From NCBI RefSeq assembly GCF_002355215.1, contig NZ_AP014612.1, forward strand, positions 1,116,001 through 1,180,000: a stretch of DNA of 64,000 nucleotides. The letters run 5' to 3'. Each line of letters begins with the position of its first letter. Position 1 is the stretch's first letter. The translations under genes were made by a program, and so were the position numbers. The notes under the pieces were generated by a model, which was not told the DNA's origin, did no database searches, and was given only the letters and a program-made list of their open reading frames with translations. Source of the stretch: Streptococcus troglodytae. GTDB taxonomy: Bacteria; Bacillota; Bacilli; Lactobacillales; Streptococcaceae. Positions 1-64,000 of the stretch are shown here, piece by piece.

Positions 1-2039
1 TATATCTAAAATACCATTTAAAAATAAGAGCCATTTTATATTTTGGGTCTCTTTCTGCTTTCTCTATTTTTAATGAGTTTGTATATTTCTTTACTTCACT
101 ATAAACCTCTTCAAAACTCCTCTTGAAATACTTCTTTTGAATTCGTTCCTGTGTATCGAAATCAATTTCTGAAATAGAATTGTGGTTTTTATACAGCTCA
201 TATAATTTATTAGCTCTAGCAGGAAAGAATACCCCTCTCTTAAGTACCTGAACAATTGCTCCCATCTCAAACATATCACCAGCTGGTGCATACGCTGTAT
301 CTTGAATATTGATCTTTTCCAGCATATCCTTTACAACTTCACTTGTCCCTGCTTCTACTGTACATTGATTAATTGAACCAGTAACAACAAAATCAGCTCC
401 CATAAGAAAAGCAGATGCAACTGCTGCTGGTGTCCCAATTCCACCAGCTAATCCAACTCGTACTCTATTTTTATAACTGTTTTTCTTTGCTATCTCATCT
501 CTTAACTTTTGTATTGTCGGTAAAATTACATATCCAACACCTTGATCCGTATGGCCTCCTGAATCTGCTTCTACACATATATCGTCAGCCATAGATATAT
601 ATGCAGCAAGTTCAGCTTCCTCTTTTGTAATTTCCCCATTTTCCAAAAGCTTTTTGACAATACGTTCCGGTGGTGCACTTAGAAATTGCTCTGCAATCTC
701 TGGTCTTGACACCTTAGCAATAATTCTATGTTTAATAATAATGTTTCCAGTATCATCTTTGGTTATACCATTAATTCGTAGTTTAACCAGTGCCAATGTC
801 ATACTCATATATGCTGAAGCTTCAAAGTTTCTAATATCGTATTTTATATACAACTTAATTAATTCATCTTCCTTTTCAGGATTATGAGCATTACACAATA
901 AATTCATTCCATAGGCTTCACCATGAAGTAATTCTGCTTGAATATATTGAATAGACTCTTCTATCTCATCTATGGGAAGTCCACCTGTTCCTAAAAATGC
1001 CATAAAACCTGCCTTACCCATTGCGACAACTAACTCTTTTGAAGAAACACCTCGATACATTGCTCCTGCAATATAAGCATAATTTAAGTTATAATTCTTT
1101 TTGAATTGTTCGGAACCAAATTTTTCAGCTAAATTAACTGTTGTTTCTCCTGACTTTTGAACTGTTGCTTCTTCATCATTTACAATCAAAGGAGTTGACT
1201 TCTCTTTTATTTGGCGAATCATGCTTGTAAGAACATTACTAGGTCCCACTTGAACAATATCTTCGACTCCCTTTCCCATAAGATATCTTATAGACTCTAC
1301 CCATTTGACAGAATTATACATCTGCTTCACGAGTACGTTTTTTATCTGATTATTCTTATATGGTCTGGCTTTTAAATTAGAAATAACAGGTATCTCAAAA
1401 TCATTAAACGTAAACTGAGATATATATGTATCAAATTCCTTAGCTACTTTCTTCATATAACGCGAATGAAAAGCTCCACTTACATTTAAAAGCACATAAT
1501 TACTTGCTCCCTCAAACATAAATACCTGTTTTGCATCTTCAATATCTTTTTATATCCCGAAATTACGATTTGCGATGGCGTATTGATATTGGCCAAATCA
1601 ATCATATTTAAATGATTTTTTTCTAATACTCTTTTTACTTCATCCTCGCTCATTCCAACAACAGCGGCCATTCCACCACCTGAAACCTGAGCCATGAGTT
1701 GACTTCTTTTTTTAATCAACTTTAACCCTGTAGCAAAATCAAATACTCCTGCTGCAAAAAGTGCTACATATTCACCTAAACTATGTCCGGCTATATAATC
1801 TGGTTTTACATTCTCTTCCTTAATTTTTTTCAGATACGATAATGCTTCAACAACATACAATGCAGGCTGTGTATACTGCGTGTTATCCAACTTCTCTTCT
1901 TTATCCTCCAGACATAATTCTTTTATGGAATATCCAAGAACTTGATCTGACCGCTCTACTAACTCAGGAAATTCATCAAATAGTTCTTCTCCCATTCCCT
2001 TTTTTGTGAACCTTGTCCTGGGAATACATAAGCTTTCAT
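1..2039 (-). CDS. trans-AT PKS acyltransferase-enoylreductase fusion (PksE-like), partial, two frameshifts
   Basis: This is a two-domain helper enzyme of a trans-acyltransferase polyketide synthase. The N-terminal third is a malonyl-CoA:ACP acyltransferase: an FPGQGSQ start motif, GHSLGEY with the nucleophile serine, and VSGAFHS with the catalytic histidine. The rest is a PfaD-type FMN enoylreductase: ADSGGHTD, GGIGTP, MGADFVVTGSINQCTVEAG and DTAYAPAGDMFEMG are readable near positions 165-560. The frame is open to the window edge, so the C-terminus is missing. The start is the ATG at 2037-2039. The frame breaks twice, at T runs 2000-2005 and 1547-1551; one extra base in each restores a continuous protein, so sequencing error is likelier than decay. 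The same fusion occurs in Bacillus PksE. It loads extender units in trans and reduces enoyl intermediates. Confidence 0.85.
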
Positions 2040-2114
2040 CTATTCTTTCTCCTTTTTATTTAATAAAGTTATGTCAAATAAAATAACAAGATTTTGTCTT
2101 TAGCTGTATTTTCA

Positions 2115-2145
2115 CATAACTTACTTGATACTACCCTAATAAAAC
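2115..2145 (-). promoter_or_regulatory. conserved upstream element, copy 1
   Basis: An approximately 30-base element upstream of the acyltransferase-enoylreductase start. Its core ACCCTAATAAAAC (plus strand, 2133-2145) and flank ATAACT recur at 4815-4844 upstream of the PPTase, with about 24 of 30 positions identical. Both copies lie on the same side of a helper gene. A shared operator or promoter element is inferred. Confidence 0.4.
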
Positions 2146-2170
2146 AATAAAACGTTTCCTGAAAATTATA

Positions 2171-3160
2171 TCACCTCCTGAGGTTGAATGTTTTCTGTCT
2201 AACTTTGGAAGTGCTGTTTAAATCATCCATTAGTCTCTTCAAATTCTCATTTTCCGTATTGTACATATTGATAATGGAGTAACTCTTATGTTTTGATCCT
2301 TCTCCGCGTTTAACAAAGTTAGATAGTGTACCATTGGGACCCAAATCAATATATACAGGATTCATGTTTTTCTCAATACTTTTGATCATTTGCTGAAATA
2401 GCATCGGTTTTCTTAGGACATCCCATATATAAGAATGCGGAATTTCTTTTATGATTCTTCCATATGCACAAGAACCAATTGGAACTTTCAACTGCCATGG
2501 ATTTAATTTATTCTTTGCTTCATTTCTTATCTCTTCAATCATCTTAGAGTGAAAAGCATACTTCACCGGAAGTCGCTGAAATATAATTCGATTTTGCTTA
2601 AGATAATCAATTACGTTTCCTAGTGATTTGTTACTGCCTGAAACCACAAAATTGTTATCATAATTTATTCCCGCGATTTCGCAATCACCAAAGATTTCTC
2701 TTTTATCAAAATACATATTACTGTTATCCAGAATCGAAACCATTCCACCTTTTTGACACTTTTCTGCTACCTTTCTGACAATTTCAAATAGCACTTTTAT
2801 TACATCCTTCAAGTTATTATTATGCGAAAGTGCTACTGCCACAAACTCTCCCATACTTGAACCTACAATATAATCCGGATAAATGCCTTGGTCTATCAGG
2901 AGTTTACCAAGCGAATACTGACAAATCATTAATGCTAGACTACTTAACTGTAAATCATCACAGGATACTGATAATTTCTTTGATTTATCAAACAAATAAG
3001 TTAATACACTATAACCAGTTATCTCATAGCAATGCTCATCCAATTCATCTAGGTAATTCCTATAATTGACATTTTCCTCATACAATTGATAAGTCATATT
3101 AAAATATTGGGAACCCTGTCCCGAACAAAGAAAACAATCGAAAATCTCATTTTTTTCCAT
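2171..3160 (-). CDS. discrete acyltransferase or acyl hydrolase of a trans-AT PKS
   Basis: This 329-aa protein has the acyltransferase fold of the FabD family. A CSGQGSQ motif lies near residue 12, a serine elbow GSSMGEF near residue 100, and YAFHSKM near residue 200 carries the catalytic histidine. The usual histidine before the nucleophile serine (GHSxG) is replaced by serine. Trans-AT clusters often encode two or three such proteins, one loading malonyl units and another hydrolysing stalled acyl chains (PedC/PksD type); the sequence does not decide which this is. The ATG at 3160 follows a GAGG ribosome site; a GTG lies one codon earlier. It is 15 bases downstream of the metallo-hydrolase and probably in the same operon. 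Confidence 0.8.
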   Translation of the reverse strand: MEKNEIFDCFLCSGQGSQYFNMTYQLYEENVNYRNYLDELDEHCYEITGYSVLTYLFDKSKKLSVSCDDLQLSSLALMICQYSLGKLLIDQGIYPDYIVGSSMGEFVAVALSHNNNLKDVIKVLFEIVRKVAEKCQKGGMVSILDNSNMYFDKREIFGDCEIAGINYDNNFVVSGSNKSLGNVIDYLKQNRIIFQRLPVKYAFHSKMIEEIRNEAKNKLNPWQLKVPIGSCAYGRIIKEIPHSYIWDVLRKPMLFQQMIKSIEKNMNPVYIDLGPNGTLSNFVKRGEGSKHKSYSIINMYNTENENLKRLMDDLNSTSKVRQKTFNLRR

Positions 3161-3175
3161 CACACCTCACAGAAT

Positions 3176-3854
3176 TTATATAAATTTAAATAAATTATCT
3201 TGTCCTTTTCTATTTCTGAACTCAATAAATTTATTTATATCCTCTATCTGAAAATATATATTATGATCCATCACTTCACTTAGGATCTCACCTGGTTGCT
3301 TTCCATAAGAATGACCTGCATATATTCGCACATTAGGTGACACTATCTCCTTCACTTTCTGCAAGCTATAATACATATCACAGGCATTTGCACCTGGTCC
3401 CTTGCACATCCCACACCCTTCTGAAAAAACTCGTATCCCCTGTAAAAAGACTCTCCTCTAACAAGTAGCACATTGAACCTTTCGTATGACCTGGGGTTAA
3501 TATACAAGTTACATTTGTTTCTCCAATTCTTATCATATTCATATCATGAAGTCTAATAAGATTACGAGAAAAAAAATTGTAATAGGAGCATTCAACATCT
3601 GACATATATACTTTGGCATTTTGATATCTTTGTAATAACGCATCTGTCATGTATACATGATCAATATGAGAGTGAGTTAATAGTATTGCATCAACTTCAA
3701 CCTTTAACTTATCAAGTAAGTTAAATACAGTGACAGTATTCCAAGAAGGATCAACAATAGCTGTTTTCTTTGTATATTTATCTATTATTAGATATATATA
3801 ATTAATAAAACCGAACTGTTGTACCTTGAGCTGATAAACTTCATACGTTAACAT
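3176..3854 (-). CDS. metallo-beta-lactamase-fold hydrolase (PksB-like), one frameshift
   Basis: After frame repair this is a 225-aa glyoxalase II-type metallo-hydrolase. The metal-binding motif THSHIDH lies near residue 60, followed by GHTKGS, FTGDT and AGHSYG, which supply the remaining metal ligands. Length and the cysteine-rich EGCGMC stretch fit PksB-type hydrolases found beside trans-AT polyketide synthases, whose role is unsettled (intermediate release or quality control). The frame breaks at A run 3424-3429; removing one base restores the conserved order. Its ATG directly follows the stop codon of the PPTase gene, so the two are translationally coupled. Confidence 0.8.
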
Positions 3855-4562
3855 TTATAAGTTTCTCCATTTTTGTAACTCCTCTAATGTAAGAATTTTA
3901 ACTTGACTATTTATCCTATCATTCCACTGTGATTTGACACATAATGATATAACGTGTCGTCCATCTAACTGTCCTGTTGTAAAGACTAAACTACAATCCC
4001 TTTCCCCTTTTAGATAAAACTGAATGCCATCCTCATTAAATTGAAACAGAAAACTGTCGAATGGTATACTTAATCCTTTTCCTATATATTTCACATAACT
4101 TTCTTTTAATGTCCATATCTTATAAAATGTCTTTATCCTTTGATCCAAAGGCTGCATAAATATAAAATCATGTTCTTCTTTCGTAAAAATTCTATTGAAT
4201 AAGTTCATCTTCTTATCCTTAATCTCTTCAACATCTAGTCCAATTGGAGTATCTCCTAACCCACATAACACCCAATTCCCTGAGTGCGATAAATTGAAAT
4301 AAAGACCTTTTTGGTTCACTAAATAAGGTTTTCCATATTTCGATTGTCCAAACTCTATATATGTACTATTTAAACCATACTGCTCCCACAATGCATATTT
4401 CAATATAATCTCAGCAAATAGACTATGTACTTTATCCTTTTGAAAATAAAATCTATTTATCTTTACTTTTCTCTCTGCTGAAACTATATTAAGAAACTCT
4501 TTTACCTCATTTATGTTCACAATTTTCTTTGTATTAATTGCATATTGGTATATCATTTCCAC
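3855..4562 (-). CDS. Sfp-type 4'-phosphopantetheinyl transferase
   Basis: This 235-aa protein attaches the phosphopantetheine arm of CoA to carrier-protein serines and so activates polyketide and peptide synthetases. The family signature is clear: IGLDVEEI near residue 127 with the magnesium-binding Asp and Glu, and WTLKESYVKYIGKG near residue 170. The length matches Sfp, not the shorter AcpS of primary metabolism. The start may be the GTG at 4562 or the ATG at 4556; a GGAG site lies just upstream. It is the first gene of a four-gene minus-strand group. A dedicated PPTase supports the view that carrier-protein megasynthases lie beyond the left edge. Confidence 0.88.
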   Translation of the reverse strand: MEMIYQYAINTKKIVNINEVKEFLNIVSAERKVKINRFYFQKDKVHSLFAEIILKYALWEQYGLNSTYIEFGQSKYGKPYLVNQKGLYFNLSHSGNWVLCGLGDTPIGLDVEEIKDKKMNLFNRIFTKEEHDFIFMQPLDQRIKTFYKIWTLKESYVKYIGKGLSIPFDSFLFQFNEDGIQFYLKGERDCSLVFTTGQLDGRHVISLCVKSQWNDRINSQVKILTLEELQKWRNL

Positions 4563-5284
4563 TTAATCTCCAAATGTATATAATCAGATTTTGTATTTAA
4601 TGTCACTTACTGACCTAAGGTTCTACTTCCCGATTTCATGGACTCAAAAATAAGTAGAAGTTGTCTTTTTAGCTTCAGATATATTCTCTCTAGGCGATAT
4701 TCAAATAGAAGAAAATATATTTAACAGTCTCTTTTTTTAATCATTTTCTAGATAATCCAAATTTCTCAAAATACATTGGATGGGGATGTCCTACTGCTTG
4801 CTAAACGATCCGAAATAACTGTCTCAATATAACCCTAATAAAACTATCGACAAAAACTTGAACCTTAATTATAATGATAGAGATTTTCATTACGGATTGC
4901 TATCTAAGCTAAACTTGTAGAATTAAGGGAAGCAAAATTTGAACACTAGAAATTTTACAATGTTGTATATTTCTGCGTTCTGTTAGTACTTTTTGAACAC
5001 AGCTTTTATAACATCACATAATAAACGCCATTATGATGTATTGCAAGTAGTGAAAATTGTTGCATATTTCTCCTTGTCTCCTCTTCTACAATAAATGTTC
5101 TTGGATACTTACTCCCCTATCACATAATCATTTGACTTACTGCCAAAGATTATTTGATGGATAAATTCTGCCCATCGTTCAAATCTCATATGATATGATT
5201 TTCAAAGTAAAACATCACGATCCAGTCGTTCTCTTACAGTATAGTGAGGATGAAAGTTAGTAAATGAACTATCACATGATTAAT
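4563..5284. other. gene-free junction beside the polyketide cassette
   Basis: About 720 bases of AT-rich sequence with no convincing gene on either strand. Apart from the element at 4815-4844, nothing recognisable was found: no tRNA, no clear terminal repeats, no transposase remnant. It separates the polyketide cassette from housekeeping genes and is a plausible insertion boundary. Confidence 0.5.
4815..4844 (-). promoter_or_regulatory. conserved upstream element, copy 2
   Basis: The second copy of the element at 2115-2145. It has the same ATAACT flank and the exact 13-base core at 4832-4844, about 250 bases upstream of the PPTase start. It lies at the head of the helper-gene group, where a promoter or regulator site is expected. 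Confidence 0.4.
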
Positions 5285-6249
5285 TTAAAATAGTTTATCA
5301 TAACCAATTTTTATATCAGGGAAGTAATTTGTAACAGCAGCAAATAACGGCTGAAGTTCTTCATCTGTTTTCTTACCGCGATTGCAAATAAATAGACTAA
5401 CTTTCTTATTATCCATTTTAACTGCAACGAGAAAAGATTGTTGATTGACAGCAATAAAAGAACGTCTGGTCTTAACAATGCGATGGTAAAGCTGCACAAC
5501 TTGATGCAGATCTACAAGAGCAAATCCTCTATGATAAGTTATAAGATGATTTTTATAAATAATAATTTTAAGCTTATCATCATGATAAAGCGATTCAGAG
5601 ATGAGAGGATCTAAATTACCATTTAATTCAGGATAAGCAGCATAAAGCTCATCATAAGCTCGATTAACCTTATATCTAACATAGAAAGCGATACCTATAA
5701 AAAGCAAGCCAACCAAACCTAAGAGGCCACATACAATTGGTAGGCTAGTCTGATCAGATTTTATATCATAGAGAGAAACATAGGTATAAAATGAAAAATA
5801 TTTGTTCAACTCAGGCTGTGATCGTAAAATACCAATCATTGCACCAGAATAATTTCGAATAGCATGGCTGGTACTTCTATGGGTGTTATAATACTTCACC
5901 GCAATGCGTTTAGGATGCTGTCTTAGCGAACTGCCAGCTTTCAATAATCTAGCAATATCCTTATCCTCTTCTTTAGATTCTAAACCAACATAACCATTGT
6001 CTTTATATTTCACAAGCCAAATAACTGTTTTGTGACCATCAATATCTGCTATAGGTTTGGAATAAATATCACGAATTTCAAGCGTCACCTTGTCTCCCGA
6101 AGAGGCCTTTGTAGACTCGCCGTTATAAGAAACTGCTTGACTATTGTTTTATAAGAAACCGCTAGAAAAATCCCTACGGCTCCAATGATAAAGAAAATTC
6201 CAAAAACAAGATATAGAACAAACCCCTTATTGCAGTTTTCCTTTAACAT
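5285..6249 (-). CDS. hypothetical membrane protein with two transmembrane segments, one frameshift
   Basis: I do not recognise a function. After repair the product is about 321 aa. It has an N-terminal membrane segment (about residues 10-32, rich in Phe, Ile and Val), an exposed domain of about 135 residues, a second membrane segment (about 171-192, LLGLVGLLFIGIAFYVRY) and a cytoplasmic C-terminal domain. The frame breaks at T run 6147-6150, where one more base joins the N-terminal part to the rest. The ATG at 6249 follows a GGAGG site. It appears to be a single-gene unit. Confidence 0.65.
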
Positions 6250-6528
6250 AAACAACCTCCACTTTCTGCCTATCATTACTTTTTCAGTATAACATATACT
6301 TTCTAAAAGGCAGCTTTTGTCATTAAATCTTAAAAAGAATTCAATAATCGTTGTAAATACAAAATGAGAATCACAACAAATCAGTAGCTCAAGAAGAAGT
6401 TGATTTGTCGTGACTCTCATCCAATTTTAGATATTGATAAAAACAACCAAGTCAGTACCATTAAAATTTACTAATTAGCAATAATTACTCATCATCATAT
6501 TCTTAAATGAAAGAATCATTGCCAGATT

Positions 6529-6867
6529 TTATTTAACTTGTTCAAAATGCAAGTGTACATTAATATGATCATCGTAACCATTGCGCTCAAGATCACGTTG
6601 AAGGCGGTAAGAAATATAATGCTCAGCAATTGTGATATAACCAGCATCAAGCAAACGATGTTCCACTTGTGATTGAATCATGCTAATTGTGGGCCGTTCA
6701 GTCTGTGCTTCTTCTAGATCAACAACAACCTTTTTAGTAACTTGCGCCAAATCTTGACGCAAGGCATCATCTAATACATAAACTGTTTGTGCTGCACCAA
6801 GAATAGCTTGATATATCTTATCAGGATCAAAATCAACAACTTGACCACTACGTTTGATAACTTGCAT
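6529..6867 (-). CDS. stand-alone ATP-cone domain protein
   Basis: A 112-aa protein made almost entirely of one ATP-cone domain, opening with VIKRSGQVVDFDPDKIYQAI, the typical ATP-cone start. Such domains bind ATP or dATP in ribonucleotide reductases and in the repressor NrdR. Neither a reductase catalytic domain nor an NrdR zinc ribbon is present, so it is not NrdR. The chosen ATG at 6867 follows an AGAGG site; an upstream in-frame ATG at 6897 lacks one. A nucleotide-sensing role is inferred from the fold only. Confidence 0.7.
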   Translation of the reverse strand: MQVIKRSGQVVDFDPDKIYQAILGAAQTVYVLDDALRQDLAQVTKKVVVDLEEAQTERPTISMIQSQVEHRLLDAGYITIAEHYISYRLQRDLERNGYDDHINVHLHFEQVK

Positions 6868-7142
6868 AAGAACCTCTTTTCTAAATGTTATTAACATCTT
6901 TCATTACTATTATTATCTAAATTGTCGGATTAATTGTCAAGTCTTTTATCTTAATCTATTACTCTTTGTCTAATATAAATATAATGGAAAACCGGTCATA
7001 TACTAAAGGCTTTCTAAATGATTCCTCAATAATGAAAGCCCTCTATTTCATCACTATCGCTGAAATTTCCAACATCCTAAATAACTAAAATATCATTTAA
7101 ATTCACTTTCGAATAGTAACAGTAATTATAGCCCCTTTTCAA

Positions 7143-7172
7143 AAAGCACACTAGCAAAAACTAGTGTGCTGC
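7143..7172 (-). terminator. intrinsic terminator after dapA
   Basis: A perfect 10-base stem (AGCACACTAG with its complement, 7145-7170) followed on the minus strand by a T run, immediately after the dapA stop. Confidence 0.85.
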
Positions 7173-7174
7173 AA

Positions 7175-8056
7175 TCATTTCTCAACAATTTCAATGATGC
7201 GTCTAGCTTCTTCATCAGTACAAGCAACTAGTGGCAAGCGCAAAGGTCCTGCATCAAAACCCTGATGATTAAGAACTGCTTTGACAGGAGCTGGACTGGC
7301 AACAGAGAAGAGCGCGTGAACTTTAGGAAGAAATTGGCGCTGAATCCCAGCAGCCCTTTTAATATCACTCTTTTCAATAGCCTCCACCATAGCAAATAAC
7401 TCATCACCATTAGTGTGTGAAGCTACACTAATAACGCCATCAGCCCCTAAACTAAGAGCATGGAAAGCCTCGCCATCTTCACCCGTAAAGACTAAGAAAT
7501 CATCTGGTTTATTGTCAACTAAATAAGCAATATTATCAAGATTTGTACACTCTTTAACACCAATAATATTAGGATGCTGAGCCAAACGAAGCATGGTATC
7601 AGTTTCTAATGTTGTTACAACGCGTCCCGGAATATTATAAATAATAATAGGCAGATCACTAGTATCAGCAAGAGTCATAAAATGCTGATAGAGCCCTTCT
7701 TGTGTCGGTTTGTTGTAATAAGGAACAATAGCTAAGCCAGCAGAAAAACCACCAAAGTCAGCAACTTCTTTAACAAAGTTGACAGAATCACGTGTATCAT
7801 TTGTTCCCACACCAGCAATTAAAGGAACACGTCCATTAACAATTTTTTGAACAGCAGCAAACAACTCCAATTCTTCATCATGAGTAAGGGTAGGACTCTC
7901 GGCAGTTGTTCCCGCTAAGAGCAAACCTTGAGTATGATGAGCCAGTAAATGCTCAATAAGCTTTGGAAGAGCAGCAAAATTGATTGAGCCGTCTTCTTTA
8001 AATGGGGTGATGAAAGCTGTAATAATGTTGACGTCTTTAAAATCTTGAATTGACAT
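7175..8056 (-). CDS. dapA: 4-hydroxy-tetrahydrodipicolinate synthase
   Basis: Condenses pyruvate with aspartate semialdehyde, the first committed step to diaminopimelate and lysine. The 293-aa length is standard. Visible motifs are GTTAESPTL near residue 45, [11 protein letters not shown] near residue 112, NIPGRV near residue 142 and the Schiff-base lysine in GVKECT near residue 166. It follows asd by about 40 bases on the same strand, so the enzyme making its substrate is encoded just upstream. A terminator closes the unit. Confidence 0.96.
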
Positions 8057-8097
8057 GTTCTCTCCCTCTCACTTTTAATAAACCATCATTAGTTATT

Positions 8098-9174
8098 TTA
8101 ATTCAGTTCAAACTTCAATTCTGATGTCGAACGAACAAGACCACGTTCATGAAGACTTTCAGCGATTTGAACTGAATTCCAAGCAGCGCCTTTAAGAAGA
8201 TTGTCTGAAACGACCCACATATGAATACCATTTTCAATATCTAAATCCTTACGAATACGGCCGACAAAGGTTTCACGACTGCCAACAGCATTCACTGCTT
8301 GTGGGTAAATTTGATGTTTAATATCATCTTCAAGAACAGCACCTGGAAATGCTGCAATAGCTGCTTTTACTTCTTCAATTGGAGCAACGTCTTTAGTTTC
8401 AATATAAACAGACTCAGAATGTGAAAAAAGAATTGGAACACGAACACAAGTGGCCGAAACGGGAAGTTCAGGTTCTTCCATGATTTTCTTGGTTTCGTTA
8501 GTCATCTTCATTTCTTCATAAGTATAATCATTATCAGTGAAGACATCAATCTGCGCCAAAGCATTGAAAGCAATAGGATAATGCTTTTTGTCACCACCTG
8601 ATGGCAAAATATCAGCATGAACAGCTTTAGGATCTATACCATCATTAACAACTTCTTTAATTTCACGAACAGTTTCATTAATAGCTGATTGACCTGCTCC
8701 TGAGACAGCTTGATAAGTTGAAACAATAACACGACTTAATCCCCATTTTTGACGAATAGGTTCCAAGGCTACCATCATTTGAATCGTTGAGCAGTTAGGA
8801 CAAGCAATAATCCCATTATGAGCATCCATGGCATGAGCATTGACTTCAGGAACAACCAAAGGCACATCTGGATTTTGACGAAAATGAGAGGTATTATCAA
8901 CAACGACTGCACCAGCTTTGACTGCATAGGGAGCAAATTTTGCCGAGACAGAGCCGCCAGCTGAAAAAAGCGCAATATCAACACCTTCAAAGGAATCTTT
9001 CATAGTTAATTCAACCGTGACATCTTGATCTTTATATTGCAAAACTTTACCTGCAGAACGTGAAGATGACAAAAGTCGTACCTTATCAACTGGAAGCGTC
9101 GATTGTTCCAATTGTTGAATCATGCGAGTTCCAACGGCACCTGTAGCACCAACGATAGCAACTGTGTAGCCCAT
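8098..9174 (-). CDS. asd: aspartate-semialdehyde dehydrogenase
   Basis: Reduces aspartyl phosphate to aspartate semialdehyde, the branch point to lysine, threonine and methionine. The 358-aa protein opens with a nucleotide-binding loop (VGATGAVG), has the catalytic cysteine in CPNCSTIQ near residue 130, and a SGAGQSA loop near residue 166. The ATG follows a GAGG site. A sequence resembling a -10 box (TATAAT near 9214, minus strand) lies downstream of the leader-RNA terminator, so the gene may have its own promoter. dapA follows in the same direction. Confidence 0.96.
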
Positions 9175-9261
9175 AGTTTACCTCTTTATTCTAATTCATT
9201 CTAATAATAGACATTATACTACTTTTTATACAAAAAAAAAGTCCATAAACTATTGAATTCA

Positions 9262-9415
9262 ATAAAAAAGCCCTTGTTATTACAAGGGAAAAGACACTTT
9301 TGGTTAAGTGTGGCAAGCAGGTTCACACAACTTGCCAAGATCCGCTCCTGCGTTATGATCTCCTTAGCGCAAATGTGGTATAAACCACAATCGACTCATC
9401 GCATGATTTTAGTAT
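9262..9415 (-). ncRNA. asd-motif-like structured RNA upstream of asd
   Basis: A structured stretch upstream of asd. Minus-strand transcription would start near 9405 after a TATACT-like -10 box. It contains several hairpins (for example TGTGGTTTATACCACA) and ends in a strong intrinsic terminator: CCCTTGT paired with ACAAGGG (9271-9288), then T residues. Position and architecture match the asd RNA motif described in streptococci, which may act as an independent small RNA or a leader. The assignment rests on position and recollection of the motif, not on a covariance-model search. Confidence 0.6.
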
Positions 9416-9481
9416 AACACAAATCGTCTGATTTGCCAAACCATCAAAAAAGTGGAACGTCACAAGAGGGGGGCTACCAAT

Positions 9482-11026
9482 TTAACAACTAAACCAATTA
9501 ATCTTGTTGTAATTTTTCTTTTGTAAAGTTGAGCGTGTTACTCGTCTTGATTGTTTTAAAGTTTCTTTAAAATCGGCTTTAATATCAACAAGACAATCCG
9601 TCTGATACATATAAGTTGCACATTCAAAATGATGATAAAGACTGCGATAATCTAAGTTTATTGTCCCTACTACTGCTTTTATATCATCAGCTATAAAAAC
9701 TTTAGCATGTACAAATCCTGGCGTAAATTCATAAATCTTAACTCCCGCATCAAGAAGAGCAGGAAAATAGCGCTTAGCTAAGGCAAAGGGAACTTTTTTA
9801 TCAGGAATACCTGGCATAATAATTTTAACATCAACACCACGTTCAGCAGCAAATTGTAAAGCATGCTCCATTTCACTATCTAAAATTAAATAAGGCGTCA
9901 TAATATAAACATAATCCCTCGCTTGATTGAGGATATCAATGTAAACATTTTCACCTACTTTTTCATGGTCAAGCGGTGAATCACTATAGGGAATGACATA
10001 ACCATTAGCAACAATCTCATGAAAATTTTGGGTTAAATAAGGTGCAAATTCATAATCTTTATTGGTAGTAGACCACATTTGTAAAAACATTAAAGTAAAA
10101 GAAGTGACGCCTTCACCTTCCAGCATAACAGCAGTGTCTTTCCAATAACCAAATCGTTCAATTTGATTGATATATTCATCCGCAAGATTAATCCCCCCAT
10201 TAAAAGCGACCTTATTATCAATAACTAAAATTTTACGATGATCTCGGTAATTGTAATAGGTAGACACAAATGGAGTTATGGGTGAAAAAACCTTGGCTTT
10301 TATACCAATTTTTTCCAGTCTTTTAGCATAGTCAAAAGAAAGCGTTGATAATTCCAACATGCCATCATACATCACCCTAACTTCTACCCCTTCTTGAACT
10401 TTTTGTTCCAAAATAGAAAGAATTTCACCCCACATCAACCCTTCAGCTATAATGAAATATTCTAAAAAAATGAATTTTTCAGCTTTTAGCAACTGTTTTT
10501 TCATCTCATCAAATTTAGATTGTCCATTCGGAAAGTACGTGACTTTGGTGTTTTTGTAAACAGGAAATCCTCCGCTTCTATGGAGGTATTGGGCTAAATT
10601 ATAAGTTCTAGCGTGACTTTCTTTTAGTTTATACAAAATACGCTGATCATACTGAAAATAAGGTTTAATAGCTTGTGTTGATTTTTTGATAAGCGATTTC
10701 AACTCACGATAACCCCAATCTTGCTTTGTATAGATTAAAAAAAGTGTTCCTAAAATAGGAAAAGGCAAAATGACCAAAAGCCAAGTAATAATCGAAAGCG
10801 TATCCATCTGACTATTCACAAGATACAGAACAGCTCCTATCATTAAGACAATTCCTAAAATTTCAAGATGAAGTCTATAGTGATTAAACCAGAGAAAAGT
10901 TGATAACAAAAGAAAAACTTGAACAAGAAGCAGAATAACAATAATCGTGGCACGACTAAATATCCCTCTTAAAATACCTCTTTTACTTTTCTTCAGTAAT
11001 CTTTTGACCGTATTGTTATTGCTAAT
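9482..11026 (-). CDS. cls: cardiolipin synthase
   Basis: A membrane phospholipase D-type enzyme that joins phosphatidylglycerol molecules into cardiolipin. Two HKD active-site motifs are visible: HRKILVIDNKVAFNGGIN near residue 260 and HAKVFIADDIKAVVGTIN near residue 445. N-terminal hydrophobic segments anchor it. The frame stays open upstream of the TTG at 10909 through a basic and then hydrophobic stretch to a stop just before AGGAGG at 11035-11040. The only codon suitably spaced from that site is ATT at 11024-11026, which would give 514 aa, close to family length. The start is therefore uncertain: ATT, or TTG at 10909 giving 475 aa. Confidence 0.88.
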   Translation of the reverse strand: MSNNNTVKRLLKKSKRGILRGIFSRATIIVILLLVQVFLLLSTFLWFNHYRLHLEILGIVLMIGAVLYLVNSQMDTLSIITWLLVILPFPILGTLFLIYTKQDWGYRELKSLIKKSTQAIKPYFQYDQRILYKLKESHARTYNLAQYLHRSGGFPVYKNTKVTYFPNGQSKFDEMKKQLLKAEKFIFLEYFIIAEGLMWGEILSILEQKVQEGVEVRVMYDGMLELSTLSFDYAKRLEKIGIKAKVFSPITPFVSTYYNYRDHRKILVIDNKVAFNGGINLADEYINQIERFGYWKDTAVMLEGEGVTSFTLMFLQMWSTTNKDYEFAPYLTQNFHEIVANGYVIPYSDSPLDHEKVGENVYIDILNQARDYVYIMTPYLILDSEMEHALQFAAERGVDVKIIMPGIPDKKVPFALAKRYFPALLDAGVKIYEFTPGFVHAKVFIADDIKAVVGTINLDYRSLYHHFECATYMYQTDCLVDIKADFKETLKQSRRVTRSTLQKKNYNKINWFSC

Positions 11027-11097
11027 GGTTTTGTCCTCCTAAAACAGATATCAAAGGTTATTATAACATAAATAACCGGTCATTTTTTAAAAGCAAT

Positions 11098-11143
11098 AAA
11101 AAACGAGGCAGGATAATCAGCTTTGATCCAACCTCGGTTTTAT
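11098..11143 (-). terminator. intrinsic terminator after wapA
   Basis: A minus-strand hairpin with CGAGG pairing CCTCG, extended by GGAT with ATCC, followed by a T run, just after the wapA stop. Confidence 0.75.
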
Positions 11144-11158
11144 TAACATAATCAATTG

Positions 11159-12517
11159 TTAACGACGTGTTCTATAGAAATAGACACCTGCCACAGCAAC
11201 GATTACAAGACCTACAGTAGTTAACAAAAGCCCTGCTTGTTCACCTGTTGATGGTAAAACAAATTTTGCTTTTTGCTTGGTTACTTGCTTTGAAGTTGTT
11301 GTAATGTTTGTTGTTGTCGGAACATTCGTTTGAGAAACTGTCGCTTTTGTCTGTGTTGTTGAAGTTCCCGTCGTACTAGTAGCTGTTTCTGTAGTAGTTG
11401 AATTATTATTTGTTGTGCTTGTTTCTGTTGTTGCTTCGCTAGTTGTCGTTTCAGAAGATGACGAAGTTGTTGTTTCAGTAACAGTTGTTGTTTCCGCTTG
11501 TCTCTTTACTCTAGAACTAGCCCTACCATATGCGAATTCAATACGAGCGTAGCCTGTTTGATTGGAATAATTAATATTATTTCCTGAAATAGCAATAGTG
11601 TTGCTGACATCTTTACCAGCAGATTGAGCAGAAGTTAAACGAGTAGTATAAGAGATAAAGATAGCATTGTTACTGGATCCTGGAATTGTATAGGTAAATC
11701 CTGTTGTTAGACCTGAATCATTCGTTTGATAAGCAACATTTTTTGAAAAATCCTCAGCATAAGGTCGCGAAGCAGCTTCGTCTAAATTGTCAACATCATC
11801 ACCAGCAACATACTGTAAACGTGCAGCAACCAAAGACTCTTTTACAATTTCTTGATCTTCTCCGACAACATCAGTCAAAGTCAAATTATCAATAGCACCT
11901 TGTTTGTTATTAATGAGAACTTTCCAGTGAATTAAACCAGGATTACTTTTATCCTGATAACCCACTTTGTTAACGTCTGGACTTATTGGCGTAATATCTT
12001 TATCTTTAACATAAGTGCTATAAGCAACATTATTATAATTAAAGTTTACAACACCAGGAATAGAAATATTGTTATGATTCAATTGCGCATTAAAATTTAG
12101 TGTCATAGCCTTATCATTAGGCAGTTTTTCAAAAATATCAGTAAAAGTAACCGTCACTTCTCCTGTATTAGGATCAGTTGTTGCTTTACCAGCTAATTGC
12201 CCATTGGTATGCATAACATCGAAAGTAAGAGCAGTCGTAAATTGTAATTGCTCTGGCAATTTAATGGTTAAAGTATCTCCAGCCTTAATACTGACTTCAT
12301 CTGGGAAAGTAATAGAATTACTGAAAGAAAGTGGTTCCCAATAGTTAACAGCATTAGATGGATCATTAGAAAGTGCTTTACCATCTGATTTTGTGATAGA
12401 AGCCGTATTTGTATAATTTGTGACTTGGTCAGCTTTTACAATCTTCGTTGCCCAAAAAGCTCCCAATAAAATAGTAAGGACTGAAACCAAGCTTAATAGT
12501 TTACGTTTCATTTTCAT
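11159..12517 (-). CDS. wapA: cell-wall-anchored antigen A (WapA)
   Basis: A 452-aa surface protein with three readable parts. The first is an N-terminal signal peptide (about residues 1-29, hydrophobic, ending near KADQ). The second is a folded domain of about 300 residues resembling collagen-binding adhesin modules. The third is a Ser/Thr-rich wall-spanning region (about 340-415). The sorting signal LPSTGEQAG, a hydrophobic stretch and the tail RTRR mark it as a sortase substrate. Domain order and length match WapA (antigen III) of S. mutans, a surface antigen studied for adhesion and biofilm structure. It is transcribed away from the helix-turn-helix gene at 12866. Confidence 0.93.
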   Translation of the reverse strand: MKMKRKLLSLVSVLTILLGAFWATKIVKADQVTNYTNTASITKSDGKALSNDPSNAVNYWEPLSFSNSITFPDEVSIKAGDTLTIKLPEQLQFTTALTFDVMHTNGQLAGKATTDPNTGEVTVTFTDIFEKLPNDKAMTLNFNAQLNHNNISIPGVVNFNYNNVAYSTYVKDKDITPISPDVNKVGYQDKSNPGLIHWKVLINNKQGAIDNLTLTDVVGEDQEIVKESLVAARLQYVAGDDVDNLDEAASRPYAEDFSKNVAYQTNDSGLTTGFTYTIPGSSNNAIFISYTTRLTSAQSAGKDVSNTIAISGNNINYSNQTGYARIEFAYGRASSRVKRQAETTTVTETTTSSSSETTTSEATTETSTTNNNSTTTETATSTTGTSTTQTKATVSQTNVPTTTNITTTSKQVTKQKAKFVLPSTGEQAGLLLTTVGLVIVAVAGVYFYRTRR

Positions 12518-12865
12518 AATAGAATTTTCTCCTTAGTTAATCTGTAGAATATTTTGAATTATTATATCTACATCATACATTTTAACATAAAAATGCTGTT
12601 TTTAACAAGAAGTCTTCAATTGTTATTATTTTGTTATTTTAATGTTCTTATAATCTTTCACTTATCTTTGTATCATAAAATTTTGTTTTGAAGATTTTGT
12701 GCACAATGATTTCGTGTTAATACTCAATAACTATGCCAAACAACACCGTGTTTTTTTGAATATAAAATAATTGACTAATTATTGTTATTTTATATATTAA
12801 ATTAATTGACTATACTTAAATAATTATTTATAATAATATATAAAATAATTGACTGGAGTAAGCTT
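12518..12865. repeat. divergent intergenic region with 17-base direct repeats
   Basis: A very AT-rich region of about 350 bases between divergent wapA and a helix-turn-helix gene. The 17-mer ATATAAAATAATTGACT occurs exactly at 12760-12776 and 12838-12854, and a partial copy containing AATTGACT lies at about 12800-12812. The spacing and the adjacent regulator suggest operator sites; this is inference. Confidence 0.55.
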
Positions 12866-13380
12866 ATGCCAAAAAGAATTCAATATTCAAACCAAAATTT
12901 AAAATATTACAAGCAAATCTCTCATCTCTTCGAAATATAGCTAATTGGACAGCTGAAGAGTTAGGCGCTAAAATCGGTGTTACCAAACAAACCATTAGTA
13001 ATCTTGAAAATTCTAATGGACAAACAAATAATTTAAATTCCACACAATATCTTGCTATTCGTTCTGTCATTGATCATGAAATCACTATCACTGATAATCC
13101 TGTTTTAAAAAAAGCAATGGACTACTTATTCAACCAAGAACAAGACAATATAGATTCAAACATAAAGTTAAAATTGGCTAAAGACATAAAAATCGCACAA
13201 CTTGGAGCCGCATCAAAAGCTGCATATACTTCTCAGATAACAAACAGTGAACAGACAAATCTAGAGAGAAAAACAATGGCTGTTTTCGCTTTGCTTCCTT
13301 TAACTGCGTCTATTTTAGGTTCTACTACTTCCACTTATAAGACCTTTTCCTTTTTTGATGATGTGATTCCTCCTTGCTAA
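12866..13380 (+). CDS. Xre-type helix-turn-helix regulator, one frameshift
   Basis: After repair, a 171-aa protein with an N-terminal Xre helix-turn-helix: WTAEELGAKIGVTKQTISNLE near residues 27-47 is a clear recognition-helix pattern. A charged linker follows, then a modestly hydrophobic stretch (MAVFALLPLTASILG) near the C-terminus that could be membrane-associated. The ATG at 12866 follows GGAG. The frame breaks at A run 12871-12875, where one extra A links the start to the helix-turn-helix frame. It is divergent from wapA, and exact repeats sit just upstream, so regulation of itself or wapA is plausible but not shown. Confidence 0.7.
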
Positions 13381-13518
13381 AATAGATTTTTTACTGCTAA
13401 CAAAAAAGTTTAGAGACTATTGAAATACATCTTCTAATTAGATTTCTTGTCTAATTTTTGAGGTGTAATTCACTGTTACTCTAAACTTTCTACTTTTTTT
13501 AATTTTTAATCAACATCA

Positions 13519-14974
<1,456 letters not shown>

Positions 14975-15093
14975 TCACTATTGATAATACTATTATAAAA
15001 CTTTTAGCAGGAAAAAAACTGCTACTATCTTGTGAAAAATTGATACTATCCTTTGATATAAAAAAATCCTCCTTCATAAAAGGAGAATCATAT

Positions 15094-15543
15094 TTAAAGA
15101 TAAATAAAAGTCATTTTTGATTGAGGCTGTATAAGACGCCAATTAAGAATATTGGGGCTGGGCATTTCACTCACAATAAAACTGCCATCACTATTAAGAT
15201 ACTCTACAAAAGCAAGATGACTAGAAGACTCTGCATCAGATAGACGAGAAGGTAGGCAGGCTATAGCTCCAACTTTTGCCTGATTACCCGTTGTATAACC
15301 TTTCTGAACTGCTTCTTCTCTCCATTTGCCAGCATTTTCACCTAAGTGAGAACTAATTTCCTTACCTAACTGAGCTGTTCTATTATAAATATACCAAAAA
15401 GCACTTCCATAGCTATAATCATTACCATCATAGCCAAATTTCACGGTTTGATCGTTTGGTAAATTGTAAGTTAACCTAGCTTCTTGAGCACTATTTAATT
15501 TAACATTATAAAAACCCGTTAAAATAATATCTTTTTCTTCCAT
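15094..15543 (-). CDS. CHAP-like domain protein lacking the catalytic cysteine
   Basis: A 149-aa protein whose core resembles the CHAP amidase/endopeptidase fold: YGSAFWYIYNR near residue 46, NAGKWREEA near residue 70, and SHLAFVEYLNSDGSFIVSEM near residue 107 with the expected histidine. In active enzymes the first motif reads YGxCTWY; here the cysteine position is alanine (YGSAFWY), so it is unlikely to be a normal cysteine hydrolase. No signal peptide is seen; the frame extends upstream without a methionine. It lies between bglA and divergent bglC. Confidence 0.65.
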   Translation of the reverse strand: MEEKDIILTGFYNVKLNSAQEARLTYNLPNDQTVKFGYDGNDYSYGSAFWYIYNRTAQLGKEISSHLGENAGKWREEAVQKGYTTGNQAKVGAIACLPSRLSDAESSSHLAFVEYLNSDGSFIVSEMPSPNILNWRLIQPQSKMTFIYL

Positions 15544-15789
15544 TTCCCCATCCTTAATCTCTTTAAATCTCTTTTTTTGTTGTCTGCTAATCAGTCTTGT
15601 AAAGAACTACATATTTCTTATATCCTATACTTAAAATTATAATCATTATTATGACAAATGTCAATATTATATTTCATTTTAGTTACATAATGTTTCTGGG
15701 AAAATACAACGTCTTGAATTGATGTGTTCTTTTTATGAGTCTGATATGCTACAATAATACTATCTTCTGATAAAAAGAATGGGAGAAAA

Positions 15790-16692
15790 ATGAAAGCATT
15801 TTTAACAGATGAAAATTTCAAGCATGAGATTAACTTTGATAATGATTTGCTACCTTATAAAATTTATCAAACAACTATTGCTAATGGCTGTCCAGATACC
15901 CTTTTTCATTGGCATCCAGAAGTAGAAATTTCTTATATTTATGAAGGTACAGCTCAATATCACATTGATTATGATTATTTTAATAGTCAAACTGGTGATA
16001 TTATCCTTATCCGTCCTAATGGTATGCATTCTATTCACCCTATCGAAAATAAAATGCAAAAAGCTCAGACAATACTTTTCCATTTAGATTTGGTTGGCTA
16101 TTCTCTTTTGGATCAAATTAGTCTTTGTTATTTGCAGCCTTTGCAAAACTCTACTTTTAAATTTGTCCCTTGTATCAAGCCAGACATGTTAGGTTATCAG
16201 GACATCAAAAATTGTCTTTTTACTATTTTCGATATTTATCAGCGACAAGGACGCCATTTTGAACTCTTACTCAAAGCAAAATTACAAGAATTAATCTATC
16301 TCCTCTACTTTCATCAATACGTCCTGCGAAAGCATTCTGATGATATGTACCGCAAAAATGAGAAAATTCGTGAATTGATTGATTATATTCATCAGCATTA
16401 TCAAGAAAAATTGTCTATTATCTCTTTAGCTGATATTATCGGCTATAGCAAAACTCATTTTATGACCGTTTTTAAACAACATACCGGAACTTCCTGCACA
16501 GATTTTATTATTCAATTCCGACTGAGTAAAGCCTGTGATTTATTAGTCAATTCCATTAAGCCAATTCTCGAAGTTGCCTCCGAAGTTGGCTTTACTAACC
16601 TCTCTAATTTTAATCGCCAATTTAAACGTTATTATCAAATTACTCCAAGTCAATATCGTAAACAATTCAAAAAAGCACAAAAGGAGCGATAA
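15790..16692 (+). CDS. bglC: AraC-family transcriptional regulator of the bgl locus
   Basis: A 300-aa regulator with an N-terminal cupin-like sensor domain (FHWHPEVEISYIYEG near residue 39) and a C-terminal AraC double helix-turn-helix (about residues 195-295). The second half carries the family signature ASEVGFTNLSNFNRQFKRYY followed by TPSQYR. It sits between bglA and bglP, transcribed opposite to both, and matches the AraC-type regulator known in the S. mutans bgl region. An effector is not evident. Confidence 0.85.
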   Translation: MKAFLTDENFKHEINFDNDLLPYKIYQTTIANGCPDTLFHWHPEVEISYIYEGTAQYHIDYDYFNSQTGDIILIRPNGMHSIHPIENKMQKAQTILFHLDLVGYSLLDQISLCYLQPLQNSTFKFVPCIKPDMLGYQDIKNCLFTIFDIYQRQGRHFELLLKAKLQELIYLLYFHQYVLRKHSDDMYRKNEKIRELIDYIHQHYQEKLSIISLADIIGYSKTHFMTVFKQHTGTSCTDFIIQFRLSKACDLLVNSIKPILEVASEVGFTNLSNFNRQFKRYYQITPSQYRKQFKKAQKER

Positions 16693-17375
16693 ATATTCAC
16701 TCAATAAGAGCAAGAGCAACTCTATTGAGTATAAAAAATTCATCTGATAGTTTTGTTTGCTGCGAGATTTTTTAAGAGCTGCTTGTGAGGTGAGTCATTG
16801 ACAGAACTTAAAGTTAGTAAAGCAGGAAAATTCACTAAACCAATACAAATAAATCAATATTGTATTTTAAGTCATAAAAACTAGTCTCTATACCCTATTT
16901 TCTGGTGTAGAGATTTTTTAATACTTCTGTTGAATAGTTTGTATTAGTGCTTGGAGAGAGTGATACTTGTTAGGTTGTTCACAGTATTTATGTTTCATCT
17001 CATTGTTCTTTTCGGCAGATCTTTAGATGGGAAATTGAGTCAAAAACAGGACTATTTGGTAAACCAAATCCTGAGCCCTGACTTCATAGAGTTTTGTCCA
17101 TAACACTGAATATTATTAACAAAAGTTCAGAAATAGTTTTGATACCATTGACAGGACATTTTTTATTTGGTGCAACATATCAAATTCTTCCTTAATACTA
17201 GTTTAGCATAAGAAAAAGAAACCCAAGTACTCTAAAAATGAGTCATTGAATTTCTTAACTTAGTGACATTGAGATATTCATTAGGTCTTCTTTTTTAAAA
17301 ACGTTTAGTTCACTTCTTTTAACCATTAATTAATCAAAGAACTATATAATTAAAGAGAACCTTTTAGTTTGGGCT
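16693..17375. other. gene-free region between bglC and bglP, possible gene remnant
   Basis: About 680 bases with no intact gene. Hairpins at 16699-16730 and 16884-16919 (the latter followed by a T run, plus strand) can end bglC transcription. On the minus strand, short open stretches near 16925-17040 and 17080-17180 read like broken coding sequence. I recall bglB fragments annotated at this place in S. mutans; I could not confirm a family from these pieces. Confidence 0.45.
16884..16919 (+). terminator. intrinsic terminator downstream of bglC
   Basis: Plus-strand stem TCTCTATACC with GGTGTAGAGA, then a T run, about 190 bases beyond the bglC stop. Confidence 0.65.
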
Positions 17376-19345
<1,970 letters not shown>

Positions 19346-19370
19346 TTATCCTTATGAGGCGTAAAAACAG

Positions 19371-19468
19371 AAAAAACCTAAACAAATACCAAATAAATAC
19401 AACAAAACACTTGTTTGCAATCTATTTCGTATTCATCTAGGTTTTGCCTGCATGACCAGTAACAATCC
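19371..19468 (-). promoter_or_regulatory. RAT antiterminator site and overlapping terminator before bglP
   Basis: The minus strand reads GGATTGTTACTGGTCATGCA followed by GGCAAAACC, a close match to the ribonucleic antiterminator bound by BglG/LicT proteins (19440-19468). Its last bases form the left arm of a long stem (AAACCTA near 19444, TAGGTTT near 19374) that ends in T residues. Binding of the regulator to the RAT should prevent the terminator from forming and allow bglP expression. Confidence 0.85.
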
Positions 19469-19621
19469 TTACAAAATTATTATAGCAGATTATTTAACTT
19501 TTGCAAACGCTTTTTTATAAAAATTAAAAGACAATTAAGAACCTCCTTATAAACTGAAGCGCAGAGTAAATGTAAGTTCACATTTAGAGGAGATAAAACT
19601 TTTCATGATCTAGGCAAAAGA

Positions 19622-19652
19622 AAAAAGACAAACCTCAAGTAAGTTTGTCTTC
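19622..19652 (-). terminator. intrinsic terminator after bglG
   Basis: Minus-strand stem AGACAAACTT with AGGTTTGTCT, then a T run, between the bglG stop and the RAT element. bglG and bglP can therefore be separate transcripts. Confidence 0.75.
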
Positions 19653-19668
19653 AATCTGAAACTAATCT

Positions 19669-20511
19669 TTATTGACTAGTCTCTAGACGTTGAATATGGA
19701 TGGTCAGGTAAACCTGTTCATCTCTACTCATAGCAAAATTATAAGCGGATTCTACATAAGATTTAATTTTTTCTGTGCAAGCAAAGGCATGGGGATAATT
19801 TTCTTTTACCTGTTCATAGAGGAAAGCGTCATTTTTCCCTTGAACAAGACCATTAGCTACGCGTTGAGCAAAGTATTGAACATGGGTGATAAACCGATTA
19901 TAACTGATTGATTCTTCATCTCTAACCTCTCCAAAATGCAAACGAACAATTTCTAAAATATCACTAACAATTTTAGAAATAAGGCGATTCTTTTCTAACA
20001 GACCACCATCTTTTTGTGCATTAATAAAATGCAAGGCAATGGAAGCCGCTTCATCATCTGCCAATTGAAGCTTCATTTTTTCTTTGACCAACTCAATCGT
20101 ATCTTTTCCTAATTGGAACTCCTCAGGATAAAATTTTCTGACTTCCCAAGCAAGAGGATTTTGCAAGGTAAGACCTTCTCTGGTTCTTTGGATAGTATAA
20201 TGAAGGTGGTCAGCCAAGGCAATATAAAGGGAAATGTCAAAAGTTTGTCCTAACTTTTCTTGCCCTTGATGAATAATTTCAAGAACCAGATCAATTTCTT
20301 CGCTATCAAGATCAACATAAACACGCGATAATTCTCCGACCATGTCTGTATCCGTATTTTGTAAAATAAATCGTTTTTCAATTAAATCTTGGTTGACCTC
20401 ATCACCGGGCTTTTTTTGAAAACCTAGCCCCTTCCCCATAACGATAATCTCTTCATTGTTGATACCAAGTACCTGAACGACATTGTTATTAAACACTTTT
20501 TCAATTTTCAT
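19669..20511 (-). CDS. bglG: BglG/LicT-family transcriptional antiterminator
   Basis: A 280-aa RNA-binding regulator. An N-terminal RNA-binding domain (about 1-55, NNNVVQVLGINNEEIIVMGK) is followed by two PTS regulation domains, with histidines in ADHLHYTIQR near residue 105 and ALHFINAQ near residue 163. In this family, phosphorylation by the PTS sets dimerisation and so RNA binding. The target site lies 200 bases downstream before bglP. The size is standard. Confidence 0.92.
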   Translation of the reverse strand: MKIEKVFNNNVVQVLGINNEEIIVMGKGLGFQKKPGDEVNQDLIEKRFILQNTDTDMVGELSRVYVDLDSEEIDLVLEIIHQGQEKLGQTFDISLYIALADHLHYTIQRTREGLTLQNPLAWEVRKFYPEEFQLGKDTIELVKEKMKLQLADDEAASIALHFINAQKDGGLLEKNRLISKIVSDILEIVRLHFGEVRDEESISYNRFITHVQYFAQRVANGLVQGKNDAFLYEQVKENYPHAFACTEKIKSYVESAYNFAMSRDEQVYLTIHIQRLETSQ

Positions 20512-20588
20512 AGAACTTTCCTTAGTAAAACAAATGACATCCTTTTTCTATCCTATCAAATAAAAACTTAAAAATATCTTAGAAATCT

Positions 20589-21661
20589 TTATTTACGATA
20601 CATTTTAAATTGCAAATAAAGGTCATTATAAATGCCCAGCCACTTCTTGCCAAGATTATCATAGACTTCTAAATGACTTATTGTTTCCTCGCTTGGATAA
20701 AAAGATTTGTTATTTTTATATCAGCCGGCAGTAAATCTTTCGCCTTAGCATTTGGCGTTGCGTAGCCAATATATCCAGCATTTTGAGCCGCATTTTCTGG
20801 CTTTAGCATAAAATTAATAAAGGCATAGGCAGAGTTTTTGTGTTTGACTGTTTTAGGAATAACTAGATTATCAAACCAAAGATTGGAGCCTTCACTAGGA
20901 ACGAGGTAACGAAGATCTTTATTGGCATCCAGCATTTCACTAGCTTCTCCTGAAAATGTCACACCAAGGGCCGCATCTCCTCGAATGAGATACCCCTTCA
21001 TCTCATCACCAACGATGGCCTTAATATTGGGTGTCAACTGATTGAGCTTCCTTTTAGCTTGTTCCAACTCTGTCCTATTTTTAGTATTGAGACTATAAGT
21101 AAGACTATTGAGACTAAAACCAAGTACCTCGCGCGCACCATCGACAAGCATAATCTTATTGGTATATGCTTTATTCCAAAGGTCATTCCAATGCTGAGGC
21201 ACTTTAGTTAGCATTTTGCTATTGTAAACGATACCTACTGTTCCCCAAAAATAAGGAATAGAATAGGTGTTGTCTTTATCAAAACTCTTACCAAGAAATT
21301 GCTGATCAAGATTAGCTAATCCCTTAATTTTTGATTTATCAAGTTTAACCAAAAGATGCTCTGCCTTCATTTTGCTAATCATGTAATCGCTAGGAACAGC
21401 AATATCATAAGTTGTCCCACCTTGCTTGATTTTGGTATACATGGCTTCGTTAGAATCAAAGGTTTCATATTGAACCTGAATGCCTGTTTCTTTGGTAAAT
21501 TTTGTCAGAAGTTCGGGATCAATATAATTCCCCCAGTTATAAATAACCAGCTTATCAGAAGCTCCTTCCCCTTCTATCTGTTGATTCATATAGAAACTTA
21601 AGCCAGTCAAAAGCAGGATAATAAGGAGAACACTTCCTATAAAGGAATAAAGTTTACGCAT
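20589..21661 (-). CDS. potD: spermidine/putrescine-binding protein, one frameshift
   Basis: The substrate-binding component of a polyamine ABC importer. The 357-aa product has an N-terminal hydrophobic segment (about 5-22) and then the mature start KLVIYNWGNYIDPELL, typical of PotD. The frame breaks at T run 20713-20717; one more base extends the protein through YPSEETISHLEVYDNLGKKW to the stop at 20589. The ATG at 21661 overlaps the end of potC. The hydrophobic start contains no lipobox cysteine, so it may stay anchored by an uncleaved segment. Confidence 0.92.
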
Positions 21662-22430
21662 GCTTTTCCTCCTTATCCTGCGAAATAAAATAGTAACCAA
21701 TGACAAGTAAGATACTAAATAAGAAAACAACCGTTGATAGCGCATTGATTTCTAAAGAAATTCCCTTACGAGCACGGGAATAAATTTCAACTGAAAGCGT
21801 TGAAAAGCCATTTCCAGTAACAAAGAAAGTTACCGCAAAATCATCTAAAGAATAAGTAAAAGCCATAAAATACCCAGCAATAATGCTAGGTGTCAAATAA
21901 GGCAGCAGCACTTCTTTTAACATTTGAAAGTAGCTGGCTCCTAAGTCATAAGCCGCATGAATCATATCATCATTCATTTCTTTTAATCTAGGAAGAACCA
22001 TTAGAACAACAATAGGAATGGAAAAGGCGATGTGACTAAGAAGAACGGAAAACATGCCCAATTTAAAGCCAATAAAGGTAAAGAGAATCAAGAAAGAAGC
22101 CCCAATCATCACATCAGGTGCTACCATAAGGACATTGTTAATAGACAAAATCGTATTTTGATACTTCTTTTTTGCTTGGTAAATTAAAATCGCACCAAAA
22201 GTCCCAATAGCGGTTGCCAACAAGGAGCTTAGAAATGCTAGAAGAAAGGTTTCAACAAGGATCAACATTAACCGCTGATCGTTAAACATCGTTGTATAAT
22301 GTTCTAAAGTCAAACCAGTAAAACGATTCATATCTCCTGCTTGATTAAAGGAATAAAAAATCAAATAAAAGATAGGAATATAAAGAATTAAAAAGACAAG
22401 CGTTAAATATAAATGCCCTATTTTCTTCAT
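21654..22430 (-). CDS. potC: spermidine/putrescine ABC transporter permease
   Basis: A 258-aa inner-membrane permease with about six hydrophobic segments and the ABC permease cytoplasmic loop AAYDLGASYFQMLKEVLLP near residue 160, which contacts the ATPase. Typical PotC length. It overlaps potB at its start and potD at its end, so all are one transcript. Confidence 0.93.
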   Translation of the reverse strand: MKKIGHLYLTLVFLILYIPIFYLIFYSFNQAGDMNRFTGLTLEHYTTMFNDQRLMLILVETFLLAFLSSLLATAIGTFGAILIYQAKKKYQNTILSINNVLMVAPDVMIGASFLILFTFIGFKLGMFSVLLSHIAFSIPIVVLMVLPRLKEMNDDMIHAAYDLGASYFQMLKEVLLPYLTPSIIAGYFMAFTYSLDDFAVTFFVTGNGFSTLSVEIYSRARKGISLEINALSTVVFLFSILLVIGYYFISQDKEEKHA

Positions 22431-23221
22431 TTCTTTCTCTCCTTAGTTACCCACATAATGACAAGCATGGTAACAATCAAAATGACACCAATAGTTGACC
22501 CCATTCCCCAATTTTGTGTAGTCAGAAAGTTCTGTTCAATAGCAGTCCCTAAAGTAATGACGCGATTGCCACCAATTAGGCGTGTCAGCATAAAAAGACT
22601 GAGACTAGGGATGAAAACAGATTGGACACCACTTCTAACACCATTTAAAGACAAGGGGAAAATGACCTTGGTGAAGGTCTGCCAATCAGTTGCCCCTAAA
22701 TCACGACTAGCATTGATAAGATTGGGATCAATGTCATCAAGAGCATTAAAAATCGGCAAAATCATAAAAGGAATTTCAATATAAGAAGCCACGAAAATAA
22801 AAGAAAAATCAGTAAAAAGAATCTGTTTGGGTGCCAATCCCATAAACTGTAAAAAACTATTGACACCACCATGAATACCAAAAATTCCCATAAAAGCATA
22901 GGCTTTAAGTAAAAGGTTAATCCAAGTGGGCAAGATAACTAACATTAACCACAATTGTTTGTGCTTAAGATTTGTCAAGATAAGTGCCGTCGGGTAAGAA
23001 ATAAGAAGTGTCACTAAAGTAATAATAGCAGCATATAAAATAGAATTAAGGCTCATTTTCAAATAAGTCCAGTTGGTAAAAAAAGTTTTATAATTGCTTA
23101 ATGTGACATGCCCCTCAATATCAAAAAAAGATTTGTAGAGAATAAGTGCTACCGGCGCTAAAACAAAAAAACCTATCCAAAGGAGATAAGGCAGGGAAAA
23201 GAAATTAACCTTCCTCTTCAT
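22427..23221 (-). CDS. potB: spermidine/putrescine ABC transporter permease
   Basis: A 264-aa permease partner of PotC. Six hydrophobic segments and the coupling loop [20 protein letters not shown] near residue 170 are visible. The start overlaps the end of potA. Confidence 0.93.
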
Positions 23222-24359
23222 GACGTTCCTCCTCTATGGCATTTATTAGACCTTCTTCATGTTCTTCTGTTTCCGCATATTCTTCAATACGGGCATCAAA
23301 TTCTGCCTCAGTTTCGTTAAGACGCATGATATGGATATCTTCAGGTGTAAAGTCAAGACCGATAATCTCACCTTCAATAGCTTTACGCGTTGAATGAATC
23401 ATCCATTCATTGCCGAGTTCGTCATGAGCGATAATTTCATAATGAACACCACGAAAAAGCTGTGTTTCAACTTTGACCTGAAGCTTGCCTTCTTCTGGCA
23501 ACGTAATCTGCAAATCCTCTGGGCGAATGACCACTTCAACAGTTTCATTAGGCCGCATACCACCATCAACAGCTTCGAAACGTTTACCATTAAACTCAAC
23601 CAAGTAATCCTCAATCATGGTGGCTGGCAGAATATTAGATTCCCCAATAAAAGTAGCAACAAAATGGTTGATTGGTTCATCATAAATATCAACAGGTGTT
23701 CCTGATTGGACAATTTCCCCATCATTCATGACAAAAATCCAATCAGACATAGCTAATGCTTCTTCTTGATCGTGCGTTACAAAGACAAACGTAATCCCTA
23801 AACGCTGCTGCAGCTCTCGCAATTCATACTGCATTTCTGTTCGCAATTTCAAATCCAAAGCTGACAGAGGCTCGTCCAATAAAACAACCTTGGGCTGATT
23901 GATAATGGCACGAGCAATAGCAACACGCTGACGCTGTCCGCCCGATAGTTTTCTAATTGAACGCTTTTCAAAACCAGACAAACGCACCATGTTTAAGGCT
24001 TCCGTAACACGTTTTTCAATTTCCTTCTTAGCTACTTTGCGTAATTTTAGCGGAAAGGCAACATTTTCAAAAACTGTCATATGCGGAAAGAGCGCATAAG
24101 ACTGAAAGACCGTGTGCACATCACGTTTATTGATAGGGATATCATTGATTCGTTTTCCATCAAGAAAAATGCCACCGCTGCTCGCTTCCAGTAAACCCGC
24201 GATTAGATTTAGAATGGTTGATTTCCCTGAACCGGACGCTCCAAGAAGCGTGTAAAACTTCCCTTCTTCTAATTCAAAGTTAATATTTTTTAAAACAACA
24301 GTACCATTGTCTTCGAAAACTTTTGACACATTTTTAAATGCAATGATTGGATCAGTCAA
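23205..24359 (-). CDS. potA: spermidine/putrescine ABC transporter ATP-binding protein
   Basis: The 384-aa ATPase that powers the polyamine importer. Walker [10 protein letters not shown] lies near residue 37, the signature [14 protein letters not shown] near residue 138, Walker [13 protein letters not shown] near residue 158, and the switch histidine in VTHDQEEA. The C-terminal third is a regulatory TOBE-type domain, ending in an acidic Glu-rich tail. The start appears to be TTG, three bases beyond the murB stop, with GGAGG inside the end of murB, so coupling to murB is likely. Confidence 0.93.
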
Positions 24360-24362
24360 TAC

Positions 24363-25283
24363 CTATGAATCCTCCATTTGTACTTCTTTTTCACCAATAA
24401 TCCGAACCTCTGGTTCAAGCGTAACGCCAGAATGTTCTTTAACTCTACGAATAACATCAGCAATTAGGTCTTCGTAATTTTTAGCTGAACCGTTAGCAAC
24501 ATTGACCATAAAACCGGCATGTTTTGTACTAACTTCAACACCGCCAATACGATGTCCCATTAATTGGGCTTCCATAATCAACTGACCAGCAAAATGTCCT
24601 AAAGGACGTTTGAAGACTGAACCGCAAGAAGGATGCTCCAAGGGCTGTTTAAGTTCTCGTAAATGATTTAAACGCTGCATTTCCTGACTGATAACCATAT
24701 AATCCCCTGGTTTTAAAGAAAACTTGGCTGAAATGACAACTTCCTGATTATCTTGTAAAACAGAATGACGATAACCAAAGCGCATATCACACGCTTCAAT
24801 CGTTTTAATCTCACCATCTCTAGTTAAAACCTGAGCTGAGATCAAAATATGCGAGATTTCACCACCGTAAGCACCAGCATTCATAAAAACAGCACCGCCA
24901 ATACTTCCTGGAATGCCGCAAGCAAATTCAAAACCAGTCAAGCTATGATATTGAGCAACTTTAGTCGTCTCAATCAGATTAGAACCTGCTTCTGCTTCAA
25001 TGACATAACCGTCAACGGTCACGGCATTAAGTTTGTCAAACATGATGACAAAGCCACGAATCCCACCATCACGCACAATCAAATTACTGGCATTTCCTAA
25101 AACCATCCAAGGTAAGTTGTTTTGATTAGCAAATTTAACAATGCGAGCGAGTTCATAACGATTACGCGGAAAGGCTAAAAAATCAGCTGGACCGCCCACT
25201 TTTGTATAGGTATATTTTTTTAGGGGTTCATTAATACGAATATCAATGCCTTCTAAACTTTTGTTCATTTCATTTGATATCAT
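24363..25283 (-). CDS. murB: UDP-N-acetylenolpyruvoylglucosamine reductase
   Basis: An FAD enzyme that completes UDP-N-acetylmuramate synthesis for peptidoglycan. The 306-aa protein has the FAD-binding [13 protein letters not shown] near residue 28, [12 protein letters not shown] near residue 62, [20 protein letters not shown] near residue 125 and the catalytic serine region [11 protein letters not shown] near residue 218, which fits the type II enzyme. It is immediately upstream of potA. Confidence 0.95.
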
Positions 25284-25416
25284 TAGTTATTCTCTACTTT
25301 TTCATACTAAAAAATCGGTAAATTAAACCGATTTTATTATATCAAATTTTACCTACTTTGACGACAAGAGAAGTTATTTTTCCATTAATTCATCATTTCC
25401 CAATCTGATAGTTTTC

Positions 25417-25896
25417 CTACCAGATTTTAACTCCTGATTTGTCCACTTTTTCCAGCAAAACAGCTACTGTTTCCTTTAAAACCGGATGAACTAATTCACT
25501 GGCAATATCATTAAGAGGAACCAAAACAAAAGCACGATTCTGCAAATAAGGATGGGGGATTTTGAGGGTACCCTCTTTAATAATAGTATTTCCATAAAAT
25601 AAGATATCAATATCAATAGTTCTGGGGCCCCAATGTTCATGACGAACACGATTTAAATGCTTTTCAATTTTTTGGCAAGCCTCTAGTAAATCGTATGGTG
25701 ATAACTCAGTTTCAAGTCGACACACGAGATTTAAAAAATCCGCCTGATCTACTTTTCCCCAAGCTGCTGTTTCATAAACGGGGGATACTGCTTGCATAGT
25801 AGTATGAGGAAGGTGTGCCAGTTTATCTAAAGCTTTCTGTAGATAAATTTGTCGATTTCCTATGTTACTACCTAGACTTAAATAAACAAGTGTCAT
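25417..25896 (-). CDS. folK: 2-amino-4-hydroxy-6-hydroxymethyldihydropteridine pyrophosphokinase
   Basis: Activates the pterin for folate assembly by transferring pyrophosphate from ATP. At 159 aa it has the family length, with SLGSNIGNR at the N-terminus, the signature RWGPRTIDIDIL-like WGPRTIDIDILFYG near residue 91 and IPHPYLQNRAFVLVPL near residue 118. It overlaps folB by four bases and is the last fol gene before murB. Confidence 0.95.
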   Translation of the reverse strand: MTLVYLSLGSNIGNRQIYLQKALDKLAHLPHTTMQAVSPVYETAAWGKVDQADFLNLVCRLETELSPYDLLEACQKIEKHLNRVRHEHWGPRTIDIDILFYGNTIIKEGTLKIPHPYLQNRAFVLVPLNDIASELVHPVLKETVAVLLEKVDKSGVKIW

Positions 25897-26255
25897 GAGC
25901 GCTCTCGTTCCAATTCAATGCCAACCCTATCATAATGGCCAGCTATTGGCGGATTTTCCTTAGTAATACGAATCTTGATGGCATTGACTGATGAAAATTG
26001 TTCAAAAATATCTTCACAAATGACCCCTGCCAATCTTTCGATCAGGGCATATTGACTATTTTCAACGCAGGTCTTAAGCACTGAAAAAACCTGACCATAA
26101 TTCACCGTATCTTCCAATTTATCTGTTTTTGAAGCTGCTGTTAAATCAAGTGAGAGGTCTAGGTCAACCGTAAAAATCTGGCCCAAGGCCTTTTCTTCAG
26201 AAAAAACACCATGATAAGCATAAAAACGACAGCCCTTTAAAATAATCTTATCCAT
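25893..26255 (-). CDS. folB: dihydroneopterin aldolase
   Basis: Cleaves dihydroneopterin to hydroxymethyldihydropterin. The 120-aa protein shows the family start ILKGCRFYAYHGVFSEEK with the conserved YHG, DTVNYGQV near residue 48 and the lysine of RITKENPPI near residue 98. It sits between folP and folK, with six and minus four base spacing, consistent with one operon. Confidence 0.94.
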   Translation of the reverse strand: MDKIILKGCRFYAYHGVFSEEKALGQIFTVDLDLSLDLTAASKTDKLEDTVNYGQVFSVLKTCVENSQYALIERLAGVICEDIFEQFSSVNAIKIRITKENPPIAGHYDRVGIELERERS

Positions 26256-26261
26256 AATACC

Positions 26262-27062
26262 TCATACTAACTGGCTGCTGACCTTTACAATGTCTTTGTT
26301 TGCAGCCACATTATGTACTCTGACCATTTGGCAACCCTTACTAATAGCGTAGCCAGAAAGAGCTGCTGTTGCCATATCACGCTCTTGCGGTTTGGTATGA
26401 CCGCCTAACAGACTATCAACCACACGTTTTCTGGAAATACCAAATAAAACAGGGTAACCAAGCTTAGTCACCTCCGCCAAACCTTTCAGAAGTTCCATGT
26501 TTTGTTCAACATTTTTAGCGAAACCAAACCCAGGATCAAGCCAAATATTTTCCTTTTTAACTCCTGCTTTTTGAGCTAAATCAGCACGTTCCAGTAAGAA
26601 TTGGCAGACATCTTCTGTCACATTGCCATAAACTTCTTCAGTCTGATTGTGCATCAAAATAATAGGTGCATTAATTTCAGCTGCTAATTGAAACATTTGT
26701 CCATCATAAAGGCCGGACCACACATCGTTTAATATGTGCGCTCCTGCAGCAAGGGCTGCTCGAGCAGTCTCAGTCTTATAGGTATCAATGCTAATCAGAC
26801 AGTTAAACTTTTCACTAATAGCTTCAACAATTGGAACAATCCGCTTAATTTCATCCTCCGCAGAAATAAATGCTGCGCCGGGACGTGTGGATTCACCGCC
26901 GATATCAATAACAGCCGCTCCTGCTGCCAACATGACTTCAACCTGTTTTAGAGCCTGATCGATTGTTTCATATTGTCCGCCATCTGAAAATGAATCTGGG
27001 GTTACATTGAGAATCCCCATAATAGCCGCGTTACCAGCCACTTCATAGTTACCAATTTTCAT
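26262..27062 (-). CDS. folP: dihydropteroate synthase
   Basis: Joins the activated pterin to p-aminobenzoate; it is the sulfonamide target. The 266-aa protein has MGILNVTPDSFSDGG near residue 14, the phosphate-binding GGESTRPGA near residue 58, and the C-terminal pair FGISRKR and MVRVHNV. It lies nine bases after folE. Confidence 0.96.
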   Translation of the reverse strand: MKIGNYEVAGNAAIMGILNVTPDSFSDGGQYETIDQALKQVEVMLAAGAAVIDIGGESTRPGAAFISAEDEIKRIVPIVEAISEKFNCLISIDTYKTETARAALAAGAHILNDVWSGLYDGQMFQLAAEINAPIILMHNQTEEVYGNVTEDVCQFLLERADLAQKAGVKKENIWLDPGFGFAKNVEQNMELLKGLAEVTKLGYPVLFGISRKRVVDSLLGGHTKPQERDMATAALSGYAISKGCQMVRVHNVAANKDIVKVSSQLV

Positions 27063-27071
27063 ACTTACTCC

Positions 27072-27650
27072 CTAGTTATGATGTATCATTGCTATAATTT
27101 CCTGACGCGTTTCTTTATCAGATTGGCAAACACCTCTAACAACTCTGGTTACAGTTTTGCTGCCAGGCTTTTTGATTCCTCTCATAGTCATACACATGTG
27201 CTCTGCTTCAATCATAACAAGGACACCTTTGGGTTTTAGGGCTTCTTCAAGAGCATTAGCTATTTGATCTGTCAGTCGCTCCTGCAGCTGCGGACGTTTG
27301 CTGGCCACTTCAACAGCACGAGCCAATTTACTAAGTCCTGTGACGCGGCCGTCACTCGGAATATAGGCAACATGTGCTAAGCCGTAAAAAGGGACCAAAT
27401 GATGCTCACACATAGAATAAAATGGGATATCCTTGACTAAGACAACTTCTTCGTGTCCTTCAGAAAAAACAGCTGTAAACTGGTCTTTAGGGTCCTCATT
27501 AAGACCTGCAAACATTTCCTGATACATCCTAGCAACACGCTTTGGTGTATCTAGCAGTCCTTCACGATTAGGGTCTTCACCAAGCGCTTCTAACAACTGA
27601 TAAACGGCTTCTTCAATCTTTTTTTGGTTTGACATTATTTTCTCATTCAT
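27072..27650 (-). CDS. folE: GTP cyclohydrolase I
   Basis: Opens the GTP ring to start pterin synthesis. The 192-aa protein contains [12 protein letters not shown] near residue 84, with zinc-ligand Cys and His, and the second zinc cysteine in EHMCMTMRG near residue 153. The start may be the ATG at 27650 or an in-frame ATG 15 bases downstream. It follows folC by only a few bases. Confidence 0.95.
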
Positions 27651-27655
27651 TTTTC

Positions 27656-28933
27656 TTAATACAATCTATTATAGCCTATTTCTTCATTTTTCAAAAGAAC
27701 TTTTCTGACTTGTGAAATAAAATAGAGCGATCCTGTAATGACATAAAAGTCATCTCTTTGAGCCTTACTTAATCTTTTGAGCCAAAGTCTAAAATCTCTG
27801 ACTTGTTTGTAAATCTGTGGATAATCTTTCAAAGGAAGGGCATTAGGATAAGAAAAGGTTGTCACAGTCAAATCAGTGAATTGATTTAATTGCTTTAACA
27901 TGCTGTCAATTGGTTTGGTATTAATGGCCGCAAAAAGAATATGAATCTTTTTATCAGCATACTGCTCTTTTAAAAGTTCCACTAAAACAGCAACACTTTC
28001 ATTATTATGAGCACCATCAATCATAAGATTATCTTTGATAAACTCTGTCCTTCCTATCCAGTAGTTATGAACCAGACTTTTTTGAATAACAGTATCAGTT
28101 ACCTTAGGAAAATGCTCTTGTAATAAAAGGCTAGCCATAATAGCCAAAGCAGCATTAGATCTTTGATGGTATCCTTGCATGGCCAATTTAATATCAGAAA
28201 TCTTTTTATTGCCGCAAATAAAATCAAACCTCTCACCCTTATCTACAAGATAAAAAGTGTTCCCTAACTCATAAATAGAGCTCTGAGTTTCTTTGGCTTT
28301 TTGGTAAAAAAAGGCCTTAACATCAGGACGTTTTTCAGCAAAAATAAAAGGGACACCCTCTTTTAAAACACCAACCTTTTGCTGAGCAATATCTGAATAA
28401 GTCTCTCCCAAAACAGCCTGATGGTCCAGTCCAATGGAGGTACAAATAACAGCTTGCGCCTTAAAAACATTAGTTGAATCGTAGAGTCCGCCCATTCCTG
28501 CCTCAATAAAAACTAAATCAACCGGATGCACTTTCCCGAAATAAAGAAACATTAGAAGCGTGATAATTTCAAACTCTGTCGCTGCTTCCAAATCAGTCTC
28601 AAGAGGCAGACGTTCAACCACAGGTTTGGCTAATTGAACTAAATAAACAAGATCCCTTTCACTAATCATTTGGCCATTAATTGAGATTCGCTCTCTAAAG
28701 TCAATAATATAAGGCGAAATAAAAGTTCCAACCCGATAACCTGCTTCACTAAAAATAGTTTGTAAATCATTAACAGTGGATCCTTTACCATTGGTACCGA
28801 CAACATGGATGCCGCAAATATGCCGTTGGGGATTGCCCAATTTTTCTAGCATCCAAGTCATACGTTCCAAGCCCGGTTTAATCCCAAACTTTAAACTATC
28901 TTGTATCCAAGTCAATGCTTCTTGATAATTCAT
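27656..28933 (-). CDS. folC: folylpolyglutamate synthase/dihydrofolate synthase
   Basis: Adds glutamate to dihydropteroate and folates. The 425-aa Mur-ligase-like enzyme has the ATP loop GTNGKGST near residue 45, the folate loop [12 protein letters not shown] near residue 150 and DGAHNNES near residue 305. The ATG at 28933 follows CTGGAG; an earlier in-frame codon at 29008 lacks a ribosome site. It heads the fol operon folC-E-P-B-K. Confidence 0.94.
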
Positions 28934-29102
28934 TTTTTCTCCAGCTCTAAATTTCAAAAACACAGATGAATTTAAGACAAAGCCATCATGACCAATACAA
29001 TCACCCACAAGCGGATATATCTTTTAGAAGATTACCTATAAAATATTCAAAGTATATTGCTAACGCAGCAGTTACCATTCATTATTAAGTAAAGATTCTT
29101 AT

Positions 29103-29969
29103 TTAATTTTTATCTACCCTTACACCCTTAGCATCAACACAAAGCAAATGAGTACTACCATTTAGCTCTAAAGCATCAATATCCGCCTTGATTTGATCAG
29201 CCTTATCTTGATCCGTTAAGACAATAACCGTCGGCCCTGCACCAGAAAGGTAGCTGGCATAAGCACCGTTTCGCTTACTGATCTCTTTAATTTGTGCAAA
29301 TTCCCTTACCAAGGATTGACGAAAACGTTCATGAAAGCGGTCACTCATAATAGCTTCACCCGCTGTCTTTAAATCACCAGTCAAAAGGCCGGCAACAGCA
29401 ACATTGGCAATTGAGCTAGCAGCCACTGCTTCCTTATATGTTAAATCTGTCGGTAAAACATCACGGCTGTCACTGGTTTTTAACTCATAATTAGGGATAA
29501 AAGCAATAAAAGAACTTTTAGGAAAATCAGCAACAATATAATTAACTTTTTGATTGATATAACTAGAAATCACGAGATTCCCAAATAAGGCTGGTGCCAC
29601 ATTGTCTGGATGTCCTTCAATTTCCGTTGCAATATCTAACTTTTCACTGTCTGTTAAATTCAGATCTGCTAATTGATTAGCCAATTCAATACCTGCAACA
29701 ATAACAGAACTTGATGATCCTAATCCTCTTGCCAGAGGAATGTCACTAACCATACGCAAACGATGAGGTCTGAGATCTGGTGCCACTTTCAAAGCTGTTA
29801 CAAGCAGCAAGTTATGCTCATCACTTGGAATATCACCCAAATCATGACTAATATGCCAAGAAGCAGCTTCTTCTAAAACTTCAATAGAAAGATATTTGGA
29901 AAGAGCAACGCCGACAGAGTCAAAGCCGGGTCCAATATTGGCTGATGTTGCAGGTACTGTAATTTTCAT
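29103..29969 (-). CDS. thrB: homoserine kinase
   Basis: Phosphorylates homoserine on the way to threonine. The 288-aa GHMP-family kinase shows [15 protein letters not shown] at the N-terminus, the ATP loop [16 protein letters not shown] near residue 83 and the C-terminal YLSGAGPTV near residue 240. It begins directly after hom with one base between them. Confidence 0.96.
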
Positions 29970-29970
29970 C

Positions 29971-31257
29971 TTATTCCCCTAATACTTTGAAAGTGTTGAG
30001 CAATTTAAAGTCTGCCACAGCTTGTAATTTCTCAGTGACATTTACTAACTGACTCTTACTTACCGAATGCGTAATAATCACCACACGCGCTTGTTCACCA
30101 TTAGCTTTTTGCTGTAAAACTTGTTCAAAAGAGATATCCTCCGAATTGAAGATTTCGGCCAAGCACAGCATCTTACCTTTTTCATCTGCTGTATTAATAG
30201 CAAAATAGTAATGACTTTTAACATCATCAGGATGCGCAATTTTTGTTTCACGGATAAATTCATTGAAGCGTTTACCGACATTACCGTCTTTGATGCGACG
30301 AGCGATGCGAATCACATCAGCTACAACAGAAGTTGCTGTTGGCTTTTGGCCGGCACCCGGTCCATAGTACATAGACTCGCCAATACCAATTGATTCCACA
30401 AAAACTGCATTCATCACATCATTAACACTGGCAAGCGGATGAGATTTTGGAAGGAATGTAGGCGACACTTCTGCAAAAATACCAGAAGGTGTTTCCTCAA
30501 CTGAACCAACCAGCTTGATAACATAACCTAGTTGCTGTGCCATAGCGACATCATCAGGAGTAATGCTTGAAATACCTTGATGCACTACTTGATCAAAATC
30601 AATTGTCATGCCAAAACCAAATTGGCTGAGAATAACAGCCTTATAAGCCGCATCAATTCCTTCAACATCATTGGTCGGATCGCTTTCGGCATAACCTAAT
30701 TCCTGAGCTTTTTTGAGAGCCGCTTCATAGGTCCAGCCTTCATCGACCATTTTGGTCATCATAAAATTAGAGGTTCCGTTTAATACCCCAAGAATACGAG
30801 TGACCTTATCAGAAGTCAATGAATTGGCTAAAGTGCGTAAAATTGGAATACCACCAGCAACAGCAGCCTCATAGTAAAAAGCTACACCCTTATCTTGAGC
30901 AAGTCTGATAAGTTCTTTACCGTGCATTGCAATTAAGTCTTTATTAGCTGAAACAACATGTTTACCAGCTTCAAGCGCCTTGGTGATAAAAGTTTTAGCT
31001 GGTTCAATGCGTCCCATCAATTCCACAACAATAGCAATATTGTCATCGGACAAAATATCATCAACATTCGTTACAAAGTTAAAATCATTGCCCGCTGCTA
31101 AAAGACGTTTTTTCTCATCGTCGTCTTTAACCAAAACTTTAGCAATTTCAAGTTTAGTCCCTGAAGCAGCTGTAATTTTATCCTTGTTTTCCTTCAATAA
31201 AAACGGCATTCCGCTCGCTACTGTACCAAACCCAAGCAAACCAATTTTTATAGACAT
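29971..31257 (-). CDS. hom: homoserine dehydrogenase
   Basis: Reduces aspartate semialdehyde to homoserine, feeding threonine and methionine. The 428-aa protein has a nucleotide-binding loop [11 protein letters not shown], the catalytic-domain motif [18 protein letters not shown] [13 protein letters not shown] near residue 163, and a C-terminal ACT domain (about 350-428) that allows feedback control. It is divergent from the deacetylase and transcribed with thrB. Confidence 0.96.
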
Positions 31258-31335
31258 TTCCTTCTCCTTGTAAACACAATTTTTTTCATTATATCAAATT
31301 TTTGACAGAATTTACAGCTAATTATCCGCTTCTTG

Positions 31336-31344
31336 TGCTATAAT
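31336..31344 (+). promoter_or_regulatory. extended -10 promoter of the deacetylase gene
   Basis: TGTGCTATAATGG contains TATAAT at 31339-31344 preceded by TG, an extended -10 box 19 bases before the start codon. No good -35 box is seen at the right distance. Confidence 0.55.
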
Positions 31345-31362
31345 GGGCTAAGAGGATATTTT

Positions 31363-32262
31363 ATGACTAAGAAAAAACATCAAAAGAAGTCATTAACAGG
31401 TCTTAATGCCATTTTAATTTTTGCCTGTGCTTTAACGTTAGGTTTTCTTCTTTTTGTAGTAACCTACCAAAAAAAGACAGCTACTAAAAATAGAACTGCA
31501 ACTACTACTGTGACCAGCATTACTAAAAGCACCCATCAAGAAAAAGAAAAAACTAACAGCAAATGGACTAAACAAGATCAGCCAGTTAAAATCCCTATTT
31601 TAATGTATCACGCTATCCATAATATGGCTCCAGAGGAAGCAGGAAATGCTAATCTCATTGTTGCCCCTGATATTTTTGAAAGCCATATTAAACGTTTGAG
31701 CGACGAAGGTTACTACTTTTTAACTCCAGAAGAAGCTTACAAAGCTCTTACTCAAAACAGTCTGCCTGCTAAAAAAGTGATTTGGCTGACTTTTGACGAC
31801 AGTCTTATTGACTTTTATAATATCGCCTTCCCTATCTTAAAAAAATATAAAGCCAAGGCTACCAATAATGTTATTACCAGTTTCACTCAGGAGGGAAGGG
31901 CTGGCAACCTAACGTTGAAGCAAATGAAAGAAATGAAAAAGGAAGGAATGTCTTTCCAATCTCATACCCTGACCCATCCTGATTTATCCGCTTCAGACCA
32001 AGACACGCAAGCTGCAGAGCTAAAGCAATCTAAGGATTACCTTGACAAAGAATTAGATCAAACCACAACAGCAATAGCTTATCCAGCGGGACGCTACAAT
32101 GATACAACGCTTAATTTAGCTAATCAATATAAGTTGGGAGTGACAACTAACGAAGGACTAGCTAGTGCTAACGATGGACTTCTCTCCCTAAATCGTGTCC
32201 GTATCCTACCAGACACAAGTGCAGATATTTTAATGAATACTATCTCTCCTGCCATTCAATAA
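31363..32262 (+). CDS. membrane-anchored polysaccharide deacetylase
   Basis: A 299-aa NodB-type deacetylase likely acting on cell-surface glycans. After a short basic start there is a membrane segment (about residues 14-34), a Thr/Lys-rich linker, and the catalytic domain with PILMYHAIH near residue 79, the metal motif TFDDSLIDF near residue 144 and SHTLTHPDLS near residue 205. FDDS replaces the more common FDDG but both aspartates remain. The ATG at 31363 has an AGAGGA site. Confidence 0.87.
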   Translation: MTKKKHQKKSLTGLNAILIFACALTLGFLLFVVTYQKKTATKNRTATTTVTSITKSTHQEKEKTNSKWTKQDQPVKIPILMYHAIHNMAPEEAGNANLIVAPDIFESHIKRLSDEGYYFLTPEEAYKALTQNSLPAKKVIWLTFDDSLIDFYNIAFPILKKYKAKATNNVITSFTQEGRAGNLTLKQMKEMKKEGMSFQSHTLTHPDLSASDQDTQAAELKQSKDYLDKELDQTTTAIAYPAGRYNDTTLNLANQYKLGVTTNEGLASANDGLLSLNRVRILPDTSADILMNTISPAIQ

Positions 32263-32305
32263 TAACAAAAGACTAGGATTAAAAACAGTCCTAGTCTTTT
32301 GTTAT
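32262..32305. terminator. bidirectional intrinsic terminator
   Basis: A 17-base perfect stem (ATAACAAAAGACTAGGA, 32262-32278, pairing with 32289-32305) with T residues on both sides, overlapping the end of the deacetylase gene. Confidence 0.8.
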
Positions 32306-32425
32306 ATATTAGCCTTGTCTTTCGTCCTTAGTGATAAAAATGAGGTAAAGATATAGATTATATTAAATTGTTTTGAAACCTATTTTCATCTACTGATTGG
32401 CTTTTTGTCAGTTAGCCTTAGGGGG

Positions 32426-33493
32426 CTAAACAGTTTCCAAAATATGTCGAAGCTGAACTGCACTTGGAGAAACTATCGGCAGAAAAGCCCCTTCATTCCA
32501 ACGACGAATAAAACTTGATGTTGAATGTTTAAAATACCCGCGACCACCGCTGGCTTGCAATTCTAATAACAAACTATCGGCTACAATATCTACGATATCA
32601 ATGCGCAGCTGAAAAAGCTGCCGCGGATTTCGAATGAAGTAGGTACGATCACCTAGACCTTCAAACAAGTCACTCTTAATGGCATTGAGACTTTTCAAAA
32701 CATTATCATATTCTGTTCTCAGAACTGAACGATTGCTGTTAAGACTTTGAGCGACTTCTTTTAAGGAACGCTCTGCTAAACCAAAAGCAAGACCAAATTG
32801 ATAGCCTAGAAATTCCGGACGTGTCTGAGCCAAGAAGTCTTCAGCATCATCTGATAAAATCCAGTTATTATCCAAAGGAACACGATTAAATGTGAGAGCT
32901 GCTGTGTTAGAACCCTGCAAGGAAACAAATTCTAAATCATCAGAACGTGATAAGTATGCTGCTGTTGATGGCACTGTCAAAATTAAAGGTTTTTTAGTTT
33001 CGTCTTCAAAAGAAGCCGCAAAAATAGTAACAAAATTATCAGAACGCAAATTAGTCACCCAAGGTAATCTGCCTTTAAGGTAATACTGTCCCTCTTGCTC
33101 AATGATAGTAACACTCAATTCTTCAATTTTAGATAAGAATTTTGTCGCATTTGACAGAGCTGTCCCGGCTGCTAATTTCCCTGTTAACAAACCAGGCAGC
33201 CAAGTCTTTCTAGCATAGTCGTTACTGCTTGCAAGAATATTTTCGATAAAGGTTCGATGTCCCCACGAGATAAAGGAAGCCGTTAAAGAATGCTGCGCTA
33301 ATTCTGACAAAAATCCAATAACCTCTGTTTGAGAACCACCCTTACCCCCAGATTTCTCTGGAACAGCAAGGCCAAAAACACCTTCCGCTGCTACTTTTTC
33401 TAATAGTTGGTCAGCTGCTCCGCCAGACTTTTGGTCAATCTGTTCAGCATGAGTATCTAACCAATCAATAAATTCTCCCGAAAAATAAGCCAT
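32426..33493 (-). CDS. acyl-CoA dehydrogenase-like protein
   Basis: A 355-aa flavoprotein of the acyl-CoA dehydrogenase family. The N-terminal helical region (FGLAVPEKSGGKGGS near residue 38), the middle domain and the C-terminal helical domain (SGGRGYFKHSTSSFIRRW near residue 315) are in order. The usual catalytic glutamate cannot be assigned by eye. The substrate is unknown. An insertion sequence ends two bases before its ATG at 33493, which removes its native ribosome site and promoter. It probably formed an operon with the AhpD-like gene at 34951. Confidence 0.8.
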   Translation of the reverse strand: MAYFSGEFIDWLDTHAEQIDQKSGGAADQLLEKVAAEGVFGLAVPEKSGGKGGSQTEVIGFLSELAQHSLTASFISWGHRTFIENILASSNDYARKTWLPGLLTGKLAAGTALSNATKFLSKIEELSVTIIEQEGQYYLKGRLPWVTNLRSDNFVTIFAASFEDETKKPLILTVPSTAAYLSRSDDLEFVSLQGSNTAALTFNRVPLDNNWILSDDAEDFLAQTRPEFLGYQFGLAFGLAERSLKEVAQSLNSNRSVLRTEYDNVLKSLNAIKSDLFEGLGDRTYFIRNPRQLFQLRIDIVDIVADSLLLELQASGGRGYFKHSTSSFIRRWNEGAFLPIVSPSAVQLRHILETV

Positions 33494-33550
33494 AATGAAC
33501 TGCACCCCAAAAGTTAGACAGAAAAATCTAACTTTTGGGGTGTTTTTATT

Positions 33551-34069
33551 ATGAAATTGACTTATGAGGATAAAGTTCTCATCTATGAACTGAGAAACCA
33601 AGGGTATAGCTTAGAGCAGCTTTCAAATAAATTTGGGATAAAAATTTCTAATCTTAGCTACATGATTAAATTGATTGATCATTACGGAATAGAGATCGTC
33701 AAAAAAAGAAAGAATCGTTACTATTCTCCTGAACTAAAACAAGAAATCATTGATAAAGTTCTTCTTGAAGGTCGTTCACAAATAAGGGTATCTCTAGATT
33801 ATGCTCTTCCAAGTCATGGAATGTTGCCTAATTGGATAGCACAATACAAGAAAAATAGGTATACTATTGTTGATAAAACAAGAGGGAGACCACCTAAAAT
33901 GGGACGTAGGCCAAAGAAGAAATCGGAAGAAATGACAGAGCTAGAGCGACTTCAGAAAGAATTAGAATATCTGAGAGCGGAGAATGCTGTTCTAAAAAAG
34001 TTGAGAGAACTCCGATTGAGGGAAGAAAAAGAGCAAGAAGAAAAACGGAAATTGTCCGAGGATTGGTAA
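33551..34069 (+). CDS. IS3-family transposase OrfA
   Basis: A 172-aa DNA-binding protein with helix-turn-helix stretches ([21 protein letters not shown] near residue 18, a second near residue 75) and a C-terminal leucine-zipper-like coil ([21 protein letters not shown] near residues 133-153). A slippery heptamer AAAAAAG lies at 33994-34000. A -1 shift there leads into an open frame that continues into orfB, the usual way to make the OrfAB transposase. Confidence 0.9.
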
Positions 34070-34899
34070 CGGAGTTTTCTTTAGACATTCTTCTAAAGAT
34101 TATTAAGCTCGCTCGTTCAACCTATTATTACCACTTAAAGCAGCTAGATAAAAGCAATAAAGATCATGCTATTAAAGCTGAAATTCAAGCTATTTTTACT
34201 GAGCACAAAGGAAATTATGGTTATCGTCGAATGACTCTTGAATTGAGAAATCGTGGCTTCTTGGTAAATCATAAAAAGGTTCAACGTCTAATGAAAGTTC
34301 TTGGTTTGGAGGCTCGTATTCGTCGCAAACGGAAGTATTCTTCCTACCAAGGAGAGGTGGGCAAAAAAGCAGACAACCTTATTCAACGCCAGTTTGAAGC
34401 ATCAAAACCAATGGAAAAGTGCTACACAGATGTGACAGAATTTGCCATTCCAGCAAGCGGTCAAAAGCTCTATTTGTCACCAGTTTTAGATGGTTTCAAC
34501 AGTGAAATTATTGCTTATAACCTTTCTACGTCACCGAACTTGATACAAGTGAAAGCTATGATAGAACAGGCTTTCACAGAGAAACATTACACAAATACTA
34601 TTCTTCATAGTGACCAGGGCTGGCAATACCAGCATGAATTTTATCATCAATTTTTAGAGAACAAGGGGATTCAGCCGTTCATGTCACGTAAAGGAAACAG
34701 CCCAGATAATGGCATGATGGAATCTTTTTTTGGCATTTTGAAATCCGAAATGTTTTACGGTTATGAGAAGACATTTAAGTCACTTAAGCAATTGGAACAA
34801 GCTATTGTAGACTATATTGATTATTACAACAACAAACGTATTAAGGTAAAACTAAAAGGACTTAGTCCTGTACAGTACAGAACGAAATCCTTTACTTAA
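34063..34899 (+). CDS. IS3-family transposase OrfB, DDE integrase domain
   Basis: A 278-aa catalytic subunit with an HTH_21-type region ([10 protein letters not shown] near residue 48) and the rve integrase domain. The DDE residues are readable: CYTDVTEF near residue 122 (first Asp), [10 protein letters not shown] near residue 184 (second Asp) and the downstream [10 protein letters not shown] (Glu, near residue 226). It overlaps orfA by seven bases in the -1 frame and is intact, so the element may be active. Confidence 0.92.
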
Positions 34900-34950
34900 A
34901 TTTTTGTCTAACTTTTTGGGGTCAGTACATAATAACCCTCTTTTCATTTT

Positions 34951-35502
34951 CTATTTCGCATACTGCTGTAACTCTGGGTTAATTGGTGTGTCTGCCATAT
35001 TATTGGCATAATTGCAAAGCGAGGCCAAACTAACACCCAAAACCACATCAAGAGCATTCTCAGGCGTATAACCAACTTCCAAGAAATCAGCAAAAGCTTC
35101 ATCCCCGACACGTCCTTTGGTATTAATAACAGCAATAGTAAATTTTGCTAAGGTATCCAATTTAGGATTATCATCAATCGGAGTTGCATTGCGCAAAGCT
35201 TCCAATAAATTAGGAGACATTTGAATTTGCTTAATCGAAAAAGCTGTATGACCTGCTACACAAAAAGCACAGCCATTGGTTACAGCAGCCGTAATCTGAA
35301 CAACTTCGCGCTCCGTTGGTGTTAATGAATTACGACGATTAATATCTCCTACTGTCCGATAAGTCTCAAGAGCCGCTGGGGCATTAGCCAAAAGACCAAT
35401 AAGATTAGGTATATAGCCGCCATTGTCCCTTTTAATCGTCCGCAGCGTTTCTTTAACTTCCTCAGGTGCAGTTTCAATTGTATGTATGATAAATTTAGAC
35501 AT
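34951..35502 (-). CDS. AhpD-like carboxymuconolactone decarboxylase family protein
   Basis: A 183-aa protein with the family motif NGCAFCVAGHTAFS near residue 87, including the CxxC pair and histidine used by AhpD-type peroxidase reductants. This suggests a redox or peroxide-defence role, by family. The ATG at 35502 follows AAAGGAG; a longer frame to 35616 has no ribosome site. It lies upstream of the acyl-CoA dehydrogenase-like gene, now separated from it by the insertion sequence. Confidence 0.85.
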   Translation of the reverse strand: MSKFIIHTIETAPEEVKETLRTIKRDNGGYIPNLIGLLANAPAALETYRTVGDINRRNSLTPTEREVVQITAAVTNGCAFCVAGHTAFSIKQIQMSPNLLEALRNATPIDDNPKLDTLAKFTIAVINTKGRVGDEAFADFLEVGYTPENALDVVLGVSLASLCNYANNMADTPINPELQQYAK

Positions 35503-35702
35503 AATAGACTCCTTTTTTAGTATTTCTACTATCTTATCATGTCTTACCTTTTTAGGATAATCTATATTTTTTATAGTTAGACATAAGAAAAAATGATAGA
35601 GTTCTTGGATAAACAAAAGATTCCAATTTCAGAGAAGGTACAATCGAAACGCTGAAATATTTTTACATAATTTTATTTATGCAAAAACAACTATAGCTAA
35701 AG

Positions 35703-35738
35703 AAAAAGCCCACTAAGAAAACCTTAGCGGACTTTATT
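35703..35738 (-). terminator. intrinsic terminator after rplL
   Basis: Minus-strand stem GTCCGCTAAGG with CTTAGTGGGC and a following T run, just after the L7/L12 gene. Confidence 0.75.
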
Positions 35739-35766
35739 GTTTGAATAGCTTTAAAACAAGATTCTC

Positions 35767-36135
35767 TTATTTAAGAGTAACAGTTGCTCCAGCTTCTTCG
35801 AGTTTAGCTTTAAGTTCTTCAGCTTCTTCTGCTGCAACACCTTCTTTAAGTACAGATGGTGCGTTATCAACAAGGCCTTTAGCTTCTTTAAGACCTTCGC
35901 CTGTGATTTCACGAACAACTTTGATAACAGCAACTTTCTTGTCACCACCAGCAGTCAATTCGATATCAAATGAATCTTTAGCAGCTGCTTCTTCTCCACC
36001 AGCTGCACCAGCTGCAGCTACAGGAGCAGCTGCAGTTACACCAAATTCTTCTTCGATCGCTTTTACAAGATCGTTAAGCTCAAGGATTGAAGCTTCTTTA
36101 ATTTCAGCAATAATGTTTTCAATGTTCAATGCCAT
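35767..36135 (-). CDS. rplL: 50S ribosomal protein L7/L12
   Basis: A 122-aa acidic stalk protein that recruits translation factors. The N-terminal dimerisation region ([20 protein letters not shown]), the Ala/Gly-rich hinge (about 35-55) and the C-terminal domain ending AGATVTLK are all present. It is downstream of rplJ, with the usual gap. Confidence 0.97.
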
Positions 36136-36200
36136 TGTTAATTTCCTCCAAAAATAGTTTTTCTTAAATAATTTGTAGCGCTATGCTACTGTTTGAAGAC

Positions 36201-36704
36201 TTAAGCGGCGTCTTCGTCTTTGCTTTCTGCAACAGCTTTGACAGCATATGCAACGTTGCGAACTGGCGCTTGAAGTACAGACAAGAGCATAGAAAGAAGT
36301 CCTTCTCTGTTTGGAAGTGCTGCGAGAGCTTGAATTTCTTCTTTTGTAGAAACAGCACCTTCAATTGCACCGCCTTTGATTTCAAGTGTTTCAGCATCTT
36401 TAGCAAAATCGTTAATAATTTTAGCTGGTGCCACAACATCTTCATTTGAAAATGCAACAGCTGATGGTCCAGTAAAGATATCATCGAATCCTTCAAGACC
36501 AGCTTTTTCAGCAGCACGGCGTAAGATTGAATTCTTGATAACTTTGAATTCAACAGCACTTTCACGCAAGTTACGACGAAGAACAGTATCTTGTTCTACT
36601 GTGAGACCGCGTGAGTCAACAACGACGATACTTGCAGCTGCTTTCATTTTCTCAGCAACAGCATCAACTAATTCTGCTTTTTTAGCAATACTTGCTTCAC
36701 TCAT
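36201..36704 (-). CDS. rplJ: 50S ribosomal protein L10
   Basis: The 167-aa L10 base of the ribosomal stalk. The N-terminal region [20 protein letters not shown] and the C-terminal helix that binds L7/L12 dimers are clear. An L10 leader lies upstream, so autogenous control by L10 is expected. Confidence 0.97.
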
Positions 36705-36739
36705 CAGTGTTTAACCTCCGTTTTTATTTTTGGCTGAAT

Positions 36740-36855
36740 GCAATAAAAAATCGCACCCAAACCCAGACACGAAAGTACAATACGTTTTTCAGTTTACGTT
36801 TTGTGCCTCGGCAGGAATATTATGAGCATGCTCCCCTGCTGTCTTAGGTCAGTTT
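36740..36855 (-). ncRNA. ribosomal protein L10 leader
   Basis: The minus strand carries the Firmicute L10 leader pattern: GCCGAGGCACAAAAC, then GTGTCTGGGTTTGGGTGCGA and a T-rich end. It forms hairpins that L10 binds to repress its own operon. Recognised by sequence and position. Confidence 0.8.
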
Positions 36856-36871
36856 TTTCAAAACCTTTATC

Positions 36872-36899
36872 ATCATAACATATTATTTGAAGAAGTCAA
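36872..36899 (-). promoter_or_regulatory. rplJL promoter
   Basis: Minus strand TTGACT (36894-36899), 16-base spacer, TATGAT (36872-36877), immediately upstream of the L10 leader. Confidence 0.7.
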
Positions 36900-36957
36900 G
36901 TTATTAAGACAATGTAAGAAGAATTTTAAATTATTTTTATTATATAATACATTTTTC

Positions 36958-36986
36958 TTGATATATAATAATGTTGGTGTTATAAT
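36958..36986 (+). promoter_or_regulatory. clpL promoter candidate
   Basis: TTGATA at 36958-36963, a 17-base spacer and TATAAT at 36981-36986 fit a vegetative promoter. It gives a leader of roughly 110 bases before clpL. A second TATAAT lies at 37057-37062. No CIRCE or clear CtsR box was seen. Confidence 0.6.
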
Positions 36987-36992
36987 ATAGAC

Positions 36993-37072
36993 AAATAGTT
37001 GATTAAGCTTCTATATCAGTACCTGAAAATTATTTTCTTTCACTAAACTGTTATAGTATAATCGACTATTTA
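36993..37072 (+). repeat. inverted repeat in the clpL leader
   Basis: AAATAGTTGATTA (36993-37005) and TAATCGACTATTT (37059-37071) are inverted copies with one mismatch, about 53 bases apart, within the predicted leader. They could be operator half-sites or a long stem in the RNA. Confidence 0.45.
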
Positions 37073-37100
37073 TAATAATTTAAAAAAGAGGTAATAAATT

Positions 37101-39206
37101 ATGGCAAATTTTAATGGACGCGATCCTTTTGGAAATATGGACGATATTTTTAATCAATTAATGGGCAATATGGGAGGATACAACTCTGAAAACCGCCGAT
37201 ACCTGATTAACGGTCGTGAAGTAAGTCCCGAAGAATTCGCACAATACAGACAAACAGGTAAGCTTCCTGGTAATCCAGAAATACAGCAAGCTCAATCTGC
37301 TGCTAGAACTCCAAAAGAAGACAGTATCTTGGCTAAGCTTGGTAACAATTTAACTGAAGAAGCCAGACAAGGCAACCTTGATCCTGTTATCGGACGGAAT
37401 AAAGAAATTCAAGAAACTGCTGAGATCTTGGCTCGACGGACCAAAAATAATCCTGTTCTGGTCGGTGATGCCGGTGTTGGTAAAACAGCTGTCGTTGAAG
37501 GCTTAGCACAAGCTATTGTTAACGGTGATGTTCCTGCTAGTATTAAGAATAAGGAAATTATTTCTATTGATATTTCAGGATTAGAAGCTGGTACACAATA
37601 CCGCGGTGCTTTCGAAGAAAACATTCAAAACTTGGTTAAAGAAGTCAAGGAAGCTGGCAATATCATCCTCTTCTTTGATGAAATTCATCAAATTTTAGGT
37701 GCTGGTTCAACTGGTGGTGACAGTGGTTCTAAAGGCTTAGCAGACATTATCAAACCTGCTTTATCTCGCGGTGAATTGACTGTTATCGGTGCTACTACGC
37801 AAGATGAATACCGCAATACCATTATGAAAAACGCTGCATTGGCCCGTCGTTTCAACGAAGTCAAAGTGAATGCACCTTCCGCTGAGGATACTTATGAAAT
37901 TTTACAAGGTATTTCAGCTCTCTACGAACAACATCATAATGTGATTTTGCCTAAGGGAGTTTTAAAGGCTGCTGTTGACTTATCTGTACAATACATTCCG
38001 CAACGCAGTCTGCCTGATAAGGCTATTGACCTTGTTGACATGACAGCTGCTCATTTGGCTGCCCAACATCCGGCAACTGATGTTAAGACACTTGAAAAAG
38101 AAATTCAAGCTGAAAAAGATAAACAACAAGCTGCTGCTGAAAAAGAAGATTATGAGAAAGCTCTTAAATCAAAAACTAAGATTGATAAACTGCAAGCACA
38201 AATTGACAATCATACTGAAGGGCAAAAGGTCACTGCCACTATCAACGATGTGGCTGAGGCAGTTGAACGTTTGACAGGTATCCCTGTTTCGCAAATGGGA
38301 AGCAGTGACATTGAACGTCTAAAAGAAATGAATTCTCGTCTCAAAGGTAAAGTTATTGGTCAAGATGAAGCTGTTGAAGCTGTTTCACGCGCTATTCGCC
38401 GTAACCGTGCTGGTTTTGATGAAGGAAATCGCCCAATCGGCAGTTTCCTCTTTGTCGGACCTACTGGTGTTGGTAAAACAGAATTAGCTAAGCAGTTAGC
38501 CTTGGATATGTTTGGTTCTAAAGACTCTATTATCCGTCTTGATATGTCAGAGTACAGTGATCGTACGGCTGTTTCCAAATTGATTGGTACTACTGCTGGT
38601 TATGTTGGCTATGATGATAACAGCAATACATTGACTGAACGTGTTCGCCGCAATCCTTATTCTATTGTTTTACTTGATGAAATTGAAAAGGCTGACTCTC
38701 AAGTCATCACTCTTCTCCTTCAAGTATTGGATGATGGTCGTTTGACAGACGGACAAGGTAATACCATTAACTTTAAGAATACCGTGATTATTGCAACTTC
38801 TAATGCTGGTTTTGGTAATGAAGCATTAACTGGTCAGGAAGATAAAGATATGAAGATCATGGATCGCATTGCTCCTTACTTCCGCCCCGAATTTTTAAAC
38901 CGTTTCAATGCAGTCATTGAATTCTCTCACTTAAGCAAAGAAGACTTGGATGAAATCGTTAATCTTATGCTGTCTGAAGTAAATACCACGCTTGCTAAGA
39001 AAGGAATTGATCTTGTTGTCAGTGACAGTGCCAAGGCGCACTTGATTGAAGAAGGTTATGATGAAGCAATGGGTGTTCGTCCATTACGCCGAGTTATTGA
39101 GCAAGAAATTCGTGATAAAGTAACTGATTTCTATCTTGATCATACAGATGTTAAACATCTCAAAGCTGATATGCAAAATGACAAATTAGTTATTGAAGAA
39201 GCTTAA
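37101..39206 (+). CDS. clpL: Clp-family ATPase ClpL
   Basis: A 701-aa stress chaperone of the Hsp100 family. There are two AAA+ modules, with Walker A GDAGVGKT near residue 121 and GPTGVGKT near residue 450. Between them is a coiled-coil segment (about 330-375) much shorter than that of ClpB. The N-terminus is Gly/Asn/Met-rich rather than the ClpC N-domain, matching streptococcal ClpL. It lacks an obvious ClpP-docking loop by eye. It has its own promoter. Confidence 0.92.
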
Positions 39207-39219
39207 TTCTATACAATTT

Positions 39220-39254
39220 GAGAGGCTAAAACCAATGTTTTAGCCTCTCTTTTG
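39220..39254. terminator. bidirectional terminator between clpL and the ECF gene
   Basis: A 13-base perfect stem (GAGAGGCTAAAAC with its complement) and a T run serve the convergent genes. The stem includes the stop codon of the ECF S-component gene. Confidence 0.85.
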
Positions 39255-39798
39255 CTTTTTTGAAATTATTTTTTACCTTGGACAATCTTTTAAAAATGGG
39301 ATAGAGTATGGGAACAGCTACAACGGTAACAATCGAAGTTCCAAAAGTACCTGTGATTTTAGCCAAGGCTCCCGTCATTGCTGGAAGTAGAGTCAAGCCA
39401 CCAATGAAACTGTTAATCAGCGTATATTTAAAAAGATTGAGGATAATCTTTGTCACTGCAGCAATAAGACCAACAGTAAAAATAGTCGCCGGCTTATCAT
39501 TAGCTTTCATCGCTTTCTCATAGACTAAATGCAAAACATAGCAAACAAGCAGTGATTCTAAAATAGTTATCCAAACTTCTGCCGCATAACCATTGAAAAT
39601 ATCAAAAAGTCCCAAACCAAGTGCAGCTGCTAAAGCGCCAAAACCTGAACCAAAAACAAGAATAGCGATAACCACTAAGGCATTGCCCAAATGAACAAAC
39701 TGCGGTCCCACCTGAATACGCAGAAATTGGACAGTGACTAAAATCAAAGCTGCAAATAAACTCACTTCTATCAAACGACGTAATTTTTGTTTTTTCAT
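39226..39798 (-). CDS. ECF transporter S component, probably vitamin B6
   Basis: A 190-aa membrane protein with about six hydrophobic segments and the S-component look (RRLIEVSLFAALILVTVQFLR start, FGSGFGALAAALGLGLFDI near residue 48). Such proteins bind a vitamin and share an energy-coupling module encoded elsewhere. The four-base overlap with a pyridoxine-family kinase gene suggests vitamin B6 as substrate (PdxU type); this is inference from context. Confidence 0.75.
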   Translation of the reverse strand: MKKQKLRRLIEVSLFAALILVTVQFLRIQVGPQFVHLGNALVVIAILVFGSGFGALAAALGLGLFDIFNGYAAEVWITILESLLVCYVLHLVYEKAMKANDKPATIFTVGLIAAVTKIILNLFKYTLINSFIGGLTLLPAMTGALAKITGTFGTSIVTVVAVPILYPIFKRLSKVKNNFKKAKERLKHWF

Positions 39799-40646
39799 TT
39801 TTTCTCCTCTAATAATAATTGATAATTCTTTATTAAATCAAGTAAATGCGGTTCATAACAAAGTCCATATCTTAAATCTCTTTCTAATGCTAGGGTCGTC
39901 ACCATGACTTCATTCAAAAAATCCAAAGCAAGGCGACCAGATTTCTCAAGAGAAATTCCTCTAAAATAAGCAGAAGACAGGATTGCTGTTAATATGTCTC
40001 CTGTACCATAAAAATGTTGTGGATAACGTTTAGCCATCAAGTAGCTCATTTTGTCTTTTGTACGGTCATAAATGGCTAAACCAATCTTATCTGCTTCAAA
40101 AGTAACACCTGTTAAAACAATATAAGAAGGGCCTAAAGCCGCTAATTTTTTTAACAGTCTTTCGACTTGACTAGGCTGATAATCCTCCTCCAAATAAGCT
40201 GTTTTTGTTAAAAAAGCAGCTTCAGTTAAATTGGGAATAATAACGTCAGCTTTTTGGCATAGTCGTCGCATATGATTAGCATGGTCTTGATCAAATCCCT
40301 GATAAAAACAGCCATTATCTCCCATAATAGGATCTACAAATAAAGGCAGCTGTTTTGCCCTTGCAAATTCTAAGAGCAAGTCTATTTGCTGACTATTCTT
40401 GAGATAGCCAGTTACCAGACCATCAAAAGCGATTCCTAAATTCTGCCACTGGGCTAAAAAGCCTGTCATACCTACTGTATAATCATCTATACGAAGCTGT
40501 TTGAAACCAGCAGTATGTGATGATAAGAGCACTGTTGGTAAAATGGCTGTTTCTACTTGGCAAGCAGCCATAAGAGGCAGACTGCTGGCTAACGCAACCT
40601 TGCCAAGTCCCGGTAAATCATTGGCGACAAGTAAACGCGGTAACAT
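39795..40646 (-). CDS. pdxK: pyridoxal/pyridoxine kinase
   Basis: A 283-aa ribokinase-fold enzyme that phosphorylates B6 vitamers. VANDLPGLGKVAL at the N-terminus, DPIMGDNG near residue 103 and the catalytic motif HFYGTGDILTAIL near residue 212, including the base aspartate in GTGD, are visible. It is transcribed with the ECF S component and divergent from a MocR-type regulator that binds pyridoxal phosphate, together a salvage unit. Confidence 0.85.
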   Translation of the reverse strand: MLPRLLVANDLPGLGKVALASSLPLMAACQVETAILPTVLLSSHTAGFKQLRIDDYTVGMTGFLAQWQNLGIAFDGLVTGYLKNSQQIDLLLEFARAKQLPLFVDPIMGDNGCFYQGFDQDHANHMRRLCQKADVIIPNLTEAAFLTKTAYLEEDYQPSQVERLLKKLAALGPSYIVLTGVTFEADKIGLAIYDRTKDKMSYLMAKRYPQHFYGTGDILTAILSSAYFRGISLEKSGRLALDFLNEVMVTTLALERDLRYGLCYEPHLLDLIKNYQLLLEEKK

Positions 40647-40743
40647 ATAAACTCCTTAATGCATTTTTCAAAATGATAAAAATATTGTAAGAAATTTCAA
40701 AATAGAGTACAATAGAAAGAAATTTAAACTGTATGGGGACAAA

Positions 40744-42006
40744 ATGGTTAGTAAATATCATGAAATTATTTCAAATATTATACAGCAAATTGAAGATGGC
40801 CAATTAAAACGCGGTAATAAACTGCCTTCTATTCGTCAACTGAGCCAAGATTTTCACTGCAGCAAAGATACTGTCCAAAAAGCTTTGTCAGAATTGAAAT
40901 ATCAAAAGTATATTTATCCTATCCTCAAAAGCGGTTATTACGTTTTTGAGGATAATCATGAAGAAGAGATCCTACCTCCAATCTCTCCTTCTAATTACCA
41001 CAATATTGCTTATGAAGATTTTAGAACCTGCATGAATGAGACTTTAGTTGGGCGAGAAGATTATCTCTTCAATTACTATCATCAAGAAGAAGGATTGGAA
41101 GAGCTGACGCAATCTTTACAGGCGCTTTTCGTAGACGAAGCCATTTACAGCAAAAAAGAAAATATCGTTGTCACTTCTGGCAGCCAACAAGCCCTTTACA
41201 TCCTATCACAGATGACCTTTCCCAATCAAAAAGAGACTATTTTGCTGGAACAGCCGACCTACCATCGCATGAACACCTTGGTTAAATCGCAAAATCTTCC
41301 CTACTTAACTATCAAAAGGGATTTTAACGGACTTGATTTTAATCAACTAGAGGAGATTTTTAAACAAGAAAAGATTAAGTTCTTTTATACTATTCCGCGT
41401 CTGTCTAACCCTTTGGGCTTGTCATACAGTCACAAAGAAAAACAAACTTTGGTAGAATTAGCTCATAAATACGATGTCTACATTATTGAAGATGACTATA
41501 TGGCGGATTTTGACAGAGTCAGCAATGTTTCTTTACATTACTTAGATACCAACGATCGGATTATTTATTTAAAATCGTTTTCTATGTCGCTTTTTCCTGC
41601 TTTACGTTTAGGAGGTTTAATCCTTCCTAAGAAACTCTTGAAAAAGTTTCTTGATTATAAAAATCTGATTGATTACGATACCAATCTTATCATGCAAAAG
41701 GCACTCTCTTTGTATATCGATAATGGTATGTTTGCTAAAAATAAGAAACGTCTCAAACAAATGTATTATCAAAAAACATTTGAGTTAGAAAAAGAATTTT
41801 CAACTTTCACTCTTAATCTTCCTCATCATATTTTCCAAGATTCCTTGATATTACAATTACCAACTAAAGTTAACCTTGCTCCTTTAAAATATAGACTCCA
41901 TTCGCCTAATTTTTTGGAAAAAAATTATATTAATACTTGCCCTTACCACTTTATTCAGCTGCAAGCAGGAGAAAACTGGCAGGATTTGCTAACTATTTTA
42001 GAGTAA
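40744..42006 (+). CDS. MocR-family GntR/aminotransferase regulator
   Basis: A 420-aa regulator with an N-terminal GntR winged helix (about 1-70, GNKLPSIRQLSQDFHCSKDTVQKAL) joined to a fold-type I aminotransferase-like domain. The segment IIYLKSFSMSLFPALRLG near residue 275 holds the lysine expected to bind pyridoxal phosphate. It is divergent from pdxK with about 100 bases between, so control of B6 salvage by PLP level is likely. It resembles PdxR in layout; the target is inferred. Confidence 0.85.
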   Translation: MVSKYHEIISNIIQQIEDGQLKRGNKLPSIRQLSQDFHCSKDTVQKALSELKYQKYIYPILKSGYYVFEDNHEEEILPPISPSNYHNIAYEDFRTCMNETLVGREDYLFNYYHQEEGLEELTQSLQALFVDEAIYSKKENIVVTSGSQQALYILSQMTFPNQKETILLEQPTYHRMNTLVKSQNLPYLTIKRDFNGLDFNQLEEIFKQEKIKFFYTIPRLSNPLGLSYSHKEKQTLVELAHKYDVYIIEDDYMADFDRVSNVSLHYLDTNDRIIYLKSFSMSLFPALRLGGLILPKKLLKKFLDYKNLIDYDTNLIMQKALSLYIDNGMFAKNKKRLKQMYYQKTFELEKEFSTFTLNLPHHIFQDSLILQLPTKVNLAPLKYRLHSPNFLEKNYINTCPYHFIQLQAGENWQDLLTILE

Positions 42007-42145
42007 AAATACAGACTAGAACAATCATTCCAGCCTGTATTTTTCGATAGCTTAAAAGTACTATAGCTATAGCTCTTTGATGAGAATTTAATCTTACTTT
42101 ATTTTAAAACAATCCACCATAACCTTTAAATTCTCTGTCAATTGC

Positions 42146-43096
42146 TCATCCTCTCAGACCTCTGCTTAAACTTTCAATATCACTTGGTCTCGTACGACAG
42201 CAACCACCCACTACTTTGGCACCGAATGTATGCCAAATTTTAGTATTTTCTAAAAGCGTATGTGATATATCAGCAGATTGTGTCCACATTTGGTGTTGAC
42301 CATCATAGACCTCACCAGAATTAGGATAAGTCACTAAAGGTTTATCTGTTATATTGGCAATCTTTTTCAAAAGACTGCTGTACACTGACGGTGAGCTGCA
42401 ATTAATACCTAAAGCCAGAATTTGCGGCACCTTATCAATCAGTTCAGCCACTTCTTCTATGGCCGTTCCGTCAGAAATCGTAGTGCCATTTTGAGCTGTA
42501 AAACTCATATAAGCTTCTACAGACGGAAATTCTTCCTGTAAAAGTTCAACCAAGGCCTGTGTTTCTAGGAAATTTGGAATAGTCTCAAGCGCTAATAAAT
42601 CAATACCCTTACCAACTAAGATTTTAATACGTGACCTATGAAAATCTTTAAGAGCTTCCTTATCAAGCTGACCATAATTCCCTGTATATTCAGAACCATC
42701 AGCTAAATAAGCCGCATAAGGGCCAACATCACCACTAATTAAAGGATAGGGCCGATCTTGTTTTTCTTTTTCACTTAGCTCTTGCCAAACTTTTTCTCTG
42801 GCATTTTTAGCTAAACTAACTGTCAAAGCAATCGTTTTTTCAGCCTCTTCCTGACTTAAACCATAGTCACATAATCCTTGGAGACTGGCTTGATAACTAG
42901 ATGTGGTTACAATATCAGAACCTGAACGTAAATAAGTTTCATGAATCGTTTGAATGATACTTGGATTTTCCAAAAGGTATTTGGCCGACCATAGTTTGCC
43001 TGAAACATCATAACCCAAAAATTCCAATTCTGTTCCCAAAGCACCGTGTAAAATAAGATAGTCTTCTTGATTTAATAATGTTTTGAAACGTCCCAT
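42146..43096 (-). CDS. mmuM: homocysteine S-methyltransferase
   Basis: Uses S-methylmethionine to methylate homocysteine to methionine. The 316-aa protein has LILHGALGTELE at the N-terminus and the zinc cysteines in GINCSSPS near residue 234 and VVGGCCRTRP near residue 299. It follows the permease mmuP by nine bases, so uptake and use of S-methylmethionine are linked. Confidence 0.93.
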   Translation of the reverse strand: MGRFKTLLNQEDYLILHGALGTELEFLGYDVSGKLWSAKYLLENPSIIQTIHETYLRSGSDIVTTSSYQASLQGLCDYGLSQEEAEKTIALTVSLAKNAREKVWQELSEKEKQDRPYPLISGDVGPYAAYLADGSEYTGNYGQLDKEALKDFHRSRIKILVGKGIDLLALETIPNFLETQALVELLQEEFPSVEAYMSFTAQNGTTISDGTAIEEVAELIDKVPQILALGINCSSPSVYSSLLKKIANITDKPLVTYPNSGEVYDGQHQMWTQSADISHTLLENTKIWHTFGAKVVGGCCRTRPSDIESLSRGLRG

Positions 43097-43105
43097 ATGA
43101 TCTCC

Positions 43106-44482
43106 TTACAATGTCTTATGCCGCCAATAATAATAAAGATAGCAAAGTAGGATAAAAGGTATACCGAAATAAAGACCCGCTCTTTGTGACGCATCCCAAG
43201 CAATACCAATGATCGAAATCAATAATAGCACAATCGTAATATATGGTAAAACTGGTGTAAAAGGCGTTTTGTAAGACAAGTCTTCTTCTGTATGACTTTT
43301 CAGCCATTCCTTACGAAAATTAATTTGTGCCATAGGAATGGACAACCAGACTACAACCACAGCAAAGCCAGCGATTGACACCAGAGCCAAATAAACGGTA
43401 TCTGCCGCATAGATACTTGAAAACAAGGCTAAAACAGCACCCGCCATCGATAGGAGCAAAGCTCGCATAGGAACACCATGTTCATTGATTTTAACAACCT
43501 TCTGGCTAATCATACCTTCGTTAGCCAAAGACCAAAGCATGCGGCTGGAAGCATAAAGCCCTGAATTACCAGCAGACAAAATAGCTGTCAAAATGACGAA
43601 ATTCATGATATCAGCAGCAAAAGGAATGCCCATCTTATCAAAAACATCAACAAAGGGAGCACTGGATACACCTGCTTCTTTCATTGGTAAAAGCGATGCT
43701 AAGACAACAATTGTCAATACAAAGAAAATCACTAAACGACCAATTGTTGTTTTAATTGCCTTGGGAACAGCCTCCTTAGGATTGTTCGTTTCACCCGCTG
43801 CAATCCCGATGAGCTCTGTTCCAGAAAAGGCATAATTAACAGCCAACATGACTGATATTAATGCTGGCAGTCCCTTTGGCAGAGCTCCATGAGCTGTCAA
43901 ATGACTAAAAAGAAATGCTTCGTGCTTACCATTAAAAGAAACCAGACCAAACATAGCTCCAAAGCCAAGAATAATGAAAACAAGAATAGCTAAAACCTTT
44001 ATACTCGAAAAGAAGGATTCTGCTTCAGCAAAAGAACGAACACTGAGAGCATTGAGACCAAAAATAAGCAAGGCAAAAAGTGCCGCAAAGACCCAAGTGG
44101 GAACATAAGGAATCCACCGTCCCATCAGCATACCTGCACCAAGAAACTCTGTCCCTAAAGCAACCGTCCAACAAATCCAATAAAGCCAAGCAATGGTAAA
44201 ACCAGTTCCGGGACTGATAAACTTGGTAGCATAGGTATGAAAAGAACCTGTAACAGGCATAGCTACTGCTAATTCACCCAAAGAAAGCATCACAAGGTAA
44301 ACGACAATAGCACCAACTAAATAAGAAATCACCGCTCCCAAGGGACCAGCTTGAGCAATTGTATAGCCTGAACTTAAGAAAAGCCCTGTTCCAATCACAC
44401 CGCCTAAGGACAGCATAAAGAGATGACGGCTGGTCATTTTTCGCTTAAACTGACCTTCATTTTCAAAATTATGGTTTTCCAT
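43106..44482 (-). CDS. mmuP: amino acid permease, probably S-methylmethionine
   Basis: A 458-aa APC-family permease with about twelve hydrophobic segments and the N-terminal signature [22 protein letters not shown] near residue 26. It is upstream of mmuM in one operon, which supports S-methylmethionine as substrate over a general amino acid. A TATGAT -10 box lies at 44509-44514. Confidence 0.88.
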
Positions 44483-44508
44483 AAGTCCTCCTAAAGCTTA
44501 ATAGCTTT

Positions 44509-44546
44509 ATCATAACACAATTCACTCATCTTAGATAATAGCTATT
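44509..44546 (-). promoter_or_regulatory. mmuP promoter with adjacent palindrome
   Basis: Minus strand TATGAT (44509-44514) with a weak -35 region. The perfect palindrome AATAGCTATT (44537-44546) abuts that -35 position. A methionine-pathway regulator site is possible but not established. Confidence 0.35.
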
Positions 44547-44745
44547 TTCTATCAAGCCGTTAGTTAGAGACTATAACAAGATTTTTCATTGAATACACCT
44601 AATTACATGGAAATATTAAATTCAGAGGGATGTATTAATTTATCAAAAAAGCCGTAGTCTTACACACATCAAAACGTTTCTATTGCTTCATTTTTCTCCA
44701 CTCTAGACAAAGCATCCACAGACTTATTTTATCTAAAAAAGCAAA

Positions 44746-44782
44746 AAGGTATGATTCACTATGTCTATAGGAATCACACCCT
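44746..44782 (-). terminator. intrinsic terminator after engB
   Basis: Minus-strand stem GGTGTGATTC with GAATCATACC followed by a T run, about 40 bases after the engB stop. It closes the clpX-engB unit. The rest of 44483-44745 shows no gene. Confidence 0.8.
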
Positions 44783-44822
44783 TCATCTAATCTACTCTTT
44801 AACTATTTTCACCTCGGGAAAT

Positions 44823-45419
44823 TTAAAGAGACTCTAAAATGGCATCCCAAGATGTATCCAAACCTGTCCGATCAACTGATGAAAAGATGATAAAAGCATC
44901 ATTGGAATCAAAATCAAGTTTCTTTTTTATAGCAAATTCCTGTTTATTCCATTTGCCGCGAGGAACCTTGTCAGCCTTTGTCGCAACTAAAATAACAGGA
45001 ATTTCATAGTATTTTAAAAAATCATACATCTGTACATCATCTGAACTGGGATCATGACGAAAATCAACCAGACTCACGACTGCTCGTAAATTGTCACGAC
45101 TAGTTAAATACTCTTCAATCATTTTGCCCCACTTGGCGCGCTCCTTTTTTGAAACCTTGGCATATCCATAACCGGGCACATCCACAAAGCGAAGCTTATC
45201 GTCGATATTATAAAAATTCAACAATTGTGTCTTTCCGGGCTTACTAGACGTACGAGCCAGATTTTTTCGGCCTAACAGCGTATTGATAAAAGTGGATTTA
45301 CCAACATTAGAGCGGCCAGCTAGGGCAATTTCAGGTAAGTCATCTTGAGGGTAATGCGATTTATTGACCGCACTAAGAAGAATAGAGGCATTGTGGGTAT
45401 TTAAAAATTCACTCATCAC
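44823..45419 (-). CDS. engB: ribosome biogenesis GTP-binding protein EngB/YsxC
   Basis: A 198-aa GTPase needed for large-subunit assembly. GTP motifs are G1 GRSNVGKST near residue 32, G3 DVPGYG near residue 80 and G4 ATKADK near residue 147. It follows clpX by six bases, the common Firmicute pairing. Confidence 0.96.
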
Positions 45420-45425
45420 ATCTCC

Positions 45426-46657
45426 TTAGGAAGCTGTCTCAAGAATAGGTTTGTCTGTTCCTTCCACCGCTTTCTTAGTAATGCGAACGCAAGTGACATC
45501 CTCTTGACTCGGAATTTCAAACATCAGATCCAGCATTGTTTCTTCAATAATAGAGCGAAGACCGCGTGCTCCCGTCTTACGTTCAATCGCTTTTTGAGCA
45601 ATCGCTTGAAGTGCTTCTTGATCAAATTCAAGCTCAACACCATCGTATGATAGAAGTGTCTTATACTGCTTGACCAAAGCATTTTTAGGTTCTGTCAAAA
45701 TCTTAACCAAATCATCAACCGTTAATTGCTCAAGAGCAGCTAAAACTGGCAAACGGCCAATAAACTCTGGAATAAGACCAAATTTTTGAATGTCTTCTGA
45801 AATAATTTCTTGCATATAAGACGATTTATCATCAACCTTCTTATTATTTTGACCGAAACCAATAATTTTCTCACCTAAACGCTGTTTAACGATATCTTCA
45901 ATACCATCAAAAGCACCGCCGACAATGAAGAGAATGTTTTTCGTATCAATCTGGATCATTTCCTGTTGCGGATGTTTCCGACCACCTTGTGGTGGCACAC
46001 TAGCTACTGTTCCTTCAATAATCTTAAGCAGAGCTTGCTGGACACCTTCACCGGAAACATCACGTGTGATGGAAACATTTTCTCCCTTTTTAGCAATCTT
46101 ATCAATTTCATCAACATAAATAATGCCACGCTCCGCACGTTCAACATTATAATCAGCTGCCTGAATCAATTTAAGCAAGATGTTTTCAACATCTTCACCT
46201 ACATAACCTGCTTCAGTCAAGGCTGTTGCATCAGCAATAGCAAAGGGCACATTGAGACTCTTAGCCAAAGTCTGCGCTAAGAAAGTTTTCCCAGAACCTG
46301 TTGGTCCAATCATAAGAATATTTGATTTTTGCAAGTCAACATCTTGATCGTCTTGGCTCTCAGTAAAACTGATACGCTTATAATGATTATAGACAGCAAC
46401 TGCTAAAGCACGTTTGGCACGGTCCTGACCGACAACATAACTGTCTAGTATTGCCAACAGCTCTTTTGGTTTTGGAACTTCTGAAAGATCAGCCAATATC
46501 TCTTCTGCTAGTTCTTCACGGATAATTTCTTGTGATAATTCGACACATTCATTGCAAATAAAAACGCCATTACCTGCAATAATTTTTTAACTTCATCTTG
46601 ATTTTTGCCACAGAATGAGCAATGCACTGTGACATCATTGGTTCTATTTCCAGCCAT
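45426..46657 (-). CDS. clpX: ATP-dependent Clp protease ATP-binding subunit ClpX, one frameshift
   Basis: A 410-aa unfoldase that feeds substrates to ClpP. The zinc-binding start ([11 protein letters not shown], then ICNECVE) is encoded up to the ATG at 46657, and Walker A GPTGSGKT lies near residue 120. The ClpP-binding IGF loop (IIGFGQNNK) is present near residue 275. The frame breaks at T run 46583-46588; one more base restores KKIIAGNGV. Because a complete ClpX sequence is present on both sides, sequencing error is the best explanation. It lies between the 56-aa gene and engB. Confidence 0.94.
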
Positions 46658-46681
46658 TTTTTCCTCTAACTTCTAATTTTC

Positions 46682-46852
46682 TTAAAACAGGGTTCCATAA
46701 AAAGCATGAATGGTATTTACAATATTAGTCAGAGCATTTAACAAGAAAAACACTCCTAAACCGTAACGATTTTTCTTAAATGCAGGAACAGCACATAAAA
46801 TACAAATCACAAATAAAAAAGCAGTAAATACACCAAAAATACTTCTTTGCAT
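46682..46852 (-). CDS. small membrane protein, 56 aa
   Basis: A short gene with two hydrophobic segments (about residues 5-23, GVFTAFLFVICILCAVPAF, and 32-50) separated by a basic KKNRYG turn. The function is unknown. It fits exactly between folA (18 bases upstream) and clpX (25 bases downstream) on the same strand, so it is probably translated within their operon. Confidence 0.65.
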   Translation of the reverse strand: MQRSIFGVFTAFLFVICILCAVPAFKKNRYGLGVFFLLNALTNIVNTIHAFYGTLF

Positions 46853-46869
46853 ATCTTAAGTCAATCTCC

Positions 46870-47382
46870 TCATTCCTTTTTCTCAAGTACAGTAACAGTA
46901 AAGTCATGACTGTTATTTTCATCTTTTTCAAAAAAAGCTTGAGAAATTTCCTGAAAACCGGAAAAATCTCTTAGAGGAAAATAAGTATCTCCTTCAAACT
47001 GTCCATGAACTGATGTTTTTATTATTTTATCATAATAACTTTCAAAAGCTTTATAAATAGATGCACCACCAACAATAAATAAACTTTTGTCTTGCTGCCT
47101 GTACCAAGAAAGAGCTTCTGAGACACTATGGACAATGCTTACACCTTCTGCTTTAAACTGTGGATCATGAGTTAAAATCAAGGTGTCACGTCCAGGTAAC
47201 ACACGGCGGTTCATGCCATCAAAAGTAACGCGTCCCATCAATAGAGCCTGCCCCATGGTCATTTCCTTAAAATGGTTTAACTCTTTGGGTAAATGCCAAG
47301 GAAGACTGCCTTTAACTCCAATTAAGTGCCTGTCATCTTCTGCCCAAATGGCAACAATTCTCTTTTCTCGCTTATTGTTCAT
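46870..47382 (-). CDS. folA: dihydrofolate reductase
   Basis: Reduces dihydrofolate with NADPH; it is the trimethoprim target. The 170-aa enzyme shows VAIWAEDDRHLIG, LPWHLPKELNHFK near residue 28, LMGRVTFDGM near residue 48 and FIVGGASIYKAF near residue 100. It is upstream of clpX and downstream of thyA and pnuC, separated from pnuC by a hairpin. Confidence 0.96.
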   Translation of the reverse strand: MNNKREKRIVAIWAEDDRHLIGVKGSLPWHLPKELNHFKEMTMGQALLMGRVTFDGMNRRVLPGRDTLILTHDPQFKAEGVSIVHSVSEALSWYRQQDKSLFIVGGASIYKAFESYYDKIIKTSVHGQFEGDTYFPLRDFSGFQEISQAFFEKDENNSHDFTVTVLEKKE

Positions 47383-47407
47383 ACTTTTTATTTTATCAAA
47401 TTTCTAA

Positions 47408-47443
47408 AAAAATGCATTGAAAAAACTCAAATGCATTTTTGTC
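47408..47443 (-). terminator. intrinsic terminator between pnuC and folA
   Basis: Minus-strand stem AAATGCATT with AATGCATTT and a following T run. It separates pnuC from folA expression, at least partly. Confidence 0.7.
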
Positions 47444-47464
47444 TATTGTATTTAAACTCTTTAT

Positions 47465-48265
47465 TTAAGCTAACTGTTCTTGAGTTATTTTAAGATCACG
47501 TTCCCATTTTACCCAACCAACAATACTATTAATCATATAAATAATATACATGAGCATAACATGCGGTTCTGCACCCCACCAAAGAAAAATGCTGAGAACA
47601 TTGGTCGCAATCCAAAAGAGCCATTGTTCACTGTACATGCCTGTTTGCAGAAACTGACCGCTCCAATTGGTACCATCTGTTGAACTATCCCAAAAAGGGC
47701 GATGCGAACCGATTGATTGATAAATAAAGCCAAAAACCAACCAGACAATAATTGTAATTCCAAGTGATTTCAACCAGCCTAGGGGTGTCAGTTTTCGTGA
47801 TTTAACATCCTTTACTTCAACTTTCTTTTCCTGTCCTTCACGATGTCCAATCAGCCAATAATAAGCACCAACAAATTGCATGATAGTGAAAAACAAGGTT
47901 GTTAAAACTTCACCATAATACATATTTTCAAAACTGAGATAAAGATAGAGCATTTCATGAATAAAACCGATGAAATAATTACTGATACGCCCCTCAGCAA
48001 CAAAGATAACACACAGAATTCCTGTAAGTGCTGCCGCAAAACCAGCAATATGTCTTGTTCCAGCGATAAATTCTAAAACCAGTGTTGGAAAACTAAGAGC
48101 TAAAAGGTATAGCCACTGCGACAGACTCCTATTTTTAACCAAATCCTCCCATAGCGCTTGTAATATCCCCCAAAAGCCTAACTTTTTCCCTTCTTGCCAC
48201 AACCATTTAAAATTATCCCAGATATTACTTGCTTTTCTAGACACCGTTTTGAGCCACCTTGTCAT
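47465..48265 (-). CDS. pnuC: nicotinamide riboside/mononucleotide transporter PnuC
   Basis: A 266-aa membrane protein with about seven hydrophobic segments. The motif GRISNYFIGFIHEMLYLYLSFENMYYGE near residues 92-119 and the C-terminal WIATNVLSIFLWW match PnuC, which brings in NAD precursors (vitamin B3 forms). It begins about 57 bases after thyA on the same strand. The exact vitamer is not determined by sequence here. Confidence 0.88.
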   Translation of the reverse strand: MTRWLKTVSRKASNIWDNFKWLWQEGKKLGFWGILQALWEDLVKNRSLSQWLYLLALSFPTLVLEFIAGTRHIAGFAAALTGILCVIFVAEGRISNYFIGFIHEMLYLYLSFENMYYGEVLTTLFFTIMQFVGAYYWLIGHREGQEKKVEVKDVKSRKLTPLGWLKSLGITIIVWLVFGFIYQSIGSHRPFWDSSTDGTNWSGQFLQTGMYSEQWLFWIATNVLSIFLWWGAEPHVMLMYIIYMINSIVGWVKWERDLKITQEQLA

Positions 48266-48322
48266 TAATGTTTAAAATCATTATACAACGTTTTTTACAT
48301 GTGTCAAGACATATATTTATTC

Positions 48323-49162
48323 TTAAATAGCTAAATCAAATTTTAATTGTGGTTTAACCGGTTTATAATCCAATAATTCAAAATCTTCAGGTTTAATATC
48401 AAAGAAATTAGTTTTATCTGGGACATTCAATACCAAATGCGGTTGACAAACTATTGGCTCTCTCCGCAATAATTCCTCTGCTTGTTCAAATTGATTATCA
48501 TAAATGTGGAGATTATTGACAAAATAGAAGAACTTACCAACCTTCCAACCAAAGTGTTTGGCGATCATCATCTGCAAAGCGACATATTGCATGGCGTTGA
48601 TATGGTGAGCAACCAGCATATCGTTAGAGCGCTGTGTTAAGGTAGCATCTAAATAAATTTCGCCATTTACACGACGAACATCGAACATGGTTTGAAAAGC
48701 ACAAGGTAGGAGACCTTCTGTTTTTTCAAAGGCTTCATAATCCCAAAGAGAGATGACATTGCGTCGATTCCAAGGATTTTCTTCCAATTGTTTGAGAATT
48801 TTATTCATAATATCATGTTTCTTAACAATAGCACCATAACGTTCTCCGATGGTTCCTGTCTGTTTGACTTCCCAATCATTCCAATACTTAACACCGTACT
48901 TATCGTTTAAGATGGCTAATTCGTTGGTCTGATCCTGATAGATCCAGAATACTTCCTTGATAGCTGACTTGATAGCAATCGGACGAAGGGTTGTGATAGG
49001 AAATTCTCCTTTTGCAAGGTCATATTCTGCAAAAGCGCCTGTAATGTATTTAGAATTGGCTGTCTTGCCATTTTTATATTTAGGACGGGCCTGTTCGCTC
49101 CAGACACCATCGGTTAAGATTTTTTTTATATTTTTTTTGAAAATAAAATCTGCCTTAGACAT
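48323..49162 (-). CDS. thyA: thymidylate synthase
   Basis: Methylates dUMP to dTMP with methylene-tetrahydrofolate. The 279-aa enzyme contains the catalytic cysteine in [13 protein letters not shown] near residue 153 and the folate-binding [14 protein letters not shown] near residue 222. It produces the dihydrofolate that the nearby folA product recycles. It is divergent from mvaS. Confidence 0.96.
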
Positions 49163-49368
49163 TGCTTCTCCTTCTATGATTCTAAGAAAATGATTTAAAC
49201 TTCTTTTAGATATTATAGCAGAAAAAATAGGTTTCGTCTGATCTGACAGATTCTCTCAAAAGCTGAATCTTTAAAAGTTTATTCATTACCTTTAGTTTAA
49301 ATTGTGATAAAATAACTATGACATTTTACAAAAAAGAAACCAGATAAAAAGAAAAGAAGGATTGACTT

Positions 49369-50544
49369 ATGAGAATTGGGATTGATAAAATTGGTTTTAC
49401 AAGCAGCCAATATGTCCTGAATATGAAAGATTTAGCTGAAGCCCGTGGCGAAGATCCCCAAAAATTCAGCAAAGGACTTTTGCTGGATGCTCTTAGCATC
49501 GCTCCCATTACCGACGACATTGTCACCCTAGCAGCCGGATCAGCCAATGAAATTCTGACTGCAGAGGATAAAGAAAAAATTGATATGGTCATTTTGGCTA
49601 CCGAATCCAGCGTTGATCAAAGTAAGGCTGGAGCTGTTTATGTGCATTCCTTGTTAGGTATTCAGCCTTTTGCACGCAGCTTTGAGATGAAAGAGGCATG
49701 CTACAGTGCTACTGCAGCTCTCAACTATGCTAAACTGCATGTAGAAAAACATCCTGACACGCGTGTGCTTGTTCTTGCTAGCGATATTGCCAAATACGGG
49801 ATTGGAACTCCCGGAGAATCCACTCAAGGAGCCGGCAGCATTGCCATGCTGGTCAAAAAAGATCCCCGTATTCTTATTCTTCATGATGAGACCTTAGCTC
49901 AGACACGTGATATTATGGATTTTTGGCGGCCAAATTATGCGACAACCCCTTATGTTAATGGCATGTATTCTACCAAACAATATTTGGACATGCTAAAAAC
50001 GACTTGGGCAGAATACCAAAAACGTTTTGATACTTCTATAGCTGATTTTGCGGCTTTTTGCTTCCACCTTCCTTTTCCTAAACTAGCCCTTAAAGGCTTC
50101 AATAAAATCATGGATAAGCATCTACCATCTGATTTGCAGGAAAAACTTAAGGTGAATTTTGAAGCTTCCATTCTTTATAGTAAGCAAATCGGAAATATCT
50201 ATACAGGTTCACTCTTTTTGGGACTCCTTTCTCTTTTGGAAAATAGTCAAAATCTTGTGGCTGGTGATAAGATTGCTCTTTTTAGCTATGGTAGCGGGGC
50301 TGTTGCTGAAATTTTTACAGGAGTACTGGCTGAAGGTTTCAAAGAACAGCTACAGACTAATCGTCTTGACAAACTCAAAAGACGGATTCCCCTATCTGTT
50401 GAGGATTATGAGAAAATCTTTTTTGAAAAGGCTCAACTTGATGACAAAGGAAATGCTTCTTTTAAAGAATATCAGACAGGACCTTTTGCCTTAAAAAAGA
50501 TCCTTGAACATCAAAGAATCTATGGTAAAGTCAATGAATCCTAA
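49369..50544 (+). CDS. mvaS: hydroxymethylglutaryl-CoA synthase
   Basis: Condenses acetyl-CoA with acetoacetyl-CoA, the entry to the mevalonate route. The 391-aa enzyme has the general-base region LATESSVDQSKA near residue 77, the catalytic cysteine in KEACYSATAALNYA near residue 108 and GSGAVAEIFTG near residue 314. mvaA begins inside its last codons. Confidence 0.96.
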   Translation: MRIGIDKIGFTSSQYVLNMKDLAEARGEDPQKFSKGLLLDALSIAPITDDIVTLAAGSANEILTAEDKEKIDMVILATESSVDQSKAGAVYVHSLLGIQPFARSFEMKEACYSATAALNYAKLHVEKHPDTRVLVLASDIAKYGIGTPGESTQGAGSIAMLVKKDPRILILHDETLAQTRDIMDFWRPNYATTPYVNGMYSTKQYLDMLKTTWAEYQKRFDTSIADFAAFCFHLPFPKLALKGFNKIMDKHLPSDLQEKLKVNFEASILYSKQIGNIYTGSLFLGLLSLLENSQNLVAGDKIALFSYGSGAVAEIFTGVLAEGFKEQLQTNRLDKLKRRIPLSVEDYEKIFFEKAQLDDKGNASFKEYQTGPFALKKILEHQRIYGKVNES

Positions 50545-51805
50545 AAAAATGAACTGGTCAGGTTTTTCTAAAAAACATTGCAAGAACGCCTGAAACATTT
50601 AGAAAAAAATCAGCTGCTAAGCACAGAAGAGTTGAAAAAACTCTGTCAAAATCAACAATTACCTTTAGAGACTGCCAATCAAATGGTCGAAAATGTCTTA
50701 GGAACCTTTTCGCTGCCTTTCGCCCTAGCACCAGATTTCCTTATTGATGGGAAGGAATATCAGGTTCCTTTTGTAACTGAAGAGCCTTCTGTTGTTGCAG
50801 CAGCTAGTTTTGCAGCTAAAATTATCAAACGTTCTGGTGGTTTTTCTACTAAAATTCATAATCGTCAAATGCTTGGCCAAGTGGCTCTTTATGATGTGGC
50901 TGATTTTGATAAAGCACACAAAAATATCTTGGACAAGAAGGCCTTACTCCTATCTTTAGCCAATGCAGCACACCCTTCCATTGTTAAACGAGGGGGTGGT
51001 GCTTGTGATTTGTTTGTAGAAAGGAAAGATGACTTTTCTTATTGTTTACCTTCGTGTTGATACTCAGGAGGCTATGGGAGCAAATATGGTCAATACCATG
51101 ATGGAAGCCTTAGTTTCTCCTTTAGAAGAGCTATCTGATGGACAAAGTCTTATGGCTATTCTTTCTAACTACGCAACAGAAGCCCTAGTGACTAGTCAAT
51201 GTCAGGTTAATCTTCGTTTCCTCAGTCGTGATAAGGCAGAAGCCAAAAAAATAGCTCGAAAAATGGACTTAGCCAGTCAACTGGCTCAAGTTGATGTTTA
51301 TCGAGCCAGCACCCACAATAAGGGTATTTTTAACGGTATCGATGCTCTTGTACTAGCTACAGGTAACGATTGGCGTGCTATTGAGGCTGGTGGACATGCT
51401 TATGCTAGTAGAGGTGGACATTATCGTGGTCTGTCTACTTGGTCATATGATGACAAAAATGAGATATTAAAGGGCAAGATAACCCTACCTATACCCATTG
51501 CTACTAAGGGAGGATCTATTGGGTTAAATCCAACGGTTCAATGCGCCTATGATTTGCTTGGAAATCCGACTGCTAAAGAATTAGCTGCTATCATTGCTGC
51601 TGTAGGTCTGGCTCAAAATTTTGCTGCCCTTAAGGCCTTGACCAGCACAGGCATCCAAGCTGGACATATGAAACTTCAGGCAAAGTCCTTGGCCTTGCTT
51701 GCAGGCGCTAAGGAAAAAGAAGTATCAGCTCTTGTTTCTCAGCTTCTTAAAGCTAAGCATATAAATTTGGAAACTGCGCAAGCTCTTTTAAAAAATTTAA
51801 GATAA
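50534..51805 (+). CDS. mvaA: hydroxymethylglutaryl-CoA reductase (class II), two frameshifts
   Basis: Reduces HMG-CoA to mevalonate. The repaired protein is 423 aa. EEPSVVAAASFAAK near residue 80, DTQEAMGANMVNTMMEAL near residue 174 and the C-terminal AGHMKLQAKSLALLAGA, with the catalytic His, are clear. The frame breaks at A run 50570-50575 (one base short) and T run 51034-51037 (one base too many). Repair gives FSKKTLQERL and RKDDFLIVYLRVDTQEA. The ATG at 50534 overlaps mvaS. Confidence 0.93.
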
Positions 51806-51832
51806 ATTTAAAAACATTATATTATAATCCTT

Positions 51833-51866
51833 TAAAAAATATCATTGCAAAGATGATATTTTTTCT
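51833..51866 (+). terminator. intrinsic terminator after mvaA
   Basis: Plus-strand stem AAAAATATCAT with ATGATATTTTT and a T run, about 30 bases after mvaA. Confidence 0.75.
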
Positions 51867-51947
51867 ATTCCCCACTTTTTTCTTGACAATGATTTTCGAT
51901 AAAGATATAATCTAGTTATGAAGACTAGATGTTAAGGAGATAAGAAT

Positions 51948-52421
51948 TTGGAAAGCATACTTTATCCAAAATGGGATGATTTACCTGAACTTGATTTATA
52001 TTTAGACCAAGTCCTGCTCTATGTTAATCAGACCACAGACGCTGCTTCTTCTACTAAAGACAAAGGACTAACAGCTTCTATGATTAACAATTATGTTAAA
52101 CATGGTCATATTGAAAAGCCAATCAAGAAAAAATATAATCGAAAACAGGTCGCTCGTTTGATTGTTATTACTGCTCTCAAAAATGTTTTTTCCATACAAG
52201 AAATCAGTCAAACTTTGACAGCTTTAACAGCACATGAAGCTTCTCAAAAACTGTACAATGATTTTGTCACCTGTATGAACACCGATGAAAAACAGGACAT
52301 TGCCCCTGTAGTGGTATCGGCTTGCCAAACTCTAAAACTTTATCAGCAAACACATCAGCTTGTCTTAGAACTAGAAAGAAGTGATATCAATGAGTCCAAC
52401 ACAAACTCTGAAACTAAGTAA
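51948..52421 (+). CDS. DUF1836 family protein
   Basis: A 157-aa protein of the DUF1836 type. The central part (TASMINNYVKHGHIEKPIKKKYNRKQVARL near residues 44-73) resembles a MerR-like winged helix, so DNA binding is plausible. The start is TTG with an AAGGAG site eight bases earlier. It overlaps the hemolysin III gene, suggesting a two-gene operon. Function unknown. Confidence 0.75.
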   Translation: MESILYPKWDDLPELDLYLDQVLLYVNQTTDAASSTKDKGLTASMINNYVKHGHIEKPIKKKYNRKQVARLIVITALKNVFSIQEISQTLTALTAHEASQKLYNDFVTCMNTDEKQDIAPVVVSACQTLKLYQQTHQLVLELERSDINESNTNSETK

Positions 52422-53046
52422 ACAATTGAGTTTTGGCGAAGAGGTCGCTAACAGTGTGACACATGCTGTTGGTGCAGCTATTATGCTTGTCCTGCTGCCT
52501 ATTTCCGCCATTTACAGTTATCAACATTACGGAATAGCCGCTGCGATCGGAATGTCCATTTTTGTCATCAGTCTCTTTTTGATGTTTCTGTCATCAACTG
52601 TTTATCATGCTATGACTTACGATTCACCACAAAAATATGTTCTTCGTATTATTGACCATAGTATGATTTATATTGCTATTGCAGGAAGTTATACACCAGT
52701 TGCACTTTCACTAGTCGGAGGTTGGTTAGGCTACTTTATTATTGTTCTTCAGTGGGGAACTACTATTTTTGGTATTTTATATAAGATTTTTGCTAAGAAG
52801 ATTAATGATAAATTCAGCCTTTTTCTTTATTTATTGATGGGATGGCTGGTTATCTTTATTATTCCAGCTATTGTCAGCAAGACTGGTCTAGCTTTTTGGT
52901 TTTTAATGTTAGGTGGCGGCTTATCTTATACTGTTGGAGCCTTCTTCTACGCTAAAAAGAGGCCTTATTTTCACATGATTTGGCATCTCTTTATTTTACT
53001 GGCTTCTGCTTTGCAATATATCGCTATTGTCTACTATATGCTATAA
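52390..53046 (+). CDS. hemolysin III family membrane protein
   Basis: A 218-aa protein with seven hydrophobic segments and the family motifs GEEVANSVTHAVGA near residue 16, SSTVYHAM near residue 61 and DHSMIYIAIAGSYTP near residue 82. The C-terminal YFHMIWHLFIL carries a further conserved histidine. It belongs to the PAQR-like superfamily; the hemolysin name is historical and its role here is unclear. The ATG at 52390 overlaps the DUF1836 gene. Confidence 0.85.
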   Translation: MSPTQTLKLSKQLSFGEEVANSVTHAVGAAIMLVLLPISAIYSYQHYGIAAAIGMSIFVISLFLMFLSSTVYHAMTYDSPQKYVLRIIDHSMIYIAIAGSYTPVALSLVGGWLGYFIIVLQWGTTIFGILYKIFAKKINDKFSLFLYLLMGWLVIFIIPAIVSKTGLAFWFLMLGGGLSYTVGAFFYAKKRPYFHMIWHLFILLASALQYIAIVYYML

Positions 53047-53049
53047 AAT

Positions 53050-53079
53050 TAAAACTCCGCTTCAAAAACGGAGTTTTCT
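53050..53079 (+). terminator. intrinsic terminator after the hemolysin III gene
   Basis: Stem AAAACTCCG (53051-53059) with CGGAGTTTT (53069-53077), then T residues. Confidence 0.8.
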
Positions 53080-53128
53080 TATTATTTAATTTTGATAACC
53101 ACCTTAATGACACCTTTAAAACAAGCCA

Positions 53129-54133
<1,005 letters not shown>

Positions 54134-55132
54134 CTATAATTTTTCTTGATAAAGCAATTCAATACCAGCTTTTTGCCAGCGTTCCACTAAAAGGTGACTG
54201 TCCCTGTCTTTAAAAGAAAGAGCAATTCCACAATCACCGCCACCAGAACCACTGCTCTTAGCAATAACATCCAGACCCTTCTCAGCTGCTTTTAATTGCC
54301 GTAAACGTTCGGTATAGATAGCTGGATTGAGATTTTCTAAGAGCTGGCTGCTAGTTGCTAAACTTTCTTTTATCACATCTTTTTGACCATTTAGCAAGCC
54401 TTGGGAAAGTTTTTCGACATTTTCCTGACTGACTTTTAAAAAGGATGGGGTGATTGAAGATTTAACAAGGTTAACCATCTCCTTTGAGATAGAGGGCTGT
54501 TTGGTCCAGCCAACGAGAAAATCACAAGCGATTTTAGGATATAAGACCGAAATGCGATAACCCCAATCTCTCTCTAAAACAGTTCTTAAGTCATCAGATA
54601 CTATCCAAGTTCTGACTAATTGGCGGTCAAAAGCTGTAAAATAAACCAAATTATCATAGGTGATGCAAGCCAAATCTCCCATAGAACCATTATCACCACG
54701 CTTAATTAAAGTATAGGCAGCCAGCTTAAAGATAGTATCTGTTGATAGGTCTAACTGATAAAAACGAGAAAGAGCTTTTAGCGTTAGAACGGTGACACTG
54801 CCACTAGAACCAATCCCGAATTTTTTCCCATCGCGTCCCAATTCTCCATTAATTTCTAAGGAAAAAGGGAATAAATCAGCAACTTCTTTTCCCAAAAAAT
54901 TTGCCAAAACCGTAATTGTTTCTTGGATCAGGCTATAATTGGAGTCAACCGCCATACCAACACGATAAGCAAACATATCAGACCAAATCGAAATTGCTTT
55001 GGCAGATTTGATAGTAGCTGTCATATAAATGGGAATGTTTTTAATAATAGCCGACTGACCGGGAGTTAAGACAGCATACTCACCAGCAATATAGAGTTTA
55101 CCGCCTGTTTTTACTTGAATGATATCTACCAT
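54134..55132 (-). CDS. mvaK2: phosphomevalonate kinase
   Basis: Makes mevalonate diphosphate. The 332-aa GHMP kinase has KLYIAGEYAVL at the N-terminus, the ATP loop FGIGSSGSVTVL near residue 105 and the C-terminal KSSGSGGGDCGIAL near residue 293. The ATG at 55132 is one base from the mvaD stop; an earlier in-frame start at 55180 would overlap mvaD and lacks support. Confidence 0.94.
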   Translation of the reverse strand: MVDIIQVKTGGKLYIAGEYAVLTPGQSAIIKNIPIYMTATIKSAKAISIWSDMFAYRVGMAVDSNYSLIQETITVLANFLGKEVADLFPFSLEINGELGRDGKKFGIGSSGSVTVLTLKALSRFYQLDLSTDTIFKLAAYTLIKRGDNGSMGDLACITYDNLVYFTAFDRQLVRTWIVSDDLRTVLERDWGYRISVLYPKIACDFLVGWTKQPSISKEMVNLVKSSITPSFLKVSQENVEKLSQGLLNGQKDVIKESLATSSQLLENLNPAIYTERLRQLKAAEKGLDVIAKSSGSGGGDCGIALSFKDRDSHLLVERWQKAGIELLYQEKL

Positions 55133-55133
55133 A

Positions 55134-56096
55134 TTAGAGTTCCTTCGTTTTAGAAACAATAATCTGATAATCTTGTGCAAAAAGATTAGATAAATGCTCT
55201 AAATCTTCCTCAAGGCACAAAACTTTGACATTAGGACCTGCATCCATGGTAAAATAACACCTTTCACCCTGCTGTCGCAGTTCTTTTACTCTTTCCATAG
55301 CTTGGTAGGAAGTTTTAGTTAAATAAGAAAAAGGAGGATTAGCAGTTCTTGTTGTTGCATGCATGGCTAAAGCATTAGCTTCTGTTAATTCGCCGACTTT
55401 TTCAAAGTCAGCAGCTTTTAAATAGTCCAACATAGCCACATAATCTTTTTCAGATTGGGCAATCCAATCAGCAAAATTTGTTGAGGTCTCTGAACAACGC
55501 TGCATCCCCTGACGACTCGAAATAGGTTTTCTGCTATCGTTCAAAACCAACATAATCATCGCTAACTTTAAATCTGACGGTACAGGATAAATCTCACCTG
55601 AGTCTTTATCCCATGCCGTCAAAGGTCCAAAAAAAGAACGCGAAGAAGAACCTGAAGCAAATTTGGCTATTTGGGCAAGCTCTTTCTGAGTTGCATTTGT
55701 TTCAAAGAATATATTGGCAGCCTTAACCAAAGCTGATAAACCACTAGAACTTGAAGATAAACCAGCTGCCGTCGGCATATTGTTGGAAGTCTCTACCTTA
55801 ACAAAAAAAGGAGTCTTTTTTCTGAAAAAATCCAGAACCTTACTGATTTTTCGGTGCTCTGCTTCATTTTGTAAAATATGATCAATGTAAAATTCATCAG
55901 CTTCTGCATTTTTTAAAAGAGTCAGTCTAGTTTCAGTATACATATTTTCCAAAGTCAAAGAAATACTACTGGTTGCCGGAATCATCTTTTTAGTATTTGT
56001 CTTACCCCAATATTTAATAATAGCAATATTTGCATAAGACTTTACTTTTACAGATTTTTCGGTCACTTTAGAACTTCCCTTCTTAAGATTATTCAT
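55134..56096 (-). CDS. mvaD: diphosphomevalonate decarboxylase
   Basis: Converts mevalonate diphosphate to isopentenyl diphosphate. The 320-aa enzyme shows KSYANIAIIKYWGKTNTK near residue 20, PTAAGLSSSSSGLSALVKA near residue 107 and MDAGPNVKVL near residue 283. It is the first gene of the minus-strand mva operon. Mevalonate kinase, often placed just upstream in streptococci, is not here. Confidence 0.95.
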   Translation of the reverse strand: MNNLKKGSSKVTEKSVKVKSYANIAIIKYWGKTNTKKMIPATSSISLTLENMYTETRLTLLKNAEADEFYIDHILQNEAEHRKISKVLDFFRKKTPFFVKVETSNNMPTAAGLSSSSSGLSALVKAANIFFETNATQKELAQIAKFASGSSSRSFFGPLTAWDKDSGEIYPVPSDLKLAMIMLVLNDSRKPISSRQGMQRCSETSTNFADWIAQSEKDYVAMLDYLKAADFEKVGELTEANALAMHATTRTANPPFSYLTKTSYQAMERVKELRQQGERCYFTMDAGPNVKVLCLEEDLEHLSNLFAQDYQIIVSKTKEL

Positions 56097-56175
56097 TATG
56101 ATTGCATTATCATTTTAATATAAAAATGAGAAAAAAGCGACCTTAAGCAAAAAGAAATTTCTTAACTCATTTACA

Positions 56176-56248
56176 AAAAAGCCTATCTGACTAAAAAATT
56201 CCCTAAGTCAGAATGTTCGTTTCTAACTTAGAGAACTGTAATTCTTTT
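56176..56248 (-). terminator. hairpin region after the hydroquinone-reductase genes
   Basis: Nested inverted repeats near 56190-56240 (CTGACT with AGTCAG, and CTAAGTTAG with CTGACTTAG) with T-rich flanks, between the downstream paralogue and mvaD. Likely a terminator. Confidence 0.5.
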
Positions 56249-56250
56249 TA

Positions 56251-57255
56251 TCAATGCAGTAAAAATTTCTGCTCCGGTGTTTGCGATAAAACTGCCCTAT
56301 CTTGCGGTTGGGACCAAATCGCATCAAAATCAATTTGATCAGCAAAACGGGAATTGAAATCCACAAATAATTTATCCTTATCTTTATCCCAACCACGCGC
56401 GATGGAATGAAAATAAGTATTATGAGCAAAAGCAGGGATGCTATATAAATCACGTGCATAAGCCCAAAGATTAGGATAATCCACAATACGATGCTTAATT
56501 GGCCCAAGATTGCGATAATAATGTGTATCAAAACGAGCTAGGGTCACAAAAAGACGAATATCACTATCTGTCACATAATCACCAAATAAGAAACGGTTGT
56601 TGGCTAAACACTCTTCAATAGTATCCAAAGTATTGTAAAAATCATCAAAAGCCTCATTATATGCTGCCAAAGATTGAGCAAACATCATGCGATAGGTGCC
56701 ATTATTAACATTGAGAAAGAGAATATTATCATTGTAATCATCAATTTGCGCACGCAGCTCCTCAGGATACAAATCTGGTGCACCTGCCTTTTGAAAAGGT
56801 TTAAAAGCCACTTCAAAATAATTGGTTAAGCGATGATAATCATTATTAACGACCTTTTTACTTGTCACATCAACAAGAGCTGGAACTGTACAACGCCCCT
56901 GATAATCAGGATCTGCATTATAATAAAGCTCGCTTAAAAACTGAACACCTGTTACAGGATCTTTATGATCTTCATCATAGACAAATTCCCAGCCGTATTT
57001 CACATTTTCTTTAGAATGCCCAACCAAGTTGATGCTGATAGCGTCTTCCAATCCCAAAAGTTCTCTGACAATAGCAGCACGATTCGACCAGTGACAGCCC
57101 TTAGCCCAAAAAAGACGGTATTTTCCACTTTCGGCTTTTAGATCAGTTGCACCCTGTCCAAAAGGCTGAGTAAAATGATTCTTTTGCCGTTGAAAAGCTC
57201 CATTTTCATCAATTTCTACCTTAGTTTCAATGGGCCTCAATTTAGGTTTTATCAT
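56251..57255 (-). CDS. glutathionyl-hydroquinone reductase family protein, paralogue 2
   Basis: A 334-aa glutathione S-transferase-like protein of the YqjG/ECM4 family. The N-terminal thioredoxin-fold motif reads GCHWSNRAAIVREL near residue 56, keeping the cysteine but changing the usual CPWAHR to CHWSNR. The C-terminal helical domain (FGDYVTDSDIRLFVTLARFD near residue 225) is well conserved. It follows its paralogue directly, so the pair arose by tandem duplication. The altered motif may change activity. Confidence 0.82.
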   Translation of the reverse strand: MIKPKLRPIETKVEIDENGAFQRQKNHFTQPFGQGATDLKAESGKYRLFWAKGCHWSNRAAIVRELLGLEDAISINLVGHSKENVKYGWEFVYDEDHKDPVTGVQFLSELYYNADPDYQGRCTVPALVDVTSKKVVNNDYHRLTNYFEVAFKPFQKAGAPDLYPEELRAQIDDYNDNILFLNVNNGTYRMMFAQSLAAYNEAFDDFYNTLDTIEECLANNRFLFGDYVTDSDIRLFVTLARFDTHYYRNLGPIKHRIVDYPNLWAYARDLYSIPAFAHNTYFHSIARGWDKDKDKLFVDFNSRFADQIDFDAIWSQPQDRAVLSQTPEQKFLLH

Positions 57256-58278
57256 TTACGCCTCCTTTTTGCTAAGCAAAGCACGATTTTGTGCTTGTCG
57301 CCATTCATTTGTATCCGGTCCTTTAGGTAAGATTTGATGCGGATTGATGGTTGCACTGAGATGATAATGTTTCTTGATGTGATCAAAGTGTGTCGTTTCT
57401 TTAAAAGCGGGAATACTGTACAAATCACGCGCATAAGCCCAAAGATTAGGAAAATCAACCAAACGATTGCGATTAAGATTAAAACCATTATAATAAGCAA
57501 CATCAAAACGAGCTAGGGTAACATACAAACGAATATCCGATTCCGTTAACTGATTTCCAAACAAATAACGCGATTGTCCTAAACGCTTTTCCAACCAATC
57601 CAGACGATTAAAGACAAGGTCAAAATTTTCTTCATAGGCTTCTTGGCTGGTCGCAAAACCCGCCTTGTAAACACCATTATTGATCTCATGAAAAATGATG
57701 TCATTCAAGTCATCAATTTGGCTTTGCAAAGCCTGAGGGTAGAGAAGGGGAGCATCTGGTTTATGAAAAGCTGTCCATTGCGTTTCCCAGTAACGGGTCA
57801 GATTGAAATAATCATTGTTAACCAATTGATCTGTTTTAAGATCTACAACAGCTGGTACTGTAAAACGCCCTTGATAAGTAGGATCCGTTTTTAAATAAAT
57901 ATCACTAAGATAATGAATTTTTAAAACAGGGTCTACCCCTTCTTCATCCAAGGTGAAAGCCCAATCCGTTCGCTCCACATCTGTCGGACGAATAGGATCT
58001 ACAACACCAATACTAATAACATCGTCTAGACCCAATAATTTCAATACGATTAACTGGCGATGAGCCCATGGACAAGCATAAGATACCAATAGACGATAGC
58101 GATTTTTTTCAACAGGAAGTTGACCTTCTTTATCACCAAACGAAGTGGTGAACCGGTTTCTCTGACGAATAAAACGCCCACTCTTATCAACTTCCTTAGC
58201 AACAAATTCAGTCGGCATATCAGACATCACCTTCTTCCCAAAAGTGGTTTCTATAACATTCATTTCTTTCAAATCCAA
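57256..58278 (-). CDS. glutathionyl-hydroquinone reductase family protein, paralogue 1
   Basis: A 340-aa member of the same family with the standard active-site motif SYACPWAHRQLIVLKLL near residue 70 and C-terminal FGNQLTESDIRLYVTLARFD near residue 243. The family reduces glutathionyl-hydroquinones with thiol help. The gene is 1 base upstream of the second paralogue and likely co-transcribed with it. Confidence 0.85.
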   Translation of the reverse strand: MDLKEMNVIETTFGKKVMSDMPTEFVAKEVDKSGRFIRQRNRFTTSFGDKEGQLPVEKNRYRLLVSYACPWAHRQLIVLKLLGLDDVISIGVVDPIRPTDVERTDWAFTLDEEGVDPVLKIHYLSDIYLKTDPTYQGRFTVPAVVDLKTDQLVNNDYFNLTRYWETQWTAFHKPDAPLLYPQALQSQIDDLNDIIFHEINNGVYKAGFATSQEAYEENFDLVFNRLDWLEKRLGQSRYLFGNQLTESDIRLYVTLARFDVAYYNGFNLNRNRLVDFPNLWAYARDLYSIPAFKETTHFDHIKKHYHLSATINPHQILPKGPDTNEWRQAQNRALLSKKEA

Positions 58279-58370
58279 AACGATTTAACTGTAAGCTTAT
58301 GATTTGATGTTGTATAAAAACGTTTGTAAATCAGCTGATTTTTTAAGTATCGGAAAAACCTTTTCATCTC

Positions 58371-58856
58371 TCAATACCTCCCCTTCTCATCGTTGAATCG
58401 AAAACCTTCTGGTAAAAAGAAACCTTCTTCTTCCATCCATTGAAGATCTTCTGCTGTTCCCGCTTGAAAATGAGCAAAGGCTGTCTTATTGCGTCGAAAG
58501 CCATATTTTTCATAAAGCGTTAGAGTTTGCGGATGGGTGTAAAGAATAATATTTAAACCTTTTAGTTGCTCCAATAAGTAAAGTATTATCGTGTGACCCA
58601 CATGTTGTTTCTGATAGTCTGGATCAACAGCAATATTGTAAATGGCAGCCTGAGAAACACCATCACTCAGAGCTCTGCCAAGGCCAATAATTCGCTGTTC
58701 ATCTTTGATAAAAACAGTCACATCACTGTTTTTAAAAGCTTGTTCTTGTTTGTTCTCATTGGGTTCACTAATCAGTCCAACTTTCTCTAAAATTTTTGCT
58801 GCTTGCTTATAATCAATTTTATTTGGATCTGTTTCAATCGTATACTTAAAAGTCAT
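58371..58856 (-). CDS. GNAT-family N-acetyltransferase
   Basis: A 161-aa acetyltransferase-fold protein. The acetyl-CoA region is VDPDYQKQHVGHTIILYLLEQL near residue 76, close to the QxxGxG/A pattern. Substrate unknown. It is 12 bases downstream of the binding-protein gene and could be in the same transcript. Confidence 0.8.
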   Translation of the reverse strand: MTFKYTIETDPNKIDYKQAAKILEKVGLISEPNENKQEQAFKNSDVTVFIKDEQRIIGLGRALSDGVSQAAIYNIAVDPDYQKQHVGHTIILYLLEQLKGLNIILYTHPQTLTLYEKYGFRRNKTAFAHFQAGTAEDLQWMEEEGFFLPEGFRFNDEKGRY

Positions 58857-58868
58857 ATGTTTCCCATC

Positions 58869-59714
58869 CTACTTATACGTTGGAGAATAATCCTCTCCAA
58901 AATATTTTTCATTAATTTTCTTAGAAGTCCCATCCTTGACAACTTCTTTTAAAGCTTTATTGATATCTTTAACAAGTCTTTGATTACCTTTTGAAACAAT
59001 TAAATAACTGTAAGGTTCTGCTAAAAGTTCCTTTTTAAGAGAGCCAGAGACAGACTTTGTTTCCAGATTATATTTAAATTCTTTTTGATAATAATCAAAC
59101 ATCGGCTTATCCATCAACAAGAAATCATATTTGCCACTTTCAATAGAGCGCAGTTGTGATGCCAAATCCTCCGCTGAATAATGAAAATCAATTTTTTTAT
59201 GAGTATGTTTTTTATTGTATTCTTCAATGGCAGTTGTCGTATTAACGCCTGTTGAGCCAACAGTTGACAGACCATTTAAATCTGACCATGAATCAACCTT
59301 CTTAGTTAAAGGACTATTTTTCTTAAAAATAACAACATAGGCATTTTTAAAAATGGGATCTGTAAAAAGATAATTTTTCTCACGCTCAGCATTTTTAGCA
59401 AAATTATTCACACCAATTTGATAGCGATCTGAATTAAGACCTGAAAAAATAGATTCAAATTTTGTCTTTTCGATTTTTAATTGATACTGAGGCAGCTTTT
59501 TAAACATGGCCTTTAATAATTCAATATTGTGCCCTGTCAATTTATCATTTTTAACAAAGGTAAAAGGTTTGGGGGCTCCGCCGGTCGCAGCAACAATCGT
59601 CACTGTTTTCTTTGCAGCTGCTGCTTTTTTAGTTTGCTGTCGACTAAAAAGAGCAAAAATTGCCAAAATCAAAAAAATAAAAACCGCCAGTACTGTTCCT
59701 GCTTTCTTCTTCAT
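58869..59714 (-). CDS. amino acid ABC transporter substrate-binding protein
   Basis: A 281-aa type 3 solute-binding protein. The N-terminal hydrophobic segment (about 7-23) is followed by KTVTIVAATGGAPKPFTF and by the binding-protein motifs NNFAKNAEREKNYLFTDP near residue 114 and GSTGVNTTTAIEEY near residue 153. There is no cysteine after the hydrophobic segment, so it is not a typical lipoprotein. The substrate is probably a polar amino acid or cystine. It is at the downstream end of the ABC gene group. Confidence 0.85.
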   Translation of the reverse strand: MKKKAGTVLAVFIFLILAIFALFSRQQTKKAAAAKKTVTIVAATGGAPKPFTFVKNDKLTGHNIELLKAMFKKLPQYQLKIEKTKFESIFSGLNSDRYQIGVNNFAKNAEREKNYLFTDPIFKNAYVVIFKKNSPLTKKVDSWSDLNGLSTVGSTGVNTTTAIEEYNKKHTHKKIDFHYSAEDLASQLRSIESGKYDFLLMDKPMFDYYQKEFKYNLETKSVSGSLKKELLAEPYSYLIVSKGNQRLVKDINKALKEVVKDGTSKKINEKYFGEDYSPTYK

Positions 59715-59867
59715 CGCATGTTCTCCTTTATAAAATAATAATGTCCTCTTACCTGACCATCGCTTAAATACCTCACATCATCTATTTCTTATGAAATGAC
59801 AGAAAATATAGAAAGTCCTTACTAACTTTTTGAACTATTCTTAACGCCAATGCAGTGGAAATTTTCC

Positions 59868-60632
59868 TTACAATATATAATCAACTGAGTAACTATCATC
59901 AGACAAAATCCGTGCTAAAAAGCGACGCGTTCTATCTTCTTTAGGTTTCGAGAAAAATTCTTTTGGCGAAGCTTCTTCAATGATGTGCCCACCATCCATA
60001 AAAACAACATGATTGGCCACATCTTTAGCAAAGCTCATTTCATGCGTGACCACAATCATGGTAACGCCTTCCTCAGCCAATTGCTTCATGACACCCAAAA
60101 CATCACCAATCAATTCAGGATCAAGTGCCGATGTTGGTTCATCAAAAAAGATTAGATCTGGCTTGACCGCAATGGCACGTGCAATCCCAATTCTTTGCTG
60201 CTGACCACCGGATAATTGACTAGGATAATAATTTTTATAACTCAATAAGCCTACTTTTTCAAGAGCTTGTTCTGCAATTTGAATCGCTTGTTCTTTGGGA
60301 ATCTTTCTTGCAGTAATTAAGCCTTCTAAAATATTCTCCAAAGCGGTTTTATTAGCAAAAAGATTATAGTGTTGAAAAACAAAGGCCGTCTTTTGGCGAA
60401 TAGTCAAAATTTCTTTACGATTAAGTGTTGCCAAATCATATGATTGTCCATCCAAAGTTAAATGTCCCTGATCTGCTTTTTCCAAATGATTAAGACAGCG
60501 CAAAAAAGTTGTTTTTCCTGAACCGCTAGGACCCAAAATAACGACAACATCTCCCTTGTTAACAGTCAAACTAACATTGTCAAGAACAAGTTTATCTCCA
60601 AATTGTTTTGATAAATTTTTTATTTCTAACAT
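59868..60632 (-). CDS. amino acid ABC transporter ATP-binding protein
   Basis: A 254-aa ATPase of the polar amino acid uptake family. Walker [10 protein letters not shown] lies near residue 34, the signature [17 protein letters not shown] near residue 139, Walker [15 protein letters not shown] near residue 158 and VVTHEMSFA near residue 193. It lies nine bases after the second permease gene. Confidence 0.94.
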
Positions 60633-60641
60633 GTATTCTCC

Positions 60642-61316
60642 TTAAGCAAAACGCTTTTCTAAAGCTGAAAAGCTCCACTGAATCAAACCACAGATAATAA
60701 TATAAATAATGAAAATCACAAGATAAGATTCAAAATATTGATAGCCATGTGCTGCTTCAACCTTAGCTATAGCTGTAATATCCTTAACTGTCATGACAAA
60801 AACAAGTGAAGTTCCCTTAACAATATTAATCACCAAATTACAAAGATTGGGAAGAGCAGACCTCAAAGCCTGCGGGAAAACAATTCTAAGATAACTTTGT
60901 GTCGTTGTTAAACCAATAGACTGAGCTGCTTCCAGCTGCCCCTTATCAACCGTTAAAATAGCAGAGCGTAAAATTTCTGATAGACTTCCTGTTGTCATTA
61001 GACTAAAGATAATAAAAGCATAATAAATAGGATTAAGTTTAAAAATATCCAATCCGCTTGATTTTAAAATGGTATTTAAAACACTGGGTAAAAGACTGTA
61101 AAAAAAGAGAATCAAAAGAATAGGCGGTGTTGCTCTAATAAAAGCTAGATAGATAATCGAAAAAGTCGTCACACCTTTTACCTTGTAAATTCTACCCAAA
61201 GCCAAAAACAAAGCCGGTAAAAAGCTCAGCAGTATAGAGACCATCATGATGGCTAAAGTTACAGGAACACCTTTTAAGGAAAGTAAAAATGTATGAAAAA
61301 TATAAGAAAAATCCAT
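60642..61316 (-). CDS. amino acid ABC transporter permease
   Basis: A 224-aa permease with about five hydrophobic segments and the coupling motif EAAQSIGLTTTQSYLRIVFPQALR near residues 133-156, typical of HisMQ-type permeases. It pairs with the permease directly upstream. Confidence 0.93.
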   Translation of the reverse strand: MDFSYIFHTFLLSLKGVPVTLAIMMVSILLSFLPALFLALGRIYKVKGVTTFSIIYLAFIRATPPILLILFFYSLLPSVLNTILKSSGLDIFKLNPIYYAFIIFSLMTTGSLSEILRSAILTVDKGQLEAAQSIGLTTTQSYLRIVFPQALRSALPNLCNLVINIVKGTSLVFVMTVKDITAIAKVEAAHGYQYFESYLVIFIIYIIICGLIQWSFSALEKRFA

Positions 61317-61324
61317 ATGACCTC

Positions 61325-62017
61325 CTAAGCATTTCCTTTATTAAGACTGTGTTCCATAAAATGTGATACTAGTGATAAAACTAAGGCAATTCCCCAATAA
61401 ATAAGGGCAACAGCTGTATAAGTTTCCAAGGAATAATTGCCCAAATTTCGGCTGATAATTAAATTCCCTGCTCCCATGACATCCACTAAACCGATTGTAT
61501 AGGCTAGAGCTGCATCTTTCATCAAATTTAAAATGGCAGTCGTTATATTGGGTAAGGCGATTTTAAAAGTCTGTGGCAAAAGAATACGCTTAAAGGTTTG
61601 AAAGCCAGTTAAACCAATACTGAGACCGGCTTCTAATTGCCCTTTAGGTACAGCTAAATAAGCTGATTTGAAAACTTCAGAAATTGAAGCCGCAAATAGT
61701 AATACCATAGTTACAACAACAAAAATAGTGCGCGGCCAATCGTCAACATCCAAATGAAGCCACCAAGTCAGAAATTCTGGCAAACCGTAAAAGACTAGAA
61801 ACAACAAAACAATCGGGGGTGTGCATCTCAAAATAAAAACATATCCTTTAGCAAAGGCTGCCCTGCTGCTTTTAGAATCCATTTGTGCCCAAGCTAGTCC
61901 TGCTCCTAATAAAGAACCCAAAAGAACAGTTAAAAAAATGACCCACAACGTTAAAGGAAGAGCATTTAAAATAGTTGGTAAAAATTTAAAAACATAAGAT
62001 GGTGTATAAGAAACCAT
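61325..62017 (-). CDS. amino acid ABC transporter permease
   Basis: A 230-aa HisMQ-type permease, paralogous to its neighbour, with RCTPPIVLLFLVFYGLPE near residue 64 and the coupling motif EAGLSIGLTGFQTFKRILLPQ near residue 133. It lies between a binding-protein gene and the second permease, nine bases from each. Confidence 0.93.
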   Translation of the reverse strand: MVSYTPSYVFKFLPTILNALPLTLWVIFLTVLLGSLLGAGLAWAQMDSKSSRAAFAKGYVFILRCTPPIVLLFLVFYGLPEFLTWWLHLDVDDWPRTIFVVVTMVLLFAASISEVFKSAYLAVPKGQLEAGLSIGLTGFQTFKRILLPQTFKIALPNITTAILNLMKDAALAYTIGLVDVMGAGNLIISRNLGNYSLETYTAVALIYWGIALVLSLVSHFMEHSLNKGNA

Positions 62018-62026
62018 ACAGACCCC

Positions 62027-62880
62027 CTATTTTGTAACATAATTAAAGACATCTTCTCCAAAATACTTCTTAGACAGTTTGGCTAAAGTTCCATCCTTCT
62101 TCAATTCTTTCACAGCCTTATTGTAAGCTTTAACAAACTTTTGATTGGCTTTATTACGATGAATCAATGGGTAAGTTTCGATACCTTTATAAGGAATCCA
62201 AGTCAACTTATCAGCGTACTTATGATAAGCACCATCCTTATCCTTCACAGCCTGTTTAAAGGAGAGTTTTATATCAAAATAAGCATCATAACGCCCCTCT
62301 AAAACCCAGGCATAAGCATCTGCAACCGTAAAACTTTCTGCTGATTTCAAGTCAATTGGAGTATCTTTATGTTTTTTGTTGTAAGCCTCAATAACATTCC
62401 ACTGGGCATTTTGCGGAGAGATAGGAACAAGTTTGCCCCCTGATTTCGCAAAAGAATTAATACCAGTAATTGTTTTTCTTCATCTTTCCTAATAGTCAAG
62501 CCGATGACACTGGCACCAAGAGCATCTTTAGGGATAATAAATTTTTGGGCACGCTCTTTTGTATACCAAGCCCCTTTAGTCCCAATATCATACTTTCCCG
62601 ATTCGAGTCCAATAAGCAAATCCTCATCACTTGTTCCTGTATATTTAAATTTATAATCAGGCAGTTTTTTATCAATAGCTTTTAAAACGTCTACTTCATA
62701 GCCTGTATTTTCTCCCTTGTCATTCACATAGTCATAGGGAGCATAATTTTGAGTATGAGCCACCTTTAAAGTAGTCACTTTCCTATTAGCACCGTTTCCC
62801 GCCAATTGACGTCCAATAATCGTCCCGCCAATAAGAAGCAGCAATACGCCTCCTGCAACAATCCATGTTTTCTTAGTCAT
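62027..62880 (-). CDS. amino acid ABC transporter substrate-binding protein, one frameshift
   Basis: After repair a 284-aa type 3 binding protein. A hydrophobic start (about 5-23) without a lipobox cysteine is followed by VAHTQNYAPYDYVNDKGENTG and DVLKAIDKKLPDY, and the C-terminal half contains ESFTVADAYAWVLEGRYDAY and KKYFGEDVF. The frame breaks at T run 62473-62477; one more base restores EEKTITGINSFAKSGGKL. This is the upstream member of two binding proteins around one transporter; S. mutans annotations call such a gene atmA, from memory. Confidence 0.88.
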
Positions 62881-62903
62881 TTGAATAGTCTCCTTCTTTC
62901 ATC

Positions 62904-63911
62904 TTATAAAGTTACCGCTTCTTTAACCCAAGCAATACGCTCAGCAGCAATATCACTTGGAATCGTACAATCTGCTCCTATAACAGTGGCTAACGGACCA
63001 GACTCTTGCAAGAGTTTTCTTACTTCAGTTTGAATGTCATCCTTACTTCCTTTATAGAGAATACCGTCTTTAGTGTTAACAAACCCTCCCAAAACGGTTT
63101 TACCGCCAAAAAGTTTACGGCCTTGAGCTAAACTGATACCTTCCGGACCAACAGCCCAATTAAAGACTTGAGCTGGATAATCCTTGAAGAGTTTGATATC
63201 ATTGCTTGCTCCTTCATAACCACAGATATGAAGAACAGTTAGACCTTGAACTTGCTGAGCAGCCTCAATAATGGTCAAATCGCTAGGTGTAATATAGTTC
63301 CGATAGTCCTCAGACGTTACATTGCTGTCTTGAATGGATTGTACACTGAAATAAACCCCTTCAATACCAGCTTCTTCAATAATTTTTTTCGTCAAGATAG
63401 CAATGTCCCCAGCGATGACATTTAAAACCTTTTTTAAAGTTTGGGCATCTTCCTTCAAAAACTGAGCAATAATGGCATCACCGTGAGCTACCTGTCCCGA
63501 TAATTGCCACTTAAGATAAGTGACTGGAGCAAAAATATTATAAATAGCCACAATATCTTCAGTAAAACTTTCTTTAATAGCCTTAACTAACTGCACTTGT
63601 TGATCAAACCAAGGGTGATTGTCACCAATAGAAGAAATATTAGCTAATTCTTGAATTGACGTAACATTTTTATGAATCAATTCGTTAGGATAAGTGAAAA
63701 AACCATCGCTCATCAATTTGATAAAATCAGGTTCTACTTCTTTAATAAATTTTTGATGCCCTTGAAGATTCTTCTTAAAAAGTTCTGGATTATTGAGACC
63801 TTGTCCAAATTCTTCTTCTGCTAAAAAATGATACCAAAAACCAACAGGAACTTTGTCTACCTTTTCACCTTTAAAAGCCTTTAAGACCCATTCTTTCTTA
63901 CTGTTTGCCAT
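62904..63911 (-). CDS. uroporphyrinogen decarboxylase-like protein
   Basis: A 335-aa TIM-barrel protein of the UroD family. KVPVGFWYHFLAEEEF near residue 20 and the C-terminal GGKTVLGGFVNTKDGIL near residue 268 with HICGYEGAS near residue 228 fit the methyltransferase-like branch more than haem synthesis, and no haem genes are nearby. The ATG at 63911 has AAGGAG nine bases upstream. It leads the ABC transporter genes on the same strand and may be co-transcribed, hinting at methylated-compound or amino acid metabolism. Confidence 0.82.
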   Translation of the reverse strand: MANSKKEWVLKAFKGEKVDKVPVGFWYHFLAEEEFGQGLNNPELFKKNLQGHQKFIKEVEPDFIKLMSDGFFTYPNELIHKNVTSIQELANISSIGDNHPWFDQQVQLVKAIKESFTEDIVAIYNIFAPVTYLKWQLSGQVAHGDAIIAQFLKEDAQTLKKVLNVIAGDIAILTKKIIEEAGIEGVYFSVQSIQDSNVTSEDYRNYITPSDLTIIEAAQQVQGLTVLHICGYEGASNDIKLFKDYPAQVFNWAVGPEGISLAQGRKLFGGKTVLGGFVNTKDGILYKGSKDDIQTEVRKLLQESGPLATVIGADCTIPSDIAAERIAWVKEAVTL

Positions 63912-64000
63912 AAAGTCCAACTCCTTTGAAAATAATATGCCTTTATCCTAACATCTCCTCAACACCTTGCATAATCTATCTTTTTTATGGTTGGCTATAA
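63912..64000. other. right window edge
   Basis: About 90 AT-rich bases upstream of the UroD-like gene. They hold its ribosome site (AAGGAG) and probably its promoter. No other gene is visible. Confidence 0.4.

Follow-up and report, generated by a model that had tools for sequence, protein, structure and literature searches.

The window, meaning the whole stretch of 64,000 nucleotides that was analysed, corresponds to bases 1116001-1180000 of a genome consisting of a single contig of 2,097,874 bases. At its left edge, four adjacent genes on the minus strand (window 1-4562) were identified by domain matches as the helper genes that had been named in a preliminary description, namely Sfp, PksB, a discrete acyltransferase (AT) and PksE, and the coordinates given there proved correct. 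These genes and the neighbouring chromosomal gene are as follows (window positions).

3855-4562, minus strand: Sfp-type 4'-phosphopantetheinyl transferase (PPTase) of 235 aa, with which the cluster starts
3176-3854, minus strand: hydrolase of the metallo-beta-lactamase fold at the PksB position, split over two frames (3378-3854 and 3176-3409)
2171-3163, minus strand: discrete trans-acting AT, 330 aa (Acyl_transf_1, 107 bits)
1-1995, minus strand: PksE-like protein with FabD acyltransferase and PfaD-type enoylreductase, in two frames (1486-1995 and 2-1549)
5285-6420, minus strand: flanking chromosomal gene outside the cluster, split here and a single 378-aa frame in the sibling genome G111

The PPTase scored 68.8 bits for ACPS and 50.8 bits for AASDHPPT_N. 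The name PksB for the metallo-hydrolase is putative and follows from its fold and position. The PksE-like gene extends to the left beyond the window, to genome position 1115789, and its PfaD-family enoylreductase scored 663 bits against an NCBIfam cut-off of 449. Residues 1-10 of the discrete AT could not be aligned to a relative that is otherwise 99.7% identical over 320 aa, and its start is therefore probably frame-shifted. In the deposited sequence, two of the four helper genes are broken across frames, a point on which the preliminary description was silent. A promoter scan of window 4400-5400 gave an uninformative 9 sites against 5.9 expected.

For the region to the left, a domain scan was performed on 50 minus-strand open pieces of at least 130 aa (genome 1044041-1117549), two of which were the flanking GTPase and RNase HII; 49 pieces were scanned whole with Pfam, and the PksE piece was scanned in part with Pfam and whole with NCBIfam. 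Among pieces shorter than 130 aa, three were scanned. The genome contained 17 KS matches, of which 15 were located within 1055999-1115520, one of these being a decarboxylating KS and the other 14 modular. The features found in this region are given below in order of transcription (genome positions); the modules start after the PksH-like ECH, so that the order is PksE, carrier protein, PksF-like KS, HMG-synthase, ECH and modules.

1115537-1115773, minus strand: free carrier protein next after PksE (26.3 bits, cut-off 20.8)
1114111-1115541, minus strand: PksF-like decarboxylating KS (PRK07103, 487 bits, cut-off 445)
1113032-1114156, minus strand: HMG-synthase, exceeding the Pfam cut-offs
1112229-1113038, minus strand: PksH-like ECH (ECH1; PRK07112, 240 bits, slightly short of the cut-off of 250)
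1100433-1101449, 1091871-1093022 and 1082975-1086124, minus strand: pieces with in-line ECH, with 2, 3 and 2 carriers in tandem behind them, respectively
1050100-1052979, minus strand: last module piece, with KR, methyltransferase and alpha/beta hydrolase (GSSWG) in the same open piece
1046756-1049913, minus strand: ABC-2 exporter with one ABC ATPase and two ABC-2 permease regions, frames broken

The span from the exporter to Sfp is about 73.8 kb. In the pieces of at least 130 aa, Pfam detected KS, DH, KR and carrier domains in the modules, together with the three in-line ECH, a methyltransferase and the abhydrolase. RhiE-like or CurL-like linkers were found behind 12 of the 14 modular KS. The active-site Cys was retained in all 14 modular KS, and the HGTGT motif and the second His motif in 13 each, the one absence in each case being located at a frame break. 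For one KS piece, the ten best solved relatives included PksL, PksJ and 'AT-less' synthases, with chain 7zma at the top. The PksF-like KS carries Ser in place of the expected active-site Cys. The HMG-synthase piece scored 231 against an NCBIfam cut-off of 360, and its N-terminus is seemingly absent. The in-line ECH were of the ECH2 type (PRK07110), above the NCBIfam cut-off in both copies tested among the three, and the best solved relatives of one of them were PksI and CurF. A beta-branching cassette is thus complete, with carrier protein, decarboxylating KS, HMG-synthase, ECH1 and ECH2.

No cis-acting AT (Acyl_transf_1) was present within the modules in the module pieces of at least 130 aa; the cluster encodes two discrete ATs, one as the gene at window 2171-3163 and one as the FabD portion of the PksE-like protein. 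Neither adenylation (AMP-binding) nor condensation domains were detected in the 50 pieces (49 scanned whole with Pfam, one in part with Pfam and whole with NCBIfam). The preliminary description had predicted a megasynthase to the left, to be checked by a leftward search for AT-less KS modules; this search was run and gave 14 AT-less KS modules plus the decarboxylating KS over about 60 kb. The main prediction of that description is thereby supported.

The borders of the island were determined by alignment with the nearest of the genomes compared, G111 (2,018,796 bases), which we take to be probably S. mutans. The flanks were 93-98% identical to G111 at the DNA level in the main blocks. The left flank of G111 ends at the equivalent of genome position 1045649 and the right flank restarts at 1121284 (window 5284), with about 204 bp between them, so that G111 represents an empty site where the host has an island of about 75.6 kb (genome 1045650-1121283; right end at window 5283). 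The island is located between an rbgA-like GTPase gene on one side and the 378-aa gene on the other; the name rbgA-like is suggested by the domain of the GTPase and by the adjacent RNase HII gene. Coding DNA differed from G111 at 3113 of 67256 positions, and on the basis of this divergence of 4.6% the host is probably a sibling species of S. mutans. Median amino acid identity of the flanking open reading frames (ORFs) to G111 was 96.4% (n=49), and the mvaS protein, compared by eye with solved chain 3leh, presumably from S. mutans, showed 15 differences in 391 positions. Its site and borders being set against an empty-site sibling, this natural-product island is very large, and the streptococcal genome that carries it is small.

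Near-identical copies were matched for PksE and the AT only. PksE differed from an intact 751-aa relative (P0121) at 3 positions in 587 aa (99.5% identity), within a 90% identity cluster of 15 sequences on 10 contigs; further relatives were P0122 at 88% (4 contigs) and two more at 78%, and the next named relative was that of Ruminiclostridium papyrosolvens at 59%. The AT showed 1 difference in 320 aa from its closest relative (a cluster of 11 sequences), with further relatives at 62-68%, including Lachnospiraceae bacterium 54-53 at 64%. In 283 other Streptococcus genomes, the top match to the AT had 29% identity, and at E 1e-150 PksE was unmatched in the 394 further genomes searched from the order. 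No PksE relatives were found in viral contigs. As a single query against genome contigs, the AT retrieved no relative; as an alignment it retrieved 155, with identities of at most 38% among the 80 listed. No near-identical intact megasynthase of 2750-8750 aa was found in 5.8 billion proteins, where 20 matches were 26-34% identical. Judging from the relatives of PksE and the AT, a clostridial origin of the genes is plausible.

Identity to copies elsewhere is 99.7% for the AT and 99.5% for PksE, compared with the flanking median of 96.4%, and for this reason a recent transfer of the island between mutans streptococci of different primate hosts, into the site beside the rbgA-like GTPase gene and probably by natural transformation, may tentatively be considered, although we regard it as somewhat less probable than its absence. 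The contrast in identity between island and flanks is not absolute, and 4 of the 49 flanking ORFs reached 99%. Site-specific integration gained no support as the mode of entry: a tRNA scan was negative at each of the 4 loci that it covered, one locus of the island lying outside them, and a convincing terminal repeat was not found. Entry by natural transformation is what we infer. If the transfer took place and the copies come from human S. mutans, one orphan polyketide would be common to mouth bacteria of humans and chimpanzees.

As deposited, the megasynthase genes are not open, and their approximately 37-41 apparent frame breaks speak against the synthase island proposed below. Consecutive open pieces overlapped in differing frames at 41 places, 37 shifting by -1 and 4 by +1, and some of these overlaps, such as that at the ECH start, are probably natural gene borders. 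A -1 shift corresponds to the loss of one base or the gain of two. A frame-tracking model applied to 69.3 kb of the island at a penalty of 10 gave 37 deletions, 0 insertions and 0 nonsense events. The result varied with the penalty. For penalties of 6, 8 and 10, deletions in the island numbered 53, 46 and 37 and insertions 5, 2 and 0, with no nonsense event at any value; in controls of 183-186 kb of coding DNA, deletions numbered 59, 36 and 22, insertions 32, 23 and 11, and nonsense events 6, 4 and 1, many of the control events probably being located at gene borders. When ORFs were tiled, 21 candidates lacking a start were obtained in 70 kb of the island, all of them -1; the controls yielded 12 over 213 kb, of which 7 were -1. 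Runs of at least five A were present at 25 of the 36 '-1' junctions, where 6.5 were expected.

The tiling suggested that breaks are restricted to the island, a view that needs softening: alignment with G111 gave 26 indels that change the frame (17 deletions and 9 insertions, 3 of the indels being of two bases) within 67.3 kb of ORFs outside it; this count leans towards breaks in the host genome because the ORFs were picked as open in G111. Ten of the 26 were internal, with 90 bases or more to either end of the ORF. The mevalonate-pathway gene mvaA, outside the island, is broken too. Compared with all 26 outside indels, the break rate in the island was not significantly different (p 0.21), and compared with the 10 internal ones it was higher (37 in 69.3 kb against 10 in 67.3 kb, p 1e-4); the corresponding ratio of 3.6 is an upper estimate because the methods differ and the length was untrimmed. 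Deletion bias was stronger in the island than the 17:9 outside, with p 0.0001 for 37:0 and 0.02 for 37:4.

Errors in the consensus sequence, mainly single-base losses in short A runs of an otherwise intact cluster, are the probable cause of these breaks. The exclusively deletion-type events at a penalty of 10 and the excess of A runs at the junctions argue for this, and an intact near-identical PksE elsewhere together with broken genes outside the island make consensus error the simplest explanation. An even error rate, however, would predict neither the denser internal breaks nor the stronger deletion bias of the island, and the muc-like cluster described below has open large genes in the same assembly. 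These same three observations favour the alternative that the breaks are real and that the island, released from selection in this isolate, is decaying by slippage deletions. We consider such decay unlikely, though well short of negligible: long neutral decay should leave stop codons, whereas no nonsense codon was obtained at any model penalty, and the KS motifs are retained and PksE and the AT remain 99.5-99.7% identical to other copies at the amino acid level. That the breaks are bridged by programmed -1 ribosomal frameshifting or transcriptional slippage is highly improbable. The predominance of -1 shifts (37 of 41 overlaps), mostly near A runs, would fit such bridging, but an in-frame X_XXY_YYZ heptamer was found at just 7 of the 36 '-1' junctions (3.7 expected), a run of eight A at just 2 of the 41 overlaps, and PksE is a single open frame in the near-identical relative; on the junction heptamer test, programmed frameshifting was rejected as a general explanation.

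Two further causes were considered for the breaks and appeared unlikely. Against unpolished repeats, the 15 self-matches of the cluster listed among 58 were 64-69% identical, and no long repeat was found in the one 20 kb part searched. Low G+C as the only cause is at odds with a stretch of 34% G+C containing the muc-like cluster, which had zero tiling candidates. The deposited copy should be resequenced before genes are predicted or modules counted from it.

With the genes, domains, gene order, KS motifs, borders and empty site observed as above, the four genes very probably belong to a single large island for a trans-acyltransferase polyketide synthase and form its helper end, the proposed working being included in this assessment. 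The chemical steps, product class, release and export that follow are predicted from domain content. Sfp would arm the carrier domains, and the two acyltransferases would supply malonyl units in trans to the AT-less modules. The PfaD-type enoylreductase may act in trans on selected double bonds. The carrier protein, decarboxylating KS, HMG-synthase and ECH1, with the three in-line ECH2, are expected to swap three beta-keto groups for one-carbon branches, so that 14 modules would yield a long chain that is partly unsaturated and branched three times. The terminal methyltransferase would then modify the chain, the C-terminal alpha/beta hydrolase would probably free it, and the ABC-2 exporter is the candidate for expelling the product.

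The preliminary description had raised mutanobactin and mutanofactin as possible names for the cluster, beside the possibility of a different cluster. Mutanobactin is described as a hybrid PKS/NRPS product in the available part of PMC5116633, and mutanofactin likewise in that of PMC11782227; the island is neither of them, because adenylation and condensation domains were not found in the 50 pieces. More generally, identity of the island with any known hybrid PKS/NRPS cluster of this group (mutanobactin, mutanofactin, mutanoclumpin or mutanocyclin) is highly improbable. Membership of the same group of oral streptococci would suit that identification; against it stand the missing domains, the treatment of pure PKS as a group of its own in the accessible text of PMC5116633, and a distinct muc-like cluster elsewhere in the genome, as follows.

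Genome 1929243-1937644: muc-like cluster with C-A-T NRPS, KS-T-TE PKS, and thiolase-like and KSIII-like genes

Its presence agrees with the BGC1 that the available text of PMC6694145 reports for S. troglodytae TKU31, which is probably the present host.

Of 169 S. mutans strains, 7 were reported to carry a pure PKS group, separate from the hybrids (PMC5116633, 2016, accessible text), and for two strains the same text gives a cluster of about 70 kb with 8 genes, 14 AT-less modules, a 5' cassette of PPTase, hydrolase and HMG-synthase, a C-terminal methyltransferase in the place of a TE, and three 3' transporters. The present island shares the size of about 70 kb, the 14 AT-less modules, the 5' PPTase/hydrolase/HMG-synthase cassette and the methyltransferase near the C-terminus; the three transporters would be matched by the one ATPase and two permease regions of the broken exporter frames. 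It differs in the alpha/beta hydrolase that follows the methyltransferase, where the accessible text of that paper has a methyltransferase instead of a TE and reports no terminal hydrolase, in the host, which here is probably a sibling species, and in the eight-gene borders, which are blurred here by frame breaks. The island thus matches the kind of orphan trans-AT cluster of PMC5116633, the match being one of size and layout. A PKS cluster of 73.7 kb, BGC6, was cloned from S. mutans MT4653 (GenBank MK144294; PMC6694145, 2019), and from type and size (73.7 against about 73.8 kb) the island probably corresponds to it; among the remaining clusters, a product is given in the available text of that paper for BGC4 only. 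Streptococcus was listed in 2021 among the genera with trans-AT families without a reported member (PMC7930024, accessible text), and no product of the cluster was named in the titles or abstract starts of the papers listed from the open-licence literature searched, in one case 20 of 147. The kind of cluster is therefore already known; the new elements are the probable host, where the island sits and ends, the hydrolase at the end of the assembly line and an assessment of the breaks.

Beyond the near-identical copies, the nearest named relatives are clostridial trans-AT genes (the AT of Lachnospiraceae bacterium 54-53 and the PksE of Ruminiclostridium papyrosolvens, at the identities given above), a comparison that applies at the level of single genes. 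The bacillaene pks system of Bacillus subtilis follows the same helper logic, and its modules, which include NRPS modules, differ from those of the island in number and order. Unlike bacillaene, the island has three in-line ECH2 domains and NRPS modules were not found in it. Single proteins resemble those of the bacillaene system as well: among solved structures, one in-line ECH is nearest to PksI, the acyltransferase half of PksE is nearest to PksC and PksE, and PksL and PksJ belong to the ten best relatives of one KS piece.

Split genes in the window were compared with their counterparts in the sibling genome G111.

5285-6420, minus strand: split gene adjoining the island border, 267-aa and 111-aa ORFs
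17376-19309, minus strand: split gene, 485-aa and 161-aa ORFs
50578-51805, plus strand: HMG-CoA reductase gene (mvaA), split into two frames

The counterpart of the gene at the border was 378 aa in length, and that of the second gene was a single 644-aa frame; a Pfam search of the 267-aa part of the former gave no match. mvaA occupied two frames in this assembly versus a single 433-aa frame in G111, and the split in this mevalonate-pathway gene is probably an assembly error.

Genes of the same genome lying outside the window were also inspected.

L043:7243-15644 (genome 1929243-1937644), away from the island: muc/reutericyclin-like set
genome 1024806-1031744 and 1196948-1199416, minus strand: three GH70 glucosyltransferase matches
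L009:14100-16979, minus strand, end of the island synthase: terminal methyltransferase, then alpha/beta hydrolase

The muc/reutericyclin-like set consisted of a C-A-T NRPS, a KS-T-TE PKS, and thiolase-like and KSIII-like genes, and its large genes were open. The GH70 frames were also open (1421-1487 aa), and two of the three were adjacent to each other, left of the island.

The hydrolase following the terminal methyltransferase had weak BioH-type similarity (TIGR01738, 57.5 bits; cut-off, 207). A methyl-ester strategy is described for aurantinin synthesis (PMC8302727), and a similar one may be a candidate for this methyltransferase-hydrolase pair.
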